Assembly: GCF_023734095.1 (NCBI RefSeq)
Contig: NZ_AP024620.1
Span: 306,501-370,500 of the forward strand
Source: Moorella sp. Hama-1
GTDB lineage: Bacteria > Bacillota > DSM-521 > Neomoorellales > Neomoorellaceae
DNA length: 64,000 bases
Direction of reading: 5' to 3'
The first letter of the stretch is position 1. Each line of letters opens with the position of its first letter. Positions 1 through 64,000 of the stretch are shown here, piece by piece. Below the pieces are notes generated by a model. That model saw nothing but the letters and a program-made list of their open reading frames with translations, did not search any database and had not been told where the DNA came from. The position numbers were made by a program, and so were the translations under genes.

Positions 1-1095
1 CGATCAAATTACGAGATCGGCGAGGATGGGAAGCTCACCGAGGAAGTCGCCAAGATTTTCGGCGTACCCTTCGAGGTCATTCCGTTTAAGGCCAACCGGG
101 GACCCACCCGGCCCAGTGAAAAGCGGCACCATATCCACGCCGTCCCGGCCAAGGCCCGATACGAGATCACGTTCCCCAGGGTAGAGGGCTACCAGCAGGC
201 CATCCGTAACCGGGTTACGGTGGACTGGCAGGCCGTGGCCGAACTCACCCTGGACCCCACCAAAATCCCCCCTGAGGTCGAAATGAAGGCAGGGCTGGCC
301 AATAACCAGGGCAGGCATAGCCTGATAGGGCCGGGCAAGATCGAGAGTGTGGACCTTAACCCCTATCGTTCCGGCCACCGGTTCCAGGAACTGGTCTTTG
401 AATTGGCCCGGGACCTTACCAGGACCTATGTCTCCCAGCCGAGCTGCGAGGCTCCGGCGCATGTACTATTCCCACAGTTGGTCCGGATCGCCGACCGTTA
501 CCTGCGGGAAAAGGTACACCCCGTTTCCCCGGCCAACATCCTGGACGTATTTCTTTCTCCCTATTACGGGTGGGTTATCGAGCGACTGGTGGAGGCCATA
601 AGACCCGATACCTCTCAGGGAGAGGCTCCGGAGTTCCCTCGCTATGAGACCAATCGAGGCCCCGGCTCTACAGCCGACGTTGATTTCTGGACGAGCCGTG
701 ACGTCCGCGAAGTTATACATAGTCACGTAAACTATGTAGTGGCGGACACGAAACAGTGGGAGCAGTCGGCTGCCTACTTCATTGATACTCATGAAATGGT
801 TGACGCCTTCGTGAAAAACGCCGGGCTGGGCTTTGCCATCCCTTACCTGCACAACGGCCAGGTACACGATTACGTGCCCGACTTTATCATTCGCCTGAAG
901 GGTAACGCCGGTCACCTGATCCTGGAGACTAAGGGTTACGACGAGCTAACCGAAGTTAAAGCCCAGGCCGCCAAACGGTGGGTCAACGCGGTCAATGCCG
1001 ACGGGAGCTACGGCAGATGGTATTATGCCATTGCCTGGAAACCTGCGGAAATTCCTGGGATAATTAGAAAGGTGATTACAGGGGTAAGCGATTGA
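1..1095 (+). CDS. type III restriction-type endonuclease, C-terminal part (5' end outside window)
   Basis: The frame is open from base 1 and ends at TGA 1093-1095, so this is the 3' portion of a longer gene. The last ~120 residues contain a PD-(D/E)xK nuclease core: YVPDFII followed after about ten residues by LILETKG, which gives the D...ExK catalytic triad. This is the arrangement of the C-terminal nuclease domain of type III restriction Res subunits and related helicase-nucleases, which cut DNA after ATP-driven translocation. The helicase half would lie upstream. No methylase is visible downstream; instead the next recognisable gene is a truncated AAA ATPase, so this looks like the edge of a decaying defence locus. 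Family assignment is good; system type is less certain because only the C-terminus is seen. Confidence 0.75.
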   Translation, partial: RSNYEIGEDGKLTEEVAKIFGVPFEVIPFKANRGPTRPSEKRHHIHAVPAKARYEITFPRVEGYQQAIRNRVTVDWQAVAELTLDPTKIPPEVEMKAGLANNQGRHSLIGPGKIESVDLNPYRSGHRFQELVFELARDLTRTYVSQPSCEAPAHVLFPQLVRIADRYLREKVHPVSPANILDVFLSPYYGWVIERLVEAIRPDTSQGEAPEFPRYETNRGPGSTADVDFWTSRDVREVIHSHVNYVVADTKQWEQSAAYFIDTHEMVDAFVKNAGLGFAIPYLHNGQVHDYVPDFIIRLKGNAGHLILETKGYDELTEVKAQAAKRWVNAVNADGSYGRWYYAIAWKPAEIPGIIRKVITGVSD

Positions 1096-1356
1096 ATGTT
1101 AGACGTTATGGTAGATATCCAGACTCGTTCTTGGGAGCCTGAAGTGGCTGGGGCGATGAGGGTACGTTAGTAATCTGACTAATTCTCCGGAGGCGCGGTC
1201 AAACCGAAGGTCAGAAGTATCCAGCCGGGCCATCCTTACAGCTATCCCGCAGAGATCAGTGGGCCTACTCTTAAAGAGCATAAGAGGAGCCAAAAGTGGT
1301 ACTTTAGCCACATAACAAAATCCAGCCTTGAGGTCAGCTAGAAAGGGAGGCCAATC

Positions 1357-1590
1357 ATGATTACTGAAGTGACTGTGAGGAATTTCAAGAAATTTGGCGA
1401 AGAGACCTTTACGTTATATGATACCACCGTACTTGCTGGGCCAAACAACGCTGGCAAGACCACGCTCCTGCAGGCAGTTGCCACGTGGTATTTAGGTCTA
1501 ACTCGTTGGCGTGAAGAACGTTCAGGATCCTCGGCGACAAAAAGGACAGGCGTGCCAATCACCCGAGAGACCTTAACCGGACCAGGGTAA
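1357..1590 (+). pseudogene. truncated AAA/RecF-like ATPase (N-terminal fragment)
   Basis: A good SD (GAAAGGGAGG) precedes ATG 1357. The 77-residue product begins like OLD/RecF/SMC-type ATPases (a short beta-strand, NFKKFGEE, then the P-loop GPNNAGKTT at about residues 28-36) but stops long before a Walker B or ABC signature could occur; family members have 350-600 residues. The last ~20 residues look unrelated, as if a deletion joined the N-terminus to other sequence. With the partial restriction gene just upstream it is most simply a remnant of a defence island. Lack of frame-restoring sequence downstream argues against a simple sequencing frameshift. Confidence 0.6.
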
Positions 1591-1705
1591 GCCGCACCCG
1601 AAGGACCAGCCTGCTGCGACCGCCGGGACGGATCAAACGGCGATGCCGGACGGGGCGTGACGGCCGGGACGCCCGCGAGTTGAGGCTAACACAGCATGTT
1701 CATGA

Positions 1706-1746
1706 AAAAGCCCCGGTGCCCTCTTAAACGAGGGTCCGGGGCTTTT
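1706..1746 (-). terminator. rho-independent terminator
   Basis: Long stem AAAAGCCCCGG...CCGGGGCTTTT with an inner CCCT/AGGG helix and T runs on both sides. It lies just downstream of the reverse-strand gene ending at 1766 and can also stop leftward or rightward read-through. Confidence 0.85.
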
Positions 1747-1765
1747 CATTGTCGGTACGATCAAG

Positions 1766-2437
1766 TTATTGCTGGACGGAAGGCGTCGGCGGCGTCGGGC
1801 GAATCTTCCCTCCATGGCCGCCGAACTTACCAAAATGGGTCAGATCCATCTGCTCCAGTCTGGATAAAATCTTATTTTCAGTATCCTGGGTCATCTGGCC
1901 CTGGGCCACTTTCTGGTCCAGGGTCTGCTTTTCCTGGGCCACCAGCTTCTCCTTTAGCTGGTCCAGGGTCATGCCCTTTTCTTGCGCTATGTCCGCCAGG
2001 GTCTTACCGTTTTTCAACTCGCCGTTGAAGTCGGCCGGGCTCATGCCAAGCACGGAAGCCAGATTGGCGATATCGCCGAAACCACCGGTAGGTGCCTTGG
2101 CTTTCCCGCCAAATTGCCCGAAGAAAAATCCTAACTTGTTATTGCCGTTCTCAATGGCTTGCTTGATCTGATCTGCCCTGTCCTGAGGAATTACGCCCTT
2201 GCTTACCGCCTCATCCACAGTTTCAATTGCCGATTGCTTAAAAGCCTGCTCGAGCTGGCTCACGTTAACCCCCAGGTTGGCCGCCAGGCGGGATATGAAA
2301 AACTGCTGCATCTCCCCGGCGTTTTGCCCCGGCGTTGTCGTGTTAGCGGCCACCGCCGCCCCGGCCCCCAGGGCCAGAACCAGCACCAGAGCCACGACCC
2401 CAGCGATCCACTTTTTGCTTTTCAGTTTGAACATCAC
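1766..2437 (-). CDS. secreted helical protein of unknown function
   Basis: Product of 223 residues with a clear signal peptide: basic start (KLKSKKW), a hydrophobic core VVALVLVLALGAGAAVA and an AxA-type cleavage site near residue 31. The mature part is helical and Gln/Lys-rich, with a segment of the form LGMSPADFNGELKNGKTLADIAQEKG resembling short repeated helical units found in exported Firmicute proteins, and a Gly/Pro-rich tail. No catalytic motif is seen and I cannot name a function. The start is GTG directly followed by ATG (2437 or 2434) behind a run of eight or nine G's, which serves as SD. A strong terminator follows at 1706-1746, so it is a single-gene unit. Confidence 0.75.
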   Translation of the reverse strand: MMFKLKSKKWIAGVVALVLVLALGAGAAVAANTTTPGQNAGEMQQFFISRLAANLGVNVSQLEQAFKQSAIETVDEAVSKGVIPQDRADQIKQAIENGNNKLGFFFGQFGGKAKAPTGGFGDIANLASVLGMSPADFNGELKNGKTLADIAQEKGMTLDQLKEKLVAQEKQTLDQKVAQGQMTQDTENKILSRLEQMDLTHFGKFGGHGGKIRPTPPTPSVQQ

Positions 2438-2637
2438 GCCCCCCCCTTAATGATAGTTTTTGTTTGCAGGTTAATTGTACCATCTTCATGAGACTTTTAC
2501 CTTAAAATTAGTTAAGAATTCAGGGCTGTTGTCGACTCCTTGGAACACCAGGGCACGGTATCCCCAAGGTGCCATCGTCGTCGTCATTGGCCTGGGGGGA
2601 GTTATTGCCTCCCTGCTTGCCATTTTAGCCTGTTGTC

Positions 2638-5001
2638 TTAGTTTTTTGACCCCTGATATTTGTCGCCTGTGGCCCGGGTTTCCCATCCTGCAGGCGACAG
2701 ACGGTGCACCAGTTCTGCGGCCGACGTAACCGGCGCCTGGCAGGTGAAGTTGCGGCACAGGTAAAGGGCAGCCTGACCGTCTGCCGGTGCGTAGCCGGCG
2801 GTATATGGAATAAGTTTGCTCACTTCCTCACCCTCCCGGCCGCCGGGGCGCAGCACCAGGACGGCCGCGGGCAGGTAGGCCCCCCGCAGCACCTGAAGCA
2901 GGGCGCGGGTATCCTCTTTTTCCCGTTCCCCGGCCAGGACCATCTCTGTTACCGGCCCTAGGTAGAAGTCCAGAGCGCAGAGATAGAAGGTATAGCCCCG
3001 GGGGTAGGCCGCCACCGTACCTGCCAGGGCGCGCAGCTGGGCCGTGGCTTCTTCTTCCAGGGTGCCGTCTCCGGTAAGGCGGGCCAGGCGCAGGAGGTTC
3101 AGGGCTGCCACCGAATTACCGGAGGGGAGGGCGCCGTCGTAGATTTCTCGCGGCCGGACCGGCAGTTCCCCGGCGTCGCGAGGGGTGAAAAAGTAACTGC
3201 CACCTTCATCCCGGAAGAGTTCCTGCATCTGCCGCGTCAGGTCCAGGGCCTCCCGGAGGTAGCCCGGCTCAAAGGTAGCCTGGTAGAGCTCGATGAGTCC
3301 CCAGGTGAAAAAGGCGTAATCGTCCAGGTAGGCCGGGTAAGCTGGCTGGCCCTCCCGGTAACGGGCCAGGAGGCGCCCTCCGGCATCGCGCAGGTGGGTA
3401 AGGATAAACCGGCCCGCCTTAGCGGCTGCTACGGCATAAGCGCTTTCGTCCAGGACCCAGGCCCCCCGGGCTAAGGCGGCGATCATCAGCCCATTCCAGG
3501 CCGTGAGGATTTTATCGTCCCGGTGGGGGTGGACCCGCTTTGCCCGGGCGGCAAAGAGTTGGGCGCGGGCTGCTAGCAGACGTGCAGCCGTAGTTTTATC
3601 AAGACCGGCCAGGACGCTTTCCCCTTCGCCGGTTGGTGGGCACTGCTCCCCAATGTCTGGCTGGCGCCGAGCCGGGTCGGCATCAGCGTTACCTGCCCCA
3701 CCAGCAATTTCGCTAGCCACTACGTCCTGAGCCCGGGGCTGTCCCCGAAGATCAGGGGTGTCAACGTTATCCTCGCTGCCTTCACTATCCTTTATGCTGT
3801 CATTACCCTTATTGCCATTATTACCTGCATTGCCACCGGCCCCGTCACTTCCAGCGGTAGAGGTAAAAAGGTCCTCGCACCGGCCAATCAAATTGGGAAT
3901 GTTCCGTCCCTCAAAGTTGCCTTCATCAGTAATATCAAAGTAACGGCAAAAGAAATCTCCCTCCTGCGTTCCCAGCACTTCCTGGACCTGGCCCGGTGTC
4001 CAGAGGTAAAACTTACCCTCCTCGCCCTCAGATTCGGCATCCTGAGCGCTGAAAAACCCTCCCTCCGGGTCAGTCATATCCCGCAGGATATAGGTAAATA
4101 TCTCCCGGGTGACACGGCCGTAGGCAGCCTTGCCCGTTGCCTGAAGGGCCTCCAGGTAGGCCAGGGACAGTAGAGCGTTATCGTAGAGCATTTTTTCAAA
4201 ATGGGGTACCAGCCAGCACCGATCGGTGGCGTAGCGGGCAAAGCCAAAGCCGATATGGTCGTAAATGCCGCCGCAGTAGAGGGCCTGGAGGGTTTTTTCC
4301 ACCATAGCCAGGGCTTTCGCCTCGCCATATCTGTGCCAGTAGCGGAGCAGGAACAAAAGCTGGTGGGGGCTGGGGAACTTGGGGGCCTGGCCAAAACCAC
4401 CATAAAGAGGGTCGAAGTCGGCCTGGAGTTGCTTAAAACCTTTCTCCAGGAGCTGCGCCCCCGGCTCCCCCGGCTGCGGCAGGGCGAACTGGTGGGCCAT
4501 ATGCTGAATTAATTCAGCGCCGGCGTTCTCCAATTTTTCCCGATGAGTCGCCCATTTTGCCCGGATTAACTTTAAGATATCCACCAGGCCGGGGAGGCCG
4601 TGGCGCCCGTGTTTGGGGAAATAGGTGCCGGCATAAAAGGGTTTTTTCTCCGGTGTCAGGAAAACCGTCAGGGGCCAGCCGCCGCTACCGGTCAGGGCCT
4701 GGCAGGCAGCCATATAGACCTGGTCGATGTCCGGCCGCTCTTCCCGGTCGACCTTAATGGCGATAAAACCCTCATTAAGGAGGGCGGCCACTTCTTCATC
4801 GGCAAAGGATTCCCGGGCCATGACGTGGCACCAGTGACAGGTGGAATAACCGATGGATAGAAACACTGGCTTATCCTCCTGCCGGGCCCGGGCAAAGGCT
4901 TCTTCCCCCCAGGGGTACCAGTCGACGGGGTTATAGGCGTGCTGCAGCAGGTAGGGACTTTTCTCATGGAGCAAACGGTTGGGCCGGCGTTGTGCGGGCA
5001 T
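2638..5001 (-). CDS. yyaL: thioredoxin-domain protein, YyaL/spermatogenesis-associated 20 family (DUF255)
   Basis: 787 residues. The N-terminal thioredoxin-like domain carries the family motif around STCHWCHVM (Cys55 and Cys58 as CxxC), followed by the (alpha/alpha)6-barrel resembling N-acylglucosamine 2-epimerases, including the segment [17 protein letters not shown]. The molecular role of the family is not established; redox or sugar-related functions have been proposed. Odd feature: between about residues 370 and 465 there is a low-complexity insertion rich in Gly, Asn, Asp and Ser that is absent from the usual ~680-residue proteins, placed just before the KRVHPH motif. The stop is followed by a 200-bp spacer before the secreted protein on the same strand. 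Confidence 0.9.
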
Positions 5002-5528
5002 GGGACTCCCTCTTTCTTAAGGTTATCAAGGTTATTTTTCCCGCCTGAGAGCAGGCCATGAGTATCTTAGTACGAAAATAGCCTTCCACTGGAGGGGGTA
5101 TGGCTCCGGAGACGCCGGTAGAGAAAATGCAGATCCTTATTGATTGTGCCCAAAAATATCTGCCTTCTTCTCTATGATGCTAAACAGCCCCGGGTACGCT
5201 GATATGGTACTAACAGAGGCGCCCTTTTCAGGGTAAAACCTCTGGTGGCAGAAGGCATCCATCAACAGACGAAAACGGTAAAACCCTATTTCAGGTAGAA
5301 AAGCTGGCGGTTACCTTTAGCCGTCAGCTTTTCTACTACGCCCATAGCGTTCTTCGCCAGCCATGCTACTCCCTCTCCCGCCACCCTATATTTAACCTGA
5401 TAGCTAAATTTTTTCCTGTGTTGAAGGAGGATTCAAAGGCTAATTGTCGAACTACCTCGCAAAGTGCAGGTGGATGCCCGGAAAAACCACCATTTTTGTT
5501 GTTTGGAAATGTGAAAGAGGTAATTAGC
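5002..5528. other. intergenic region with two hairpins, no gene seen
   Basis: No convincing ORF. Two inverted repeats stand out: 5214-5244 (CAGAGG...CCTCTG enclosing CCCT/AGGG) and 5295-5336 (a 16-bp near-perfect stem GTAGAAAAGCTGGCGG with one mismatch). The second could be a transcription terminator but lacks a T tail beyond the stem. I could not match either to a known riboswitch. Confidence 0.45.
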
Positions 5529-5870
5529 ATGAAGACACTATTCCTGGTGGCTATATTAGCGGCAGTATGGTTCTTAATCATAATCGGCGTGCTGGGCGGG
5601 AAGATATCTTACTACCGGCATTACCGGCGGGAGAGGCAACAGGTTTCCTTGCCCACCGCCGGCAACGCCGAACCGGCCGGGGGTAATTCCTCTACAGATT
5701 TATCCGCTGCCGTATCACCAGGAGCAGCGGGCGCGGGGGTGGGCAAGGTTGCGGGAAATATCTCCCCGGGAAATTTCGGCGTTCAGCCTCGTTCCAGCAA
5801 CGATACTTCAGGACTATCGCGTAATCCCCGGACTCCGGAGCAATACCGGCCGGTTAAGAAAACCGGTTGA
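5529..5870 (+). CDS. small single-pass membrane protein, unknown function
   Basis: 113 residues from ATG 5529, chosen because GAAAGAGG lies upstream and because the protein then starts with a clean membrane anchor (residues 1-23, very hydrophobic, ending at a Gly-Gly-Lys). The rest is hydrophilic and low-complexity: a basic stretch RHYRRER, then Ala/Gly/Ser/Pro-rich linker to a basic C-terminus. No domain recognised. An earlier in-frame ATG at 5418 would add 37 residues without coding character. It sits alone between two spacers of more than 400 bases. Confidence 0.55.
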   Translation: MKTLFLVAILAAVWFLIIIGVLGGKISYYRHYRRERQQVSLPTAGNAEPAGGNSSTDLSAAVSPGAAGAGVGKVAGNISPGNFGVQPRSSNDTSGLSRNPRTPEQYRPVKKTG

Positions 5871-6031
5871 GTAGAAGGGTAGCTGAAAACGAAAAGGGAG
5901 GGATGTTTTCATAAGCCCCCTATACCCACGGTTGGTACCGGGAGAGGGCGTAAAAGTAGTGACTCCGGGCTATTTCCGGGAGAATTCGCCTTTGTTCATA
6001 TTGCTTGCCTATAAAATCCAATAATTATTTA

Positions 6032-6060
6032 TTGACACCATTTGTGAATATATGTTAAAC
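6032..6060 (+). promoter_or_regulatory. sigma-A-type promoter of the malyl-CoA operon
   Basis: TTGACA at 6032-6037, 17-bp spacer, TTAAAC at 6055-6060. The -35 is perfect and the -10 weak, which would suit an activated or tuned promoter. It places the start of transcription near 6067 and yields a leader of about 220 nt before ATG 6289. The interval 5871-6031 upstream holds nothing I recognise. Confidence 0.55.
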
Positions 6061-6071
6061 TAACCTTGCAA

Positions 6072-6267
6072 AGAGGAAGGAGCAAGTGAAAAACTTCCTT
6101 CCTCTAATTATAGCCCTCTCCTACCCTGGTGGGGTATCCTGTAAAGTATTGCCAGGATACGGCGGGGGTACGAGCAAACGCAGAGAGATATCAGGAAGGG
6201 GGGAACAGTTTCCGGGTTGCAAGGCTTGATAGCTGGAGCAAAGAAGCTGTGACAAAGTTTCTCTGCG
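6072..6267 (+). promoter_or_regulatory. structured 5' leader RNA, possible unknown cis-regulator
   Basis: Three consecutive helices fit the transcript: 6072-6080 with 6097-6105 (AGAGGAAGG/CCTTCCTCT); 6122-6170, where TACCC/GGGTA encloses GTATCCTG/CAGGATAC; and 6179-6186 with 6260-6267 (CGCAGAGA/TCTCTGCG), which closes a ~70-nt domain and ends just before the ribosome-binding GGAAGGAAGG. The last helix adjoining the SD is the layout expected of a translation-controlling riboswitch. I could not match it to TPP, glycine, SAM, THF, cobalamin, c-di-GMP, M-box or T-box patterns. Confidence 0.45.
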
Positions 6268-6288
6268 GAAGGAAGGTTTAGTTAAGGC

Positions 6289-7542
6289 ATGGCAAAATTG
6301 CTGGAATATCAGGGGAAGGAATGGCTTCGAAAGGCCGGTTTGCCGGTGCCCGTGGGCCGGGCAGCCTCATCGCCGGAGGAAGCCAAACAGATCGCCGAGG
6401 AGATCGGTAAACCCGTGGCTGTAAAAGCCCAGGTCCAGGCCGGCGGCAGGGGTAAATCCGGAGCGGTAAAATTAGTTAACACCCCCGAAGAAGCCCGGGC
6501 CGCAGCGGCAGCCATCCTGGGCACCGAGATCAAGGGGTACCCGGTACGGCAGGTCCTGGTCGAAGAAAAACTAGATATCGCCCACGAATACTACGTCACT
6601 ATCATTGTTAATTCCGCCCGGGACGCCAGGTGCCCCATGATGATGTTTAGCACCGAAGGTGGCATGGATATCGAGAGCGTTCCCGAAGAAAAGATTTTCC
6701 GCCTCTTAATCAACCCCCTGGAAGGCCTGGAAATTTACGATGCTGTAGATATGCTGGTCAAGGCCGGCATTCCCAATGACCACCTCATGGATTTCGCCAA
6801 CTTCCTGGTCAAATTCTGGGGTGCTTACCGTAAATACGATTGCTTTACCCTGGAGACCAACCCTCTAGTCATGACGGCCGGCGGGGAGCTTTACGCCGCC
6901 GACTGCAAGATGGACGTCGATAACAGCAGTGTTTACCGCCATCCGGAAATGGGTATCGAGATTGCCCGTGACCTGGGCCATGAACCGACGGAACTCGACG
7001 TCCTGGGTTGGGGCATTGAAAAGACTGACCTCCGGGGTTCGGGCTTTGTCATGAGCATGGGCTTTGATGAAAAGAGCCCCGGCTATATTGGCTACCATCC
7101 CATTGGCGGCGGTTCGGCCATGATGGGTATGGACGCCCTGAATAACGTCAACCTGAAACCCGCCAACTACGCCGACACCAGCGGCAATCCCGTCGCTTCT
7201 AAAATCTATCGTGTCGCCAAAGTAGTCCTCTCCCAGCCGAACATCGACGGCTACCTCCTGGGTGGCTTCATGATGGCCAACCAGGAACAGTGGCACCATG
7301 CCCATGCAGTCGTGAAAGTCCTGCGGGAGATTCTCCCCCAGAAACCAGGCCTGCCCTGTGTACTCCTCCTGTGCGGTAATAAAGAAGAGGAATCCCTGGC
7401 TATTCTACGTGAAGGCTTAAAGGACGTTCCCGGTGCTACCAGAGTAGAGATCTATGGCCGCGAACACGTCACTGACACGGACTTCATCGGCCAGAGACTG
7501 CTGGCTCTGGTCAAGGAATATCAAGAAGAGAAGCGAAAGTAG
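6289..7542 (+). CDS. mtkA: malate/succinate-CoA ligase beta-type subunit (ATP-grasp)
   Basis: 417 residues, SucC/MtkA family: N-terminal ATP-grasp fold beginning KLLEYQGKEWLRKAGLPVP, nucleotide-binding VKAQVQAGGRGKSG near residue 45-58, the Mg-binding segment LETNPLV, and a C-terminal CoA-ligase flavodoxin-like domain. The family couples acyl-CoA hydrolysis to ATP synthesis (or the reverse). The next genes are a small Fe-S protein, the alpha subunit and a malyl-CoA lyase, so malyl-CoA = malate + CoA + ATP is the likely reaction rather than the TCA succinyl-CoA step. Start ATG follows the SD GGAAGGAAGG. Name taken by analogy with malate thiokinase; substrate is inferred from context. Confidence 0.85.
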   Translation: MAKLLEYQGKEWLRKAGLPVPVGRAASSPEEAKQIAEEIGKPVAVKAQVQAGGRGKSGAVKLVNTPEEARAAAAAILGTEIKGYPVRQVLVEEKLDIAHEYYVTIIVNSARDARCPMMMFSTEGGMDIESVPEEKIFRLLINPLEGLEIYDAVDMLVKAGIPNDHLMDFANFLVKFWGAYRKYDCFTLETNPLVMTAGGELYAADCKMDVDNSSVYRHPEMGIEIARDLGHEPTELDVLGWGIEKTDLRGSGFVMSMGFDEKSPGYIGYHPIGGGSAMMGMDALNNVNLKPANYADTSGNPVASKIYRVAKVVLSQPNIDGYLLGGFMMANQEQWHHAHAVVKVLREILPQKPGLPCVLLLCGNKEEESLAILREGLKDVPGATRVEIYGREHVTDTDFIGQRLLALVKEYQEEKRK

Positions 7543-7551
7543 GGGAAAGCC

Positions 7552-7842
7552 GTGCTTGAATTCCTGGAAAGAAGCATCAAAGTCACCATCGATACCAGCA
7601 AGTGCCAGGAGTGCGAAAGCAAAGCCTGCATTGCTGCCTGCAAGAAATTTGCCCGGGGCATATTGCAGCTGCAGGATGGAGCTCCATCGGTGGCCCACCT
7701 GTCCGAAGATGAGGTTAAACGCCGGGGGACTGAATGCCTGGCCTGCGAATATGAGTGCTGGTTCCGCGGTAAGAGCGCGATCAAGATTGACGTTCCGGTT
7801 AACGGGTTGGATGAGTACCTGCGCAAGCGGGGACTGGCCTGA
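7552..7842 (+). CDS. small ferredoxin-like Cys-rich protein inserted between ligase subunits
   Basis: 96 residues from GTG 7552, nine bases after the beta subunit. It has at least eight cysteines in two groups, CQECESKACIAAC at about residues 18-30 and ECLACEYEC near residues 63-71, spaced like an iron-sulfur protein of the 4Fe-4S type although the pattern is not a classical CxxCxxCxxxCP pair. The gene lies within the ligase operon, between the beta and alpha subunits, so it is probably co-translated with them. Why a CoA ligase should travel with an iron-sulfur protein is unclear; it may be a regulatory or oxidoreductase-linked subunit. No close function recognised. Confidence 0.7.
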   Translation: MLEFLERSIKVTIDTSKCQECESKACIAACKKFARGILQLQDGAPSVAHLSEDEVKRRGTECLACEYECWFRGKSAIKIDVPVNGLDEYLRKRGLA

Positions 7843-7880
7843 TCGAGCAATACCAAGGAAAAGAATGAAGAGGGATTAAC

Positions 7881-8777
7881 ATGGGTATTTTAATTGACAG
7901 GAATACGACGGTGGTAGTTCAGGGTATCACCGGCCGGGAGGGTTCCCTGCGGGCGGCCTATATGAAGGAGTACGGCACCAAAGTGGTAGCCGGGACAAGC
8001 CCTGGCAAGGGTGGTCAGACCGTTGCCGGGATCCCCGTCTATCATACCGTCAAACAGGCGGTGGCCGAGCACGGGCCCATTGACTTCAGCGTCATCTTTG
8101 TTCCCGGCCGCGCGCTGAAGGCGGCAGTTAAGGAAGCCGCCGATGCCGGAATTAAGAACATTGTTCCCTGTGTAGAGTCAGTGCCCATTCACGATATCAT
8201 GGATATGGTGGCCTACTGCCGGATGAAGGGCGTCCGGCTCATTGGTCCGGGATCCATCGGCATCATTACCCCCGGGGAGGCCGTCGTCGGCTGGCTGGGC
8301 GGCAACGTAGGCTGGGCCAACACCTTCTTTGAACCCGGTCCCATCGGTGTCTTCTCCCGGAGCGGCGGCCAGTCGGGTACCATTCCCTGGGTCCTTAAAG
8401 AAGGCGGTTTCGGGGTCAGCACCGTCGTCCACACCGGCACCGAACCCGTTCTGGGAACCTCCATGGCCGACCTGCTGCCCCTCTTTGAGGCTGACCCCCA
8501 GACCAAAGGGGTGGCTGTATTCTCAGAGATTGGCGGCTCTCAGGAAGAGGAGTGCGCCGAAGTCATTGCCTCCGGCGGGTTCACCAAACCCTTCGTTATC
8601 TATGTCGCCGGTGCCTGGGCCCCTGAGGGCCAGCGGTTCTCCCACGCCTCCAGCATTGTGGAGCGGGGCCGGGGTTCCGCTAAAAGCAAAATGGAAGCCA
8701 TCAGAAAGGCCGGCGGTTATGTAGCCATGACGCCGACGGACATCCCGCGTATTCTTAAAGAAGTTATCAAAGACTAG
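7881..8777 (+). CDS. mtkB: malate/succinate-CoA ligase alpha-type subunit
   Basis: 298 residues, SucD/MtkB family. The N-terminal CoA-binding Rossmann fold is seen in VVVQGITGREGSLRA, followed by the ligase domain with RSGGQSG; near residue 250 RFSHASS supplies the active-site histidine that is phosphorylated during turnover. Partner of the ATP-grasp subunit encoded at 6289. A clear SD (AGAGGGATTAAC) precedes the ATG. Length is normal for the family. Together with the downstream lyase and malic enzyme it completes an ATP-yielding path from malyl-CoA. Confidence 0.85.
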   Translation: MGILIDRNTTVVVQGITGREGSLRAAYMKEYGTKVVAGTSPGKGGQTVAGIPVYHTVKQAVAEHGPIDFSVIFVPGRALKAAVKEAADAGIKNIVPCVESVPIHDIMDMVAYCRMKGVRLIGPGSIGIITPGEAVVGWLGGNVGWANTFFEPGPIGVFSRSGGQSGTIPWVLKEGGFGVSTVVHTGTEPVLGTSMADLLPLFEADPQTKGVAVFSEIGGSQEEECAEVIASGGFTKPFVIYVAGAWAPEGQRFSHASSIVERGRGSAKSKMEAIRKAGGYVAMTPTDIPRILKEVIKD

Positions 8778-8789
8778 GAGGTCTTTATA

Positions 8790-9686
8790 ATGGCTGTAAT
8801 GCGCTCAATCCTCTATGTTCCTGGTAACAACCCCAAGATGGTGGCTAAAGCCCCCACCTTCCCCGCCGACATCATCACCCTGGACCTGGAAGACTCGGTC
8901 CCGCCGGCGGAGAAAGAAAACGCCAGGAAATTGATCCGGGAGAACATCAAGGCTGTTGGCGCCAACGGCTCCGAAGTCTACGTGCGGATCAATAACTGGG
9001 AAACGGAAATGACCAATGACGACCTGGAAGCCGTTGTTGTTGAAGGCTTGAGCGGTGTCACCCTGGCCAAAACAGGCCATCCGGACAATGTTAAACGCCT
9101 GGACTGGAAACTGGAAGAGCTGGAACGCCGCCGGGGCCTGCCCATCGGTAGCATTAAAGTATCCCTTCTCCTGGAGACCGCCAAGGGTATCATCAACGCC
9201 TACGAATCTTGTATCGCCAGCCCGCGGGTAGTCAGCGCCATCTTTGGGGCCGTCGACTATTGTAAAGACATGCGGGTTAAACTTACCTCCGAAGCCACCG
9301 AGCAGGCCTACGCCCGCGCCCATATGGCCGTAGCCGCCAGGGCCGCCGGGATAGTCGCCATCGACGCCCCCTTCGTGGCCTTTCAGGATATGGAGGCCTT
9401 TGAGAAGAACATCCGTGAAGGCCGCCAGATGGGTTACGAAGGCCGCATGATTATCCATCCGGGACAAATTGAAATCTGCAATCGCCTCTATGCCCCCGAC
9501 CCCGCCGATGTGGAGTGGGCCCGCGGTGTAGTCAAGGTATTTGAAGAAGAAGGCATAGCCAAAGGTAAAGCCGCCGTTTCCTACAACGGCAAGATGGTCG
9601 ATACCCCGGTCTACTTGAACGCCAAGGATATCCTGGCAGCCCAGGCCGAGATTGACGCTAAAAACGCAGCCATGAAGAAAGACTGA
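8790..9686 (+). CDS. mcl: malyl-CoA lyase-type HpcH/HpaI (CitE-like) aldolase
   Basis: 298-residue member of the HpcH/HpaI-CitE family. Visible family landmarks are RSILYVPGNNPKM at the N-terminus, the metal-binding DLEDSVPPAEK near residue 33-43, LLLETAKGI in the middle and GRMIIHPGQI near the C-terminus. Such enzymes split or form malyl-CoA from acetyl-CoA and glyoxylate, or citramalyl-CoA from acetyl-CoA and pyruvate. The placement directly behind a malate-CoA-ligase pair and before malic enzyme favours the glyoxylate reaction. Start ATG has the SD AGGAGG. Confidence 0.85.
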   Translation: MAVMRSILYVPGNNPKMVAKAPTFPADIITLDLEDSVPPAEKENARKLIRENIKAVGANGSEVYVRINNWETEMTNDDLEAVVVEGLSGVTLAKTGHPDNVKRLDWKLEELERRRGLPIGSIKVSLLLETAKGIINAYESCIASPRVVSAIFGAVDYCKDMRVKLTSEATEQAYARAHMAVAARAAGIVAIDAPFVAFQDMEAFEKNIREGRQMGYEGRMIIHPGQIEICNRLYAPDPADVEWARGVVKVFEEEGIAKGKAAVSYNGKMVDTPVYLNAKDILAAQAEIDAKNAAMKKD

Positions 9687-9702
9687 CGTTTATTATCCGG
9701 TC

Positions 9703-9736
9703 GGGGCCAGTCCCGCCTAGCCGGGTAACTGGCCCC
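9703..9736 (+). terminator. intra-operon hairpin between lyase and malic enzyme
   Basis: GGGGCCAGT pairs with ACTGGCCCC, with an inner CCCG/CGGG helix. There is no T run after it, so it may act as an mRNA-stability or processing element rather than a full terminator. Confidence 0.5.
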
Positions 9737-9772
9737 GGCTTATATAAAGCATGAGGAGGCGAAATACTTATT

Positions 9773-10993
9773 ATGGATATTCGGGAGAGAGCCTTGCATC
9801 TCCATAAGGAATGGCAAGGCAAAATCGAGACCCGGCCCCGGGTACAGGTACGAAATGCTGATGATCTAACCATGGCCTACACCCCAGGGGTAGCCGAACC
9901 CTGCAAGGAAATCAATAAGGACCCCAGGCTGGTTGATGTCTACACCCGGCGCTGGAACCAGGTGGCTGTAGTCTCCGACGGTTCGGCCGTTCTGGGTCTG
10001 GGGAACATCGGCGCCCGGGCCGCCATGCCCGTCATGGAAGGGAAGAGCGTGCTGTTTAAATCCTTTGCCGGCGTGGACGCCTTCCCCATCTGCATTGACT
10101 CCCAGGACGTCGATGAAATCGTCCGCACGGTCCAGCTCCTGACCCCCACCTTTGGCGGTGTCAACCTGGAGGACATCGCCGCACCCCGCTGTTTTGAGAT
10201 CGAACGACGCCTCAAGGAAACCACAGACATACCAATCTTCCATGACGACCAGCACGGTACGGCTGTGGTGGTCCTGAGCGCCATCATCAACGCCTGCAAG
10301 ATTACTAACCGCGAATTGTCTGACCTGAAGGTGGTTATTAACGGCGCCGGCGCGGCCGGTATTGCCTGTGGCAAACTCCTTCTCGATGTAGGGGTCCAGG
10401 ACGTGATTCTCTGCGATTCTAAAGGTATCGTTTCCTCAAAACGCAGCGACCTCAACGCCATCAAGAAAGAAATGCTCAAGGTCACCAATAAGGAGGACCG
10501 CTCCGGTACCCTAGCGGATGCCATGGTCGGGGCCAGCTGCTTCATTGGTGTTTCCGTCAAGGACGCTGTGACCCCGGAGATGGTTCGCTCCATGGGTAAG
10601 GGCGCCATCCTCTTTGCCATGGCCAACCCGGTGCCGGAGATCCTGCCCGACGTAGCCCGGGCTGCCGGCGCTGCCGTGGTGGGTACGGGCCGGAGCGACT
10701 TCCCCAACCAGGTGAACAACGTCCTGGGCTTCCCCGGCATCTTCCGCGGCGCCCTGGATGTTAAAGCCTCCGATATCAATGAAGCCATGAAAATTGCCGC
10801 CGCCCACGCCCTGGCTGACCTGGTGGGCGACAGGCTCACCCCCGAATTTGTCATGCCCGAGGCTTTTGATCCCCGGGTAGCCCCGGCGGTGGCTGCAGCT
10901 GTGGCCCGGGCCGCCGTGGAGAGCGGTGTGGCCCGCGAACCCCGGGATCCCGAATGGGTAAAGCGCCATACGGAGGAGCTCATTGCCAGGTAG
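9773..10993 (+). CDS. maeB: NAD(P)-dependent malic enzyme
   Basis: 406 residues, the short bacterial malic enzyme without a phosphotransacetylase extension. Motifs: AYTPGVAEPC near residue 33, SDGSAVLGLGNIG near 63-75, the metal site FHDDQHGTA near 160, and the dinucleotide fold INGAGAAG near 190. It decarboxylates malate to pyruvate with NAD(P)H formation and closes the route from the malyl-CoA steps encoded upstream. The SD AGGAGG at 9753-9758 sits an unusually long 14 bases from ATG 9773, so initiation may be weak or an unconventional start may be used. A strong terminator follows. Confidence 0.92.
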   Translation: MDIRERALHLHKEWQGKIETRPRVQVRNADDLTMAYTPGVAEPCKEINKDPRLVDVYTRRWNQVAVVSDGSAVLGLGNIGARAAMPVMEGKSVLFKSFAGVDAFPICIDSQDVDEIVRTVQLLTPTFGGVNLEDIAAPRCFEIERRLKETTDIPIFHDDQHGTAVVVLSAIINACKITNRELSDLKVVINGAGAAGIACGKLLLDVGVQDVILCDSKGIVSSKRSDLNAIKKEMLKVTNKEDRSGTLADAMVGASCFIGVSVKDAVTPEMVRSMGKGAILFAMANPVPEILPDVARAAGAAVVGTGRSDFPNQVNNVLGFPGIFRGALDVKASDINEAMKIAAAHALADLVGDRLTPEFVMPEAFDPRVAPAVAAAVARAAVESGVAREPRDPEWVKRHTEELIAR

Positions 10994-11020
10994 CAGTAAA
11001 TACCAGCCTGTATTACAGGT

Positions 11021-11052
11021 AAAAACCCCCGGAGAAAGTCCGGGGTTTTTTT
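11021..11052 (+). terminator. rho-independent terminator of the malyl-CoA operon
   Basis: CCCCGG (11027-11032) pairs with CCGGGG (11040-11045), extended by flanking A/T pairs and followed by a run of seven T's. Confidence 0.9.
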
Positions 11053-11236
11053 ATGCCTTATACTTATTTGGCTATGGTCCCGGTAGTGGCTGCGGCGGCC
11101 GGCTACCACGTCCCGTGGCCTCATACAGGGTGACCCCTATTTCCTAGCCAGCATTCCAGGAATTCACCCCTGGAAGTAGTCCTCATATAGGCCTTACCGG
11201 CAGCAGTAGCACCATATAGGGGCCGCGCCCCAGGGC

Positions 11237-11641
11237 TTATTTTCCAGCCACCTGCCGGAAAACGGTCCCCCGGGCCAGGGCGATGTTCGCACCGGCGTCG
11301 GTGGTTACCTTGATCCGGTAGACCCCGGTACGGCGGGTGCGGTGTTCCTCTTCCGCTGTAGCGATGAGATGCGTCCCGGGATGGGCCGGGACCAGGTAGT
11401 TAATGGTGACTGTTAGGGCCACGGCCGGGTCGCCGTGGGAATTGCTGGCCAGACCCAGGGCGGCGTCGGCCAGGGTAAAGAGGGCGCCACCGTGGGCAAT
11501 ACCGTGGAAGTTGACCATATTGTCCTGCAGTTTCATGGCCACCCGGGCGTAGCCGGGGGCCAGCTCCAGGAGTTCAATGCCCAGGGAACGGGGGAAGGTA
11601 TCCCGGGCAAATTTTTCTTTGATCCGTTCCAACTCATCCAT
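11237..11641 (-). CDS. PaaI-type hotdog-fold thioesterase
   Basis: 134 residues with the hotdog signature of the PaaI/4HBT family: VNFHGIAHGGALFTLADAALG in the middle (the HGG with the following Asp is the conserved active-site loop). These enzymes hydrolyse aryl- or acyl-CoA thioesters. The substrate cannot be inferred. It lies on the reverse strand, separate from the malyl-CoA operon, upstream spacing of about 90 bases from the small ORF at 11734. Confidence 0.85.
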   Translation of the reverse strand: MDELERIKEKFARDTFPRSLGIELLELAPGYARVAMKLQDNMVNFHGIAHGGALFTLADAALGLASNSHGDPAVALTVTINYLVPAHPGTHLIATAEEEHRTRRTGVYRIKVTTDAGANIALARGTVFRQVAGK

Positions 11642-11733
11642 TCCAATTATCCCCTCTCCGCCAGCCCCCTACCTCAACCAGTATTTTTATAGTTCGCTGG
11701 TGGAGGCGCCAGTCCCCAGGGGCGCTCCTCAGC

Positions 11734-11970
11734 TTATTCCAGGCGACTGGCGATAATGTGATAGGTTTTCCCGTCGCTGTCGCCGCGACTCTGGTAGTCC
11801 AGGCCGTGGTTGTCCAGGAGTTCCAGCAGCATGTCGGCCTGGTGGGCGTCGGCGGCTTCCATAGTTATGGTCAATTGGTCGCCGGGATGAAGGCGCGGCA
11901 GGGTATCCTTAACCCGGGCCAGGTCTTCATGGGTAATGGCTGGACCAATGCGCAGGGAGATGTCTGGCAT
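11734..11970 (-). CDS. small conserved-looking hypothetical protein
   Basis: 78 residues from ATG 11970, selected because AAAGGAGG lies seven bases upstream; a longer start would place the SD inside the coding region. The sequence has an alternating pattern that suggests a small alpha/beta fold (strand ISLRIG, helix around HEDLARVKDTL, strand LTITMEA, helix HQADMLLELLDNHG, strand YHIIAS), possibly a small regulatory or ACT-like domain. I do not recognise a family. It sits directly downstream of glycerate kinase on the same strand. Confidence 0.6.
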   Translation of the reverse strand: MPDISLRIGPAITHEDLARVKDTLPRLHPGDQLTITMEAADAHQADMLLELLDNHGLDYQSRGDSDGKTYHIIASRLE

Positions 11971-11973
11971 AAG

Positions 11974-12018
11974 AGGCCTCCTTTGCATCAGCTATTTTAG
12001 TTTCCCGCAGGGAGGCCT
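11974..12018 (-). promoter_or_regulatory. hairpin that can sequester the SD of the 78-aa ORF
   Basis: On the reverse strand AGGCCTCC (12018-12011) can pair perfectly with GGAGGCCT (11981-11974), and the second arm contains the GGAGG ribosome-binding site of the ORF starting at 11970. There is no T run after the second arm, so it is not a terminator of the upstream glycerate kinase gene. Confidence 0.45.
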
Positions 12019-12032
12019 TTTTCATGCTGCCG

Positions 12033-13175
12033 TTATTTCTGCAGCAGGGTTACCAGCCGCACCAGGCGTTCGGCAGCGTCGGCCAGCAGGGGGGCGGCAT
12101 TCTCTAAGCAGTAGCTTAAAGGTACCGGCCGGGGGACGATGCTCATAAAGCTCTGGATGCCGTGATCGTAGACGGCATCGGCCCCTTCGCCGATGGAACC
12201 CACCAGGGCGACGACCGGGATACCATATTTCCCGGCGATACCGGCCACCCCGGCCGGGACCTTGCCGTAGGCCGTCTGGCGATTGATTTCGCCCTCGCCG
12301 GTGATAACCAGGTCGGCACCGGCGGCCAGGATACCATCCAGGTCGACGGCTTCCATGACCAGTTCTATACCCCGGCGCAAACTCGCTCCCAGGAAGGCCA
12401 CCAGGCCGGCGCCCAGGCCGCCGGCGGCGCCGGCACCGGGCAGGTCTTTAACCTCCATCTGCAGGTCCCGGGCGACGACATCCGCCATGTTGGCCAGGGC
12501 GGCATCCAGGCGGGGCACCATCTCCGGCGTGGCGCCCTTCTGGGGCCCGTAGACTGCCGAGGCCCCCCGGGGGCCGCAGAGGGGATTATCAACATCGCAG
12601 GCTACCAGGATCTCCACTTTTTTCACCCGCGGGTCCAGGCCCGTCATATCGATACGCTCCAGGTGTTCCAGGCCGGCGGCCCCCGGGGCTATTTCCTGGC
12701 CCTGGGCATCCAGGAGCTTTACCCCCAGGGCCTGGGCCATACCGGCCCCACCGTCATTGGTGGCGCTGCCGCCGATACCGACAATGAGCTTGCGGCAGCC
12801 GGCTTCCAGGGCCCGGCGGATGAGTTCACCAGTGCCATAAGTAGTGGTAACCAGAGGGTTACGTTTCTCCCGGGGTACCAGGGGCAGGCCGGAGGCCTGG
12901 GCCATCTCCACCACGGCGGTGCTGCCGTCCCCCAGGAGGCCCCAGACCGCTTGGACCGGCTCCCCCAGGGGACCGGTGACGGTGGCGGTTATTTCCCGGC
13001 CGCCGGTGGCGGCCACCAGGGTGGTGGTCAGGCCTTCACCGCCGTCAGCCATGGGTACGGCCACGGTTTCGGCCCGGGGTAATACGCGCTTAATACCTGC
13101 TGCTATGGCCGCGGCTACTTCCGGGGCCGATAAACTCTCTTTAAAGGAATCAGGGGCAATGATAATACGGTGCAT
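12033..13175 (-). CDS. glxK: glycerate 2-kinase (GlxK/GarK family)
   Basis: 380 residues. Family landmarks are the N-terminal IIAPDSFKESLSA, PMADGGEG near residue 42, GIGGSATNDGGAGMAQALG near residues 133-152, and a C-terminal VITGEGEIN followed by a GKVPAGVA segment. The enzyme phosphorylates D-glycerate to 2-phosphoglycerate. Glycerate is a product of glyoxylate metabolism, so its position next to the malyl-CoA operon is suggestive, although it is transcribed in the opposite direction. Length is typical for the family. Confidence 0.92.
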   Translation of the reverse strand: MHRIIIAPDSFKESLSAPEVAAAIAAGIKRVLPRAETVAVPMADGGEGLTTTLVAATGGREITATVTGPLGEPVQAVWGLLGDGSTAVVEMAQASGLPLVPREKRNPLVTTTYGTGELIRRALEAGCRKLIVGIGGSATNDGGAGMAQALGVKLLDAQGQEIAPGAAGLEHLERIDMTGLDPRVKKVEILVACDVDNPLCGPRGASAVYGPQKGATPEMVPRLDAALANMADVVARDLQMEVKDLPGAGAAGGLGAGLVAFLGASLRRGIELVMEAVDLDGILAAGADLVITGEGEINRQTAYGKVPAGVAGIAGKYGIPVVALVGSIGEGADAVYDHGIQSFMSIVPRPVPLSYCLENAAPLLADAAERLVRLVTLLQK

Positions 13176-13253
13176 CTTTCCACTCTACCTCCAATCACAA
13201 AAGGCTTGCTTTAAGTATTCGCCGGGAAAATAAGAATACCTACCGTTTTAACC

Positions 13254-13282
13254 TTGACACCTAAAAAAAGGCTATTTATAAT
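13254..13282 (+). promoter_or_regulatory. consensus sigma-A promoter of the M-box leader
   Basis: TTGACA (13254-13259), exactly 17 bp, TATAAT (13277-13282): a perfect match to the housekeeping consensus. A strong promoter upstream of a terminating riboswitch means output is set by the RNA. Confidence 0.9.
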
Positions 13283-13313
13283 GAAAGAGTAGGGCGTAAT
13301 ACTTTTCCTAAAA

Positions 13314-13473
13314 CCTTCGTTAGGTGAGGCTTCTGCATAGACAGACGCCACTGCCCGGAAACGTCGAAAGACGCCAATGGGTCAACAGGTATTACCGGCT
13401 TAAGGTTTTACCTAATGTGGCTGAGAAAACTCTCTAGCTATGCACGTGCCAAAGCTCAACGAGTGGGGGTATA
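13314..13473 (+). promoter_or_regulatory. M-box (ykoK) Mg2+-sensing riboswitch
   Basis: The leader contains the conserved M-box blocks in order: CGTTAGGTGAGGC near 13318, GCCACTGCCC near 13347, GTCGAAAGACGCCAATGGG and GTCAACAG across 13363-13388, CTTAAGG near 13399, AGCTATGC near 13437 and TGCCAAAGCTCAACGAG ending at 13473. This is the Mg2+-responsive ykoK RNA, in which bound Mg2+ favours a downstream terminator. A perfect terminator follows at 13497. The unusual point is the downstream gene: an ABC transporter rather than MgtE, CorA or a P-type Mg ATPase. Confidence 0.92.
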
Positions 13474-13496
13474 TAGGGTTGTTTTTAATGACTCTA

Positions 13497-13522
13497 AGTC
13501 TTCCCCCATGGGAAGACTTTTT
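13497..13522 (+). terminator. regulated terminator of the M-box
   Basis: AGTCTTCCC (13497-13505), loop CCAT, GGGAAGACT (13510-13518) and a run of T's. It stands 24 nt behind the riboswitch core and just before the SD of the permease gene. Confidence 0.92.
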
Positions 13523-13544
13523 AATTGGTTAGGAGGTGAATCCA

Positions 13545-15266
13545 GTGAACCGGGTAACCAATCTAGCCCTGACCATGATTGTGGCCGCCCTTTTAATCTC
13601 CTTCGCCTACTTTGCCTACCAGGGACACCGGGCGCTGAGCCTGGCGGGGGGGACGGAGGTCGTTACCAGCATCGGCGTCCTGCCGTACTATGCCTTCCGT
13701 TCTTTCCTGCGTATGCTGGTGGCTTATATCTTATCCCTCCTTTTTACCCTTACTTATGGCTATAAAGCCGGGACCGATACCCGGGCCGAGCGCTGGCTGA
13801 TCCCCATCCTGGATATCCTGCAGTCGGTGCCCATCCTGGGCTTCTTCCCGGCGGCCGTTTACTTCTTTGTCTCCCTCTTCCAGGGCCGCTTGCTGGGCGT
13901 AGAACTGGCCTCGATTTTCCTTATCTTTACCAGCCAGGCCTGGAATATGACCTTCGGTTTCTACGAGTCCCTGACTACCATCCCCCGGGATCTCCAGGAA
14001 GCCACCGTAGCCTACCGGGTCAACGGCTGGCGTCGTTTCCGCACCCTTTACCTGCCGGCGGGCATTCCCAAGTTGGTTTACAACAGCATTATGTCCTGGG
14101 CCGGGGGCTGGTACTTTCTCATTGCCGCTGAAATTATCGCCATCGGCCCGGTGGAGTATTCCCTGCCGGGATTGGGCAGCTATTTGATCCGGACGACGGA
14201 AAAAGGGGAGCTGGGCCTGACCCTGGCCGGCCTCCTGACCCTGGTGGCTTTAATCACCATGATGAATATCTTCATCTGGCGGCCCCTCTCCACCTGGGCG
14301 GAAAACTTTAAATACGAGTTTGGCAGCGGCGGCGGTACCCGCCAACCGGAGGGCTGGGGCTACCGCCTGTGGTGGCAGGCTCCAGGTTTTCGGGAGGTCC
14401 GGAACGGCGTAGTTAAAGGCGGGGCCTTCCTGGCCCGGGCCGGGTCCGGTTTGGTCAAGGGCCTGGCTCCGGAGCCGGAAAAATGGCGGCGGTGGTGCCG
14501 TTACCTGGAGTGGTTGCGGCGCCTGGGGGCCGGGGTTCTGGGCCTGTTCCTGGTCTATGCCCTGGTCCGGGGCTTGCTGGCCCTGGGCACCCTTTTCCTG
14601 GAACCCTGGCAGCCCCAGGTCTTAAGTATTCCGAAAGCCATGCTGTTCTCTTTCCTCCGCCTGCTGGCAGCCTACCTGATCTCCCTGGCCTGGACCCTGC
14701 CGGTGGCCATCTGGATCGGGCACAACGAGCGGGTATACGAACTGCTGACCCCGGTTTTCGAGATCCTGGCCTCCGTCCCGGCCACGGCCCTGTTTCCCAT
14801 TATCGTGTTTATCCTGGTGGGCCTGACGGGGGGGATGAACCTGGCGGCCGTTTTACTGGTCCTGACGGGGATGCAGTGGTACCTGCTCTTTAACCTTATT
14901 GCCGGAGTGAAGAGCATCCCCGGTGACCTGAAGGAAGCGGCGGCAGCCTTTGGCCTGCGGGGGTATGGCTACCTGCGGCTGGTGGTCCTGCCGGCCATGC
15001 TTCCCTCCCTCATTACCGGCAGTATCACCGCCTGGGGCGGGGGCTGGAACGCCCTGATTGTGGCCGAGTATGTCGTCTACGCCGGGCAGACCTATACAGC
15101 CTTCGGCATTGGCTCTCTGCTGGACACGGCTACCTACGGCAGCGGCAACTTCCAGCTAATTTGGTCCAGCCTCATTGCCATGATGGTGACCATCGTGCTC
15201 ATGAATCGGTTCCTCTGGCGGCGGCTCTATGAAATGGCCGCCCGGAGGTTTAAAATAGAAGTCTGA
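13545..15266 (+). CDS. ABC transporter permease with two fused NitT/TauT-type membrane domains
   Basis: 573 residues from GTG 13545, picked because AGGAGG ends eight bases upstream (an in-frame GTG at 13536 overlaps that SD). Two BPD_transp_1-like halves are visible: each shows six or so hydrophobic segments and an EAA loop (ATVAYRVNGWRRFRTLYLP near residue 160 and AAAAFGLRGYGYLRLVVLP near 470), separated by a charged linker near residue 265-330. So one polypeptide supplies both channel halves. No substrate-binding protein gene is adjacent. An M-box riboswitch precedes it, which points to transport of Mg2+ or something needed when Mg2+ is low. The ATPase follows 14 bases downstream. Confidence 0.9.
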   Translation: MNRVTNLALTMIVAALLISFAYFAYQGHRALSLAGGTEVVTSIGVLPYYAFRSFLRMLVAYILSLLFTLTYGYKAGTDTRAERWLIPILDILQSVPILGFFPAAVYFFVSLFQGRLLGVELASIFLIFTSQAWNMTFGFYESLTTIPRDLQEATVAYRVNGWRRFRTLYLPAGIPKLVYNSIMSWAGGWYFLIAAEIIAIGPVEYSLPGLGSYLIRTTEKGELGLTLAGLLTLVALITMMNIFIWRPLSTWAENFKYEFGSGGGTRQPEGWGYRLWWQAPGFREVRNGVVKGGAFLARAGSGLVKGLAPEPEKWRRWCRYLEWLRRLGAGVLGLFLVYALVRGLLALGTLFLEPWQPQVLSIPKAMLFSFLRLLAAYLISLAWTLPVAIWIGHNERVYELLTPVFEILASVPATALFPIIVFILVGLTGGMNLAAVLLVLTGMQWYLLFNLIAGVKSIPGDLKEAAAAFGLRGYGYLRLVVLPAMLPSLITGSITAWGGGWNALIVAEYVVYAGQTYTAFGIGSLLDTATYGSGNFQLIWSSLIAMMVTIVLMNRFLWRRLYEMAARRFKIEV

Positions 15267-15280
15267 AGGGGGTGGCGGGG

Positions 15281-16030
15281 ATGGCCTTGCTGGAAGTTAA
15301 CCATGTCTTTAAGACTTACACCGATGCCAACCGCTCGCTAACGGTCCTTGATGATATATCCTTCAGTATCGCCAAGGGGGAGTTTGTCTGCCTGGTGGGG
15401 CCTTCCGGTTCCGGCAAGAGTACCCTCCTGCGGATGGTCGCCGGGTTAATCCAGCCATCCCGGGGCGAAATCTTTTACCGGGGGCAGCAGGTCAAGGGTG
15501 TTATGGATAAAATAGCCATGGTCTTCCAGTCTTTCGCCCTGTTACCATGGCTGACGGTCATGGGTAATGTCGCCCTGGGGTTGGAGGCCAAAGGTATCCC
15601 CCGGGAAGAAAGGGAAGCCCTGGCCAGCAAATATATCGATAAAGTCGGCCTGGATGGTTTCGAAGAGGCCTACCCCCGGGAGCTTTCCGGGGGTATGAAA
15701 CAGCGGGTGGGCATTGCCCGCGCCCTGACCATGGAACCGGAACTCCTGTGCATGGATGAACCCTTCTCCGCCCTGGACGCCTTTACGGCCCAGAACCTGC
15801 GGGAGGAGGTCCTGGACCTGTGGCTGGACTTCTCTCTACCGGTCAAATCGGTCCTCATGGTGACCCACGGCATTGAGGAAGCCGTCTTTATGGCCGACCG
15901 GGTGGTCGTCCTCTCGAAAAGGCCGGCTCGGGTCCTGGCCGACGTGCAGGTGGACCTGCCCCGGCCGCGGAACATGAAAGACGAAGCCTTCGCCCGGGTG
16001 ACGGATAAGATCTACTCGCTGCTGTTTTAG
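15281..16030 (+). CDS. ABC transporter ATPase, NitT/TauT type, partner of double permease
   Basis: 249 residues from ATG 15281 (SD AAGGGGGTG); an in-frame GTG nine bases earlier is possible. Walker A GPSGSGKST, Q-loop VFQSFALLPW, signature LSGGMKQRVGIARAL, Walker B LLCMDEPFSALDA and the switch His in VTHGIEEAV are all intact, so it should be active. It is shorter than transporter ATPases of this group that carry a C-terminal AAA-associated domain; a separate gene for just such a domain lies at 17468. Co-transcribed with the permease under the M-box. Confidence 0.92.
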   Translation: MALLEVNHVFKTYTDANRSLTVLDDISFSIAKGEFVCLVGPSGSGKSTLLRMVAGLIQPSRGEIFYRGQQVKGVMDKIAMVFQSFALLPWLTVMGNVALGLEAKGIPREEREALASKYIDKVGLDGFEEAYPRELSGGMKQRVGIARALTMEPELLCMDEPFSALDAFTAQNLREEVLDLWLDFSLPVKSVLMVTHGIEEAVFMADRVVVLSKRPARVLADVQVDLPRPRNMKDEAFARVTDKIYSLLF

Positions 16031-16134
16031 TTCCGGGCGGGGTTTAACCATCGTCTCCGGCTGGCAGAATGATTGGCTTCTGGAGGATGGGGCGGTTTTC
16101 GGTAGCAAGCAAAAGACGGCAGCACTGCCGGCAT

Positions 16135-16518
16135 CTACCGGCCGGTTTTGCACACCTGTTTCTGGCGCCGGATCTCTACGGCAGCGTGGTCAAATTTCCC
16201 GGGCAGGGGTGCCCGGGGTTTTTTTACCCGCACTAGAACCTCTTCTACCGGGAAACCGGCCAGGATGCCGTCAGCAAGGGCCGTCGCCAGGGCTTCCAGG
16301 AGTTTAAAGGGTCTCCCGGTAACGATTTCCCGGACCAGGCAGTAGATCTCCCCATAGTTTACGGTGGCTTCCAGGGTGTCGGCTCTTCCGGCCGGCTCCA
16401 GGTCCAGGAAAAGCTCAAGATCAACAATAAAGGGCTGCCCCAACTGGCGCTCGGCCGGGTGGTAACCATGGAAACCATAAAACTCCATACCGGCGAGGAT
16501 AATTTTATCCTGGTGCAA
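16135..16518 (-). CDS. folB: dihydroneopterin aldolase
   Basis: FolB of about 127 residues in the folate pathway, converting dihydroneopterin to 6-hydroxymethyl-dihydropterin. Typical features: DKIILAGMEFYGFHGYHPAER at the N-terminus (with the conserved Tyr/His region), NYGEIY and the active-site segment KLLEALATALAD, then VRVKKPRAP. I start at TTG 16518, because AAAGGGGAG lies about seven bases upstream and the product then begins like other FolB proteins; an ATG at 16542 would extend the protein by eight residues into a dispersed repeat and across the SD. GTP cyclohydrolase folE precedes it on the same strand. Confidence 0.88.
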   Translation of the reverse strand: MHQDKIILAGMEFYGFHGYHPAERQLGQPFIVDLELFLDLEPAGRADTLEATVNYGEIYCLVREIVTGRPFKLLEALATALADGILAGFPVEEVLVRVKKPRAPLPGKFDHAAVEIRRQKQVCKTGR

Positions 16519-16537
16519 AGGAATCTCCCCTTTACTA

Positions 16538-16663
16538 CTCATTTTTCCCGTTCGTCGGCGGCGTTACCCCCATGAGGGAATCCCGTTCACCTCCGCCTCG
16601 CCGCGGCATCACGTACGTATCTTGCGCCGCGAACCAAGTCGCCCTCCGCCTGTACCGCCGCCC
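16538..16663 (-). repeat. dispersed intergenic repeat, copy 3 (modules A then B)
   Basis: Read on the reverse strand, this spacer contains GGTACAGGCGGAGGGCGACT, then GGTTCGCGGCGC, GCCGCGGCGAGGCGG and GGTGAACGGGAT (module A), followed by CCTCATGGGGGTAACGCC (module B). The same blocks occur near 26.5 kb and 37.2 kb on the forward strand. It runs right up to the folB ribosome-binding site. Confidence 0.75.
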
Positions 16664-16722
16664 TTACTGCTGAAAGGAACAAGTAACGGGCTCAGGTGGC
16701 GGTTGTTATTGGCCTTCTGATG

Positions 16723-17280
16723 TCATTGCCCCCGGATAAGGGACATGGCTTCCGCCCGGGCGGCCTGGTCACGGAGGAACAGGCCCCGGACGGCGGAGGT
16801 AATGGTTAAAGCGCCCGGTTTTTTAATACCCCGCATGCTCATGCACAGGTGCTCGGCCTCGATGACGACCACCACACCGTAAGGGTTTAATTTTTCCATG
16901 ATAATATCGGCGATTTGCGAGGTCAAACGCTCCTGCACCTGGGGCCGCCGGGCAGCGGTATCTACTACCCGGGCGATTTTGCTTAAACCGGTAATTTTCC
17001 CTCGGGGGATATAGGCTACATGGGCTTTGCCCAGGAAGGGTAGAAAGTGGTGCTCGCAGGTGGAGTAAAGGGGGATATCCTTTACCAGCACTAGCTCTTC
17101 GTGGTGCTCGTCAAAGACAACTGTTAATTCTTCGCCCGGGTCGCGCTTAAGGCCGGCAAAGATCTCTTCATACATATTGGCTATGCGGCGGGGCGTTTCC
17201 CGCAGGCCTTCCCGGTCCGGGTCCTCACCGACGGCCTCGATAATCATCCGCACCGCCCGGCGGATCTTTTCTTTGTCCAT
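16723..17280 (-). CDS. folE: GTP cyclohydrolase I
   Basis: 185 residues starting at ATG 17280, eight bases behind GGAGG; an upstream in-frame start at 17316 would overlap that SD. It catalyses GTP to 7,8-dihydroneopterin triphosphate, the first step of tetrahydrofolate synthesis. Zn and active-site residues are visible in [10 protein letters not shown] (Cys and His ligands), [19 protein letters not shown] and the C-terminal [11 protein letters not shown] (second Zn Cys). Tetrahydrofolate is central to acetogens through the Wood-Ljungdahl methyl branch. folB follows after a spacer occupied by a dispersed repeat. Confidence 0.95.
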
Positions 17281-17467
17281 AGTCGTGCCTCCATTATACT
17301 TCTTGTAGCCCGTCACATAAAATATAATTCCCCGGAGAGAGAAGTTTTCCTGCCCAGGGGATCATACAAATAGGTCAGGTTGTTAATGAATTCTGTTCTA
17401 AGTTCTGGTATAATAAGATAAAATAATGGTACCTGAAAATGGTATCCAATAGGGGGTCATAGCCGCC

Positions 17468-17947
17468 GTGGATGTTGGACCTTTACCCCAGGTGGGTATA
17501 GGGATGGTCATCGGCCTGCTAGAGATGTTGGAGGATGCCCGGGGGAGGGAAGATATTTTTAAACTTGCCGGCAGTCTTTCCATGGAACTGGATGATATCG
17601 GCCCGGTAATCGAGGCCGCCAGGGTGCTGGGCTTTATTGAGACGACCAATGGTGACATAACCCTCACCAAACTTGGCACCAAACTTTTGAATGCCGATAT
17701 AAATGAACGTAAGGATATAATCGCCGGTAGGCTTCAGGAATTACCGGCTTTTAAGGAAGTTTTGCATTTGATTAAATCCGGGCGCGGCCAGCAGGTACGT
17801 CGGGAACAGGTAGTCAGGCGCTTTGCTCGTAGAATGTCCGACGAGGACGCCGAAGTGCTTTTTAAAACCGTGGTCGATTGGGGCCGCTTCGCCGAGATTA
17901 TCGGTTACGATACTAAGGGCGAATTTTTATTCCTGGATGAGGAATAA
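17468..17947 (+). CDS. stand-alone AAA-associated C-terminal domain (ABC-ATPase accessory)
   Basis: 159 residues from GTG 17468; the frame is closed by TAG 18 bases upstream. The sequence resembles the AAA-associated C-terminal domain (PF09821 type) normally fused behind the ATPase of nitrate/sulfonate-like ABC transporters: VGIGMVIGLLEMLEDARGREDIFKLA, then a winged-helix-like part with GFIETTNGDITLT, and a DEDAEVLFKTVVDWGRFAEI segment. Here it is a separate gene 1.4 kb from the M-box-controlled transporter, whose ATPase lacks the domain, so the two may work together. A TATAAT -10 sits at 17409-17414 but no good -35 is seen. Confidence 0.75.
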   Translation: MDVGPLPQVGIGMVIGLLEMLEDARGREDIFKLAGSLSMELDDIGPVIEAARVLGFIETTNGDITLTKLGTKLLNADINERKDIIAGRLQELPAFKEVLHLIKSGRGQQVRREQVVRRFARRMSDEDAEVLFKTVVDWGRFAEIIGYDTKGEFLFLDEE

Positions 17948-18067
17948 GCACAGGGGGGCGGGTTTGCCCCCTTTGCCTTACCCTTAAAGCCATGAAAAGT
18001 AGATCTTTAGATTGTGCAAGGGCAGGACACTGCAACCTGACGTTACTACTCTCTTAAAAACTGGCCC

Positions 18068-18096
18068 TTGACAAACAGGGCCGGAGCCACTATAAT
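18068..18096 (+). promoter_or_regulatory. consensus promoter of tRNA-Ala
   Basis: TTGACA (18068-18073), 17 bp, TATAAT (18091-18096), ending 12 bases before the tRNA. Confidence 0.92.
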
Positions 18097-18108
18097 AACC
18101 ATTGCTGC

Positions 18109-18184
<76 letters not shown>

Positions 18185-18191
18185 GAAAAGA

Positions 18192-18224
18192 AAAGCTTTC
18201 CGGATTTTCCGGAAGGCTTTTTTC
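18192..18224 (+). terminator. terminator of tRNA-Ala
   Basis: AAAGCTTTCCGG (18192-18203) pairs with CCGGAAGGCTTT (18209-18220) with one T-G wobble, followed by T's. Confidence 0.9.
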
Positions 18225-18840
18225 TTTATCAAGATCCTATTCCGCCAGCAACGGCTACTTCATGTATCTGGCAGCGGTGGCACTGTTCTACGCTTGCGAT
18301 CCGCGGGAAGCGGTGGCGAAAACGAGGGAACGTCCAGGACCATCCACGGCGCGGTTTGGAGGCTGTCCTGGGGGCCTTTTACCATAGTTCTTCGGCCGCG
18401 CCAGGAAATACTTTTAATAGCCTGTGCCGCCAAGCTTAAATCAGGCGAGCCGGAACCCATCGAGTGTGAAGAATCCCGCGGGTGCCCATAAAAGATTTGC
18501 CGGAGTACGACTTTGTCCCGGCAGATATAGAAATAGTGGACGAACTGTTAAAACTGATCGCTGTTCGTTGATGTAAGGGAGCAAGTTTGGGGACTTTAGG
18601 TGTTGATAAATAAACCCGCCAGGAACCGCCTGGAGGTTTTAAAATTCCATTGGGCAGGCGTTTTCCTGAATACAGCGACGCTATTGGCACGGTAATAAGC
18701 AGGAAAATTTGGTAAAAGGCCGAATTGGAATAGTGAATAGCATAAAAAATGACGCGAAGATATCTAAAAGGAAAAATCGGAGGCAGGCCGAGACATGGGA
18801 CAGGCTGGTTAAAAAATAATTTTGGCCATCCTATTGTATT
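18225..18840. other. gene-poor spacer downstream of tRNA, probable decayed sequence
   Basis: No complete gene is seen. Around 18487-18571 a short open stretch ends in an acidic helical tail (PEYDFVPADIEIVDELLKL) that looks like the C-terminal remnant of a lost gene. I looked for a second copy of the tRNA 3' end as an attachment site and did not find one. Confidence 0.4.
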
Positions 18841-18870
18841 TTATAATAGCTTATAATATCTTATAGGAAG
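18841..18870 (+). promoter_or_regulatory. three 10-bp direct repeats in the toxin-antitoxin promoter
   Basis: TTATAATAGC, TTATAATATC and TTATAGGAAG follow each other without gap, ending next to the SD of the DUF4258 gene. Each repeat contains a -10-like TATAAT or its start. Such phased repeats in front of a toxin-antitoxin operon are likely operator sites for autoregulation. Confidence 0.5.
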
Positions 18871-18879
18871 AGGTATAAT

Positions 18880-19215
18880 ATGACTGCCTGGATAGTTCTT
18901 CTCCGTAAAGCTGCTAAGCAACTTAGGGATGGGAAGGAAGGGCATGGCTATATCATCTCCCACCATGCTTTTAGCAGGATGGGCGAACGGGGCATTGCGG
19001 AAGAGGATGTTTTGCGCTGTGCCCTCGAGGGGGAAGTTTTAGAAACCCAGGATCATGGCCGGGACCTTAAGGTTCTTGTTCAAGGGGTTGATGGTGAAGG
19101 CCAGGAGTTTTACATGGTGGTGGCCTTGAGCTTCCCGCGGCCGGTTATTGTAACTGTTTGCCGCTTCCGGGAGGAAGCCTGGGAGGATTTAGGGCCTTTT
19201 AAGAAAAGGCGTTAG
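18880..19215 (+). CDS. DUF4258 protein, probable toxin of a toxin-antitoxin system
   Basis: 111 residues. The core HHAFSRMGERGIAEEDVLRC near residues 27-46 and a C-terminal strand pattern around VIVTVCRF fit the DUF4258 family, small proteins with a RelE/MqsR-like fold that usually sit beside YgiT-type antitoxins. Start ATG 18880 has SD AGAGG. The next gene, 12 bases downstream, encodes a YgiT zinc-finger/HTH protein, which supports the toxin role. Activity as an mRNA interferase is inferred, not shown. Confidence 0.75.
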   Translation: MTAWIVLLRKAAKQLRDGKEGHGYIISHHAFSRMGERGIAEEDVLRCALEGEVLETQDHGRDLKVLVQGVDGEGQEFYMVVALSFPRPVIVTVCRFREEAWEDLGPFKKRR

Positions 19216-19227
19216 GAGGATTAACTA

Positions 19228-19698
19228 ATGCAATGTTATATCTGCGGTGGCGAAATGAAAAAAATCAAGAAAGACGTGGAAGCAACCTGGAAAGGTCGCA
19301 CCATTATCTTTCGAGGTATGGATGCCTGGGTATGTCAAGCATGTGGGGAACAGGCTTACGAACCGGAAGACGTACGCCTGATGCAGGGCCTGATCCAGGG
19401 CACCCTTAAACAGCCCGAATATCCGGAAATTATGAATGTGGAGGAAGTGGCCGATCTGTTGCGGGTAAGTAACCAGACGGTCTACAATCTGGTCAGGAGC
19501 GGCAAGTTACCGGCCACTAAAATCGGGCGGGAGTGGCGCTTTTCCCGCACGCAAATTCTCGCGTTAGTTAAAGGAGAAGATTTTTTCGAGCAGGCGGTAG
19601 GTTTAGCAGCTCGTGAGGTGGGGGAAAGCGGCATCTCTGCCAATGACACTGAGATAATTCAAAAACATCTGGCCGAGTTGGGTCAGGTAAGGGGGTAG
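19228..19698 (+). CDS. YgiT-type zinc-finger antitoxin with excisionase-like HTH
   Basis: 156 residues. N-terminal zinc finger with two CxxC pairs (CYICGGE at residue 3-9 and CQACGEQ near residue 35) as in MqsA/YgiT, then a MerR/excisionase-like DNA-binding helix-turn-helix: MNVEEVADLLRVSNQTVYNL and IGREWRFSR near residues 70-110. This is the standard antitoxin of MqsRA-type and DUF4258 systems, binding both toxin and operator. The ten-base repeats at 18841 are candidate operator sites. It is followed six bases later by an ImmA/IrrE peptidase gene. Confidence 0.82.
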   Translation: MQCYICGGEMKKIKKDVEATWKGRTIIFRGMDAWVCQACGEQAYEPEDVRLMQGLIQGTLKQPEYPEIMNVEEVADLLRVSNQTVYNLVRSGKLPATKIGREWRFSRTQILALVKGEDFFEQAVGLAAREVGESGISANDTEIIQKHLAELGQVRG

Positions 19699-19703
19699 GC
19701 ATC

Positions 19704-20483
19704 TTGTCCTTACCTCCTTTTCATTATGCCCGAGAATTGCGTTTCCAGCTCAAGCTTTCCGGTCCCGTAAACCCCTGGGAGGTTGCCGATAGACTGCAAA
19801 TTAAAGTTTCGGAAGAGCCCCTGGATGCTGATGGTTATCTCCTGCAGCAAAATAACAATACCCGCATCCTTATAAGCAAGAAAATTGACTATAAACCTCG
19901 CAAGCGCTTTACTATAGCCCATGAGATAGGCCATTTTTACATATCCCATCATCAAGCGGGAATTTTTCGTTGCCTACCGAAAGATCTCCAATCCTTTCGT
20001 ACCAATAAGAAAGTAGAGAATGAGGCAAATGAATTTGCGGCCGAGTTTCTTTTGCCGGCAGTCGAAGTTGAGAAATACCTTAAACATCCACCTGACTTTG
20101 ATCTCATTAAAGAAATAAGCGAAGTGTACGGCACCTCTTTAGCAGCAACTGCTATAAAAATAATAGAATTAACCTCTGAGAAGGCAGCAGTAATCCTCTC
20201 AGAAGCGGGAGAAGTTAAGTGGTTCGTTAAATCCAAATCCTTTCCCTACTGGATTAAAAAAGGTAGACTTCACGAATGGACTTATGCCTACGAATATTTT
20301 GTCCAGGGAGCTTTATCTTCTGGGCCGCAACAACTACCGGCAGTTGCTTGGTGCCAGGGGGCACCGCAAGATGCCGCAATAATGGAAGATTATGTGGCCG
20401 TTGATCGTTTAGGAATGGTGCTAAGTCTTTTACTACTACCATTTAATGAAACGGAAGATGATTTAGGCGACGATTTTATTTAA
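19704..20483 (+). CDS. ImmA/IrrE-family metallopeptidase
   Basis: 259 residues from TTG 19704 (SD AAGGGGG). The zinc-peptidase motif AHEIGHFY lies near residue 73, with the third ligand region NEANEFAAEFLLP about 40 residues later, as in ImmA/IrrE (COG2856) proteins that cleave DNA-binding repressors or act with HTH antitoxins. Directly behind the YgiT-type antitoxin it may be the protease that removes the antitoxin, or a third component. AT-richer codon use than the flanking chromosomal genes suggests recent acquisition. Confidence 0.87.
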   Translation: MSLPPFHYARELRFQLKLSGPVNPWEVADRLQIKVSEEPLDADGYLLQQNNNTRILISKKIDYKPRKRFTIAHEIGHFYISHHQAGIFRCLPKDLQSFRTNKKVENEANEFAAEFLLPAVEVEKYLKHPPDFDLIKEISEVYGTSLAATAIKIIELTSEKAAVILSEAGEVKWFVKSKSFPYWIKKGRLHEWTYAYEYFVQGALSSGPQQLPAVAWCQGAPQDAAIMEDYVAVDRLGMVLSLLLLPFNETEDDLGDDFI

Positions 20484-21257
20484 CTATGGGGGTAGTTTGA
20501 ACCTGGCTGCATTTCGCCAACCATTTCTCCATGCCTGCTATGCACAACCACCAATGAAAATTAGATAGGGCTATTTTCGTGTTAATCATACGGCAGATTA
20601 CGTTTCTTTCCCTGTCGTCCGGCCAGGCGCAAGTTTACCCCTTTCCCCAGTACGAAAACCTTCACATCTCACCAGGTACCGCCCGCGGCCTGGGCGCAAG
20701 GCCTGCTCCTCGCCCCGGGGCGCCTGGCGGCGCCCCGGCACACAGCCCGCGTTCCGCTCCGCCGGCCTCCGCCCGGTCGCAGCTCCGGCCCGGCTCTGCC
20801 CCACGCCGGCTAGGGGCCAAAGATCAGCGCCCACTCCCTCCGTGGCCTTGCGGGCCGCTCCGGGAGAGGGCGCCGGCCAGCTACCCATAACCCGTTAGTT
20901 GTGGCAGGGCGTGACGCCTTTTTTGGGCCGCGGGCGCTGCTAGGCCTGCTGGCCGTCAGCCGTTGGCCGGGGTTCCGCCACATGCCTACGGTCGTGGCTG
21001 GTAGCCACTTCCCGGGTGCGCGGCGGTGAATCCTTAGACCTTTCCCGGCCGGACTTTTTGTAGATCCTTGTTTCCTTATGGTTCACATACCCAATTAAAA
21101 TGGACAATCCCTGGCTTCCGCTTACGAGTTCACTGGTTCAAGCGGTGGAAAATAACTCCATAATATAATTGGCCTGTGGTATACTTAAATTAGTGGAACT
21201 GCGGGAAAGAGAATGAGGGACGACACAGATAACGCTGTTTTAGCAGGGGGGCTAAAT
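20484..21257. other. 774-bp spacer with an extremely GC-rich block, no gene recognised
   Basis: The part 20640-20890 is exceptionally GC-rich and rich in inverted repeats; the best is CCGGGGCGCC (20715-20724), loop TGGC, GGCGCCCCGG (20729-20738). Open frames exist on both strands but their composition looks like frame shadow of GC-rich DNA. It may be a structured RNA or a decayed element. It stands out against the AT-richer genes on either side. Confidence 0.4.
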
Positions 21258-21641
21258 ATGGGTACCCAACCTGACGAGCTGGCCGCTTATTACGCCAGGA
21301 AATACCCTTTGACTTTTACCGACGATTTTTCAGAAACTGACCCCTCCTTAACCGAGCGTTATAAGGAAGCCTGGCAGGTTGCTGCCAGAGCGGCGGCCAT
21401 CTTAAAAGATAGATATGGTGCCCCAAAAGTAGTAGTCTTTGGCTCCTTGGTTGATCGTTCCCGCTTTAATCGCTGGTCCGATGTTGACCTGGCGGCGTGG
21501 GGCATCCCGGACGACTGCTTTTACGCCGCCGTAGGGGCGGTGACGGGTCTTAGCGAAAAGTTTAAAGTCGACCTGGTTGACCCGGAAGACTGCCGCGAAT
21601 CTTTACGCAGGGCTATTGAAAGCGAAGGGGTCGAGCTGTAA
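21258..21641 (+). CDS. MNT-type minimal nucleotidyltransferase
   Basis: 127 residues from ATG 21258, seven bases after GGGGGG; a start at 21213 is possible. The polymerase-beta-like signature GS(x10)DxD is present as VVFGSLVDR...WSDVDLAAWG, with the third Asp in KVDLVDPED. Family members form toxin-antitoxin pairs with HEPN proteins or adenylylate partners. No HEPN gene is adjacent; the next genes are a coiled-coil antitoxin-like ORF and a damaged PIN gene. Confidence 0.75.
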   Translation: MGTQPDELAAYYARKYPLTFTDDFSETDPSLTERYKEAWQVAARAAAILKDRYGAPKVVVFGSLVDRSRFNRWSDVDLAAWGIPDDCFYAAVGAVTGLSEKFKVDLVDPEDCRESLRRAIESEGVEL

Positions 21642-21721
21642 TTAGCTATGGCTGAAGGCTATACAGGGGAATGAAACGTGGTATATTAAAGTAAAGTAAA
21701 ATTGCCGGGAGGGAAGTGCCA

Positions 21722-21946
21722 GTGGGCCTGGAGCAAAGGCTAAATGAGCTGGAAGCAAGGGTAAATAACCTGGAGAGAAAATTTAATGCCGAAACAGAAG
21801 TAGATTTCTTAAGAAAAGAATTATCTCAACCTGTGGACAGAAGTGCAGAGGATATAGAGCAGGCCTTAAAAATAATAGGCATGGGGGAAGGCCCGCGGGA
21901 TATGGCGAAAAACTTTCGCCGCTATCTCTATGAGGGGAAACAATGA
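21722..21946 (+). CDS. small coiled-coil protein, probable antitoxin of the following PIN gene
   Basis: About 74 residues from GTG 21722, eight bases behind GGGAGGG. The N-terminal half is a heptad-like coiled coil (LEQRLNELEARVNNLERKF), the C-terminal half is charged and ends RRYLYEGKQ. The stop codon overlaps the ATG of a PIN-domain gene (ATGA), which is the usual VapB-VapC arrangement. It is not one of the AbrB/RHH antitoxins I would recognise. Confidence 0.6.
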   Translation: MGLEQRLNELEARVNNLERKFNAETEVDFLRKELSQPVDRSAEDIEQALKIIGMGEGPRDMAKNFRRYLYEGKQ

Positions 21947-22185
21947 GCAGGGCCGTTTTTGTTGATGCCTCGGCTTGGATTGCCATAACCAACCGCAGGG
22001 ATGATTATCACTTTGTAGCCCAGGAGCTTTACCGCGAGCTTTTAGCCGGAAAAACGCCTTTATTTACGACTACTTGGGTAGCCTATGAAGCTCTTTCCTC
22101 CAAAACCTACCCTCATTATCCCCGGCAGAATTACGGCAGGTGCTCGGGTTGCTCCTCAGCATTGCCCTATCCTCCTGCCGGCTAA
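21943..22185 (+). pseudogene. PIN-domain (VapC-like) toxin, truncated by frameshift or deletion
   Basis: The start matches a PIN domain well: AVFVDASAWIAITNRRDDYH supplies the first catalytic Asp, and TTTWVAYEALS the following helix with an acidic residue. After about residue 58 the sequence becomes a meaningless Pro/Cys/Ser-rich tail and stops at 80 residues, against roughly 130-150 for intact proteins, so the later conserved Asp residues are missing. Confidence 0.7.
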
Positions 22186-22293
22186 GAGCCAGTTATAGTA
22201 TCCCCAGTTTTATGAGGTGCTCTGCCATTTACACAAAATGATTTACACTTCCCGGCAATACAATCCGGAGAACTACCTGGGGGATGGTAAAGG

Positions 22294-23025
22294 ATGATTA
22301 AACTACCAGCCGGCTTGGTTAAAGCGACCTTTATCAGCCGGCCCAATCGCTTCACTGTTATAGCGGTAAGGGACGGGCAGAGGCTGACGGCCTTCCTGGC
22401 CGATCCGGGCCGGTTGACGGAATTGCTGCAGCCCGGCGCCGAACTCTACCTGGCCCCAGTACCGTCCCGGCAGGGACGGAAGACGGCCCTGGACGTAGTC
22501 CTCCTGCGCATGGGGGATACCTTTATCTCCCTGGACAGCCGCCTGCCCAACCGTATCTTTGCCGCCGCCTTTCAGGCCGGGAGGTTAGAACCCTTTAAAA
22601 ATTACCGGAAATTGCAGGCCGAGGTCCGGGCCGGTGCCAGCCGCCTGGATTTTTTACTAATGGCAGAAGAACGAGGGGGGAAGCCGGCGAGGGAGGAGTT
22701 GCCGCCGTGTTACGTGGAGGTCAAATCGGTGACCCTGGTAACCGATGATAAGGTGGCCCTGTTTCCCGATGCCCCCACCAGCCGTGGTAGCCGGCACCTG
22801 CGGGAGTTGATGGCCCTGCTGTCGGAGGGCTACCGGGCGGCGGTGGTTTTTATTATCCAGAGGGAAGACGCCGTCAGCTTTGCCCCCAACGAGGCCACTG
22901 ACCCTCTTTTTGCCCGTACCCTGGGGGAGGCGGTCGCAGCCGGCGTCGAGGTCTACGCCTACCGTTGCCGTATTACCCCGGCGGTGGCCGGTTTGAGTGA
23001 CCCGTTAGCCATTAAACTGCTTTGA
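22294..23025 (+). CDS. sfsA: SfsA family protein (DNA/RNA nuclease-like)
   Basis: 243 residues, normal for SfsA. Seen are the N-terminal OB-like part (FISRPNRFTVIAV...FLADPGRLTELL), SRLPNRIF, SRLDFLL, and the PD-(D/E)xK-like core YVEVKSVTLV...FPDAPTSRGSRHLREL. The E. coli protein was found as a sugar-fermentation stimulator and binds DNA; the fold suggests a nuclease. ATG has SD GGTAAAGG. No operon partner. Confidence 0.95.
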   Translation: MIKLPAGLVKATFISRPNRFTVIAVRDGQRLTAFLADPGRLTELLQPGAELYLAPVPSRQGRKTALDVVLLRMGDTFISLDSRLPNRIFAAAFQAGRLEPFKNYRKLQAEVRAGASRLDFLLMAEERGGKPAREELPPCYVEVKSVTLVTDDKVALFPDAPTSRGSRHLRELMALLSEGYRAAVVFIIQREDAVSFAPNEATDPLFARTLGEAVAAGVEVYAYRCRITPAVAGLSDPLAIKLL

Positions 23026-23080
23026 AAAAAGCGTACCGCAAGGCGGCATGGGGGTCTGATAGGATGATGTAAAAAACAAT

Positions 23081-23107
23081 CCCCGGGTTGCCGGCAGGCA
23101 CCCGGGG
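23081..23107 (-). terminator. terminator between sfsA and the PhoH-like gene
   Basis: CCCCGGGT...ACCCGGGG with an inner GCC/GGC helix. On the reverse strand it is followed by ATTGTTTTTT, so it ends the PhoH-like transcript; it can also act on sfsA. Confidence 0.8.
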
Positions 23108-23128
23108 TTCTTTGCTGCGGGAAGTGGG

Positions 23129-24448
23129 TTAGAGAATTGTCGCCGCTAAACGGGCCAGGGGGGAGCGTTCCCCCTTGACCAGGGTGACATGGCCGGCCAG
23201 GGGCTGGTCTTTAAATTTTTCCACGGCACAAGTCAGGCCGTTACGGGTGGCATCCAGGTAGGGGTGGTCGATCTGCTCCGGGTCGCCCAGGAGGACGATT
23301 TTACTGCCTTCACCCACCCGGGAGACGACTGTTTTGACCTCATGCCGGGTCAGGTTTTGGGCCTCATCGATGATAATGTACTGGCCGGGCAGGGTGCGGC
23401 CGCGGATGTAGGTCAGGGCCTCCACCTGAACGTTTTTTAAACCGGCCAGGATCTCTTCCAGGGTGCCCTTGCGCTGGGCAAAGAGGTATTCCAAGTTGTC
23501 ATAAATGGGTTGCATCCAGGGCCGCAGTTTTTCCTCTTTATTCCCCGGTAGGTATCCGATATCCCGGCCCAGGGGGACGACGGGGCGGGCAATAAGGAGT
23601 TTCTGGTAGGCAGCTTCTTCCTGGGTCAGGTACAGCCCGGCGGTCAGGGCCAGGAGGGTCTTGCCGGTGCCGGCCCGGCCGGTAATGGTCACCAGGGGAA
23701 TATCCCGGTCCAGGAGGAGGTCCAGGGCCATCTTTTGCTGGACATTACGCGGGCTGATGCCCCAGATGGTGTTCCCGGTAGGCGCCAGGGGCAGGAGCAG
23801 GTTGCTGGCAGCATCATAGCGGCCGATGGCCGATTGGGATGAGCCGTAGCTTTTAAGGATTACATACTGGTTCGGCTGTAACTCCCGGGGGCAGGCCTCA
23901 GCGGGCAGCTCGCGAAAACAATAAAACCGGTCGACAAGGCCGGGATCGACTTCCACCTCCTCGTAACCGGTATAACTGCCGGGGGGGATCTTATTATCCG
24001 GGGCCTGGTAATCCTCGGCGGCCAGGCCCAGGGCGTCGGCTTTAATACGGACGATGGCGTCCTGGGAGACCAGGACTACCTGCCCGGGGGGATCCTGCTC
24101 CCGGGCCTCCAGCTGCAAGTTTAGAGCCACTGACAGCAGGCGGTTATCGTTATTCACTTCCGGAAAATATTCGCGCAGGCAATCCAGGGAACGGTGATTC
24201 AGTTCCACCCGCAGGGTGCCGCCGTTATCCAGGGGGACCGGCTCTTTCAAACCTCTGCCGGCACGGAAGAGATCCAGCTGCCGGGCTACCTGGCGGGCGT
24301 TGTAGGCAGTACCGTCGAGACCGTACTTTTTGGCGTCGATTTCCTCGATGACCACACCGGGGATGACTACCTCGGCTCCAGGGAAAGAATAAAGGGCCCC
24401 CGGATCACTCAGGAGGACGTTGCTATCCAGCACGTAGATAGTGGCCAA
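23129..24448 (-). CDS. PhoH family ATPase with N-terminal PIN domain (YlaK-like)
   Basis: 439 residues. The N-terminal PIN nuclease domain starts TIYVLDSNVLLSDPGALYSF with the acidic catalytic residues; the C-terminal PhoH ATPase has Walker A GRAGTGKTLLALTAG near residue 256 and Walker B YIIIDEAQNLT near 362. PIN-PhoH proteins are RNA helicase/ribonucleases. Its promoter carries a three-box TTAACA-type array (24519-24561) typical of PhoP-controlled genes, which fits the historical name of the family. Confidence 0.92.
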   Translation of the reverse strand: MATIYVLDSNVLLSDPGALYSFPGAEVVIPGVVIEEIDAKKYGLDGTAYNARQVARQLDLFRAGRGLKEPVPLDNGGTLRVELNHRSLDCLREYFPEVNNDNRLLSVALNLQLEAREQDPPGQVVLVSQDAIVRIKADALGLAAEDYQAPDNKIPPGSYTGYEEVEVDPGLVDRFYCFRELPAEACPRELQPNQYVILKSYGSSQSAIGRYDAASNLLLPLAPTGNTIWGISPRNVQQKMALDLLLDRDIPLVTITGRAGTGKTLLALTAGLYLTQEEAAYQKLLIARPVVPLGRDIGYLPGNKEEKLRPWMQPIYDNLEYLFAQRKGTLEEILAGLKNVQVEALTYIRGRTLPGQYIIIDEAQNLTRHEVKTVVSRVGEGSKIVLLGDPEQIDHPYLDATRNGLTCAVEKFKDQPLAGHVTLVKGERSPLARLAATIL

Positions 24449-24518
24449 ATTATCAACCTCCCTGGGAATGGCTGCTATTTTATATGTCGTTTACTGCCGG
24501 ATATACTCCGGCACTATT

Positions 24519-24561
24519 AATATACAACGTAGCTATTAAGGAAGCGTTAAGGTACTGTTAA
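24519..24561 (-). promoter_or_regulatory. PhoP-box-like promoter of the PhoH gene
   Basis: Reverse strand: TTAACA, TTAACG and TTAATA at exact 11-bp intervals (first T at 24561, 24550, 24539), then -10 TATATT (24524-24519) 15 bases after the start of the last box. The -35 is replaced by the boxes. The same geometry recurs at 55133 and 59301. Confidence 0.65.
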
Positions 24562-24705
24562 AATATTTTTAGATTTAGGCAAAATTTCTTCATGATTTTT
24601 TATATGCCGGGGCTGCTGCCCATTTTCCGGCTTCGAGCCCCTGGCGATTTTCAGGGCCAGGCATGACGGGGCGATTATGAACTCAGCAAAAGCAATTTTT
24701 TTACC

Positions 24706-24734
24706 TTGACGGGGGAAGGCTTTCATGGGATAAT
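24706..24734 (+). promoter_or_regulatory. promoter of the ArsR-led sulfur/lipoate cluster
   Basis: TTGACG (24706-24711), 17 bp, GATAAT (24729-24734). The candidate ArsR operator begins two bases after the -10. Confidence 0.75.
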
Positions 24735-24735
24735 G

Positions 24736-24763
24736 AGATTAATAATTTAAAGATCATTAATCT
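24736..24763 (+). promoter_or_regulatory. candidate ArsR operator
   Basis: Perfect 8-bp inverted repeat AGATTAAT (24736-24743) and ATTAATCT (24756-24763) separated by 12 bp, centred on the expected transcription start. Placement and AT-rich dyad are typical for autorepressing ArsR/SmtB regulators. Confidence 0.6.
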
Positions 24764-24792
24764 ATTCATATATATCCCTAGGAGCTACAAAG

Positions 24793-25140
24793 ATGCTTTC
24801 TAAAACTGAATGCACCCTGGTAGCGGAGTTCCTGCAGGGTCTGGCCAACCCGGTCCGGGTAAAGATCCTCTGCGCCCTCCGGGAAGGTGAAAAGAGCGTC
24901 AGCGAGATCGTCCGCGAAACCGGGGAGAAACAATCCAATGTTTCCCAGCAGTTACAAATTCTCCTGCACAAAGGCTACCTCAGCCGCCGGCGTGAAGAAC
25001 GCAATGTCTTTTATGCCATCAAGAAAGCCGAGCTTTTTACCCTCATGGAGCAGATTCGTTCCCTGGTACTGGCCGAAAACCAGGCTGGAGGGGAGGTGGA
25101 GGCGGGAAGCCAGGAAGCTCAAGGCCTGAGGGAAGGCTAA
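24793..25140 (+). CDS. ArsR/SmtB-family transcriptional regulator
   Basis: 115 residues. Winged helix is clear: LANPVRVKILCALREGEKSV, recognition helix EKQSNVSQQLQILLHKGYL and the wing SRRREERNVFYAIKK. Cys7 and Cys26 could sense thiol or persulfide states; no metal-site CxC is evident. It heads the DsrE-TusA-LbpA-Hdr cluster and its promoter carries a matching inverted repeat, so it is probably a local repressor, comparable in position to the ArsR-type repressor reported for sHdr clusters of sulfur oxidisers. The next gene follows 34 bases downstream. Confidence 0.88.
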   Translation: MLSKTECTLVAEFLQGLANPVRVKILCALREGEKSVSEIVRETGEKQSNVSQQLQILLHKGYLSRRREERNVFYAIKKAELFTLMEQIRSLVLAENQAGGEVEAGSQEAQGLREG

Positions 25141-25174
25141 CAAAGTGCAATTAAATTAAAAGGGGGGAGAAGGA

Positions 25175-25528
25175 ATGTCCCAGCTCTGTTTTGTTGTTCA
25201 GACAGGACCCTATACCTATCAGAACCTGGATACGGCTTATGGTCTGGCGAAGGCCGCCCTGGCCAAAGGCCACGGCGTTAGTCTCTTTTTGTACATTGAC
25301 GGGGTGATGGCGGCCAATAAAAATATTGATGCCCCCGGCGAGCGCAATCTTGCCGCCATGCTCCAGGAACTGGCCGGCGCCGGCGCCCAGATTGCCGCCT
25401 GCGGCGCCTGCTCTAAATTCCGGGGTGTTACTGAGGAAATGTACATCGATGGAGCGGAAATGGGCAGCCTGGTGGACATGGCCGATATGCTCCAGGAGGC
25501 CGATGTCCTGGTGAATCTGGGGTTTTGA
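25175..25528 (+). CDS. DsrE-like sulfurtransferase subunit (Cys-containing)
   Basis: 117 residues of the DsrE/TusD fold: strand CFVVQTGPYTYQN, VSLFLYIDGVMAAN and a conserved cysteine region AACGACSKFRGV near residues 73-84, which would carry sulfane sulfur as a persulfide. The protein ends ADVLVNLGF like DsrE/DsrF proteins. SD AGGGGGGAGAAGG. It is the only one of the three consecutive DsrE/F/H-like proteins with cysteines and probably the catalytic member. It belongs to the sulfur-trafficking front of the Hdr/lipoate cluster. Confidence 0.82.
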   Translation: MSQLCFVVQTGPYTYQNLDTAYGLAKAALAKGHGVSLFLYIDGVMAANKNIDAPGERNLAAMLQELAGAGAQIAACGACSKFRGVTEEMYIDGAEMGSLVDMADMLQEADVLVNLGF

Positions 25529-25701
25529 ATCCCTCTAGCGGTATTTGTACCGGTGGTTATTTTCGGCCGCTCTGCTGACCGGAGCAGCATCCTGGCAGGA
25601 CGCCCCTGTATACCGGGTGGCACCAGCAGTGGTGCAAGGCAGTAGCCAGAGGCGCTGAAAAACTAGTGTGACCAGTTTTATTATAGGTAGGTGACTGGAG
25701 A

Positions 25702-26052
25702 TTGGAAAAAGTACTCATCTTGATCCCCTCGGCTCCCTACGGGACGGCGGCCATGGTTGAGGGTTACCGCTACGCCATCGGCATGGCCAGCCTGGAGGTG
25801 GATACTACCGTAGTCCTGCTGGATGATGGGGTCTGGGCCGTTCATCCGGGGCAAAAGCCGGAGGCCCTGCAGATGAAATCCCTGGGCGAGGCCTTCGGCA
25901 GCATCGAAGATATGGACGTGAAACTCCTGGTGCTGGAGGAATCCCTGGCCGAGCGGGGGATCCCGGCGTCAGAGATCCTCGCTGGCCAGGTGGTGAACCT
26001 GCCAGCCCTGGGGCAAGCCCTGGCCGGGGCTGATGGGATCATCCAGTTTTAG
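25702..26052 (+). CDS. DsrF/TusC-like protein without cysteine
   Basis: 116 residues from TTG 25702 (SD GGTGACTGGAG). The pattern VLILIPSAPYGTAAMVEGYRYA, TTVVLLDDGVWAV and a final ALAGADGIIQF corresponds to the DsrF/TusC subunit type, which in the known alpha2-beta2-gamma2 complexes is non-catalytic. No cysteine is present, in keeping with a structural role. It sits between the Cys-containing DsrE-like and the DsrH-like genes. Confidence 0.75.
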   Translation: MEKVLILIPSAPYGTAAMVEGYRYAIGMASLEVDTTVVLLDDGVWAVHPGQKPEALQMKSLGEAFGSIEDMDVKLLVLEESLAERGIPASEILAGQVVNLPALGQALAGADGIIQF

Positions 26053-26132
26053 GAGGGCGCCGGGAGTTACCCCCGCCAGTTACGGCTGATACCAGGTAAA
26101 AAGAAAAATGCAGTGAATCAGGAGGGATACAT

Positions 26133-26438
26133 TTGCTGGTGATGTTAACGCGCTCCCCTTTCCAGCGTCTGGACTACCGGCGCAACCTCCAGCTGGCCAT
26201 GACCCAGCCCGGGTCGGAGGTGGTATTACTCCAGGATGCTGTTCTGGCCCTCCAGCAAGCGCCGGCTGATTACCAGGACATGGTGGAACGGGCTCGTAAC
26301 CAGGGGATTAATTTCTACGCCCTGGCCCCCGACCTCCAGGCCCGGGGACTGGATACCAGGGCTCCTTATCCCGGGACCAGGGTTATTGAATACGGCGAAA
26401 TGGTGGATTTAATTGTCAAGCATGGTAAGGTTTTGTGA
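26133..26438 (+). CDS. DsrH/TusB-like small protein without cysteine
   Basis: 101 residues from TTG 26133, behind AGGAGGG. It has the short DsrH/TusB layout: MLVMLTRSPFQRLDY, GSEVVLLQDAVLAL near residue 29-42, INFYALAPDLQARGL, and a C-terminal EYGEMVDLIVKHGKVL as in TusB, where the local decision residues occur. The sulfur-carrying cysteine of classical DsrH is absent. Third member of a DsrE-F-H-like trio. Confidence 0.72.
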   Translation: MLVMLTRSPFQRLDYRRNLQLAMTQPGSEVVLLQDAVLALQQAPADYQDMVERARNQGINFYALAPDLQARGLDTRAPYPGTRVIEYGEMVDLIVKHGKVL

Positions 26439-26463
26439 AAGTCACCCCAGAAGCAGCCTGAGG

Positions 26464-26545
26464 GGCTGGCAGGTACAGGTGGAGGGCGACCTGGTTCGAG
26501 GCGCTGGATACTTAAGCGAAGCCGTAGCGAGGCGACTATTATGGG
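26464..26545 (+). repeat. dispersed intergenic repeat, copy 1 (module A)
   Basis: GGTACAGGTGGAGGGCGACC, GGTTCGAGGCGCT and AGCGAAGCCG...CGAGGCGA match the copies at 16.6 kb (reverse) and 37.2 kb. GGCGCT and AGCGAAGCC can form a short stem. It lies inside the operon between the dsrH-like gene and tusA. Confidence 0.75.
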
Positions 26546-26613
26546 TGGAGATATAACCCCACCAGGGGATATGATTTTTGCCAGAATCTTACTTTCAAAG
26601 GAGGTCATCCCCT

Positions 26614-26841
26614 ATGCAAGCTGATGCCGTCTTAGATGCTAAAGGATTGCTCTGTCCCATGCCCATCGTCAAACTCTCCCAAAAAATGAAGGCCATGACA
26701 CCTGGCCAGGTCCTGGAGGTCCAGGCCGACGACAAAGGCGCGGCGGTGGATATTCCTGCCTGGTGCCAGAAAACGGGGAATACCTTTCTCGGTTCCGAGC
26801 CCGGCGACAGCTACACCAGCTACTTTGTCAAAAAAAGCTAG
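26614..26841 (+). CDS. tusA: TusA-family sulfur carrier protein
   Basis: 75 residues from ATG 26614, placed by the [10 protein letters not shown]. The family core DAKGLLCPMPIVKLSQ carries the persulfide cysteine in CPMP; later VDIPAWCQKTGN is the second conserved region. TusA takes sulfane sulfur from DsrE-type donors or rhodaneses and passes it on. In sHdr-type sulfur oxidation TusA and DsrE proteins feed the Hdr-like complex, and the order here is the same. DsrE2 follows 11 bases downstream. Confidence 0.93.
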   Translation: MQADAVLDAKGLLCPMPIVKLSQKMKAMTPGQVLEVQADDKGAAVDIPAWCQKTGNTFLGSEPGDSYTSYFVKKS

Positions 26842-26852
26842 GAGGGCGGGTC

Positions 26853-27329
26853 ATGGCAGCTGATAAGATGGCCATTATTTGCTTTAGCGGCGATTTGGAT
26901 AAAGCCCTGGCCACCTTTAACCTGGCCACCGGGGCCGCGGCTTCCGGTATGGAGGTAACTATTTTCTTTACCTTCTGGGGGATCAACCTTTTGAAAAAAC
27001 CCCGCGGCCGCAAAGGGGCCAGCTCCCTCCTGGGCAAGATGTTTGACTGGATGATGCCCTCCGGCCCAGATAAGCTGCCCCTATCCAAATTTAATATGGG
27101 CGGTCTGGGACCGTTCTTCATGAAAAAGCAGATGCAGAGCAAAAAGGTCCAGGCCGTCAGCGAGTTTCTGGCCCTGGCCCGGGAGATGGGGGTCAAGTTT
27201 GTAGCCTGCATCATGTCCATGCAGGTCATGGAGATCCCTGAGGAAGACCTCATCGATGGCGTGGAGTTCGGTGGCGTGGCCGCCTTCCTCCAGGAAGCCG
27301 CCGACGCCAAGATCAGCCTGTTTATTTAA
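26853..27329 (+). CDS. dsrE2: DsrE2-family sulfur-transfer protein
   Basis: 158 residues from ATG 26853 (SD AGGAGGG). Diagnostic DsrE2 elements: AIICFSGDLDKALATFNLA with Cys, IFFTFWGINLLKK, and the conserved VACIMSMQVMEI segment with its cysteine near residue 122, ending GGVAAFLQEAADAKISLFI. DsrE2 proteins are predicted peripheral or membrane-associated partners of TusA. The neighbouring lipoate-binding protein starts 15 bases later. Confidence 0.92.
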   Translation: MAADKMAIICFSGDLDKALATFNLATGAAASGMEVTIFFTFWGINLLKKPRGRKGASSLLGKMFDWMMPSGPDKLPLSKFNMGGLGPFFMKKQMQSKKVQAVSEFLALAREMGVKFVACIMSMQVMEIPEEDLIDGVEFGGVAAFLQEAADAKISLFI

Positions 27330-27344
27330 GGAGGGAACTGCTAG

Positions 27345-27761
27345 ATGCAGATTGCCACCTATAACTTTCCCGACGACCTTTACTACGACGACAAACACAG
27401 CTGGGCCAGGATCGAAGGTGATATCGCCACCGTCGGGCTGACGGACTTTTCCCAGCAGCTGGCCGGTGCCTTTATCCATATTAACCTGCCCAAAAAGGGT
27501 AAAACCGTGGCCCAGGGTAAACCCCTGGCCGCCGTAGAGTCCGGCAAATGGGTCGGCCGGGCCTACGCCCCGGTAAGCGGCGAAGTCATCGAAGTCAACG
27601 AGGGCCTGAAGAAACAAACCGGCCTGATGAACAGCGACCCCTATGGGGAGGGCTGGATCGCCCGGATCAAGATGAGCAACCCGGCCGAGACGGCCAACCT
27701 CTTGCAAGGAGAGGCTCTAAAGGCCTTTATCGAGGAAGAAATAGCCAAACACCAGAAATAA
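27345..27761 (+). CDS. lbpA: lipoate-binding protein, GcvH-like (LbpA type)
   Basis: 138 residues with a GcvH fold: DLYYDDKHSWARIEGDIATVG and, around residue 65, the lipoylation motif AAVESGKWVGRAYAPVSGEV. The ESGKWV context, rather than ESVKA of glycine-cleavage H protein, is that of LbpA from sulfur oxidisers. No glycine-cleavage P or T genes are near; instead HdrCBA and a dedicated ligase and lipoyl synthases follow. The lipoyl arm probably carries sulfur intermediates to the Hdr-like complex. SD AAGGAGG. Confidence 0.92.
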   Translation: MQIATYNFPDDLYYDDKHSWARIEGDIATVGLTDFSQQLAGAFIHINLPKKGKTVAQGKPLAAVESGKWVGRAYAPVSGEVIEVNEGLKKQTGLMNSDPYGEGWIARIKMSNPAETANLLQGEALKAFIEEEIAKHQK

Positions 27762-27788
27762 AGGTACGACCAGAGGAGCGCGAAAGAA

Positions 27789-28259
27789 ATGCAGCAAGGG
27801 ACCGCCCCATTGACCGGCTGGCCGGCCTTTAATACCATGCGGGCCTGCTACCAGTGCGCCAAATGTACCTCCGGCTGCCCGGTGGCCACCCTGGATCCGG
27901 AGTATAACCCGCGCCGGTTCCTGCGCTTGGCGGCCATCGGGGAAAAAGAAGCCGTCCTCAAGGACGAGAAGCTGTGGTACTGCCTGGCCTGCTTTACCTG
28001 CCAGGAACGCTGCCCGGAGGAGGCCCGGCCTGCGGAGGTTTTACTGGCCCTGAAAAATCTGGCCTGCGAGCGGGGTTTTGCCCCGGAGGCCCTCCTGGCG
28101 GCGGCCCGGCTGGTGGCTGCAGACGGCCGCCTCTATAATATCGACGAGTTTCATAACGAGTATCGCGAAGACGAGGGCCTGCCGGCTCTGGACGAAGAGA
28201 CGGGGATTCTCGGCAAGCTCCTGGCCCTGACCAGCCTACAGGGGAGGCTGGAGGGATGA
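27789..28259 (+). CDS. hdrC: HdrC-like iron-sulfur subunit
   Basis: 156 residues. Two 4Fe-4S motifs: CYQCAKCTSGCP near residues 20-31 and CLACFTCQERCP near residues 66-77, with a helical linker. This is the HdrC module of heterodisulfide reductase-like complexes, transferring electrons between HdrA and HdrB. SD is GAGGAGCG. Its stop overlaps the ATG of hdrB, so the two are translationally coupled. Confidence 0.92.
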   Translation: MQQGTAPLTGWPAFNTMRACYQCAKCTSGCPVATLDPEYNPRRFLRLAAIGEKEAVLKDEKLWYCLACFTCQERCPEEARPAEVLLALKNLACERGFAPEALLAAARLVAADGRLYNIDEFHNEYREDEGLPALDEETGILGKLLALTSLQGRLEG

Positions 28260-29134
28260 CGGTTCAGCGCTATGCCCTTTTTTTGGGCTGTAACGTACCA
28301 GTACGTAACCTGGGTTATGAGCTGGCGGCCCGGCGGGTGGCCGCGGCCCTGGAGCTAGAACTGGTCGATCTGCCCGGGTTCCGCTGCTGCGGTTATCCCT
28401 TGAAGGCCCTGGACAGCTACGCCGCTCTGCTGGTGGCGGCCCACAACCTCTGCCAGGCCGAGGCCGCCAACCTGCCCATTGTGACCTTGTGCAACGCCTG
28501 CAGCGGTACCCTGACGGAAGCCGACCTGGAGCTTAAGGAGGACGGGGCCCTGCGGGAGCGGGTTAACCAGGACCTGGCCCGGGTGGACCTCCATTACCAG
28601 GGTACAACCCGGGTGCGGCACTTCCTGCGCGCCCTGGACAGCGAGATAGGGTGGGAGGCCATCCGCAGCCGGATCAGCCGGCCCCTGGACAAACTGCACA
28701 TCGCCGTGCACTATGGCTGTCACTACTTCCGCCCCACCAGGGTATTCCATAGTTACGGGGTGGAGCCCCGGGAGGACGCTGAAGCCCCGGCAGCCCTGGA
28801 CCGCCTGGTGGCCGCCACCGGCGCCACCAGTGTCAGCTACGACGGTAAGAACGACTGCTGCGGCGGCGGGTTGATGGCCTTGCGGCCCGATCTGGCCCGG
28901 GATCAGGCTGGGCGGAAGGTCATTGAGGTCCAGCGGGCCGGGGCCGACGCCCTGCTGGTGGCCTGCCCCACCTGCGGCCTGAATTTTAGCAACAGCCAGC
29001 CCGATGACCAGGAATTAACCATCCTGTATTTCCCCCAGCTCCTGGGGTTGGCCCTGGGGTTGGACCCGGACGAACTGGGCCTGGAGCTGAACCAGATCCC
29101 CGCCGACGGGGTGCGGGAAAAGTTGGGGGTGTGA
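28256..29134 (+). CDS. hdrB: HdrB-like subunit with two CCG domains
   Basis: 292 residues with both cysteine-rich CCG motifs intact: Cys10, the CCGYP pair near residue 42 and CNAC near 81; then GCH near 160, NDCCGGG near 200 and CPTC near 238. In classic HdrB these ligate two noncubane 4Fe-4S clusters that cleave a disulfide, so this subunit should hold the disulfide- or sulfane-reducing (or oxidising) site. With the lipoate-binding protein encoded two genes upstream, a lipoyl disulfide is the obvious candidate substrate. Confidence 0.93.
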   Translation: MTVQRYALFLGCNVPVRNLGYELAARRVAAALELELVDLPGFRCCGYPLKALDSYAALLVAAHNLCQAEAANLPIVTLCNACSGTLTEADLELKEDGALRERVNQDLARVDLHYQGTTRVRHFLRALDSEIGWEAIRSRISRPLDKLHIAVHYGCHYFRPTRVFHSYGVEPREDAEAPAALDRLVAATGATSVSYDGKNDCCGGGLMALRPDLARDQAGRKVIEVQRAGADALLVACPTCGLNFSNSQPDDQELTILYFPQLLGLALGLDPDELGLELNQIPADGVREKLGV

Positions 29135-29137
29135 CCT

Positions 29138-31885
29138 TTGTTAAAAATGGACGTGCTGGTAGTTGGTGGGGGGCCGGCCGGTATGGCGGCGGCCCTGGAT
29201 CTGGCCCGGGCAGGCCTGCAGGTAATGATCGTGGAAAGGGAGCCGGTCCTTGGCGGCCGGTGGCAGGATTACGGCTGCAAAGCCGGGGAGGACTGCAGCC
29301 GCTGTAATATTTGCCTGGGTTTTCCCTTGCTAGAGGAAGTTGTCAATCAGGATAATATTACCCTGGCCACCGGGGCGGTAGTCCGGGGGGTTACGGGTCA
29401 AGCAGGTTCCTTTATCATTAGCCTCGCGGCTGCCGGGCCCAGGATTGAATGGCAAAAATGCGATCACTGCGGCCGTTGCCGGGAAGCCTGCCCGGCCGGA
29501 GCCATCCTGCCGCCCCACCCCCGGGGGCTACCCCGGGCCTACCGCCTGGATAACTCCCTCTGTCTGCGGGCGAGGGGCGAAGACTGCCGCGACTGCGCCG
29601 CGGCCTGCCCCCGGGGTGCCCTGGAGCTGGAAGGTCCGACGGCGGAGTCCCTGCAGGCCAGGGCTATTGTGGTGGCCACCGGTTTTACCCCCTTCGCCGC
29701 CGCCGGGTTACCCGAATACGGCTATGGTTTTTACCCCCAGGTCATGACGGCCCTGGAACTGGAGGCCGCCCTCAGCCGGGGCGAACTGGATTCCCTGCAG
29801 GGGGAACGCCTGGCCTTTATCCAGTGCGCCGGTTCCCGCAGCCGGAAGCTGGGCCATGATTACTGCTCCCGGGTCTGCTGCGGCTACTCCTTGCGCCTGG
29901 CCAGGGTTTTAATGGCCCGGCAACTGGTCCGGGAGGTCACCATCTTTTATATGGACCTGCAACTCAATGATGCCGGGCTACAGGACATCTACCGGGAGTT
30001 GCAGGCGACTCCCGGTGTGAAGCTGGTCCGGGGCATGCCTTCAGAGATTCGCCGGGGTGAGGAAGGCCGGGTCAGCATCCATTATGAAGACCTGGGCCGC
30101 GGGATCCTCACCACCGAAGAATTTGACCGGGTGGTTCTGGCCGTAGGGATTACCCCGGTCAGGGGCGAGGTTTTACCCGGCCTCTCCCTGGAAAGGGATC
30201 CGGCCGGTTTTCTGGCCGCCAGGGACGGCGGGACCGGTGTCCAGGCCGGCGTGCCGGGGGTTTTCCTGGCCGGTACCTGCCAGGCCCCCCGGGATATCCA
30301 GGAGAGCATCGCCCACGGCCGCCTGGCGGCGGCCCGGGCCGGGGAGATGCTGGCGCAAACCCTGCCCGTTACCGGCACCCCAGCGGGGGTGATACCTGCT
30401 CCCAGTGCTTATTCGGGACAAACAGCACGGGGTATCGGGTTCCCGGAAGGTGAAAAAACAGTACCGGAAAGGATGACCGGGGGCACAGGAGGGGATGTTA
30501 CCGGCACTGTCCTGGTGGTGGGCCGGGGAGCCAGCGCCCTGCTGGCGGCCCGGCGTTTGCTCACTGAGGGCTGCCGAGTATTGCTCCTCGACGACGATGG
30601 TAATTTCGATCCCGCCGATCCGGCCGGTAGCCTGGCCGGCGGCCTCTGGGAAGAGATAAAGGATAACCCTTTGTTTACCTATCTCCCCGGCCTGGAGGTC
30701 CTGGCGGTGGATGGTGACGCCGGCGCCTTCAGCATAGTGGTGGGAGATGGCCGGCGGGTGCTAACCCTCCAGGCAGGAGCCATCCTCCTGGCGGCCCGCC
30801 TGGCTGCCACCCTGCCGGCGGCGCTGGAAGGGGGGGTAGCCCCAAATAGAGTGCCCGTCCTCACCCAGCAACAGCTGGCCGCGGCCCTGGCTGCGATAGA
30901 GGACAGCCCGATATCAAGCCAGGCCCAGGTGCCGGCCGGCCCGTTAGCGGAAGGGGCATCAACTTCAGTCCAGCAGCAGCCCGGGCTGGTCGGGGATGGT
31001 CCCATGCCAGCGGGTCTATCCGGCGTCGACGCCCTGGAAGGGCTAAAAAACAGGGGCGAGATTATCTTCTGGCTGGACATTAACGACGATGCTTCCCCGG
31101 CCATCCATGTCCTGGCCTGGCAGAACCTGGTTGCTCTGCAGGCAAGGCTGGAACCGGGCCATCCCCTCTACTTCCTGGCGCGGCAGATGCGGGTAGCCGC
31201 CGCTCCGGAACTGGAAGCCCTTTACGGGCGCCTGCGGGAGGCCGGGATGATTTTCATCAAACCGGATATCCCGCCTACCTGGGACGGTGCGGCCCTGGAG
31301 GTAAGGGATCCCACCTGGCAGGCCCAGGTGGTGACGGAGGAGTCACCCGCGGCTGCGGGCCACTACCAGCAACTCCACCCGGCCCTGCTGGTAGTTGGGG
31401 AGGAGCTGGCCGCTACCCCGGCTACCTGCAGGTTATGGCAACGCCTGGGCCTGAAGGCCGGCCAGGGGAGACCGGATAATATAACCGGCCTGGACAGCCT
31501 GTACAACCGCACAGTGACTACTAACCGTAAGGGCATCTTTTTGCTTGCCGCCGGCAGGGAACCGCTGCCGGCCAGGGAAGCCCGCCAGGCGGCCGTACTG
31601 GCTGCAGTGACAGTCCTGGAATTCTTGCAGGTAAAGGAACCGGAAAAAGAGGGCGTAACCTTTGCCTTCCGGCCGCCTACCGCGGCCTGCGCCGCTTGCC
31701 TGACCTGCGTTCGCACCTGCCCCCACGGGGCCATGGTGGTCCAGGGCAAGGCCCTGGTCCGCACTCGCTCCTGCCAGGGCTGCGGCATCTGTGTGGCCGA
31801 GTGTCCGGCCCACGCCCTGGAACTGCCGGGATATACCGATACAGAACTGCTCCAGACAATGGCAGCCGGGGAGGTGGGCCAGTAA
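29138..31885 (+). CDS. hdrA: double-length HdrA-like flavoprotein with four iron-sulfur motifs
   Basis: 915 residues from TTG 29138. N-terminal FAD fold VVGGGPAGMAAAL (residues 8-20), HdrA-type Cys cluster KAGEDCSRCNIC near 48-59, inserted ferredoxins (CDHCGRCREACP near 108 and a second near 142-160), then FAD domain to ~430. A second Rossmann-like segment VLVVGRGASALLAARR starts near residue 457 and leads a C-terminal half with a degenerate dinucleotide fold. The end carries two more ferredoxin motifs near 850 (CAACLTCVRTCP) and 878 (CQGCGICVAECP). Sulfur-oxidiser sHdrA is about 350 residues and HdrA of methanogens about 650, so this is an enlarged tandem form. Confidence 0.92.
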   Translation: MLKMDVLVVGGGPAGMAAALDLARAGLQVMIVEREPVLGGRWQDYGCKAGEDCSRCNICLGFPLLEEVVNQDNITLATGAVVRGVTGQAGSFIISLAAAGPRIEWQKCDHCGRCREACPAGAILPPHPRGLPRAYRLDNSLCLRARGEDCRDCAAACPRGALELEGPTAESLQARAIVVATGFTPFAAAGLPEYGYGFYPQVMTALELEAALSRGELDSLQGERLAFIQCAGSRSRKLGHDYCSRVCCGYSLRLARVLMARQLVREVTIFYMDLQLNDAGLQDIYRELQATPGVKLVRGMPSEIRRGEEGRVSIHYEDLGRGILTTEEFDRVVLAVGITPVRGEVLPGLSLERDPAGFLAARDGGTGVQAGVPGVFLAGTCQAPRDIQESIAHGRLAAARAGEMLAQTLPVTGTPAGVIPAPSAYSGQTARGIGFPEGEKTVPERMTGGTGGDVTGTVLVVGRGASALLAARRLLTEGCRVLLLDDDGNFDPADPAGSLAGGLWEEIKDNPLFTYLPGLEVLAVDGDAGAFSIVVGDGRRVLTLQAGAILLAARLAATLPAALEGGVAPNRVPVLTQQQLAAALAAIEDSPISSQAQVPAGPLAEGASTSVQQQPGLVGDGPMPAGLSGVDALEGLKNRGEIIFWLDINDDASPAIHVLAWQNLVALQARLEPGHPLYFLARQMRVAAAPELEALYGRLREAGMIFIKPDIPPTWDGAALEVRDPTWQAQVVTEESPAAAGHYQQLHPALLVVGEELAATPATCRLWQRLGLKAGQGRPDNITGLDSLYNRTVTTNRKGIFLLAAGREPLPAREARQAAVLAAVTVLEFLQVKEPEKEGVTFAFRPPTAACAACLTCVRTCPHGAMVVQGKALVRTRSCQGCGICVAECPAHALELPGYTDTELLQTMAAGEVGQ

Positions 31886-32274
31886 TGGGTGAAAGGCAAG
31901 ACCAGATTGTTGTTTTCTGTTGCCGGCACTCGTCCTGGCGGGCCGCCGCCCGGGGGACCCGGGAGGGCCTGCCCCTGCCGCCGCCGGTGCAATTAATCCT
32001 CGTACCCTGCTCGGGCCGGGTGAGTATGGAACTCATCCTGGCGGCCCTGGAAAGGGGCGCCCGGGGGGTAATGGTCCTGGGCTGCCATCCGGGCGCCTGT
32101 CACCACCTCTATGGCGGTGAGCGGGCCCGGGAGCGGGTAACAGCCGTGCAGCAACGACTGCAGGAGGCCGGCCTGGAGCCGGAAAGGGTAGCCTTCGCTA
32201 CCCTGGGCCCCGACAGCGCCGCCGACCTGGTCCGTATAGTAACGGAGTTTATGGAGCCCCTCATGGGTGACTAA
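31885..32274 (+). CDS. mvhD: MvhD/FrhD-like iron-sulfur subunit
   Basis: 129 residues. The ATG shares its first base with the last base of the hdrA stop codon. Motifs FCCRHSSW, VPCSGRVSMELILAAL and GCHPGACHHLYGGERAR are those of MvhD, the [2Fe-2S]-type subunit linking HdrA to hydrogenase or formate dehydrogenase in electron-bifurcating complexes. Sulfur oxidisers with sHdr do not have it in the cluster, as far as I recall, so its presence suggests that this Hdr-like complex exchanges electrons with a soluble dehydrogenase or hydrogenase. Confidence 0.9.
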   Translation: MGERQDQIVVFCCRHSSWRAAARGTREGLPLPPPVQLILVPCSGRVSMELILAALERGARGVMVLGCHPGACHHLYGGERARERVTAVQQRLQEAGLEPERVAFATLGPDSAADLVRIVTEFMEPLMGD

Positions 32275-32516
32275 CGCCGCTCCAGGAAATAATGAAAAAA
32301 GTAGGCTAAGGGGCCAGGGACAGATCATCACCAGAAGATGCCATCTTTGCCAGAACCCTATTTTCGGAGGAGCCGACCATGGTGGCGGATCACCACCAAC
32401 GAAGGAAAGAAATGAGAGGCGGGCAAGTTTTAATCTGAAACTGGCGCAGCCAGTTTCGACAAGCCTCCCACCTCTCACCTCCAACCTCACACATCTCATT
32501 TCGGAGGAGAAGCGGC
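32264..32516 (+). repeat. spacer between mvhD and lipoate ligase holding repeat module B
   Basis: CTCATGGGTGACTAACGCC, AATGAAAAAAGTAGGCTAAGG resemble the start of the 37.2-kb spacer. Further on CTATTTTCGGAGGAGCC and CACATCTCATTTCGGAGGA recur in slightly altered form at 37.5 and 37.65 kb. The last one supplies the SD for the ligase gene. No ORF of note. Confidence 0.55.
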
Positions 32517-34106
32517 GTGCGCCAGTGGCGTTTACTGGATACCGGCAGCCTGACGGCGGCCGAGAATATGGCCCTGGACGAGGTCCTGTTGACAGCCCGT
32601 TACCAGGGAATAGCCAAAAACACCATCCGCTTCCTGCAGTTTAACCCGCCCTGCGTCCTGGTGGGCTTTCACCAGGTGGTCGAGCAAGAAGTGCGCCTGG
32701 AGTACTGCCGCCGGGAGGGGATAGAGGTCAACCGCCGCATCACCGGTGGCGGCGCCCTTTTCTGGGACACCAACCAGCTCGGCTGGGAGGTCATTACCAC
32801 CCTGGATTATCCCGGGGTCTCCCGGCGCCTGGAGCAACTTTACGCCCAGCTCTGCGGCGCCGTAGCCCGGGCTCTGCAGCGCCTGGGGGTACCGGCGGCC
32901 TACCGGCCCCGCAACGACATCGAGGTCCAGGGCCGCAAGATCTCCGGTACCGGGGGAACGGAACTGGGCGGCGCTTTCCTTTACCAGGGCACCCTGCTCA
33001 TCGACTTCGACGTCGAAACCATGCTCCGGGCCCTGCGCATCCCCACCGAAAAGCTCCAAGCCAAAGAGATCAACTCCCTGAAAGAGCGGGTCACCTGCCT
33101 CAAATGGGAGCTGGGCCGGGTGCCATCCCTGGCGACCATCAAACAGGTCATAGCCGAAGAATTCTCCCGGGAATTCCATATGGAACTGACGCCCGGGGGC
33201 CTGACGCCGGCGGAGGAAAGCCTGCTAGCTGAACGCCAGCCCTACTTCCAGTCCAAGGACTGGATAAACGCTGTCCAGGGAATAACCACCCGGACCGAGT
33301 TGCGGTCCGGCCGGCGCACCCGGGGCGGCCTCATCCGCAGTTCCCTGATCTTAGGCCCGGGGAACCGCCGTATCGAGAGCCTCTACCTCACCGGGGACTT
33401 CTTCGCCCACCCCCGGCGGGCCATCTATGACTTGGAGGCGGGCCTCAAAGGACTGCCCGCCGACCCGGAGATAGTGGCGCAGGAGGTTAACGAATTCTTC
33501 CGGCGGACCGGCGCCCGCCTGCCGGGTATCAAGCCCGCCGAGGTGGCGGCCACCATCAACGACGCCCTGGCCAAAAAGGATTACCCTGACCAGGGCATAC
33601 CGGCAACGGTCATAAATAGCGTCTATACCGTCGTTAAACCCCTGGCGGAGATCACGGCGGCGCCGGTGGTCCTTTTGCCCTACTGCGCCAAACTGCCCAC
33701 CTGCCGCTTCCGTAGCCGCCAGGGGTGCAGCCAGTGCGGCCGCTGTGATATCGGTACGGCCTACGCCCTAGCCCGGCAATACGGCTTGGAACCCTTGACT
33801 ATACAAAACTACGAAATGCTGGCCCGGGTCTTACGGCGCCTGAAGAAGGCAGGGGCCCCGGCCTTCCTGGGGAGCTGCTGCGAAGCCTTCCTCACCAAGC
33901 ACCGCCGCGACCTGGAACGCATCGGCCTGCCCGGCATCCTCGTCGACCTCGACAGCTCCACCTGCTACGAGCTGGGCCAGGAGCATGCCGCCCATGCCGG
34001 TCGCTTTGAAAACCAGACCACCCTCAAGCTGGACCTCCTGGAGCTCCTCCTGGCCCGGGTAGCCCCGCATCAGGGCCAGGGGCAGGTGGCGGCCGCCCAT
34101 GCTTAA
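32517..34106 (+). CDS. lplA: lipoate-protein ligase fused to a DUF116 domain
   Basis: 529 residues from GTG 32517 (SD CGGAGGAG). Residues 1-240 are a biotin/lipoate ligase fold with RRITGGGALFWD near residue 73-84 and the catalytic-lysine segment RKISGTGGTE near 142. Residues ~240-350 look like the accessory C-terminal domain. From about residue 380 a Cys-rich DUF116 domain follows: LPYCAKLPTCRFR, CSQCGRCDIG, FLGSCCEAF and DLDSSTCYELG. DUF116 is of unknown function; the fusion links it to lipoylation. It probably attaches an octanoyl or lipoyl group to LbpA, for LipS1/LipS2 encoded downstream to sulfurate. Confidence 0.88.
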   Translation: MRQWRLLDTGSLTAAENMALDEVLLTARYQGIAKNTIRFLQFNPPCVLVGFHQVVEQEVRLEYCRREGIEVNRRITGGGALFWDTNQLGWEVITTLDYPGVSRRLEQLYAQLCGAVARALQRLGVPAAYRPRNDIEVQGRKISGTGGTELGGAFLYQGTLLIDFDVETMLRALRIPTEKLQAKEINSLKERVTCLKWELGRVPSLATIKQVIAEEFSREFHMELTPGGLTPAEESLLAERQPYFQSKDWINAVQGITTRTELRSGRRTRGGLIRSSLILGPGNRRIESLYLTGDFFAHPRRAIYDLEAGLKGLPADPEIVAQEVNEFFRRTGARLPGIKPAEVAATINDALAKKDYPDQGIPATVINSVYTVVKPLAEITAAPVVLLPYCAKLPTCRFRSRQGCSQCGRCDIGTAYALARQYGLEPLTIQNYEMLARVLRRLKKAGAPAFLGSCCEAFLTKHRRDLERIGLPGILVDLDSSTCYELGQEHAAHAGRFENQTTLKLDLLELLLARVAPHQGQGQVAAAHA

Positions 34107-35121
34107 ATACGACGCCGTCGTCGTCGGGGCCGGGCCGGCCGGGAGTACGGCCGCCGGGGTAGTGGCCGCCGCCGGTGCTCGGGTACTCCTGGTAGAAAAG
34201 AAGGCCCGGGTGGGGCAGCCCGTCCAGTGCGCCGAGTACGTCCCGGCCCTGGTGGTTCAGGAGATAGAATTAAAAACAGAAGCCATAGCCCGGCCCGTCA
34301 CCGCCCTGGAGACCTTTTTCCCCGACGGGAGCCGTACCCTTACGGCAGCCCCGGGCTACATCCTTAACCGGGAGATTTTTGACGGCAATCGGGCAAAAGC
34401 CGCCGTGGAGGCCGGTGCGGAACTCTGGCTCCGGGCCAGGGCTGTTGACCTCGAGGGAGATGTCCTGGTAATCCAGCTGGATGGGGAAAGGCTGGAGGTA
34501 AAGGCCGCGATTATCATCGGCGCCGACGGGCCCCTCTCCCCGGTGGCCCGTCTATCCGGCTGGCCACGGCAGCCCCTGGCCGCCGCGGCCCAGGTAGAGG
34601 TGACCCTGCCGGAGAAACTGGAGGTTACCCGGGTCTACTTCGACCCCCTCTACCGGGGCGGTTACGCCTGGGTCTTCCCCAAAGGGGAAACGGCCAACGT
34701 AGGGGTGGGGCTGGTGCCCGGGGATCTCACCCCTTCTCAAGCCCTGCAGCACTTTCTGGGGCGCCTGGGCTGGCAGGGACAAAACATACTCCGGCGGACC
34801 GGCGGCCTTATACCCACGGGCGGCCCCTACCCGGAGGTTCACCGGGGCCGGGTGCTCCTGTGCGGCGACGCCGGCGGCTTCACCCACCCGGTTACGGGAG
34901 CCGGCATCCTGACGGCGGTCTTGAGCGGCCGGCTGGCCGGGGAAGCCGTGGCCGCCTGTCTGGGCGGGGGCGCACCCCTGGCAGCCTACGAAGAGGGCTG
35001 GCGGGACCTCCTGGGCCCCACCCTGGAACGGGGCCGGGCTAACCGGCGCCGCTGGCAGGAGGAATGGAGCATGGATAGCCGCGAGCTCGGCGAACTCCTG
35101 TGCCGGACCTGGTTGACCTGA
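34099..35121 (+). CDS. geranylgeranyl-reductase-family flavoprotein (LipT-like position)
   Basis: 340 residues, starting inside the end of the ligase gene (8-base overlap). FAD-binding AVVVGAGPAGSTAAGVVAA at residues 5-23, the family motif around CAEYVPALV, IIGADGPLSPVARLSG near 135, YAWVFPKGETANVGVG near 195 and the second FAD motif LLCGDAGGFTHPVTGAGI near 253. The family includes geranylgeranyl reductases, but the position between lipoate ligase and lipoyl synthases matches a flavoprotein (called LipT, from memory) linked to LipS1/LipS2, perhaps as electron donor. Confidence 0.88.
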   Translation: MLKYDAVVVGAGPAGSTAAGVVAAAGARVLLVEKKARVGQPVQCAEYVPALVVQEIELKTEAIARPVTALETFFPDGSRTLTAAPGYILNREIFDGNRAKAAVEAGAELWLRARAVDLEGDVLVIQLDGERLEVKAAIIIGADGPLSPVARLSGWPRQPLAAAAQVEVTLPEKLEVTRVYFDPLYRGGYAWVFPKGETANVGVGLVPGDLTPSQALQHFLGRLGWQGQNILRRTGGLIPTGGPYPEVHRGRVLLCGDAGGFTHPVTGAGILTAVLSGRLAGEAVAACLGGGAPLAAYEEGWRDLLGPTLERGRANRRRWQEEWSMDSRELGELLCRTWLT

Positions 35122-35140
35122 GAGAACGGAGGAATTAATT

Positions 35141-36190
35141 ATGCCTGCAACCAGTCCCGAGTATGTCAAAACCAGCACCGCGGCGGCCATTACCCTGGGT
35201 TTTCAGCCCGGTAGCTTTCACCGCGGTGCCCGGCTCACGGGCCTCAATCTTCTCCTGACTTATTGCGAACCCTGTGCCGGCCGCTGTGCCTATTGCGGCC
35301 TCTCCGGTAACCGCCGGGCCGACGCCGAACCCACCTTCATCCGTGTCGACTGGCCGGTATATCCCCTGGACGCCATCCTGGCAGCGGTCCAGGAGGACCC
35401 CCGCGGCCTGGAGCGGGTATGCGTTGGTATGCCGACTCACCGGCGGTCGTGGCAGGACCTCCTGGCAGTCGTCGAGCGCTGGCACGGGGAGAGCGATCTC
35501 CTGATCAGTGCCCTCCTGACCCCTACCGCCTGCCGCAACCGGGACTTCGCTGAATTGCAGGCGGCGGGCGCCGACATGGTGGGCATTGCCATCGATTGCG
35601 CCACGCCGGAACTCTTCGAACGTTACCGGGGCCGGGGGGTCAAAGGGCCCCACCGCTGGGAGAGATACTGGGAGGGGGTCGCCGGGGCCGTGGAGGTCTT
35701 TGGTAAAGGTCGGGTCGGCATTCACCTCATCGTCGGGCTGGGGGAAACCGAGGCCGAGATGATCCGGACCATCCAGAGGGCCCAGGATATGGGGGTCAGG
35801 ACCCACCTCTTCAGCTTTTTCCCGGAGGCCGGCACGCCCCTGACCCGCCGTCGCCAGCCGCCCCTGGGGCAGTACCGCCGCGTCCAGCTGGCCCGCTATA
35901 TAATCAATGAAGGGCTGGGGCGGGATGAAGGGATGACTTTTAACGACGACGGCCAGGTAGTGGATTTCGGCCTGGATATCACCTCCCTGGTCGGGGCCGG
36001 GGAAGCCTTCCGGACCTCCGGTTGCCCGGGGAAGGACGGCCATACCGTAGCCTGTAACCGCCCCTACGGCAACGAACGACCTTCCCAGGCCATCCGTAAT
36101 TTCCCCTTTGCCCCAGAACCAGGGGATATCCGGGCTATTGCCCGCCAGCTCCGGCAGGGTCTTAAGGAGGTCGCAGCCTATGCCGGCTGA
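35141..36190 (+). CDS. lipS1: radical-SAM lipoyl synthase component LipS1-like
   Basis: 349 residues. Radical-SAM cluster ligands appear in CEPCAGRCAYCG (CxxxCxxC: Cys45, Cys49, Cys52), with GLGETEAEMIRT as the SAM-binding glycine region and a C-terminal FRTSGCPG...VACNRPYGNE segment whose cysteines could ligate the sacrificial auxiliary cluster. This two-protein lipoyl synthase (LipS1 with LipS2) inserts the two sulfurs of lipoate stepwise. SD AACGGAGG. It overlaps the LipS2 gene by 11 bases. Confidence 0.85.
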   Translation: MPATSPEYVKTSTAAAITLGFQPGSFHRGARLTGLNLLLTYCEPCAGRCAYCGLSGNRRADAEPTFIRVDWPVYPLDAILAAVQEDPRGLERVCVGMPTHRRSWQDLLAVVERWHGESDLLISALLTPTACRNRDFAELQAAGADMVGIAIDCATPELFERYRGRGVKGPHRWERYWEGVAGAVEVFGKGRVGIHLIVGLGETEAEMIRTIQRAQDMGVRTHLFSFFPEAGTPLTRRRQPPLGQYRRVQLARYIINEGLGRDEGMTFNDDGQVVDFGLDITSLVGAGEAFRTSGCPGKDGHTVACNRPYGNERPSQAIRNFPFAPEPGDIRAIARQLRQGLKEVAAYAG

Positions 36191-37157
36191 GCTGCGGCGG
36201 CAACTGGCCACTATCCACCGTCTGCCCCTGAAGGAGCTGCTGCCGGCGGCCTGGCAGCTGCGCTTAAAGAATTTCCCCCCGGTTCTAGGCTTGGCGACGC
36301 CGGGGAGCAAACACTACGACAGCGGCGACCACCGGAATGATCGCCGCCTTTTCGTTACCATCAGCCTCACCGGGGCGGGCTGCCGCCTGCAGTGCGAGCA
36401 CTGCCGGGGGGAACTCCTGAAGAGCATGTACCCGGCGGGTGCACCGGCGGAACTCCTGGACCTGGGCCGGCAACTGCGGGACGGCGGTTGCCATGGGGTC
36501 CTGGTCAGCGGCGGTGCCGACGCCGGTGGTAGGGTTCCCCTGCAACCCTACCTGAAGTCCCTGGCCGGGCTGAAAAATTTAGGGCTGAAAGTAATCGTTC
36601 ATACCGGCCTGGCGGACCCGGTTACGGCCAGAGGGTTAAAAAACGCGGGCGTCGACCAGGTGCTGCTGGATATTATCGGTGACCGGGAAACGGCGCGCCG
36701 GGTTTACCACCTGGAAAAGGGGCCGGCCGACTATGGTGCCGCCCTGGAAAACCTCCTGGCCGCCGGCCTGAAGGTCGTGCCCCACATTGTCGCCGGGTTG
36801 AACTTTGGCCGTATCGCCGGGGAAGTGGAAGCCCTTTACCAGGTCCTCAGCCGGGACTGTCGGGACCTGGTCCTGGTAGTCCTGACGCCCCTACCGGGTA
36901 CCCCCATGGCCGGCGTCACCCCGCCCGCCCCGGCGGCCGTAGCCCGCCTCCTGGCCACGGCCCGCCTGGCTGGTTCCCGGTTAAATCTCCTCCTGGGGTG
37001 TTCCCGGCCGGCGGGCCGGCACCGCCTGCGGACGGAATTTTATGCCCTGCGGGCCGGGGTAAATGGTATAGCCTACCCCCATGAAGGAACGGTGGCCAGG
37101 GCACGGCACCTGGGGCTACAAACCTTTTTTAGCGATCTCTGCTGCAGCCTGCTTTAA
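36180..37157 (+). CDS. lipS2: radical-SAM lipoyl synthase component LipS2-like
   Basis: 325 residues from ATG 36180, picked for the upstream AAGGAGG and the overlap with LipS1. The motif GCRLQCEHCRG holds Cys68, Cys72 and Cys75 (CxxxCxxC), and SGGADAGGRVPL follows in the SAM pocket region. The C-terminus has GCSRPAGRHR. Taken with LipS1 it forms the alternative lipoyl synthase found with LbpA proteins; no LipA is seen in the window. A 517-base spacer with repeats follows. Confidence 0.85.
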   Translation: MPAELRRQLATIHRLPLKELLPAAWQLRLKNFPPVLGLATPGSKHYDSGDHRNDRRLFVTISLTGAGCRLQCEHCRGELLKSMYPAGAPAELLDLGRQLRDGGCHGVLVSGGADAGGRVPLQPYLKSLAGLKNLGLKVIVHTGLADPVTARGLKNAGVDQVLLDIIGDRETARRVYHLEKGPADYGAALENLLAAGLKVVPHIVAGLNFGRIAGEVEALYQVLSRDCRDLVLVVLTPLPGTPMAGVTPPAPAAVARLLATARLAGSRLNLLLGCSRPAGRHRLRTEFYALRAGVNGIAYPHEGTVARARHLGLQTFFSDLCCSLL

Positions 37158-37674
37158 AAGTGGGGAGCCCCTCATGGGGGCTGACGCCCCCGCCAACGAA
37201 CAATGAAAATGTAGGTTGAGGTAAGGGCTGGCGAGTACAGGCGGAAGGCGACTTGGTGCGAGGCGCTAGCAAACTCAGCGAAGCCGCACCGAGGCGGCGG
37301 TGAACGGGATGGGGATCGTAACGTAAGTTGAGGAACGAAGAGTTCCGCTCCCCGCTGCGTTTATTCAAAGGGATAAAGTCATGCCACCCCCGCCGCCGAA
37401 GAAGGCTGAGCGCCAAGTTTGCTCGCCGAGAACCACCGGAGCCTGAAGCCTGTACCGCCAGCCCCGCAGCGGTTACTGTAAGTTACAACTAGTAGAAGTC
37501 TATTTTCGGAGGGCTTAAAAAAATCTCTTCCATGTTGCCTTGGACTTATTCCAGGGCAATAATTATTATAGAGGAAGGATATCCTTAACCTGGTAGCGAA
37601 TTATAGAAACCTGTCCCTTTATAAGCAGCATAGACAAGATAATTTTGCGCACATCTCATTTTGGAGGATAGGAT
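37158..37674 (+). repeat. 517-bp spacer with dispersed repeat copy 2 (modules B then A)
   Basis: Module B, CCTCATGGGGGCTGACGCCC through AATGAAAATGTAGG, covers about 37169-37215. Module A, AGTACAGGCGGAAGGCGACT through GGTGAACGGGAT, covers about 37233-37310; here TTGGTGCG and CGCACCGA form an 8-bp stem around GGCGCT/AGCGAAGCC. Downstream CTATTTTCGGAGGGC (37500) and CACATCTCATTTTGGAGGA (37650) echo the spacer at 32.3-32.5 kb. No gene seen in the rest. Confidence 0.7.
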
Positions 37675-39753
37675 ATGGGCGTAAGCGCCATTATCCCGGC
37701 CTATAACGAAGAGGCTACTGTGGGCAAAGTGATTGATACTCTAGGCCGGGTAGCCGCGGTTACAGAAATCATTGTCGTCAGCGACGGTTCGGAAGACAAT
37801 ACCGCTGCCGTGGCCGGCCGCCACGGGGCCAGGGTGATCGAGCTGGCCGTCAACAGCGGTAAAGGTGCCGCCATGACGGCCGGCGCCCGGGCCGCCGGGG
37901 AAGACATCCTGCTCTTCCTCGATGCCGATCTGGAAGGCCTGCTGCCGGATCATGTCCAGGCCCTCCTGGAGCCCCTTCTGGCCGGCCGGGCGGATATGAC
38001 CGTCGGTATCTTCAGCCGGGGCCGTTCCATGACCGACCTGGCCCAGGTGGTGGCTCCCCATCTCTCCGGCCAGCGGGCCATCCGTAAGGACCTGTTTCTG
38101 GCTGTGGGAGCGGAAAGGAGCCGCTTTGAAATCGAGGTCCAGCTCACCAGCGAGGCTAAGGCCCGGCACTGGCGGGTAGAGAAGGTGCCCCTGGTGAACA
38201 TGACCCATATCATGAAAGAAGAAAAGCGGGGCCTTTACCGGGGGGTAGTGGCCAGGATGGGCATGTATAAGGATATTGCCGGCTTTTTTTGGCGCCTGAC
38301 CAGAAAGAAACTCAAGGCCCGGCCGGTAGCCGTCCTCCTGATCCTGGTATCCCTGGGGTTTGTTTTTAACTATGACAACTTCCGGGTAGCTGCGGCCGAG
38401 GCCAGCAGGATGCCCGACCTGAACCTGGCCGTTGAGCACCGCCTGCTGGTCATTTCACCCCACCCTGATGATGAGACCCTGGGTGCCGGGGGCTTGATGG
38501 CAGCGGCCAGGAAGAGGGGCTACCCGGTTAAGGTAGTCTTTATGACCAATGGTGATGGCTTTCGCCGGGGTGTGGAGGAGTTTAACGGGTTCCTGCCGGC
38601 CAGCGCCGGGGATTTTTTAAATTATGGCCGGGAACGCCAGCAGGAAGCAGAGCAGGCCCTGGCCAACCTGGGGGTCAGGTCCGACGACATTATCTTTATG
38701 GGTTACCCGGACGGTGGCCTGGCCGCCATCTGGAGTAATTACTGGCGGGGGGATAAACCCTACCAATCGGCCTGCACCCGCCAGACAGCCGTACCCTATA
38801 AACTGGCCTTTGCGCCGGGCGAACCCTACACCGCCCCGGCCCTGCTCAATAACCTGGAGGCGATCCTCCGGCAGTACCGGCCTACCGATATCTGTGTCAC
38901 CGACACCAATGACAGTCATCCCGACCACTGGGCCACCGGCGCCTTTACCCTGGCAGCGGTTGGTGAGCTAAAAAGGGAAGACCCCGCTTTCCATCCCCGC
39001 ATTTATACCTTTGTTATCCACACCGGTATTTGGCAGATGCTGCCGGTATTCGACCGCGGGGAAAAACCCCTATTACCACCGGGGTATTTCCTGGCCCAGG
39101 GCACGCCCTGGTATAAATTTCCCCTGGCCCGGGAGGTTTTCCAGCAAAAGCAAAGGGCCATTGCTGCCTACCGCACCCAGGAGATGGCCATGCCCACCTT
39201 CCTGGCCAATTTTGAGCGGCCCAACGAGGTTTTCGCCCGCCTGCCGGAGATTACTGCGCCTACCCTCCCGACGGCCCCTGGCTCCGGCGGCAAGGTTGAG
39301 GACTGGCCCCCGGAGGCCGCTATCGCCCGGGATCCGGGTGGTGACCTGCTGACTAAAAAAGTGGAGCGAGGCGGCGATTTAAAGGCTGCCTATCTGGTCC
39401 AGTCCGGCCGGACGACATACTTGCGCCTGGATACCTGGGGCCGGGTGGGTTTTCCGGTGGGTTACAACGTCAGCCTTTACCTGCTGCCGGCCTCCCCGGG
39501 GGATAGTGTCCGGCGTTTTACCTGGGCCTGGACACCCGGAGAGCGGGGAGTCAGGTGGTTGACCCGGCCGGCTGATTACGACGGGCAGGCTGTCCGGGTG
39601 GTCGCCGGGGGCAACAGCCTGGAATTTATCCTGCCGGACCTAGTGCCGCCAGGGGAACACTACCTGATGTTCGCTGCCGGTACCACCATCAGCAGACTGC
39701 CCCTGGACCGCATTCCCTGGCGCCTCGTTAAGATTAACGGGAGCGCTTTGTAA
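37675..39753 (+). CDS. GT2 glycosyltransferase fused to a PIG-L (LmbE) deacetylase
   Basis: 692 residues. Residues 1-210 are a family-2 glycosyltransferase (SAIIPAYNEEATVGKVI, VVSDGSEDNT, FLDADLEGL as the DxD-type metal site). A single hydrophobic segment at ~222-236 (VAVLLILVSLGFVFNY) separates it from a PIG-L/LmbE domain from ~258: VISPHPDDETLGAGGL and later DSHPDHWATG are the zinc-binding motifs. The remaining ~170 residues are a beta-rich tail. One chain may thus transfer an N-acetylsugar and deacetylate it. Unusual fusion; first gene of a tight four-gene operon. Confidence 0.9.
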   Translation: MGVSAIIPAYNEEATVGKVIDTLGRVAAVTEIIVVSDGSEDNTAAVAGRHGARVIELAVNSGKGAAMTAGARAAGEDILLFLDADLEGLLPDHVQALLEPLLAGRADMTVGIFSRGRSMTDLAQVVAPHLSGQRAIRKDLFLAVGAERSRFEIEVQLTSEAKARHWRVEKVPLVNMTHIMKEEKRGLYRGVVARMGMYKDIAGFFWRLTRKKLKARPVAVLLILVSLGFVFNYDNFRVAAAEASRMPDLNLAVEHRLLVISPHPDDETLGAGGLMAAARKRGYPVKVVFMTNGDGFRRGVEEFNGFLPASAGDFLNYGRERQQEAEQALANLGVRSDDIIFMGYPDGGLAAIWSNYWRGDKPYQSACTRQTAVPYKLAFAPGEPYTAPALLNNLEAILRQYRPTDICVTDTNDSHPDHWATGAFTLAAVGELKREDPAFHPRIYTFVIHTGIWQMLPVFDRGEKPLLPPGYFLAQGTPWYKFPLAREVFQQKQRAIAAYRTQEMAMPTFLANFERPNEVFARLPEITAPTLPTAPGSGGKVEDWPPEAAIARDPGGDLLTKKVERGGDLKAAYLVQSGRTTYLRLDTWGRVGFPVGYNVSLYLLPASPGDSVRRFTWAWTPGERGVRWLTRPADYDGQAVRVVAGGNSLEFILPDLVPPGEHYLMFAAGTTISRLPLDRIPWRLVKINGSAL

Positions 39754-39754
39754 A

Positions 39755-40741
39755 ATGACCGCTCTGCATTTTGGCCTGGAAGAAGAGGTCTTTATCACCG
39801 AACCAGACAAACCGACCCTGCAGTCCTTATACTACCTGGCTCGTTTACTCTGGCACGATCCGGGCTATTACTACACCCATACCGCTTGTAACTTCAACCG
39901 CGGTAAAGACCTGCGCTGGGGTCTCATGAGCGGTATCGAGATTTCTACCGGGATCTTCGCCGACCCCGCAGAACTGGTAGCCGACCTGCGTCACCGCCGA
40001 CAGGAACTGGCCGCCGTCTGCCCGGGACTCATTGTCCCGGTGGGCCATCTCTTTGACCAGGTGACCCCTACCAATATCTGCGGTATGCATATCCACGTCA
40101 GCGGTTTCCCGGACCGGGAACGGGCCTACCGCAACCTGGTCTATTTCTTACCCCTCCTGGCCCTGCTGGTAATTAATTCTCCAGTTGCGGGCAGCCAGCG
40201 CTACGGGCAGTCCTACCGCTGGGCTGAGGCCTTCGCCATTGGCCCCTTACGGGCGGACAGACTCTATCGTTTCCAGGACCTGATCGAATCTAAAAGGTTG
40301 GGCACCCTGGAGATCCGGGTCTTCGACCCGGTGTGGGATCTGGAGCGGGTCCACCTCTTGCTGGCCTGCATCCAGGCTATTTTAGAGGCGGACACTGACT
40401 ACCCGGGGGATGTGGCGACTTACAACCGCCTGCGGCGCCAGGTGGCCCGGGAGGGTTACATTCGGGAACTGCAGCCGGTCTGGCGGGAACTCGCCCGGCT
40501 GCTGCCGGTACCGGAGGAATATTTTCTCCATACGCCGGCTGAGGCCCTGGCCGCCATCTGGGGCGAGGAGGGAACCCTAGCCGCTTATACGGCCCTGGAT
40601 AATGCCTACCGCGGTGGTTGCCTTGAGCCCCGGCCGTTGCGGCCCATGGCCGTGCACTGGCCGTTGATGCTGGCCGGTTTTTGCGGTTATTATTTACCCC
40701 GGATGCCTTATAGCATAAAGAAGGTGCTGTCCGAATGGTAG
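39755..40741 (+). CDS. GCS2/YbdK-like carboxylate-amine ligase
   Basis: 328 residues beginning HFGLEEEVFI, the entry motif of family-2 glutamate-cysteine ligases (YbdK/EgtA-like); also NICGMHIHVSGF near residue 107, GSQRYGQSYRW and TLEIRVFDP near 186, which hold the metal/nucleotide ligands. Such enzymes join a carboxylate (often glutamate) to an amine at the expense of ATP. The gene starts one base after the previous stop and overlaps the decarboxylase gene by seven bases, so it is part of the same pathway; a free amino group made by the upstream deacetylase is one conceivable acceptor. Confidence 0.85.
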   Translation: MTALHFGLEEEVFITEPDKPTLQSLYYLARLLWHDPGYYYTHTACNFNRGKDLRWGLMSGIEISTGIFADPAELVADLRHRRQELAAVCPGLIVPVGHLFDQVTPTNICGMHIHVSGFPDRERAYRNLVYFLPLLALLVINSPVAGSQRYGQSYRWAEAFAIGPLRADRLYRFQDLIESKRLGTLEIRVFDPVWDLERVHLLLACIQAILEADTDYPGDVATYNRLRRQVAREGYIRELQPVWRELARLLPVPEEYFLHTPAEALAAIWGEEGTLAAYTALDNAYRGGCLEPRPLRPMAVHWPLMLAGFCGYYLPRMPYSIKKVLSEW

Positions 40742-41475
40742 CATACGCCTTCGCTGCAGGTGCGACCTTTTTAAAGTTCGTCATTCCCCTGGTCGTCGTG
40801 ATCGCCGCCGTAATGTGGTTTTTGCGCCGGGTATGGTTCTACCGCGACCCGGTCCGGGTGCCGCCGGCGGAAGAGGGCACCATCCTGGCCCCGGCCGATG
40901 GTAAGGTGGTATATATCAAACCCTTCCAGAACGGGGAGGTGGTGGCCGCCAAGCTGGGCCAGCCCATCCCTATCCAGGAAATCATGAAGGCCCCCGGCCG
41001 CAGTGACCGGGGCTGGATCCTGGGGATTTATATGTCGCCCCTGGACGTCCATTTTAATTACGCCCCCATCTCTGCTCGAGTGGAGGAGATGGTCCATACC
41101 CAGGCCAAAGTTAACCTGCCCATGGTGGATCTCTGGGAGTATATCCGCCTGACCTATCTCCGGCGGGCGGTGGATCTCTTCAGCCACCGCTACCGCCTGG
41201 TAAATGAACGGTTGACCGTCTTCCTGGAGGGGGAAGGCCTCAAGATGGCCATGGTGGAGATAGCCGATAAATTCGTCAACAAGATTAACAGCTTTATTAC
41301 TCCGGATCAGGCAGTCGCCCGTGGTCAGAAGGTATCCTTTATCGAGCGGGGTTCCCAGGTGGATCTGGTTATATTTAACGAGGACATCGAGTTTACCGTC
41401 CAGGTGGGGCAGCAGGTATACGGCGCCAGAACGGTGGTGGCCCGTTACCGGCCGGCAAGCGGGGTAGGGCATTGA
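40735..41475 (+). CDS. psd: phosphatidylserine decarboxylase-family proenzyme
   Basis: 246 residues. N-terminal membrane segment (residues ~12-30, FLKFVIPLVVVIAAVMWFL), then GTILAPADGKVVYI, IYMSPLDVHFNYAPISARV (the Asp-His of the family) and the self-cleavage site IERGSQVDLV, where the Gly-Ser bond would yield the pyruvoyl group. It makes phosphatidylethanolamine or an analogous amino-lipid by decarboxylation. Its insert between residues 120 and 160 is longer than in short Psd forms. Starts inside the ligase gene. Confidence 0.88.
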   Translation: MVAYAFAAGATFLKFVIPLVVVIAAVMWFLRRVWFYRDPVRVPPAEEGTILAPADGKVVYIKPFQNGEVVAAKLGQPIPIQEIMKAPGRSDRGWILGIYMSPLDVHFNYAPISARVEEMVHTQAKVNLPMVDLWEYIRLTYLRRAVDLFSHRYRLVNERLTVFLEGEGLKMAMVEIADKFVNKINSFITPDQAVARGQKVSFIERGSQVDLVIFNEDIEFTVQVGQQVYGARTVVARYRPASGVGH

Positions 41476-42071
41476 CTGCCATCCACGCCTACCTGGCCCT
41501 CTTTGGCCTCCTGGTCATCGAAGGGACGGGCATGCCCGGTGTACCCTTTGAGCCGGCCTTTGTAGCCGCTGGATACCTGATTGAGCGGGGTGAGATGAGC
41601 TTTTGGGGGGCGGTGCTCGTCGGGACGGCCGGCAACCTCCTGGGGAACCTCATTGGTTACTGGTTGGGGGCGCGGCCGGGTCGCGGCCTCATAGAGCGCC
41701 TCCTGCACCAGGGCTGGGGGCCAGAGGGTATGACCACTGCCCGCTACTGGCTGGGCCGTTATGGGGCCGTAGTTATTATCCTGGCCCGCTGGTTCGGCCC
41801 CATCCGCACCCCGACCATCCTGGCCGCCGGGGTGGTGGGTATGGAGACGAGTATTTATACCATGTACTCGGCCCTGGGGGCCTTTACCTGGACCCTGGCC
41901 TGGCAGTATGCCGGCTGGAAGGGGACCCATTACTTCCTGGGCTGGTGGCAGCTTTACCGCCGGTATGCTACCTGGTGGATGGATGCTCTGTTGATCCTGC
42001 TGGTCCTGGCCATTACCGCCGCTTCCATTTACTACTGCTGGCGGCGCTGGTATGCCGGCAGGGTGCACTGA
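41472..42071 (+). CDS. DedA/SNARE-associated family membrane protein
   Basis: 199 residues from TTG 41472, which overlaps the psd stop by four bases. DedA features: GMPGVPFEPAFVAAGYLIERG, GTAGNLLGNLIGYWLGARPG and ILARWFGPIRTPTILAAGVV, with about five hydrophobic segments. DedA proteins are lipid scramblases or flippases, often for undecaprenyl phosphate or phosphatidylethanolamine. Its place directly after Psd and a glycosyltransferase suggests transport of the lipid product. Confidence 0.9.
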   Translation: MTAIHAYLALFGLLVIEGTGMPGVPFEPAFVAAGYLIERGEMSFWGAVLVGTAGNLLGNLIGYWLGARPGRGLIERLLHQGWGPEGMTTARYWLGRYGAVVIILARWFGPIRTPTILAAGVVGMETSIYTMYSALGAFTWTLAWQYAGWKGTHYFLGWWQLYRRYATWWMDALLILLVLAITAASIYYCWRRWYAGRVH

Positions 42072-42123
42072 AAACTTAGCCCCAGCTGCCTTCGGGTTGG
42101 CCTACCGCTGCCCTACACTCCCA

Positions 42124-42153
42124 TTGACAAAACCCTACTATTTATGTTAGAAT
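42124..42153 (+). promoter_or_regulatory. promoter of the c-di-AMP riboswitch transcript
   Basis: TTGACA (42124-42129), 18 bp, TAGAAT (42148-42153). Confidence 0.8.
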
Positions 42154-42171
42154 AGTACAGAAAACTTAATA

Positions 42172-42358
42172 AGCGAGCGCTGAATCCCTGAACAGGGAAC
42201 GGGGGAACCACATCCTGGGGTGAATCCCCGTGCTCAGAAAGCTTCATTACTTTAAAGCTCCCGAGGGAGAAGGTTGAAGTAAAGGAGAAAATGGGTGCGG
42301 GGTAGGGTTAACCTTCGACCCGAACCCGGCAGCTAACTTCGTAAGCGTGGAAAGGCAA
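42172..42358 (+). promoter_or_regulatory. c-di-AMP riboswitch (ydaO/yuaA class)
   Basis: Conserved blocks of the ydaO RNA appear in order: CGCTGAATCCCTGAACAGGG, ACGGGGGAACCA (42199-42210), TGGGGTGAATC (42216 on), a long variable arm, then GGGTTAACC, CGACCCGAACCCGGCAGCTA and ACTTCGTAAGCGTGGAAAGG ending near 42355. This class binds c-di-AMP, generally switching genes off at high c-di-AMP. It typically controls K+, osmolyte and cell-wall genes. A terminator and an aminomutase gene follow. Confidence 0.92.
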
Positions 42359-42388
42359 AGGTGGATCACCTTTAAATTTCTATGCCAT

Positions 42389-42420
42389 AAAAACCCCGGT
42401 TCAGGCCGGGGTTTTATTTT
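42389..42420 (+). terminator. regulated terminator of the c-di-AMP riboswitch
   Basis: AAAACCCCGG pairs with CCGGGGTTTT across a six-base loop, followed by T-rich sequence; it precedes the SD GGAGG by about 10 bases. Confidence 0.92.
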
Positions 42421-42444
42421 ATTCCTGGAAGGAGGAACCAACCG

Positions 42445-43716
42445 GTGAGTATTTACCTTAAGAAAGGCAGGTTGATGGGCAGGGAAGCCAAAAGGGAAAT
42501 TGCTCTGACGCGAGCAGCCGAACTAAAGGCCAGGATCGTTGATTACCTGGAGGAAAAGGAGAAACTCCCCAGCGGCATCGAGGCAGCAGCCGAGATTGCC
42601 GCCAACAAGGAGCGTATCCTGGCCTATTTTGGCGCCGGGGAGGACGAGTGGCAGGACTGGCGCTGGCAGTTGACCCACCGCATTACTTCCGTCGCGACCC
42701 TGGCGGAACTTCTGCCCCTGACCACCGCGGAAAGGGAAGCCATCCAGCAAGTGGAACGGACCTACCGCTGGGCCGTCTCGCCCTATTACCTGAGCTTAAT
42801 GGGAGCTGAACCTGACTGTCCCGTACGCCGCCAGGCCCTGCCCAGCGCAGCCGAGCTGGAGGACGAGGTGGGTATCCTGGACCCCATGGATGAAGAACTG
42901 ACTTCGCCGGCACCGGCCATTACCCGTCGCTACCCGGATCGCTTGATCATCAACGTTACCAACCAGTGCGCCATGTACTGCCGCCACTGCCAGCGGCGCC
43001 GGAACATCGGTGAAGTCGACCGCGGCCGCAGCCCCCGGGAACTGGAACAGGCCCTCCAGTACATCCGCCAGAACGAAGAGATTCGTGACGTTCTCATTAC
43101 CGGCGGCGACGCTCTAATGCTTAATGATGGCCTCCTGGACTGGTTATTGACGGAGCTGGATCATATTCCCCATGTCGAGATCAAGCGCCTGGGCACCAGG
43201 GTACCGGTGACTATGCCCCAGCGGATTACGCCGGAGCTCTGCCAGGTACTGGCCAAGCACCCACCCCTTTACCTCAATACCCAGTTCAACCATCCCCGGG
43301 AGGTTACCCTGGAGGCTAAAGAGGCCTGCGACCGCCTGGTTCAGGCCGGGGTGGTCCTGGGCAACCAGGCAGTTTTACTCAAGGGCGTCAACAACCGGCC
43401 CTTCATCATGCGTAAGCTGAACCAGGAGCTGTTGAAAATAAGGGTCCGGCCCTACTATATCTTCCACGCCAAACCGGTCAAGGGGACCACCCACTTTATT
43501 ACCTCCATCAGGGAAGGCGTGGAGATCATGGATCAGCTCCGGGGTTATACCTCCGGCCTGGCCGTACCCACTTATATAATCAACGCCCCCCACGGCCTGG
43601 GCAAGACACCTATCCTGCCTCAGTATGTCGTCGCCCGTAACGAAAACCAGGTAGTCCTGCGGACCTGGGAAAAACGGACGATCTTCTATCCCGACCTGGG
43701 CCGCCAGCGTCGCTAA
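42445..43716 (+). CDS. eam: glutamate 2,3-aminomutase (radical SAM/PLP, lysine aminomutase family)
   Basis: 423 residues from GTG 42445 (SD AAGGAGG). Radical-SAM ligands Cys175, Cys179 and Cys182 lie in CAMYCRHC; the PLP lysine is Lys387 in APHGLGKTP. The two aspartates that hold lysine in lysine 2,3-aminomutase (Asp293 and Asp330 in the clostridial enzyme) are replaced by Lys343 (in FHAKPVKG) and Asn380 (in YIINAP), at the same 37-residue spacing. This Lys/Asn pair is the hallmark of glutamate 2,3-aminomutase, which makes beta-glutamate, a compatible solute. Control by c-di-AMP agrees with an osmolyte role. Substrate assignment is from these residues, not tested. Confidence 0.85.
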   Translation: MSIYLKKGRLMGREAKREIALTRAAELKARIVDYLEEKEKLPSGIEAAAEIAANKERILAYFGAGEDEWQDWRWQLTHRITSVATLAELLPLTTAEREAIQQVERTYRWAVSPYYLSLMGAEPDCPVRRQALPSAAELEDEVGILDPMDEELTSPAPAITRRYPDRLIINVTNQCAMYCRHCQRRRNIGEVDRGRSPRELEQALQYIRQNEEIRDVLITGGDALMLNDGLLDWLLTELDHIPHVEIKRLGTRVPVTMPQRITPELCQVLAKHPPLYLNTQFNHPREVTLEAKEACDRLVQAGVVLGNQAVLLKGVNNRPFIMRKLNQELLKIRVRPYYIFHAKPVKGTTHFITSIREGVEIMDQLRGYTSGLAVPTYIINAPHGLGKTPILPQYVVARNENQVVLRTWEKRTIFYPDLGRQRR

Positions 43717-43791
43717 GAAAGTGCCATTATTGAAGAACTCTCTTTAGCAGAAAAGCGGGGTAGTTCGCCCGGCTACAGAGTTTTAAATGAA

Positions 43792-43817
43792 AAGGGATTG
43801 GCTGCTGCCAATCCCTT
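43792..43817 (-). terminator. terminator of motAB
   Basis: Perfect stem AAGGGATTGGC/GCCAATCCCTT with loop TGCT; on the reverse strand it runs into CTTTTCATTT, at the end of the motB transcript. Confidence 0.85.
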
Positions 43818-43840
43818 CCGCTATACCCACCTCCAACCTC

Positions 43841-44599
43841 TCACTTATGCGGTTCGGTGACGTTATAGGCCTCCTTCAGGACAACGATATCCACCCGGCG
43901 GTTACGGCTCCTATCGACTTCATTATCATTGGGGGCCACCGGCCGGTATTCACCATAACCGGTAGCCGAAAGGCGCTCGGGCTTGATGCCGGCTTCAGCT
44001 ACCAGGACCCGGACCACGTTGGTAGCCCGGGCCGTGGAGAGCTCCCAGTTGGAAGGGAAGGCCGGGGTGTTGATAGGCAGATTATCGGTATGGCCCTCCA
44101 CCCGTAGGTAGTTGGGGAGCCGGGCCAGGGCGCGGCCTACCTGCTGGAGGATGGTTCGGGCGCCCGGCGTCAGTTCGGCCGAACCACTGGGGAAGAGGAC
44201 GGCATCCGCCATACTGACCACCAGGCCCCGGTCTTCAGTCCTCAGGGTTACCTGGCCCTCCAGCCCTTCCTGCTGGATGAATTGCTGGAGTTCGGCCCTG
44301 GCCCGGGCCAGCTCGGCGCCTTCATTCCTTTGTCCGGTAGCCCCCCCGTCACCCGGGGCCGGGGCGATGCCTGGCACCACAGAGGGCAAGCCACCATCCG
44401 GCAAAATACCGGCAGCAGGGGCGCCGGTAAGGGTTTGCGCCAGGGAATTGGCCAGGGCGGCCAGCTTCTGGGCATTGGTATCGCTGATGGCGTACATAAC
44501 AACAAAGAAGATCATCAACAGGGTAATCAAATCGGAGTAGGTCAACAGCCAGCGTTCACTATTATCCTTGCTGGCGTGTCCCCCCTTGCGGGCGGCCAC
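43841..44599 (-). CDS. motB: flagellar motor/OmpA-type stator protein MotB
   Basis: 252 residues. Single N-terminal membrane segment with the proton-binding aspartate in LLTYSDLITLLMIFFVVMYA, a Pro/Gly-rich plug region, and a C-terminal OmpA peptidoglycan-binding domain (RVEGHTDNLPI, ELSTARATNVVRVLV, GYGEYRPVAPN). With MotA it forms a stator. The gene start overlaps the motA end by 38 bases. No other flagellar genes are in the window. Confidence 0.93.
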   Translation of the reverse strand: MAARKGGHASKDNSERWLLTYSDLITLLMIFFVVMYAISDTNAQKLAALANSLAQTLTGAPAAGILPDGGLPSVVPGIAPAPGDGGATGQRNEGAELARARAELQQFIQQEGLEGQVTLRTEDRGLVVSMADAVLFPSGSAELTPGARTILQQVGRALARLPNYLRVEGHTDNLPINTPAFPSNWELSTARATNVVRVLVAEAGIKPERLSATGYGEYRPVAPNDNEVDRSRNRRVDIVVLKEAYNVTEPHK

Positions 44600-45389
44600 C
44601 GGCGGTCACCTCCCTTTTTCCCTGCCCGGCTGCAGGCTGTTCCCGGCCCGGGGCCAGGAAGGCCGCCAGGGTACTGCGGATCAGGGTGGGGTTCTTACCG
44701 GCCTGGAGGGAGAGGACGCCCTCCAGGATCATCTCCTGGTACAGGCGTTCCCGGGCGTCCTTATTTTTGAGCTTGGCGGCGATGGGCAGCCACAGCAAAT
44801 TAGCAGAGGAGACGCCGTAGAGGGTGGCGATAAAGGCCATGGCAATGGAGGGCCCCAGTTTATCCGGGGTACTCAGGTTGCTGAGGACGTGGACCAGGCC
44901 CATAACGGTGCCGATGATGCCCATGGTGGGGGCGTAACCGCCGGCGGCCTCAAAGAGGCCGATGCCGCTGCGGTGGCGCTCGCCGGTGGCATAGATATAC
45001 TGCTCCAGGACGTTGCGGGTCTGCTCGGGGTCAGTGCCGTCGACTACCAGCTGCAGGGCGGTCCGGAGAAAACTATCCCTGACGCTCGCCAACTCCTTTT
45101 CCAGCCGGACAAAGCCTTCTTTGCGGGCCAGGACGGCGTAATTGACGATGGTGGTGATGGCCTCGTTCAAATCCGGGGCTTTTTCCCGGAAGGCAACCTG
45201 CAATAAGCGGGGGATATTCCGCACCTCATCCCGGCTGAGGCCGATAAGGGTAGCGCCAATGGTGCCGCCGAAGACGATCATCGCCGCCGTCAGGGCCAGG
45301 AGGGCTCCGGGGCTGCCTCCCTCCAGGATAAAACCTGCAATCAACGAACCAAAGCCTATTATGAGGCCCAGAATTAAATTGAGATCCAA
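44562..45389 (-). CDS. motA: flagellar motor stator protein MotA
   Basis: About 275 residues in the MotA/TolQ/ExbB family with four membrane segments; the pair ENLEQYIY...GGYAPTMGIIGTVMGLVHVL and GPSIAMAFIATLYGVSSANLLWLP are the conserved third and fourth helices with their prolines, and the cytoplasmic loop is charged. I use TTG 45389, since the product then begins with DLNLILGLIIGF as MotA proteins normally do; an upstream TTG at 45419 would add ten basic residues. The C-terminal 30 residues are a Gly/Gln/Arg-rich tail not typical of MotA, lying in the overlap with motB. Confidence 0.92.
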   Translation of the reverse strand: MDLNLILGLIIGFGSLIAGFILEGGSPGALLALTAAMIVFGGTIGATLIGLSRDEVRNIPRLLQVAFREKAPDLNEAITTIVNYAVLARKEGFVRLEKELASVRDSFLRTALQLVVDGTDPEQTRNVLEQYIYATGERHRSGIGLFEAAGGYAPTMGIIGTVMGLVHVLSNLSTPDKLGPSIAMAFIATLYGVSSANLLWLPIAAKLKNKDARERLYQEMILEGVLSLQAGKNPTLIRSTLAAFLAPGREQPAAGQGKREVTAGGRPQGGTRQQG

Positions 45390-45584
45390 TCTTTCTTTTG
45401 CCCCTTTCTTCAGTCCCAAATATCATGCTTTATTCGGCGTGAAATGACAAAATCCTTGTTGGATCTCTAGAATCTAAAGTTAATTGATCTTTAAATTTTA
45501 GTGTGATAGGATTAAGATCAGGTTGAGATTTAAATAAGATTAAATAAAAAACAAATGATGGCATTCACGGGAAGGAAGATAAAA

Positions 45585-46808
45585 ATGAATGATCTGTTGA
45601 TCAGACGGGCGCGGTTGATGGATGGACAGGGCACTGTTGACGTATCTATTAAAGATGGGCGCATTCTAGCCGCCGGGAATAATGTCGCCGGGTCAGCCCG
45701 GCAGATGGTGGATGCCTCCGGCCGGCTGCTCATACCGGCCTTTGTCGATGCCCACACCCACCTGGATAAAGCCCTGACGGCCCCGGAGGGTGGCGTCGGT
45801 TCCCTGGAAGAGGCTATTGAAGACTTCCAGCGCCGGAGCAAGGATATTGACAGGGGCGACTTGCTGGAGCGGGGCCGGCGGGTCCTGCGCCTGGCCCTGC
45901 GCCACGGGACCACGGTCATGCGGACCCATATTACCGTCAGCGAAAATCTGGGCCTGCGGGGTATCGAGGCCGCCCTGGAGCTGCGCGAGGAGTTTGCCGG
46001 CAAGGTCGATTTGCAGGTAATTGCCATGTGCAGCGGGCCGGAACCGGAGCCCACGGCGCCTTTAAAGGAACTCCTGGAAGAAGCCCTGCGCCTGGGGGTG
46101 GACGGCCTGGGCGGGGCGCCCCATCTTTCGGAGGGCATGAAATTATGGGTTGATTATATCTTTGCCCTGGCCGGTAAATACGGGGTGGTCATCGACCTGC
46201 ACGCCGATGAGACCGATGCCCCGTCGGTGGCCTCCCTGGAGTATATAGCTGTTAAAACCATGGAGACGGGTTACCAGGGCCGGGTAGTGGCCGACCACTG
46301 CTGCGGCCTGGCGGCGGTGGATGCGGCGACGGCGGAGCGTACCATTGCCGCCGTCAAGGAGGCCGGTATCAGTATCATCACCCTGCCTTCCTGTAACCTT
46401 TATCTCATGGGCCGCCGGGATCAGGGCCTGGTCCGCCGGGGCGTCACCCGGGTGCGGGAACTCCAGGCCGCCGGGGTCAATGTCGCCTATGCCTCGGATA
46501 ATATCCGCGACGCCTTCCGGCCCTTCGGCAACGCCGATATGCTGGAAGAAGCCCTGATTACCGCCCAGGTGCTGCAAATGGGCACGCCGGCGGAGCTGGA
46601 GCAGGTGATCAAGATGGGTACCTATAACGCGGCTGCGGCTATCGGACTGCAGGATTACGGCGTCCGGGTTGGCGCCCGGGCTGACCTGGTACTCTTGGAT
46701 GCCACCACCCCCGCCGGGGCTATCATCGGCCAGGTGGAAAAGGTCTGCGTCATCAAGGGCGGCCGGGTGGCCGTGCGCAATGATAAAAAATCCGACATTA
46801 TTATTTAG
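45585..46808 (+). CDS. cytosine deaminase-like amidohydrolase
   Basis: 407 residues from ATG 45585 (SD GGAAGGAAG); an earlier in-frame ATG lacks an SD. Metal-binding motifs: VDAHTHLDKALT near residue 55, MRTHITVSE, IDLHADETD near 204, VADHCCGLA near 236 and the final YASDNIRDAFRPFG near 304. The combination, with HADE and SDN, is that of cytosine deaminase and N-isopropylammelide hydrolases. It probably hydrolyses an exocyclic amine of a pyrimidine or triazine-like ring. The next gene is lgt, 101 bases on. Confidence 0.88.
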   Translation: MNDLLIRRARLMDGQGTVDVSIKDGRILAAGNNVAGSARQMVDASGRLLIPAFVDAHTHLDKALTAPEGGVGSLEEAIEDFQRRSKDIDRGDLLERGRRVLRLALRHGTTVMRTHITVSENLGLRGIEAALELREEFAGKVDLQVIAMCSGPEPEPTAPLKELLEEALRLGVDGLGGAPHLSEGMKLWVDYIFALAGKYGVVIDLHADETDAPSVASLEYIAVKTMETGYQGRVVADHCCGLAAVDAATAERTIAAVKEAGISIITLPSCNLYLMGRRDQGLVRRGVTRVRELQAAGVNVAYASDNIRDAFRPFGNADMLEEALITAQVLQMGTPAELEQVIKMGTYNAAAAIGLQDYGVRVGARADLVLLDATTPAGAIIGQVEKVCVIKGGRVAVRNDKKSDIII

Positions 46809-46909
46809 CTTTTCGCTGCGCCGGCACGGAAACGGCATTTAAATGGTTGCACCGGGGAAAAGTAACGGGTATACTACTAGTAGCCAGTCCCACTCTTTAC
46901 CCTGGGGGA

Positions 46910-47710
46910 ATGAACTTGCTAGTCGACCTGAATCCCATTGCTTTTCACCTGGGTCCCATAGCGGTCCGCTGGTACGGCATCTTTATGGCCCTTTCCTTCC
47001 TGGTAGGTTCCTGGTACCTCTACCGGGAGGGCCTGCGGCGGGGCCTGGACGAAGACTTCCTCCTCAACCTGGCCATCATCGTCATCATCTTTGGCGTTAT
47101 CGGGGCCAGGCTGGTATTTGTCCTGGCCAACTACCCCGGCTGGTTCCTGACGGATCGCCTGCAGGTTCTCAAGATCTATGAAGGGGGCCTGTCCTGGCAC
47201 GGCGGCCTCCTGGGCGGTTTCCTGTCGGGCTGGCTTTATGCCCGCAGGAAAAAGGTCGACGTTAATAAGCTGGCGGATATGGTCGTCCCCGGCCTGGCCT
47301 TTGGCTACTTCCTGGTGCGGATCGCCAATATATTTAACCAGGAGGTCCTGGGCCGGCCCACAGACTTCGGGTTTGGCCGCTGGCCGGCCCAGCTCATCGG
47401 TTCGGCCATCGGGATCATCCTCCTGACCCGGTACTTCTATGTTGAGAGTAAGAACCCGCCCCCTGGTTACCAGTTCTGGTCCTTCATCTTCTATCACCAG
47501 ATCCTGCGGGCGGTGGTCGAAGAATCCGTCCGGGACAACCCCCTCTCCGCCCTGGGTTATGTCGTTCCCCACTGGGGCCTGGGCTTCTTTACCCTCACCC
47601 AGTTAACCACGCCCCCCATCCTGATCCTGGCCTATTACTTTATGTGGCGCTCCCGCCGCCAGGCCGGGGGCGGCCGGGAAAACTACCGCCTGGACCTCTC
47701 GTCGCGGTGA
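46910..47710 (+). CDS. lgt: prolipoprotein diacylglyceryl transferase
   Basis: About 266 residues with seven membrane segments. Lgt landmarks: LNPIAFHLGPIAVRWYGI at the start, GARLVFVLANYP, GGLSWHGGLLGGFLSG (catalytic His region), GLAFGYFLVRIANIFNQE (with the conserved Asn) and a last helix ILAYYFMWR. It adds the diacylglyceryl group to lipobox cysteines. I list ATG 46910; a TTG six bases later is better spaced from the SD GGGGGA, and an ATG/GTG-like extension to 46847 seems unlikely. Confidence 0.93.
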   Translation: MNLLVDLNPIAFHLGPIAVRWYGIFMALSFLVGSWYLYREGLRRGLDEDFLLNLAIIVIIFGVIGARLVFVLANYPGWFLTDRLQVLKIYEGGLSWHGGLLGGFLSGWLYARRKKVDVNKLADMVVPGLAFGYFLVRIANIFNQEVLGRPTDFGFGRWPAQLIGSAIGIILLTRYFYVESKNPPPGYQFWSFIFYHQILRAVVEESVRDNPLSALGYVVPHWGLGFFTLTQLTTPPILILAYYFMWRSRRQAGGGRENYRLDLSSR

Positions 47711-47761
47711 AAGAGGAAGAATAAAGCGTAAAAACGGGACCGCGGCTGCGGTCCCGGTAAG

Positions 47762-47787
47762 CCCCCCGGGCACCAGGGGGATTTTTA
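47762..47787 (+). terminator. terminator of lgt
   Basis: CCCCC...GGGGG stem followed by ATTTTTATT. Another GC hairpin (CGGGACCGC/GCGGTCCCG) stands just before it at about 47735-47757. Confidence 0.75.
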
Positions 47788-48996
47788 TTAGGGCGTATCA
47801 ATAAAGACCATCTCCGGCTGGCCCAGGACCTGCAAGTCCTCCAGGGGGTTACCCCGGACGGCTATCAGGCAGGGGCGGTAACCGGGGCTGACCTGCCCCA
47901 GCTCTCCCTTCAGGCCCAGGGCAGCGGCAGCCGTAACCGTAGCCGCCCGGAGGATGGCCGCCGCCGGGACGCCGGCCCGGTACCAGTACATAAGCTCATC
48001 CAGGTAGGATTCCCCGTGATAGACGCCGGGAGCGCCGGCATCGGTGCCTACCACCAGTTGCACCCCCAGGTGGTGGGCCCGGGCGATCATCTCCTGCTGG
48101 GCCACAGCAGTCCGGCGGATAATATCTATTTCCTTCTCCGGGTAGACCTCCCTCTTGGCGCTGTGGAGGCGGTTGGCAATAGCGGCGACGGTGGGTACCC
48201 AGTAGGTGCCCTGGGCCGCCATAACCTCCAACTGGGCCGGGGTCAGGAAATAGCCGTGTTCCAGGCTGTCCACCCCGGCGGCCAGGGCCAGGTCGACTCC
48301 AGCGGCAGAGTTGACGTGGGCCATCACCGGCCGGCCGGCGTCATGGGCCACCTTGACAATTTCCGCCAGCTCGGCAGCGGTGAATTCCAGCTTACCAACC
48401 TCGCCGTAAAGGTGGAAGGTAACCAGGCCGGAAACGACGACCTTAATCTGATCAACCCCCCGGTGGACCAGGCCGGCAATCAACCCTTTAACCGAGGCCG
48501 CATCAGTAGTGCCGGGACCAAGGAAGGAACCATACCTTCCTTTTTTAGTAATGGCCATCCCCGTGGCCACCACCCGGGGGCCCGGGTATTTACCGGTCCG
48601 GACCCCTTCCCTGGCCAGGAGGTTGAGGGCTTCCCCGTCACTGCCGTCCCGGATGGCTACCAGGCCGTGGTCCAGGGAGGAGCGTAACGCCTCGCCCAGA
48701 GCCTTTTCCCTGGCCGCGGGGTCCTGCCAGCGGTCCAGGGAGGCCTGAAAGTCAATGCCGTCCAGGGCCAGGTGAACGTGGGCATCAATCAAACCGGGCA
48801 GGACCGTCAAACCCTCGAGGCGCATCTGCTGGGCCCCAGCACCAGTGCTATCTATTCCCCTGGGCTGCACAGCGGCGATCCGGCCCCGGCGGATGCTGAT
48901 AATCACCTGACGCTGGCAATCACCTTGCCGGCCGTCCCAGAGATTGTCCGCCAGGAGGTCCAGGTCTGTTCCCGGGCCAATATGAAAGAGTTTCAT
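47788..48996 (-). CDS. imidazolonepropionase-like amidohydrolase
   Basis: 402 residues from ATG 48996 (SD GGGGGGTG). Amidohydrolase-fold motifs are present: GLIDAHVHLALDG near residue 65, VVVSGLVT, PVMAHVNSA near 208, LEHGYF near 234 and GTDAGAPG near 305. This corresponds to the imidazolonepropionase/prolidase-like metal-dependent hydrolases that act on cyclic amides or dipeptides. Substrate unknown. It is downstream of adenine deaminase on the same strand, after a spacer with a GC hairpin. Confidence 0.88.
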   Translation of the reverse strand: MKLFHIGPGTDLDLLADNLWDGRQGDCQRQVIISIRRGRIAAVQPRGIDSTGAGAQQMRLEGLTVLPGLIDAHVHLALDGIDFQASLDRWQDPAAREKALGEALRSSLDHGLVAIRDGSDGEALNLLAREGVRTGKYPGPRVVATGMAITKKGRYGSFLGPGTTDAASVKGLIAGLVHRGVDQIKVVVSGLVTFHLYGEVGKLEFTAAELAEIVKVAHDAGRPVMAHVNSAAGVDLALAAGVDSLEHGYFLTPAQLEVMAAQGTYWVPTVAAIANRLHSAKREVYPEKEIDIIRRTAVAQQEMIARAHHLGVQLVVGTDAGAPGVYHGESYLDELMYWYRAGVPAAAILRAATVTAAAALGLKGELGQVSPGYRPCLIAVRGNPLEDLQVLGQPEMVFIDTP

Positions 48997-49072
48997 AGCC
49001 ACACCCCCCAAACAGTAACTATCCTACACCTTTGAAGGGATAAAGGGCAAGGGGAAAGAAGGCTAACAAGAA

Positions 49073-49092
49073 CCCCGGCCGGGGGCCGGGGC
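49073..49092 (-). terminator. GC hairpin between adenine deaminase and amidohydrolase
   Basis: CCCCGGCC...GGCCGGGG, a short perfect stem after the adenine deaminase stop; no marked T run, so only a possible terminator. Confidence 0.45.
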
Positions 49093-49137
49093 ACAGGACG
49101 GTCCTTTGACTCACATTCAAGAGGTCTCGGTTTGGTT

Positions 49138-50928
49138 TTAACCGGTTATCAGGTCCACGAACTGGAATTTCAGGGTATCGACCAGGCCGCGATTGGTCAG
49201 GCGTAACTCCGGCAGGACCGGCAGGGAGAGGAGGGCCATGGTCATAAAGGGTGAAACCAGGGTGCAGCCCAGTTCCTGCCAGGCGCGGTGGACGGCCGCC
49301 ACCTGGTCGGCGACCTCCTCTACCGGCCGCTCTGACATAAGACCGGCGATGGGGAGGGGCAGGAGGGCCAGGACCTGGCCGTCCCGGACGGCCACCATGC
49401 CGCCGCCGCACGCGGCCAGGGTATTGCCGGCCAGGGCCATATCAGCATCATTCATACCGACAATGAGCAGGTTATGGCTGTCATGGGCCACTGTGGAGGC
49501 AACGGCGCCGCCCTGGAAGCCGAAGCCCCGGACCAAACCCAGACCGATGCTACCGTTGCCGCCGTGGCGCTCCACCACGGCCGCTTTGGCCAGATCATCC
49601 TTTACACTGGCTGTAATCTCACCGGCGACCACCGGCACGGTAATTGATAGGTGCCGGGTGTTGACATTGGCTTCAATGATTTCCATGACCTGGACCTGCA
49701 CCCGCTCTTTACCTGCCGGGGCGCCGATCCGGAAGTGCCTGGCGGTGAGGGGTTCCTTCAGGTGCACCGAATGGCGTACCCCCTCGGGATAAGCAACAGC
49801 CGGCAGATCCACCAGGAGCCGGCCACCGGCGGCCACTACCTGGCCGTCGACCATGACCTTAGCGACGGCGACTCCGGCCAGGTCCTTCAGGAAGAGGATG
49901 TCGGCCAGGCGTCCAGGCGCGATTGCCCCCAGGTCCTGGGCGACGCCAAAACACTCGGCTGTATTGATAGTCACTGCCTGGATGGCCCGGATAGGGTCCA
50001 GGCCCTCCTCGATGGCCCGGCGGACGACATGGTTCAGGTGCCCGGTGGAGAGCAGGGTTTCCGGGTGGCTATCGTCGCTGACCAGTACAGCCCGGCGGCT
50101 GTCGATCCGGGTCTCGGTCAGGCTTTTAATGGTAGCCTTGATATCGTGCCAGGCCGATCCCTCGCGCATCATGGCGTACATACCCAGGCGGAGGCGGTTC
50201 AGGGCATCGGCGGCGGTGGTGGATTCGTGGCAGGAGGAGATGCCGGCAGCGGTATAAGCGGCCAGGCCCTGGAAATCGGCGGGCATGGCGAAGTGGCCGG
50301 TGATGGGCTTGCCGGCCACCAGGGTGGCCCGGAGTTCACCGTGGACGGTCGGGTCGCCGGCCAGGACGCCGGGGAAGTTCATCATCTCCCCCAGGCCACA
50401 AATGCCGGACCACTGCATGGCCGTAGCCACCTCATCCGGGCCGAAGGTGGCGCCAGCGTCCTCAAAGCCGGGGGCCGCCGGCACGCAGGAGGGCATGGTG
50501 GCAAAGACCCTCAGGGGCAGCTCCTGGCCCTCGTCCACCATCAACTTCACGCCGTCCAGCCCCAGGACATTGGCAATCTCGTGGGGGTCCATAAAGATCG
50601 CCGTGGTGCCGCCGGGGAGGACGGCCCGGGCGAACTGGGTCACCGTTACCATACTGCTTTCCACATGGACATGACCATCCATGAAACCCGGGCAGAGGTA
50701 ATAGCCGCTGGCATCGATAACCTCCGTTTCCGGCCCCACAGTCGCGGCCACATCACCGACGCTGGCAATGCGGCCATTTTTAATGGCAATATCCCAGGGC
50801 AGGATTTCACCGGTGAAGACATTGACAACTCTACCGCCTTTAATAACGGTATCGGCGGGCACTTTACCAGTAGCCGTAGCTACCAGTTCCCTGGTTACGT
50901 CGGACAGGGGACACCTGGTGGGGAGCAC
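49138..50928 (-). CDS. ade: adenine deaminase
   Basis: 596 residues from GTG 50928 (SD AAGGAGATG). Features of the Ade family: VPADTVIKGGRVVNVFTGE, YLCPGFMDGHVHVESSMVT with the metal-binding HVH, FMDPHEIANVLG near 117, ISSCHESTTAADALNRLRLG near 230, and a C-terminal domain with VVERHGGNGSIGLG and TVAHDSHNLLIVG. It converts adenine to hypoxanthine and ammonia for purine salvage or nitrogen supply. Normal length. It is transcribed away from the GldA-like gene. Confidence 0.95.
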   Translation of the reverse strand: MLPTRCPLSDVTRELVATATGKVPADTVIKGGRVVNVFTGEILPWDIAIKNGRIASVGDVAATVGPETEVIDASGYYLCPGFMDGHVHVESSMVTVTQFARAVLPGGTTAIFMDPHEIANVLGLDGVKLMVDEGQELPLRVFATMPSCVPAAPGFEDAGATFGPDEVATAMQWSGICGLGEMMNFPGVLAGDPTVHGELRATLVAGKPITGHFAMPADFQGLAAYTAAGISSCHESTTAADALNRLRLGMYAMMREGSAWHDIKATIKSLTETRIDSRRAVLVSDDSHPETLLSTGHLNHVVRRAIEEGLDPIRAIQAVTINTAECFGVAQDLGAIAPGRLADILFLKDLAGVAVAKVMVDGQVVAAGGRLLVDLPAVAYPEGVRHSVHLKEPLTARHFRIGAPAGKERVQVQVMEIIEANVNTRHLSITVPVVAGEITASVKDDLAKAAVVERHGGNGSIGLGLVRGFGFQGGAVASTVAHDSHNLLIVGMNDADMALAGNTLAACGGGMVAVRDGQVLALLPLPIAGLMSERPVEEVADQVAAVHRAWQELGCTLVSPFMTMALLSLPVLPELRLTNRGLVDTLKFQFVDLITG

Positions 50929-51126
50929 TGACAGCCATCTCCTTTTCTGGTTTTGCTTTTAGTATAAAGCCCCATCAAAAAAATAGCAAGATTAGCGCAA
51001 CAATACTTTACTACAGGTTTATTTTTACTCCATCTTAACGGCAGGATTCCCAGATTTCGTGGCGAATATAGCTTTGTTATGGTAAAGTATTAGAGAGCCA
51101 GAGAACCATATCTGTGGAGGAAGTCA

Positions 51127-52215
51127 ATGTTAGAACGTATAATAGCCCCGGGCCATTACCGCCGGGGCCCCGGGGCCATCCAGGCAGCCGTCCCGGAGAT
51201 CCAGGCCCTGGGCATCAGGGCCTGCCTGGTGGGGGGTCACCGCGCCCAGGTGGCGGCCGGCCCGGCCCTGGCCGAAGCCCTGGCTGCTGCCGGTATAGAA
51301 ATAGTCGCTAAGACCTGGTATGGCGGCGAATGCTGCCCAGAAAATATCGCTGCAGTAGCCGCGACCGTCAAGGAGACAGGCGCCGATTTCCTGGTGGGGG
51401 TGGGCGGCGGTAAAGCCCTGGATACAAGTAAAGGCGCAGCCTGGCAGGCCGGCGTGCCCCTGGTGGCCGTGCCGACTATTGCCGCCACCTGCGCCGCCTT
51501 TACCTCAATAGCCATCATCTACGACCGGGAAGGCCACTTCCTGGAGATATCCCATCACTCCGTCAACCCGGCCCTGGTCCTGGTGGACAGCCAGATTATA
51601 GCCGCCGCCCCCGGGCGCTACCTGGCCGCCGGCATGGGGGATACCGTAGCCAAATATATTGAGCTGCAGGCTACCAGCACGGCGGCGGCGTCTCACCTGG
51701 CCCTCGAAGGGGCCCTGACCCTGGCCCGCCTTTGTTATGACAGCATCCTGGCCGCCGGTCCTGAGGCCCGGGCGGCGGTGGAGGACCGGTCCGTCACCCC
51801 GGCCCTGGAAAAGGTCATTGACGCCGTCATCCTCATCAGCGGCCTGGTCAGCGGCCTGGGTGGCGACGACGGCCGTACGGCGGGCGCCCACGGTGTCTAT
51901 GAAGGTTTAACCGCCTCGCCCCTGACCCGGGGCTACTGCCACGGCGAGTTGGTCGCCTTCGGCAACCTGGTCCAGCTGGTCCTGGAAGGCAAGGACGCCG
52001 AAGAGATCAGGGAATTGGCCGCCTTCAACCGCCAGGTGGGCCTGCCAGTAACCCTGGAACAAGTAGGTTTGTCACCAACGGACGGGCCCTCCCTGGACCT
52101 GGTCAGCCAGGCGGCGGCAGACAGCCCGGACATGGCCAACATGCCCTTCCCGGTAACGGCCGCCATGGTCCGGGAGGCCCTGCTGGCGGCCGACCGCACC
52201 GGCCGGGAATTGTAG
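51127..52215 (+). CDS. gldA: GldA-like iron-containing alcohol dehydrogenase
   Basis: 362 residues, glycerol dehydrogenase family: GVGGGKALDTSKGAAW (NAD site) near residue 96, PTIAATCAAFTSIAIIYD near 118, AGMGDTVAKYIE near 169 with the Asp ligand, and the His ligands in GAHGVYEGL and GYCHGELVAFG. It oxidises glycerol or another diol/polyol with NAD+. SD TGTGGAGG. A NitT/TauT transporter operon follows only 28 bases downstream, so the two may share a substrate theme, but nothing in the sequence identifies it. Confidence 0.9.
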   Translation: MLERIIAPGHYRRGPGAIQAAVPEIQALGIRACLVGGHRAQVAAGPALAEALAAAGIEIVAKTWYGGECCPENIAAVAATVKETGADFLVGVGGGKALDTSKGAAWQAGVPLVAVPTIAATCAAFTSIAIIYDREGHFLEISHHSVNPALVLVDSQIIAAAPGRYLAAGMGDTVAKYIELQATSTAAASHLALEGALTLARLCYDSILAAGPEARAAVEDRSVTPALEKVIDAVILISGLVSGLGGDDGRTAGAHGVYEGLTASPLTRGYCHGELVAFGNLVQLVLEGKDAEEIRELAAFNRQVGLPVTLEQVGLSPTDGPSLDLVSQAAADSPDMANMPFPVTAAMVREALLAADRTGREL

Positions 52216-52243
52216 GAGTATATAACTCAAGGAGGCAATCAAC

Positions 52244-53287
52244 GTGGTTAAAAGATGCAAAAACCTCATCGCCCTGGTCCTGGTGCTGGCCCTGGCCGGT
52301 CTGATCCTGGCCGGTTGCGGGGGCGGCAACAAACAGCAGGTCACCGGCCAGCAGGCCGGGGACAGCAGCCAGGAGCAAAAACTAACCCCCGTTAAAATCA
52401 CCATGACCACCTGGTCAGGCTACGGGCCCCTCTTCCTGGCCCGGGATAAGGGCTTCTTCAAGAAACACGGCCTGGACGTCCAGCTCATCGTTATCCAGGG
52501 CCTGGGAGAGCGCAAGCAGGCCCTGGCCGGTAACCAGGTCGACGGCATCGCCACCACCCTGGATATCGAAACCCAGATTGTGGCTGCCGGCATTCCCCTG
52601 AAACAGATCTGGGCCCTGGACGACTCCTACGGCGGCGACGGCATCCTGGCCAAACCGGAGATCAAGACCATTAAAGACCTGAAGGGCAAAAATGTAGCCT
52701 ATGACTTCGGCACCGCCAGCCATATCCTGCTCCTGTCCATCCTGGCCAAGAACGGCATGACGGAACAGGATATCAACCACGTCCAGATGTCCGCCAGCGA
52801 CGCCGGCTCGACCTTCGTCGCCGGCAAAGTGGACGCCGCCGTCACCTGGGAACCCTGGCTAAGCAAAGCCGTAAAAGAAAATAAGGGTAACCTGTTGGCG
52901 ACCTCCAAGGAGACCCCGGGCCTGATTATGGATACCGTCGCCCTGCGCAGCGATTGGGCCGATAAACACCCGGAGGCCCTCCAGGCCATGGTTGACGCCC
53001 TGGCCGAGGCCATGCAGTACTGGGAGAGCAATAAAGCCGATGCTAACGCCATCATGGCCAAGGGCCTGGGTATAAAGGTAGAAGAGTTCACCAGCAACCT
53101 GGAGACCCTGCGCCTCTTTAACCTGGCCCAGAACAAAGAGATGTTCGGTACAGCCGACAAACCCGGTACCCTTTACACTTCCCTGCAGCAGGCCATTGAC
53201 TTCGGGTTTAATAACAAGGTTATTAAATCTAAACCCGATGCCAAAGCCATGATTGATCCTACCTTCGTCAACAAGGCGCAGCTCTAA
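52244..53287 (+). CDS. NitT/TauT-type ABC substrate-binding lipoprotein
   Basis: 347 residues from GTG 52244 (SD AAGGAGG). Lipoprotein signal ends LILAGCGGG, with the lipobox cysteine near residue 26 to be modified by Lgt. The mature part is an SsuA/THI5-like periplasmic-binding fold: TWSGYGPLFLARDKGFFKKH, LAGNQVDGIATTLD and KVDAAVTWEPWLSKAV. Family substrates include alkanesulfonates, nitrate, taurine and pyrimidine precursors; the ligand is not evident. First gene of a standard SBP-permease-ATPase set, with 190 bases before the permease. Confidence 0.92.
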   Translation: MVKRCKNLIALVLVLALAGLILAGCGGGNKQQVTGQQAGDSSQEQKLTPVKITMTTWSGYGPLFLARDKGFFKKHGLDVQLIVIQGLGERKQALAGNQVDGIATTLDIETQIVAAGIPLKQIWALDDSYGGDGILAKPEIKTIKDLKGKNVAYDFGTASHILLLSILAKNGMTEQDINHVQMSASDAGSTFVAGKVDAAVTWEPWLSKAVKENKGNLLATSKETPGLIMDTVALRSDWADKHPEALQAMVDALAEAMQYWESNKADANAIMAKGLGIKVEEFTSNLETLRLFNLAQNKEMFGTADKPGTLYTSLQQAIDFGFNNKVIKSKPDAKAMIDPTFVNKAQL

Positions 53288-53478
53288 GTTATAGGTAAAG
53301 CTGCCTGATATGCCCGGGCAATTGTTAAACCCGGTAAAAACCGTACACTTTTCCCCGTAGCCGGGGCGGAATGAAGCGCCCGGTTTCTACGCCGGAACCA
53401 CAAAGCCGGAAGCCGGTGCGCCATCTATAGAGCGGTATCCCTTTTGCTAAACTATAGTTAACTATTAAGGTAAACATA

Positions 53479-54273
53479 ATGAAGCTTGGTAAGTACTTTA
53501 AACTCAACGCCCCCATCCCCGGCACACTCTACCTCGGCCTCAGCATAGCCGCCTTTGCCCTGCTGCTGCTAATCTGGCAGCTGGGGGTAACGGTGGGCCA
53601 CCTGCCACCGTCCCACCTGCCCGCCCCCGCAGCCGTGGCCCGGGCGGCCATGGAACTGGCCGGGGACGGTTTAGTTAACGACATCGGCATCAGCTTCTTC
53701 CGGGTGACTACAGGCTTTCTCCTGGCAGCCCTCATTGGTGTGCCCTTGGGGATTCTCATGGGCAGTCTCAAGGTGGCAGAAGCCTTCTTTGAGCCCATGC
53801 TGGCCTTTTTCCGGTATATGCCGGCATCGGCCTTTATCCCCCTGACCATTATCTGGTTGAGCATCTTTGAGACCCAGAAAATCGGGGTTGTCTTTATCGG
53901 CATCTTCTTCCAGCTAGTCCTGATGATTATGGACGTCACCCATAACGTCCCCCAGGATCTCATTGATACCGCCTATACCCTGGGAGCGCGGCCGGGGGAG
54001 GTCTTCCGGCGGGTGATCCTGCCGGCAGCCATGCCGGGGATTATGGATACCCTGCGGGTGGCCCTGGGCTGGGCCTGGACCTACGTCATTGTGGCTGAAC
54101 TGGTGGCGGCCAACTCCGGCCTGGGATTTCTGATTATGAATGCCGGCCGTCAGCTGAGTACCCCGGATATGTTTGTCGGCATCCTTACCATTGGCGTCCT
54201 GGGGATCATCTGCGATATGACCTTTAAGGCCATCTACCGCTGGTTGTTCCCCTGGACGGAAAGGGAGGTATAA
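53479..54273 (+). CDS. NitT/TauT-type ABC permease
   Basis: 264 residues with six membrane segments; the EAA loop DTAYTLGARPGEVFRRVILPAAMPGIMD near residues 160-187 contacts the ATPase. ATG 53479 has a SD-like AAGG only (TTAAGGTAAACATA), weaker than its neighbours. It is separated from the binding-protein gene by a 190-base spacer containing a CCCCG/CGGGG hairpin, so expression of the two may differ. Confidence 0.92.
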   Translation: MKLGKYFKLNAPIPGTLYLGLSIAAFALLLLIWQLGVTVGHLPPSHLPAPAAVARAAMELAGDGLVNDIGISFFRVTTGFLLAALIGVPLGILMGSLKVAEAFFEPMLAFFRYMPASAFIPLTIIWLSIFETQKIGVVFIGIFFQLVLMIMDVTHNVPQDLIDTAYTLGARPGEVFRRVILPAAMPGIMDTLRVALGWAWTYVIVAELVAANSGLGFLIMNAGRQLSTPDMFVGILTIGVLGIICDMTFKAIYRWLFPWTEREV

Positions 54274-54277
54274 CTCC

Positions 54278-55102
54278 ATGGCCCTGGCAACAGTACCGCA
54301 GGCCGCCGGCAGTAAACTGGCGGTGATCAACCTTACCAGGGAGTTCAGCTTTAAAAGGGACAGAGTTACCGCCCTGGAGGGTATCTCCCTGGAGGTACGG
54401 GAAGGGGAGTTCGCCACTATCCTGGGTCCCTCGGGATGCGGCAAATCCACCCTGTTGCGCATCATCGCCGGCCTGGCCGAGGCCAGCAGCGGCCAGGTGT
54501 ATAAAGACGGCCGTTTGATCCAGGGACCGGGAGCCGACCGGGGGATGGTTTTCCAGAGCTATACCCTCTTTCCCTGGCTGACGGTGCGCCAGAACATCGA
54601 GTTCGGCCTGAGCCTGAAGGGGATGGACGGCACCCGGAGGCGGCAGATTGTCGATCACTACCTGGAGATTATCGGCCTGGCGCCCTTCGCCGGCGCCTTC
54701 CCCAAAAACCTCTCCGGCGGTATGAAACAGCGGGTGGCCATTGCCCGCGCCCTGGCCAACGACCCAGACATCCTCCTTATGGACGAACCTTTCGGCGCCC
54801 TTGACGCCCAGACCCGGCTGGTCATGCAGGAACTTCTCCTCAAGGTCTGGGAGGAAACCCGGAAGACCATCCTCTTTGTGACCCATGACGTGGAGGAGGC
54901 CATCTTCCTCGGGGACACCATTTATATCATGACGGCCCGGCCGGGACGCCTCAAGGCGCGACTCCCCGTGCCCTTGACCCGGCCCCGCTCCTTCGAGGTC
55001 AAAAACTCCCGGCCCTTCCTGGATTTAAAAACCAGGATTCTAGAACAGATCAGGGAAGAGAGCCTCAAGGCCGCCACCATGATGCCGGCCGGTTGTATCT
55101 AG
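54278..55102 (+). CDS. NitT/TauT-type ABC ATPase
   Basis: 274 residues: Walker A GPSGCGKST, Q-loop VFQSYTLFPWL, signature LSGGMKQRVAIARAL, Walker B ILLMDEPFGALDA and switch His VTHDVEEAI, all intact. Four bases after the permease stop with SD GGAGG. Unlike some relatives it has no AAA-associated C-terminal extension; the ~45-residue tail is of the usual short type. Completes the second NitT/TauT-class transporter in this window. Confidence 0.93.
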   Translation: MALATVPQAAGSKLAVINLTREFSFKRDRVTALEGISLEVREGEFATILGPSGCGKSTLLRIIAGLAEASSGQVYKDGRLIQGPGADRGMVFQSYTLFPWLTVRQNIEFGLSLKGMDGTRRRQIVDHYLEIIGLAPFAGAFPKNLSGGMKQRVAIARALANDPDILLMDEPFGALDAQTRLVMQELLLKVWEETRKTILFVTHDVEEAIFLGDTIYIMTARPGRLKARLPVPLTRPRSFEVKNSRPFLDLKTRILEQIREESLKAATMMPAGCI

Positions 55103-55132
55103 GTGGCGGTAGTTCTATTGCCGCCGGAAAAC

Positions 55133-55186
55133 TTAATTGAGATCTAATCTCCTCTTAATTGGAACTTAACCCGGGGGATGTAGAAT
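55133..55186 (+). promoter_or_regulatory. PhoP-box-like promoter of the 60-aa ORF
   Basis: Tetramers TTAA, CTAA, TTAA and TTAA begin at 55133, 55144, 55155 and 55166, exactly 11 bp apart. A -10 TAGAAT (55181-55186) starts 15 bases after the beginning of the last box. Same geometry as at 24519-24561 and 59301-59354. Confidence 0.65.
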
Positions 55187-55225
55187 AAAAACAAACAAGG
55201 GGATACCCCCGGGGAGGTAGAAAAA

Positions 55226-55408
55226 ATGCTTAAAGGAAAACTGATAGCCATGTTGCATGAATGCCCCTGGCTCCTGGAGCAGACGATGGAAGACCTGCGG
55301 GCCCGCACGGCCCTGCAGGAGCAGTTAAACAGAAAACTGGCCGAACTGGAGGGAGAGGGGCATGAAGACAGCCGCCTACCAGCCGGCAGGGTTAGAAAAG
55401 CTGCTTAA
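55226..55408 (+). CDS. small helical protein under PhoP-like control
   Basis: 60 residues with ATG behind GGGGAGG. Composition is charged and helical: LIAMLHECPWLLEQTMEDLRARTALQEQL forms one probable amphipathic or coiled-coil helix, with a basic end. No family recognised. It is a monocistronic unit: its own box-containing promoter upstream and a convergent terminator directly after it. The strong start and promoter argue that it is a real gene despite its size. Confidence 0.6.
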   Translation: MLKGKLIAMLHECPWLLEQTMEDLRARTALQEQLNRKLAELEGEGHEDSRLPAGRVRKAA

Positions 55409-55417
55409 AGGTAAATG

Positions 55418-55456
55418 AAGGCGGAGTTCCGGCAACAAACCGGGACCCCGCCTTTT
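55418..55456. terminator. bidirectional terminator between convergent genes
   Basis: AAGGCGG...CCGCCTT with an inner CCGG/CCGG helix and loop CAACAAA; T run on the forward strand (CCTTTTG) and the complementary one on the reverse, ending both the 60-aa gene and the GerP-like gene at 55472. Confidence 0.8.
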
Positions 55457-55471
55457 GCTTATGGCTGCGGC

Positions 55472-55690
55472 TTAGCGGAGGGACCGGACCAAAAGATCGA
55501 AGAAGTCCGGGTCGTCAAGGTAGTTAAGGCGGCTGGTAATCAGGTTGCCATCGCCGTTGATCCGGCCGATGCCGGCGTTACTCTTGGAATGCGTCCGCCA
55601 GCCCCGCGAAGCATTATCGCCATAAAAGACGCCGCCGTTATTGTTAACGCTGTTCATAGTTACTTTTCCCAGGAAGATTCTCGTTTGCAA
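55472..55690 (-). CDS. GerPA/GerPF-like spore coat germination protein
   Basis: 72 residues from TTG 55690, chosen because AAGGAGG precedes it and because the length then equals GerPA/GerPF (about 70-75). The pattern GKVTMNSVNNNGGVFYGDN, then THSKSNAGIGRINGDGN and a C-terminal NYLDDPDFFDLL follows the family layout (INSV...GD, SKS/SKT, N-rich middle, DPD end). GerP proteins let germinants pass the spore coat. Similar small genes are adjacent, but there is no full gerPABCDEF operon. Confidence 0.72.
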   Translation of the reverse strand: MQTRIFLGKVTMNSVNNNGGVFYGDNASRGWRTHSKSNAGIGRINGDGNLITSRLNYLDDPDFFDLLVRSLR

Positions 55691-55706
55691 CCCCCGGACC
55701 TCCTTC

Positions 55707-55964
55707 CTATTCGAGTAGTTGGCGCAAACCTGGTAACGCAGGACCCTCGTTACAAAGCATATCCTGCCAGTCGGGATCCTCGACCCCGAAAACCGGGTCG
55801 GAGAGGTAGTTATAGTCCCCACTCAGGCGGCCGAAACCGTTATTCGTTTTGCTAAAGGTATGCCAGTCGTAAAAGTAGTTGTTGCCGATTGCTACCGCCG
55901 AGCCAGTATCGACATCGGCAATCCGCAGGCTGTTGATATTAATCTGGAGGCTCAACCGACCCAT
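55707..55964 (-). CDS. second GerPA/GerPF-like small spore protein
   Basis: 85 residues. LQININSLRIADVDTGSAVAIGNN, HTFSKTNNGFGRLSGDYN and DPVFGVEDPDWQDML resemble the neighbouring 72-residue protein and GerPF/GerPD types. The gene lies 16 bases upstream of the 55472 gene and is probably co-transcribed. SD is weak (GGTGGCC). The last ~15 residues (PALPGLRQLLE) extend past the usual end of the family. Confidence 0.68.
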   Translation of the reverse strand: MGRLSLQININSLRIADVDTGSAVAIGNNYFYDWHTFSKTNNGFGRLSGDYNYLSDPVFGVEDPDWQDMLCNEGPALPGLRQLLE

Positions 55965-56083
55965 GACCGGCCACCATCCTTTCCTTAGTAAAGGTTATGG
56001 TTCCCGGGCTCAAAGGGTGACGATAAAATAGTGACCCCAACACCCTCCGCCTGCATAAACTGGTAGCATAGGGGGGCGGACTT

Positions 56084-56341
56084 ATGGCCGTAGCCATTAT
56101 CAATGGCGTTATCCGGATCAACCAGTTTCGTACTAATGCTGGTATGGGCCAGGGTAAAAACGTCTTTGAGCCCTGGACCATGAATACTAAATCCAATATG
56201 GCCCTGGGTCAGGTGGCCGGCAACCTGAATTTCTTTGCCTCGGGCGCCAATATCATCAATGATCCCGATCTCATCGATAACCCCATAGTTGATAATGGCA
56301 TTAAGTCCAGCTTTGCCCCCGCTAATATGGAGCTTTTTTAG
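56084..56341 (+). CDS. third GerPF-like small spore protein
   Basis: 85 residues; IINGVIRINQFRTNAGMGQG, EPWTMNTKSNMALGQVAGN and NDPDLIDNPIVDN show the same layout as the two reverse-strand genes. It is divergently oriented from them and begins about 120 bases away. SD GGGGGGCGG. Together the three suggest a duplicated family rather than a standard gerP operon. Confidence 0.7.
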   Translation: MAVAIINGVIRINQFRTNAGMGQGKNVFEPWTMNTKSNMALGQVAGNLNFFASGANIINDPDLIDNPIVDNGIKSSFAPANMELF

Positions 56342-56376
56342 GAGCTTTCGAGGAACAGGGAAAGGGTAATCTCCCC

Positions 56377-56817
56377 ATGTTCGGGTTTATACGGTGGCTT
56401 TTTGAATTCTGCGGCCGGCCCCGGGGACGGCCACCGGAACAGGTTGAACTCGGGCACCGGGTAGAAGAACTTCAGGCCACCGTTAATAAGATGGCCGCCG
56501 ACCTCAGGGCCATTATGCAAGACCTGGCCGGGCAGAACCTGGATATCCATATCGATAAAGTGTTTATTGATAAGGTAAACCTTGATCAATTGAATTTTAA
56601 TATCGATGGCATCGGGGTGAGAGACTTAAGCGGGTCGCTGAGCATCGGCCTTAACTATGGCGGTAAGGTAGTACGCCTGAATCCTTGCGGGGTTCCCGGC
56701 CCCCCGCCTGGGCGCGGCGAAGCGCCGCACAGGCCCCGGCCCCTGGCCAGGGGGCAGCCGCGCATCCGTCTTTCCACCGAGACCGAAGAAGGTGATAACC
56801 GTGACCAGAGAGCGTAA
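56377..56817 (+). CDS. GerPC-like protein
   Basis: 146 residues. N-terminal coiled-coil region (LGHRVEELQATVNKMAADL near residue 25-43), then IHIDKVFIDKVNLDQLNFNIDG and DLSGSLSIGLNYGG, reminiscent of GerPC (coiled coil followed by a repeated beta pattern ending in ...GTLNIGLN). The tail is Pro/Arg-rich and may be disordered. It follows the GerPF-like gene by 35 bases and overlaps the start of the Hsp20 gene. Confidence 0.6.
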   Translation: MFGFIRWLFEFCGRPRGRPPEQVELGHRVEELQATVNKMAADLRAIMQDLAGQNLDIHIDKVFIDKVNLDQLNFNIDGIGVRDLSGSLSIGLNYGGKVVRLNPCGVPGPPPGRGEAPHRPRPLARGQPRIRLSTETEEGDNRDQRA

Positions 56818-57265
56818 TCCCCTGGAAGCTTTGAAAAACCTCCCCTACCTGGAGGAAGGCTTTTTTAAAGAAGTTACCGGGATTGACTGGCCGGACCCTA
56901 CCGGTTTTTTCAACCGCCTGGGGCAGGGTAAGTGGCCGCCGGTAGATATTGTGGAAACCGCCGGCGAGGTCATTGTTACGGCAGCTATTCCCGGCCTGCA
57001 CCAGGCCGGGGACGTCCGGGTGGAACTGAACGGCAGTACCCTGCGCCTGGAAGGGGAGGTCAACCCCAGCCTGCAACTGCTGCCGGTGGTAAAGGTGCAC
57101 CAGCAGGAAAGGAAACAGGGGAAATTCAGCCGCACCCTTACCCTGCCGGCGGCCGTCAACGGCAAGAGCGCCCGGGCCACCTACCAGCGCGGCCTCCTGG
57201 AGATCCGCTTTATGAAACAACCCGGCACCCAGGGGGAAACCCTGAATATTGAGTTTTGCAAGTAG
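56801..57265 (+). CDS. Hsp20/alpha-crystallin family small heat-shock protein
   Basis: About 154 residues from GTG 56801, seven bases after AAGAAGGTG. An alpha-crystallin domain is visible from residue ~45: PPVDIVETAGEVIVTAAIPGL, VRVELNGSTLRLEGEV, FSRTLTLPAAVNGKSARATYQRGLLEIRF. The N-terminus is helical. Members are ATP-independent chaperones; some serve in spores. It overlaps the GerPC-like gene, so it may be expressed with these during sporulation. The usual final IxI motif is replaced by LNIEF. Confidence 0.87.
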   Translation: MTRERNPLEALKNLPYLEEGFFKEVTGIDWPDPTGFFNRLGQGKWPPVDIVETAGEVIVTAAIPGLHQAGDVRVELNGSTLRLEGEVNPSLQLLPVVKVHQQERKQGKFSRTLTLPAAVNGKSARATYQRGLLEIRFMKQPGTQGETLNIEFCK

Positions 57266-57378
57266 ATCCCCCGGCCAGAATACGGGACGGCCCCCGGGGT
57301 TTACCAACTGGCGGAAAAAAGCAGGGTAAAAAGAGCCGTTTTGCTCATACTAAAGAGCAGCGCCTATTCTGAACCAGA

Positions 57379-59220
57379 TTGGTGATTATCGTGTCCGGGG
57401 ATGCCTTCATCATACGTCACCGCCTGCCGGGCCGGCTGCGTCTTTACCTGCCCGGGTTAAAAGCGGGGTTCCTGGTGCCCGGGACCCTGGTCGCAGCCCT
57501 GCAAGCTATACCGGGGATGCAGGGGGTCCGGGCCAATTCCCTTACCGGCAGCCTGCTACTGTTTTACCGGCCGCAGGACATAGAGGAAAGGGAGCTATTA
57601 CATAAAGTACAGGACCTCACGGCCCCTCAGGTCCGCTTCCTGCCGGAGCCGGTGCAAATTGCTCCCATTGGGACGGATCTCCTACGCGTGTTTGCCGGCG
57701 GGGGGCTGCTGGCCTTCCTGGCCCTGAAAAGGGTTATTGCCGGTGAACCGCCCCTGGCTCGCTCACCCCGGGTAGTCAACTCGGCGGCCCTGGTTACCGC
57801 CATTGCCGGCTACCCCCTCCTGCGGCGTGGTTTTACGAAGGCCAGTCACGGACGGGGCTTAAACGCCGAACTCCTTCTGGGGGGGACGGCCCTGACCCTC
57901 CTCCTCCTGCGGGAGAGCCTGCCGGGGCTTCTTATCCTGGTCCTGGCAGAGGGGATGCGCCTGGCGGAGAGGCTGGCGTCCCGCCAGGCCCAGGCGGCCC
58001 TGGCCGTCCTGGCCGAGGGCGGGGAATATACCCTGCGGCCAGCCTCCCTGCCGCCGGTAGAAGCCAGCCGGGTGGAACGCTATGGAGAAAACGCCAGCAA
58101 GCTGGCCGTAGCCCTGACCGGTGGAACCTGCCTCTGGCACCGGGATATCCGCCAGGCCCTGGCCATGCTGGTAGCTGGGGCACCGGTAGCCACCTTCCTG
58201 GGCGAAACGGCGGTTGCCACCACCGCCCTGCGCCGGGCTGTTGCCAACGGGGTCCTGGTTGCCGACGGCCGCCATTTTATGGCTATGCCGGCCCTGGACA
58301 CCCTGGTCTGGTGCCGGGGCGAACTGCTGACCACCGGGATCCCGGTGGTCAGGGAGATTTACTCCCTTGACCCGGCCTATACCCGGGAACTCCTGTTGCA
58401 GATGGCGGCCGCCGCCTGCAGCCAGGCACCCCATCCCCTGGGACCGGTCCTCTGGCGGCGGCTTCAGGAGCAGGGACTCCCCCCGGCCCGGGCCGGCGCC
58501 GCCGGGATACTCCCTGGCGGCGCTATCCAGGCGGACGTGGCCGGCCGGCACCTGCTCCTGGGGAGCGCCTCTTCCCTGCGGCGGCAAAAGGTAACCAGCC
58601 GTCGCGGCCGCGCCCGGGAACAACGCTACCTGCAGGCAGGCCTCCTGCCCATCTATGTAGTTATCGACGGCCGGACGGCCGGCCTGATCGCCCTGGAGGA
58701 ACCGTTAAAGGAAGGAGCCCTGGCGGCCGTTACATCCCTGCGGGCTCTGGGCCTGAGACGGCAAATCCTGGTTGATGATGCCGGCCCTGAGGCTGCCGGC
58801 CTGCTGGCCCGGCAACTGGGATTGGATGGTTTTCAGGCAGGTTCTACACCGGAGGAAAAGGCAGCTGTTATTAAGGGGTTAAAGGATCAGGGCCTCCTGG
58901 TGGCCGCCGTTGGCAGCAAAGGTACGGATGAGGCGGCCCTGGCCGCCGCCGATTTCAGCCTGGCCCTGGGACAGCCCCTGGCGGCGGCCGATATGTTTTC
59001 CTTAAATCCTGACCCGGCCCGGGTGGTAGAGGTATTTCGCCTGGCGCAGAGCGCCCGGGTTATCTACCGCCAGGAGTTTTTAATCGTCCAGGCCGCCAAT
59101 ATTATCGGCATGGGACTGGGCTATATGCGGTCCCTTTCCCCGGCTACGGCCATGGTCTGGCAAAATATGTTGAGCCTGGTTTTATTCCTCAACGCCGGCC
59201 GCCTCCGTTGGCCAGTATAA
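57379..59220 (+). CDS. P-type ATPase-like pseudoenzyme with HMA-like N-terminus
   Basis: 613 residues. Starts with an HMA_2-like domain (HRLPGRLRLYLPGLK), two or more hydrophobic segments, then a shrunken P1B-ATPase body. Every catalytic site is altered: the actuator domain with its TGE is missing, the channel motif reads VAGAPVATFLGE in place of a CPC-type motif, the phosphorylation motif DKTGT reads CRGEL (Cys312 at the Asp position, context LDTLVWCRGELLT) and GDGxND reads GSKGTD near residue 512. The frame is intact over 1.8 kb, so the protein is kept, but it cannot hydrolyse ATP by the P-type mechanism. Perhaps a regulator or partner of the intact ATPase at 61561. Confidence 0.85.
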   Translation: MVIIVSGDAFIIRHRLPGRLRLYLPGLKAGFLVPGTLVAALQAIPGMQGVRANSLTGSLLLFYRPQDIEERELLHKVQDLTAPQVRFLPEPVQIAPIGTDLLRVFAGGGLLAFLALKRVIAGEPPLARSPRVVNSAALVTAIAGYPLLRRGFTKASHGRGLNAELLLGGTALTLLLLRESLPGLLILVLAEGMRLAERLASRQAQAALAVLAEGGEYTLRPASLPPVEASRVERYGENASKLAVALTGGTCLWHRDIRQALAMLVAGAPVATFLGETAVATTALRRAVANGVLVADGRHFMAMPALDTLVWCRGELLTTGIPVVREIYSLDPAYTRELLLQMAAAACSQAPHPLGPVLWRRLQEQGLPPARAGAAGILPGGAIQADVAGRHLLLGSASSLRRQKVTSRRGRAREQRYLQAGLLPIYVVIDGRTAGLIALEEPLKEGALAAVTSLRALGLRRQILVDDAGPEAAGLLARQLGLDGFQAGSTPEEKAAVIKGLKDQGLLVAAVGSKGTDEAALAAADFSLALGQPLAAADMFSLNPDPARVVEVFRLAQSARVIYRQEFLIVQAANIIGMGLGYMRSLSPATAMVWQNMLSLVLFLNAGRLRWPV

Positions 59221-59300
59221 GCTGTAGGTAAACAGCCCTCAGGCCACCAGCTTAAGTAAAGTTGAACCGGCGGTCTTTTGACGGCTGCTAATTCGATATT

Positions 59301-59354
59301 TTAAGGTAAAATTAAAACCGGCTTAATACGAAATTAACTTCGGGGGGTTAAAAT
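59301..59354 (+). promoter_or_regulatory. PhoP-box-like promoter of the 59.4-kb ORF
   Basis: TTAA tetramers at 59301, 59312, 59323 and 59334 are exactly 11 bp apart; -10 TAAAAT (59349-59354) starts 15 bases after the start of the last. Same layout as at the PhoH and 60-aa genes. Confidence 0.65.
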
Positions 59355-59392
59355 CGAAATGTAAACAACTGCCGATTGAAGGGGTGGGAGCA

Positions 59393-60082
59393 ATGGGCTT
59401 CCAACCGGTAAGCATCACGGGGCGCCAGGTTAATACTTTACTGGAAATGCGCCTGGCCGGGCAGGTGGACAGATGCCGGGAGATTATTGCCGGGCGTTTA
59501 AGGGAACTACTGGCCGGGACTGCGTCTGCTGAGCTGGCAGCTGGCCTCTGGGAGGGCTCTATTAACATTACCCGGCTGGAGGAAGCCCTGATGCCAGAGC
59601 AGGAGTGCCGGCACCTGGTGGCGGAGCTGGAGTTGGAACTGGCGGCACGGCTTGCTGGCATCCTGCGGCGGCCGGTTAAACTGGAATTAAGGCTACCGCC
59701 CCTGGACCAGAACAGCAGGGTTTTACTGGCGGATCACCTGGACGCCGGGTGGGAAACCTTCCTGCTGGCCGGACTTTTAAATAAAACCTGTCATCTGGTA
59801 TGGCACCGGGCAACGGGCAACCTCCCCTGGCCCCTGAAAGAGTTGAAGCCGGATAAAAGGCTGAGCAAGGCTTTTGATATAGCACCGACCGGAATAAAGG
59901 AATGCTGCCTGCAGGAATTGACGGCAATGATCGAAGGGCTAAAAATTAGCCTGCAACACTACCTGATGCGGGAACTGGGGCGCCAGGTGGCCCTGCAGGC
60001 TTGGGCGTTATATGATGCTGTAACCGCAATCGAGAAAATGGGAAAAAAGGCAGTCGGTCCGGAAACAAACAATATTGCTTAA
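59393..60082 (+). CDS. hypothetical protein, possible cytosolic helical protein
   Basis: About 229 residues from ATG 59393 (SD AAGGGG); GTG 59384 is an alternative. Charged, Leu-rich sequence with several probable amphipathic helices (LLEMRLAGQVDRCREII, RHLVAELELELAARLAGIL) and no membrane segment. I do not recognise a family. It is under a four-box PhoP-like promoter and located in the P-type ATPase cluster. A terminator follows, so it is a single-gene unit. Confidence 0.65.
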   Translation: MGFQPVSITGRQVNTLLEMRLAGQVDRCREIIAGRLRELLAGTASAELAAGLWEGSINITRLEEALMPEQECRHLVAELELELAARLAGILRRPVKLELRLPPLDQNSRVLLADHLDAGWETFLLAGLLNKTCHLVWHRATGNLPWPLKELKPDKRLSKAFDIAPTGIKECCLQELTAMIEGLKISLQHYLMRELGRQVALQAWALYDAVTAIEKMGKKAVGPETNNIA

Positions 60083-60139
60083 AATAGCGTTGGTTAACCA
60101 ATGCAGGCCGCGGAGTACCTGCAAATATGATCAAGATAG

Positions 60140-60166
60140 AGCCCTGGTTACACCGGGCTTTTTTTA
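60140..60166 (+). terminator. terminator of the 59.4-kb gene
   Basis: AGCCC...GGGCT hairpin followed by a run of seven T's; it also lies at the end of the reverse-strand ORF at 60190. Confidence 0.8.
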
Positions 60167-60189
60167 TTTGGTTTTTAACCATTTTGATT

Positions 60190-60501
60190 TCAATCGTCAG
60201 CAATGAATTCTTTCACTTCGTCGGCGGTTCTTTCAATGTTGGTGGCCGCTGTTTTAACATCTTCAGTGACCTGGGCTACGTTTCGGGCTTCGGCGACAAG
60301 ATCATGCCAGGCCTGCCGCCAATTTCCCTTGAGCTCGTTAAGCCGGTTGCTGACAACCATGCCTTCTCTTACCCCGGCCACAGCCAGGGAACGTAACCCC
60401 TTACGGGCCGGTTGCCAGGAGAGGAGTACCGCCGCTCCGGCAACTGCCCAGGCCCATGGCGTGATATTCTCCAGGGTCCTTTCTGCAAATCTCTCCCACA
60501 T
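60190..60501 (-). CDS. small membrane-anchored protein, DUF5132/YtxH-like
   Basis: 103 residues: an N-terminal hydrophobic segment (WAWAVAGAAVLLSWQ near residue 16-30), basic residues, then a long helix with a YtxH-like pattern (WHDLVAEARNVAQVTEDVKTAATNIERTADEVKEF). Comparable small proteins accompany HMA_2-containing P-type ATPases in Firmicutes. SD AGGAGG lies 5' on the reverse strand (AAGGAGGTTTCG). Function unknown. Confidence 0.65.
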   Translation of the reverse strand: MWERFAERTLENITPWAWAVAGAAVLLSWQPARKGLRSLAVAGVREGMVVSNRLNELKGNWRQAWHDLVAEARNVAQVTEDVKTAATNIERTADEVKEFIADD

Positions 60502-60650
60502 AGTACGAAACCTCCTTCGGCAAAATGGTAAGGTTATTTTAACCCTTTTTTCGGGTTTTATGAGGGCCCTTGGTAGGCAAAATTTAGGTATAAAAAACTT
60601 TAGCGGAGAAAAAATACTTTCATGCCTATAAAAGGAAGGGAGTAGAAATA

Positions 60651-61259
60651 ATGGCAGTATATCCTGACCGGGAGGAGGACAAACTTCCAGAAAGGTCCGC
60701 TGAAGGGTCAGACGGTGGCCGCCATCTCCTGGAGCGGGAAGAGGAGTTTGACCTGGAGACGCCGGCGGTCCTGGCTAAAATTGAAGGCCAACTCCATCGC
60801 AATCTCAAAGCCCTGCGTCATTTAAGTGAAGATCTTGATGATCCTCATGCCCGGGGAACGGTCCAGCGCCTGCTGCGGGACCTGCAGGCCCGGCAGCGGG
60901 AGATAGCCACTCTGCGGCAGCTCATGATCCGCTATCCGGAGCTGGGGAACCTGGCGCGGGTGCGTCAGCGCCTCAGCCTCTGGCTCCAGTCCAGCAACAC
61001 CCGCAGCTTCCTCCTGGGCGCCGGTTTGAGCCTGGTAGTCCTGGCTCTCCTGCCCCTGGCCCGCAAGAATTTTCGGCCCCTGGTGGTCAAAGCGATGCGG
61101 GAGATCATGGAGTTGAGCGATAAGAGCCAGGAACTGGTGGCCGGGTTGAAGGAAGGACTGGAAGACCTTGTCAGCGAGGCCCAGTTTGAAGCAATGAAAC
61201 AATCCCTGGAACCCGCCGCCGGGGAAACCACCCTGCCTGCACCCGGCCCGGAGAAATAA
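60651..61259 (+). CDS. membrane protein with coiled-coil flanks, unknown function
   Basis: 202 residues: acidic N-terminus, helical segment with LQARQREIATLRQLM, one strong membrane helix (FLLGAGLSLVVLALLPLA near residue 122-139), then a charged YtxH-like helix (MELSDKSQELVAGLKEGLEDLVSEAQFEAM). SD AAGGAAGGGAG. No enzyme motif. Directly followed by the next small ORF, whose ATG abuts the stop, and then by the P-type ATPase. Confidence 0.7.
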   Translation: MAVYPDREEDKLPERSAEGSDGGRHLLEREEEFDLETPAVLAKIEGQLHRNLKALRHLSEDLDDPHARGTVQRLLRDLQARQREIATLRQLMIRYPELGNLARVRQRLSLWLQSSNTRSFLLGAGLSLVVLALLPLARKNFRPLVVKAMREIMELSDKSQELVAGLKEGLEDLVSEAQFEAMKQSLEPAAGETTLPAPGPEK

Positions 61260-61550
61260 ATGGTATTGATAGAGGGAAAGGTAGATAGAAAAGAAGGGAG
61301 AATATCCGCCATAGAAATCAGGGATGTAGAAACAAGCCTGGAGCAGCTGGGGCAGGCATTACGGGCTGCCGTTGACGCCAGCCTGGAAGTAATGGCTGCC
61401 GACACCGGGGCCAGGGACCAGATTTACCAGCTCTGGGAAAAAAAGCTGGGTGAGGGCTGGAGTTACTTAAAACAAAAGAGCCAGGAAAAGGGTATCAACC
61501 CCCTGGCCGGGCTCAGCTATAACCGCCTGCGCCAGGCAATACCGGGGTGA
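61260..61550 (+). CDS. small hypothetical protein of the ATPase operon
   Basis: 96 residues, ATG immediately after the upstream TAA. Mostly helical and charged (VETSLEQLGQALRAAVDASLEV), with a Trp/Tyr-rich middle (GEGWSYLKQK). No family recognised. It ends 10 bases before the P-type ATPase start, so the three genes 60651-64000 form one unit. Confidence 0.65.
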   Translation: MVLIEGKVDRKEGRISAIEIRDVETSLEQLGQALRAAVDASLEVMAADTGARDQIYQLWEKKLGEGWSYLKQKSQEKGINPLAGLSYNRLRQAIPG

Positions 61551-61560
61551 AGTGAGGCCC

Positions 61561-64000
61561 ATGGTTGTTGAACCACCCGGCATTTATCCGGTACACCTGC
61601 TACCAGGAAGGGTGCGCCTGCACGTGCCCGGCCTGAAGGGTAACCGGGCTTTCGCCCGGCAAATAATTGCCCGCCTTCCCCGGAGCGCCGGTATCCGCCA
61701 GGTTACGGCTAACCCACGCTCCGGACGGGTCCTGGTTTATTACGACCCGGCACAGATCCAGTTAGCCAGGCTTATAACCATTCTGAAGGACTTTTCCGCG
61801 GCACCGGGTAATCTTCACGCCGGAAGGGCGACTGCAAGCCGGGTTATTGCCACACCAGGGGCCAACCTTGCTCAATATGGCGCCAACCGGGCCGCCCGGG
61901 AGGTGGCGGCCACGGCCAGCGTGCCGCAATGGCACCTCTTGGGAACTGATGACGTACTGGGGCATCTGGCCACGCCGCCAGGACAGGGCCTGACCGAAGC
62001 CGAAGCCCGGCGCCGGCAAGAGGTCTTTGGTGCCAATGCCCTACCCGATCCTGCAAGAATTTCACCCTGGCAGCTGTTTAAACAACAATTCCAGGACCTC
62101 ATGGTGCGGGTGCTCATGGCGGCCAGCGGCCTCTCCTTGATATTAGGGCGGGTGCGGGACGCCGTCTTTGCCCTGGGGGTAGTGATCATGAACGCCGTCC
62201 TGGGGGTTTGGCAGGAGTTAAAGGCCGCCCGCTCCCTGTCTTCCCTGGGAAAACTGGCGCCGCCCACGGCCCTGGTGACCCGCGCCGGCCGGGAGCAGCG
62301 CCTCCCGGCCGGCGCCCTGGTGCCGGGGGACATTATCCACCTCCAGGCCGGCGACCGGGTGCCGGCCGACGCCCGCCTCCTGGAGGCCGTGGATCTGGAG
62401 GTAGAGGAGGCTAACCTCACCGGGGAGAGCGTACCGGTAAAAAAACAGGTGGCGCCCCTGGGGGAAGCGGACCTGCCCCTGGGGGAGCGCAGCAACATGG
62501 TTTTTATGGGAACCAGTATCACCCGCGGCCGCGGCCGGGCCGTAGTTGTCAGTACAGGCATGGCGACCCAGATGGGCCAGGTGGCCGGGCTGCTGCAGGA
62601 GAGGGAATTACAAACCCCCCTCCAGGCGAGCCTGGGGGAACTGGGCCGGGTCCTGGCCTACGGTTGCCTGGCCATTTCCGGGGCGGTCCTCATCGGCGGC
62701 CTGCTGTGGGGCCGGGGTCTGATGGCTATGGTCATGACGGCCGCCAGCCTGGCGGTGGCGGCCATTCCCGAGGGTATGCCGGTTATCGTCGCCCTGGCCC
62801 TGGCCTTCGGCGTCCAGCGGATGGCCCGGCGGCGGGTAATCGTCCGCCGCCTGCCGGCCCTGGAGACCCTGGGCTGCACCACGGTCATCTGCACCGATAA
62901 AACCGGTACCCTGACCAGGAATGAGATGACCGTCCGCACCGTGGCCTGCGGCCGCGAGCTTTGGCAAGCCGGCGGCGAGGGTTACCGGCCGGAGGGCAGC
63001 TTTAACCTCCAGGGCCCGGGGACCACGGAAGCGGCAGGGGAGCTGCGGCACTTCCTGACCCTGGCCGCCCTGTGCAGCGATGCCCGCCTGGTATCCCGGG
63101 GCCGGGGTGGCCGGATCAAGTGGACGGTGGAGGGCGATCCTACGGAGGGAGCCCTGCTGGTGGCAGCCAGGAAGGCCGGCCTGGATCTGGACGAGCTGCA
63201 AAGGAATTACGCCCGTTGCCAGGAGGTCCCCTTCAACTCCGAGGACCGTTGTATGACGGTCCTGACCCGGGACGGGCAGGGCCGCCAGCTCTTGATAACC
63301 AAAGGCGCCCCGGAGGTAATTCTGGATCGCTGCGACCGGATGCGCTGGCGGGGCCAGATAGTGCCTCTCACCCCGGCCCGGCGCCGCTTGCTGGAGCAGC
63401 GCAGCGAAGAAATGGCCACTCAGGCCCTGCGGGTCCTGGCCGTCGCCTACAACGAGGATGTTGACGCCGGCGCCGGTTCACCCCTCATCTTCAGCGGCCT
63501 GGCCGGTATGCTGGACCCGCCGCGGCCGGAGGTCCGCCGGGCTATCGCCCGTTGCCAGGCCGCCGGCATCAAGGTAGTGATGATTACCGGCGACCACCAA
63601 GCCACGGCGACGGCTATCGCTAGGGAACTGGGGATCCTGACCCCCGGCGGGGCGGTCCTAACCGGTCAGGAACTGGAGACCCTCACGGATGCCGAGCTGG
63701 ACCGCTTGGTGCCAGCAATCCAGGTCTTCGCCCGCACCTCGCCTGAGCATAAGCTGCGCATTGTCCGGGCCTGGCAGCGGGCCGGCGGGGTGGTGGCCAT
63801 GACCGGTGACGGCGTTAACGATGCCCCGGCCGTCAAGGCGGCCGACATCGGCCTGGCCATGGGGCAGAATGGTGCCGACGTCACCCGGGAGGCCGCCGGC
63901 CTGGTGCTGACGGATGACAACTTTGTCACCATCGTCACCGCCGTCGAAGAGGGCCGGACCATTTACGCCAATATCCGCAAGGCCATCCGCTACCTCCTGG
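61561..64000 (+). CDS. P2A-type cation-transporting ATPase with HMA-like N-terminal domain (3' end outside window)
   Basis: Open from ATG 61561 to the last base (813 residues so far). The first ~75 residues form the same HMA_2-like domain as in the pseudo-ATPase (LLPGRVRLHVPGLKG). The body has cation-ATPase motifs in order: LTEAEARRRQEVFGANAL, LTGESVPV near 285, AAIPEGMPVIVALALAFG near 400, the phosphorylation site CTDKTGTLTRNEM (Asp446), KGAPE, MTGDGVNDAPAVKAADIGLAMG near 750. All residues for activity are present. PEGMP is typical of Ca2+/Mn2+ P2A pumps. The C-terminal membrane helices lie outside the window. Confidence 0.93.
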   Translation, partial: MVVEPPGIYPVHLLPGRVRLHVPGLKGNRAFARQIIARLPRSAGIRQVTANPRSGRVLVYYDPAQIQLARLITILKDFSAAPGNLHAGRATASRVIATPGANLAQYGANRAAREVAATASVPQWHLLGTDDVLGHLATPPGQGLTEAEARRRQEVFGANALPDPARISPWQLFKQQFQDLMVRVLMAASGLSLILGRVRDAVFALGVVIMNAVLGVWQELKAARSLSSLGKLAPPTALVTRAGREQRLPAGALVPGDIIHLQAGDRVPADARLLEAVDLEVEEANLTGESVPVKKQVAPLGEADLPLGERSNMVFMGTSITRGRGRAVVVSTGMATQMGQVAGLLQERELQTPLQASLGELGRVLAYGCLAISGAVLIGGLLWGRGLMAMVMTAASLAVAAIPEGMPVIVALALAFGVQRMARRRVIVRRLPALETLGCTTVICTDKTGTLTRNEMTVRTVACGRELWQAGGEGYRPEGSFNLQGPGTTEAAGELRHFLTLAALCSDARLVSRGRGGRIKWTVEGDPTEGALLVAARKAGLDLDELQRNYARCQEVPFNSEDRCMTVLTRDGQGRQLLITKGAPEVILDRCDRMRWRGQIVPLTPARRRLLEQRSEEMATQALRVLAVAYNEDVDAGAGSPLIFSGLAGMLDPPRPEVRRAIARCQAAGIKVVMITGDHQATATAIARELGILTPGGAVLTGQELETLTDAELDRLVPAIQVFARTSPEHKLRIVRAWQRAGGVVAMTGDGVNDAPAVKAADIGLAMGQNGADVTREAAGLVLTDDNFVTIVTAVEEGRTIYANIRKAIRYLL

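Follow-up and report, generated by a model that had tools for sequence, protein, structure and literature searches.

The M-box riboswitch in the 64,000-nucleotide stretch of Moorella sp. Hama-1 DNA analysed here (the window, to which all positions refer) heads what is likely a Mg2+-repressed operon encoding an ATP-driven Mg2+ importer composed of a fused double permease, an ATPase and a separate AAA_assoc_C protein (Table 1). In close relatives, the position behind this switch is occupied by standard Mg2+ transporters, and the ABC transporter, of a kind not known for moving Mg2+, therefore probably represents a class of bacterial magnesium importer that has been overlooked. Direct computation covers the RNA elements of the leader with their alternative pairing, the assignment of the genes to families, the repeated occurrence of M-box and permease together, the exchange of the ABC genes for CorA or MgtE and the neighbouring genes.

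Table 1. Features of the M-box leader and the transporter genes in the window
Feature	Position	Strand	Basis
Sigma-A type promoter, TTGACA-17-TATAAT	13254–13282	+	Exact, 12/12 consensus bases
M-box (Mg2+-I) riboswitch aptamer, complete	13309–13474	+	RF00380 covariance model, 148.9 bits
Predicted antiterminator, encloses second hairpin	13464–13508	+	Leader MFE minus terminator 3' arm
Intrinsic terminator and U-run	13496–13523	+	10-bp stem, -14.3 kcal/mol
Fused double ABC permease, COG4986-type, type I importer fold	13536–15266	+	Two BPD_transp_1 halves
ABC ATPase, TauB/NrtD/CmpD-like, 252 aa	15272–16030	+	ABC_tran match
AAA_assoc_C (PF09821) winged-helix-type protein	17468–17947	+	112 bits

A cmscan search of the window with RF00380 (gathering score 44) recovered the aptamer with E = 7e-34 over all model positions (1–169), and this full-length aptamer is the sole M-box found by RF00380 search in the single-contig 3.32 Mb genome. 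The 3' edge of the promoter lies 26 bases before it, and a TTGACA box with a TATAAT-like -10 box preceding the M-box is retained in nearly all members of the genus. The terminator consists of a hairpin at 13496–13519 followed by TTT. Folded with this terminator in full, the leader is predicted to retain both aptamer and terminator, and the folding z-score for the whole leader is -4.9 against 200 dinucleotide shuffles. The original prediction of a perfect promoter, a complete M-box and a terminator is thus borne out in each part. In the predicted structures, the terminator is mutually exclusive with pairing of the 3' strand of aptamer helix P1, in which, once the terminator 3' arm is left out of the fold, UGGGGG (13464–13469) of that strand pairs with CCCCCA (13503–13508) of the terminator 5' arm; alternative pairing of this type is predicted in 25 of the 29 leaders compared. 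When the terminator arm was simply shuffled against P1, significance was weak for some of the leaders, and the alternative pairing therefore rests on whole-leader folding. The leader architecture, as folded, is the normal OFF-switch layout of transcription-regulating M-boxes, and by analogy with the RF00380 family Mg2+ would be its ligand in Moorella. M-box-like DNA corresponding to 13317–13468 is also present on the Alicyclobacillus plasmids NZ_CP104068.1, CP071185.1 and NZ_CP066340.1 (83–86% identity over 120–150 bases), in stretches without a listed gene. The window holds another riboswitch, of the c-di-AMP type (RF00379, 42168–42362, 94.9 bits), directly upstream of an ORF (42445–43716) that by eye looks like a lysine/glutamate 2,3-aminomutase, an arrangement compatible with riboswitch control over the synthesis of beta-amino-acid compatible solutes.

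The permease (576 aa) likely starts at GTG 13545, 8 nt past the Shine–Dalgarno sequence AGGAGG (13531–13536). The nearest NCBIfam models of the ATPase are SaoA/TauB/NrtCD, each under its own cut-off, and the protein is closest to NrtD and CmpD. Two BPD_transp_1 halves and a TauB/NrtD-like ATPase agree with the earlier description of a double-permease NitT/TauT-like transporter, with all specific NCBIfam equivalogs below cut-off. The models for CorA, MgtE and MgtA (PF01544, PF01769 and TIGR01524) gave no match in the permease in Pfam and NCBIfam scans, and none in the ATPase (Pfam; NCBIfam, best 25 of 188). No solute-binding-protein gene is present among the window genes scanned around the permease and ATPase (glycerate kinase, FolB, GTP cyclohydrolase I, thioesterase and malic enzyme), which agrees with the binding protein having been reported as missing; none is annotated beside eight relatives, and none appears among the family matches listed for 48 neighbours (25 of 67 families).

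The AAA_assoc_C component is an addition of the present analysis. We count it as part of the system because its gene directly follows the ATPase gene in three genomes of the family (G011, G014 and G017) and because it forms the C-terminal domain of the ATPase in G041 and in most relatives from other phyla. In the window, it is a separate gene 1.4 kb downstream of the ATPase gene, and its product is the putative split-off C-terminal domain of the relatives' ATPase. Within the genus, opposite-strand genes separate the two. The content of this gap, roughly 2.8–4.2 kb past the M-box (L032, L035, L041 and other genus members), varies: mostly it is an opposite-strand, 450-aa citrate-synthase-like gene (by eye), and in the window genome, G005 and G006 it is FolB and GTP cyclohydrolase I. 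A fused duplicated permease and an ATPase accompanied by PF09821 characterize the COG4986/AAA_assoc_C group, the COG4986 label being taken from the literature (PMC5746004).

An AlphaFold model of the permease (pLDDT 88, pTM 0.85) settles which fold class the protein belongs to but gives no position for the substrate site; the polar residues that are invariant (D93, E123, N137, N183, E199, N453, N505 and E511) are candidates only. The model matches CmpB and NrtB half by half and the fused ferric-ion permease FbpB along its full length. Type I ABC importers normally require a binding protein, and that none was seen counts against Mg2+ import, as does the finding that the permease is nearest by sequence and fold to CmpB and NrtB, which transport the anions bicarbonate and nitrate. 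Because the closest relatives of solved structure are anion carriers, the main rival is a system for which an anion or a chelate of Mg2+ (bicarbonate, phosphate, citrate or a similar compound) would be the imported solute, with the M-box coupling the two, either because Mg2+ enters as the complex or because the anion is required at low Mg2+. COG4986 has in fact been named an anion system (PMC4837290). The missing binding protein is nonetheless unlike the known anion systems, and we regard import of an anion or chelate as unlikely, in part on the strength of the locus comparison below.

Relatives retain the M-box leader and the divergent glycerate kinase gene but differ in what lies behind the M-box: the ABC pair in G000–G006, G009, G010 and G017, CorA in G008 and MgtE in G015. 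G007 has the same leader followed by CorA, with different upstream genes. Leader identity to the window is 85% in G008 and 82% in G015, versus 58–65% for M-box leaders at other loci. In a class sample of 22 genomes, the permease is found in 12, in every case directly behind an M-box and never together with M-box–CorA (G007, G008 and G012) or M-box–MgtE (G015); the search of these 22 genomes gave no permease match in those without an M-box. Absence of the permease weighs less in G007 and G008, whose assemblies are incomplete (84% and 58%), than in G012 and G015, which are 97–100% complete. On gene content, this pattern reads as one Mg2+ uptake system replaced by another under one regulator, and one-for-one replacement by CorA or MgtE at the same locus fits the bare ion better than an anion or chelate. 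CorA and MgtE behind the same leader at the same locus, mutual exclusion in the class and the census targets given below favour a new type of Mg2+-linked import, the first of the two options that had been raised. The M-box of G013 (L044) lies at a contig end, and searches of that genome gave no match to CorA, MgtE or the permease.

The window genome keeps one M-box-free CorA, and the ABC system is therefore not its sole Mg2+ route, a further point against Mg2+ import by the ABC system. MgtE was not found in this genome, and no MgtA passes the cut-off. An account of the ABC system as a consequence of the loss of other Mg2+ importers is thus only partly true, the M-box-free CorA remaining. At 61552–64000, the window contains the start of a P-type cation ATPase with ~120 extra N-terminal residues, perhaps of Ca2+ type, which scores below the Mg2+-ATPase family cut-off.

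A genome scan placed relatives of the permease at no fewer than 571 loci (at least 571) in many bacterial phyla, and we retrieved the best 80 of these. Among 50 genomes of those 80 relatives, an M-box is present in 11 and directly upstream of the permease in nine, namely, two Clostridium, Pelosinus, Lucifera, two Paenibacillus, a Ktedonobacteria MAG, an Anaerolineae MAG and a "Proteobacteria" MAG that clusters with the Ktedonobacteria MAG and is probably mislabelled. Among other loci, 29 were scanned (L131 was left out), and an M-box occurs only in L053, which is the same as G014. A quick tree built from 86 permeases requires seven changes of the M-box label, all forced by supported branches, which indicates that the association arose or was retained separately in several lineages. 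In the phylum sample, the permease is present in 24 of 399 genomes and has an adjacent M-box in 15 of these 24; roughly one in three of the phylum's permeases has none, which weighs against the Mg2+ reading, and in one genome of this sample (G353) the contig starts just before the permease gene. Collecting M-boxes before double-permease genes, as had been proposed, therefore recovers the pairing in several lineages and phyla, and its absence from relatives, named at the outset as a point that would tell against the idea, is not what we find.

Automated annotation labels the ATPase of relatives a nitrate/sulfonate/bicarbonate protein, and this would suit an ordinary sulfonate- or nitrate-type importer that stands behind a chance M-box or behind an RNA with a changed ligand. 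We consider this highly improbable. Chance placement is rejected on the recurrence of the pairing across many lineages and phyla (also PMC5746004), and a changed ligand is disfavoured by an aptamer score in the window as high as those of M-boxes preceding MgtE and CorA, as well as by the same leader driving CorA and MgtE in relatives.

We classified the first genes in the DNA after 136 other M-boxes taken from the phylum and family searches. These targets are MgtE (50), CorA (28), NrmT-type (28, defined as an MgtE_N/PRC protein, a known NrmT partner type, or Nramp as first gene), ABC permease (15), P-type ATPase (9, called on the DKTGT motif) and unclassified (6). The unclassified cases comprise two P-type ATPase start pieces (by eye), two contig ends, one with CorA 1.7 kb on and one with nothing in the stretch examined; an unrelated gene family was found behind none of the 136. 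All targets that could be classified belong either to known classes of Mg2+ transporter or to this permease. The census samples a single phylum. PE/PPE-linked M-boxes exist in mycobacteria and fall outside it.

Genes beside the permease operons, picked by eye, may point in the same direction in several lineages without an M-box. In Mycobacterium sp. 141, the same strand encodes, 90 bp upstream, an MgtA-type Mg2+ ATPase (TIGR01524, 919 bits versus a cut-off of 611). MgtC is encoded 16 bp downstream of the operon in a Pyrinomonadaceae MAG; in Tsukamurella it lies 24 bp upstream, and in Azospirillum two genes separate its position downstream, and Nramp genes occur near the permease operon on Thermus and Mycolicibacterium plasmids. 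Upstream of M-box-bearing operons, we find CorA in Paenibacillus and Nramp in Lucifera. Other ion systems accompany some members (L061, L100, L109 and L101), with KdpC upstream of one, a PiT phosphate carrier upstream of one and TrkA beside two, hinting at a possible role in broader ion homeostasis and to that extent telling against Mg2+ import. PiT carriers can take metal phosphate, and this neighbour would suit import of an anion or chelate; on the other side, the neighbours scanned include no recurrent gene for chelate biosynthesis or anion metabolism. Homeostasis of K+ is linked to that of Mg2+, and KdpC and TrkA, together with the ferric-ion importer FbpBC among the fold matches, could instead indicate that the system handles another cation (K+, Ca2+, Mn2+ or a polyamine) that offsets low Mg2+ in a Mg2+-sparing response. 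That reading is more doubtful still than anion or chelate import, as no census M-box precedes a recognisable K+, Ca2+ or polyamine transporter and the Mg2+-specific neighbours MgtA and MgtC occur in unrelated phyla.

Import of Mg2+ itself under M-box control would work as follows. At high cell Mg2+, the M-box would fold and its P1 helix would hold the GUGGGGG strand, so that the terminator forms and transcription stops. At low Mg2+, this strand would pair with the terminator 5' arm and disrupt the terminator, the transporter would be made and Mg2+ would be restored. The ABC system would thereby serve as high-affinity Mg2+ uptake next to the M-box-free CorA, with Mg2+ as the presumed substrate moving inward, independently of a dedicated binding protein, which the operon does not appear to encode, and with AAA_assoc_C in a putative regulatory role.

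M-boxes nearly always precede CorA, MgtA or MgtE (PMC4072509). Compared with the M-box/ykoK leader systems (RF00380, transcription-terminator platform), the Moorella leader has the same aptamer, promoter, terminator and predicted antiterminator; here it controls an ABC importer, whereas there it controls MgtE, CorA, MgtA or NrmT. NrmT, the Nramp-related protein of Clostridium acetobutylicum, was proposed as a fourth class on similar reasoning, and experiments later confirmed it (PMC4072509). Both belong to families not associated with Mg2+ that turned up behind an M-box, and the ABC system would likewise act as a Mg2+-repressed uptake system, but it belongs to the ATP-driven ABC superfamily, and Mg2+ import is proven for NrmT whereas we infer it here. 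The system resembles NrtBCD/CmpBCD in permease half-fold and ATPase (foldseek E ~1e-6; phmmer 1e-11 and 1e-56) and differs from them in its fused permease halves, AAA_assoc_C partner, lack of a binding protein and Mg2+-linked regulation. The ferric-ion importer FbpBC of Thermus thermophilus (PDB 9j4r) shares a single long type I permease chain and transports a metal cation, but the relationship is remote: the alignment, although it covers the whole query, has 16% identity and a full-chain rmsd of 11.6.

The link between M-box and ABC transporter is not wholly new. It was seen once before, in 2017, in the transcriptome of Bifidobacterium breve, where an M-box precedes a COG4986 ABC transporter (Bbr_0406-0407) for which "metal ion homeostasis" was suggested (PMC5746004); this is the same kind of pairing, as a single case in another phylum, without a comparative or functional test. 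The phrase "ABC transporter" is not present in two Mg2+-transporter reviews, of 2022 and 2026, and a phrase for an ABC-type Mg2+ importer occurs once each in four papers. New here are how widely the pairing occurs, the swap with CorA and MgtE at a single locus, AAA_assoc_C as a partner and, outside the M-box lineages, the Mg2+-related neighbours.

Mg2+ import has so far been credited to CorA, MgtE and MgtA/B and later to NrmT. More tentatively, and with our judgement leaning slightly against, the whole fused-permease/AAA_assoc_C family may form a fifth, general class of bacterial importers dedicated to Mg2+, which would take up the bare ion without a binding protein and use AAA_assoc_C as an internal Mg2+ or ATP brake. 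If so, a widespread ABC family annotated as nitrate/sulfonate/bicarbonate transporters would be reassigned to Mg2+, including in genomes without MgtE such as the present one, and would provide a rare case of an ABC importer of a major cation that works without a binding protein. The required gene set of Liberibacter crescens includes a gene annotated as a duplicated permease component (PMC4837290), which gives the question practical weight, and the substrate of the ABC system is open to direct test through its exchange in place with CorA and MgtE.
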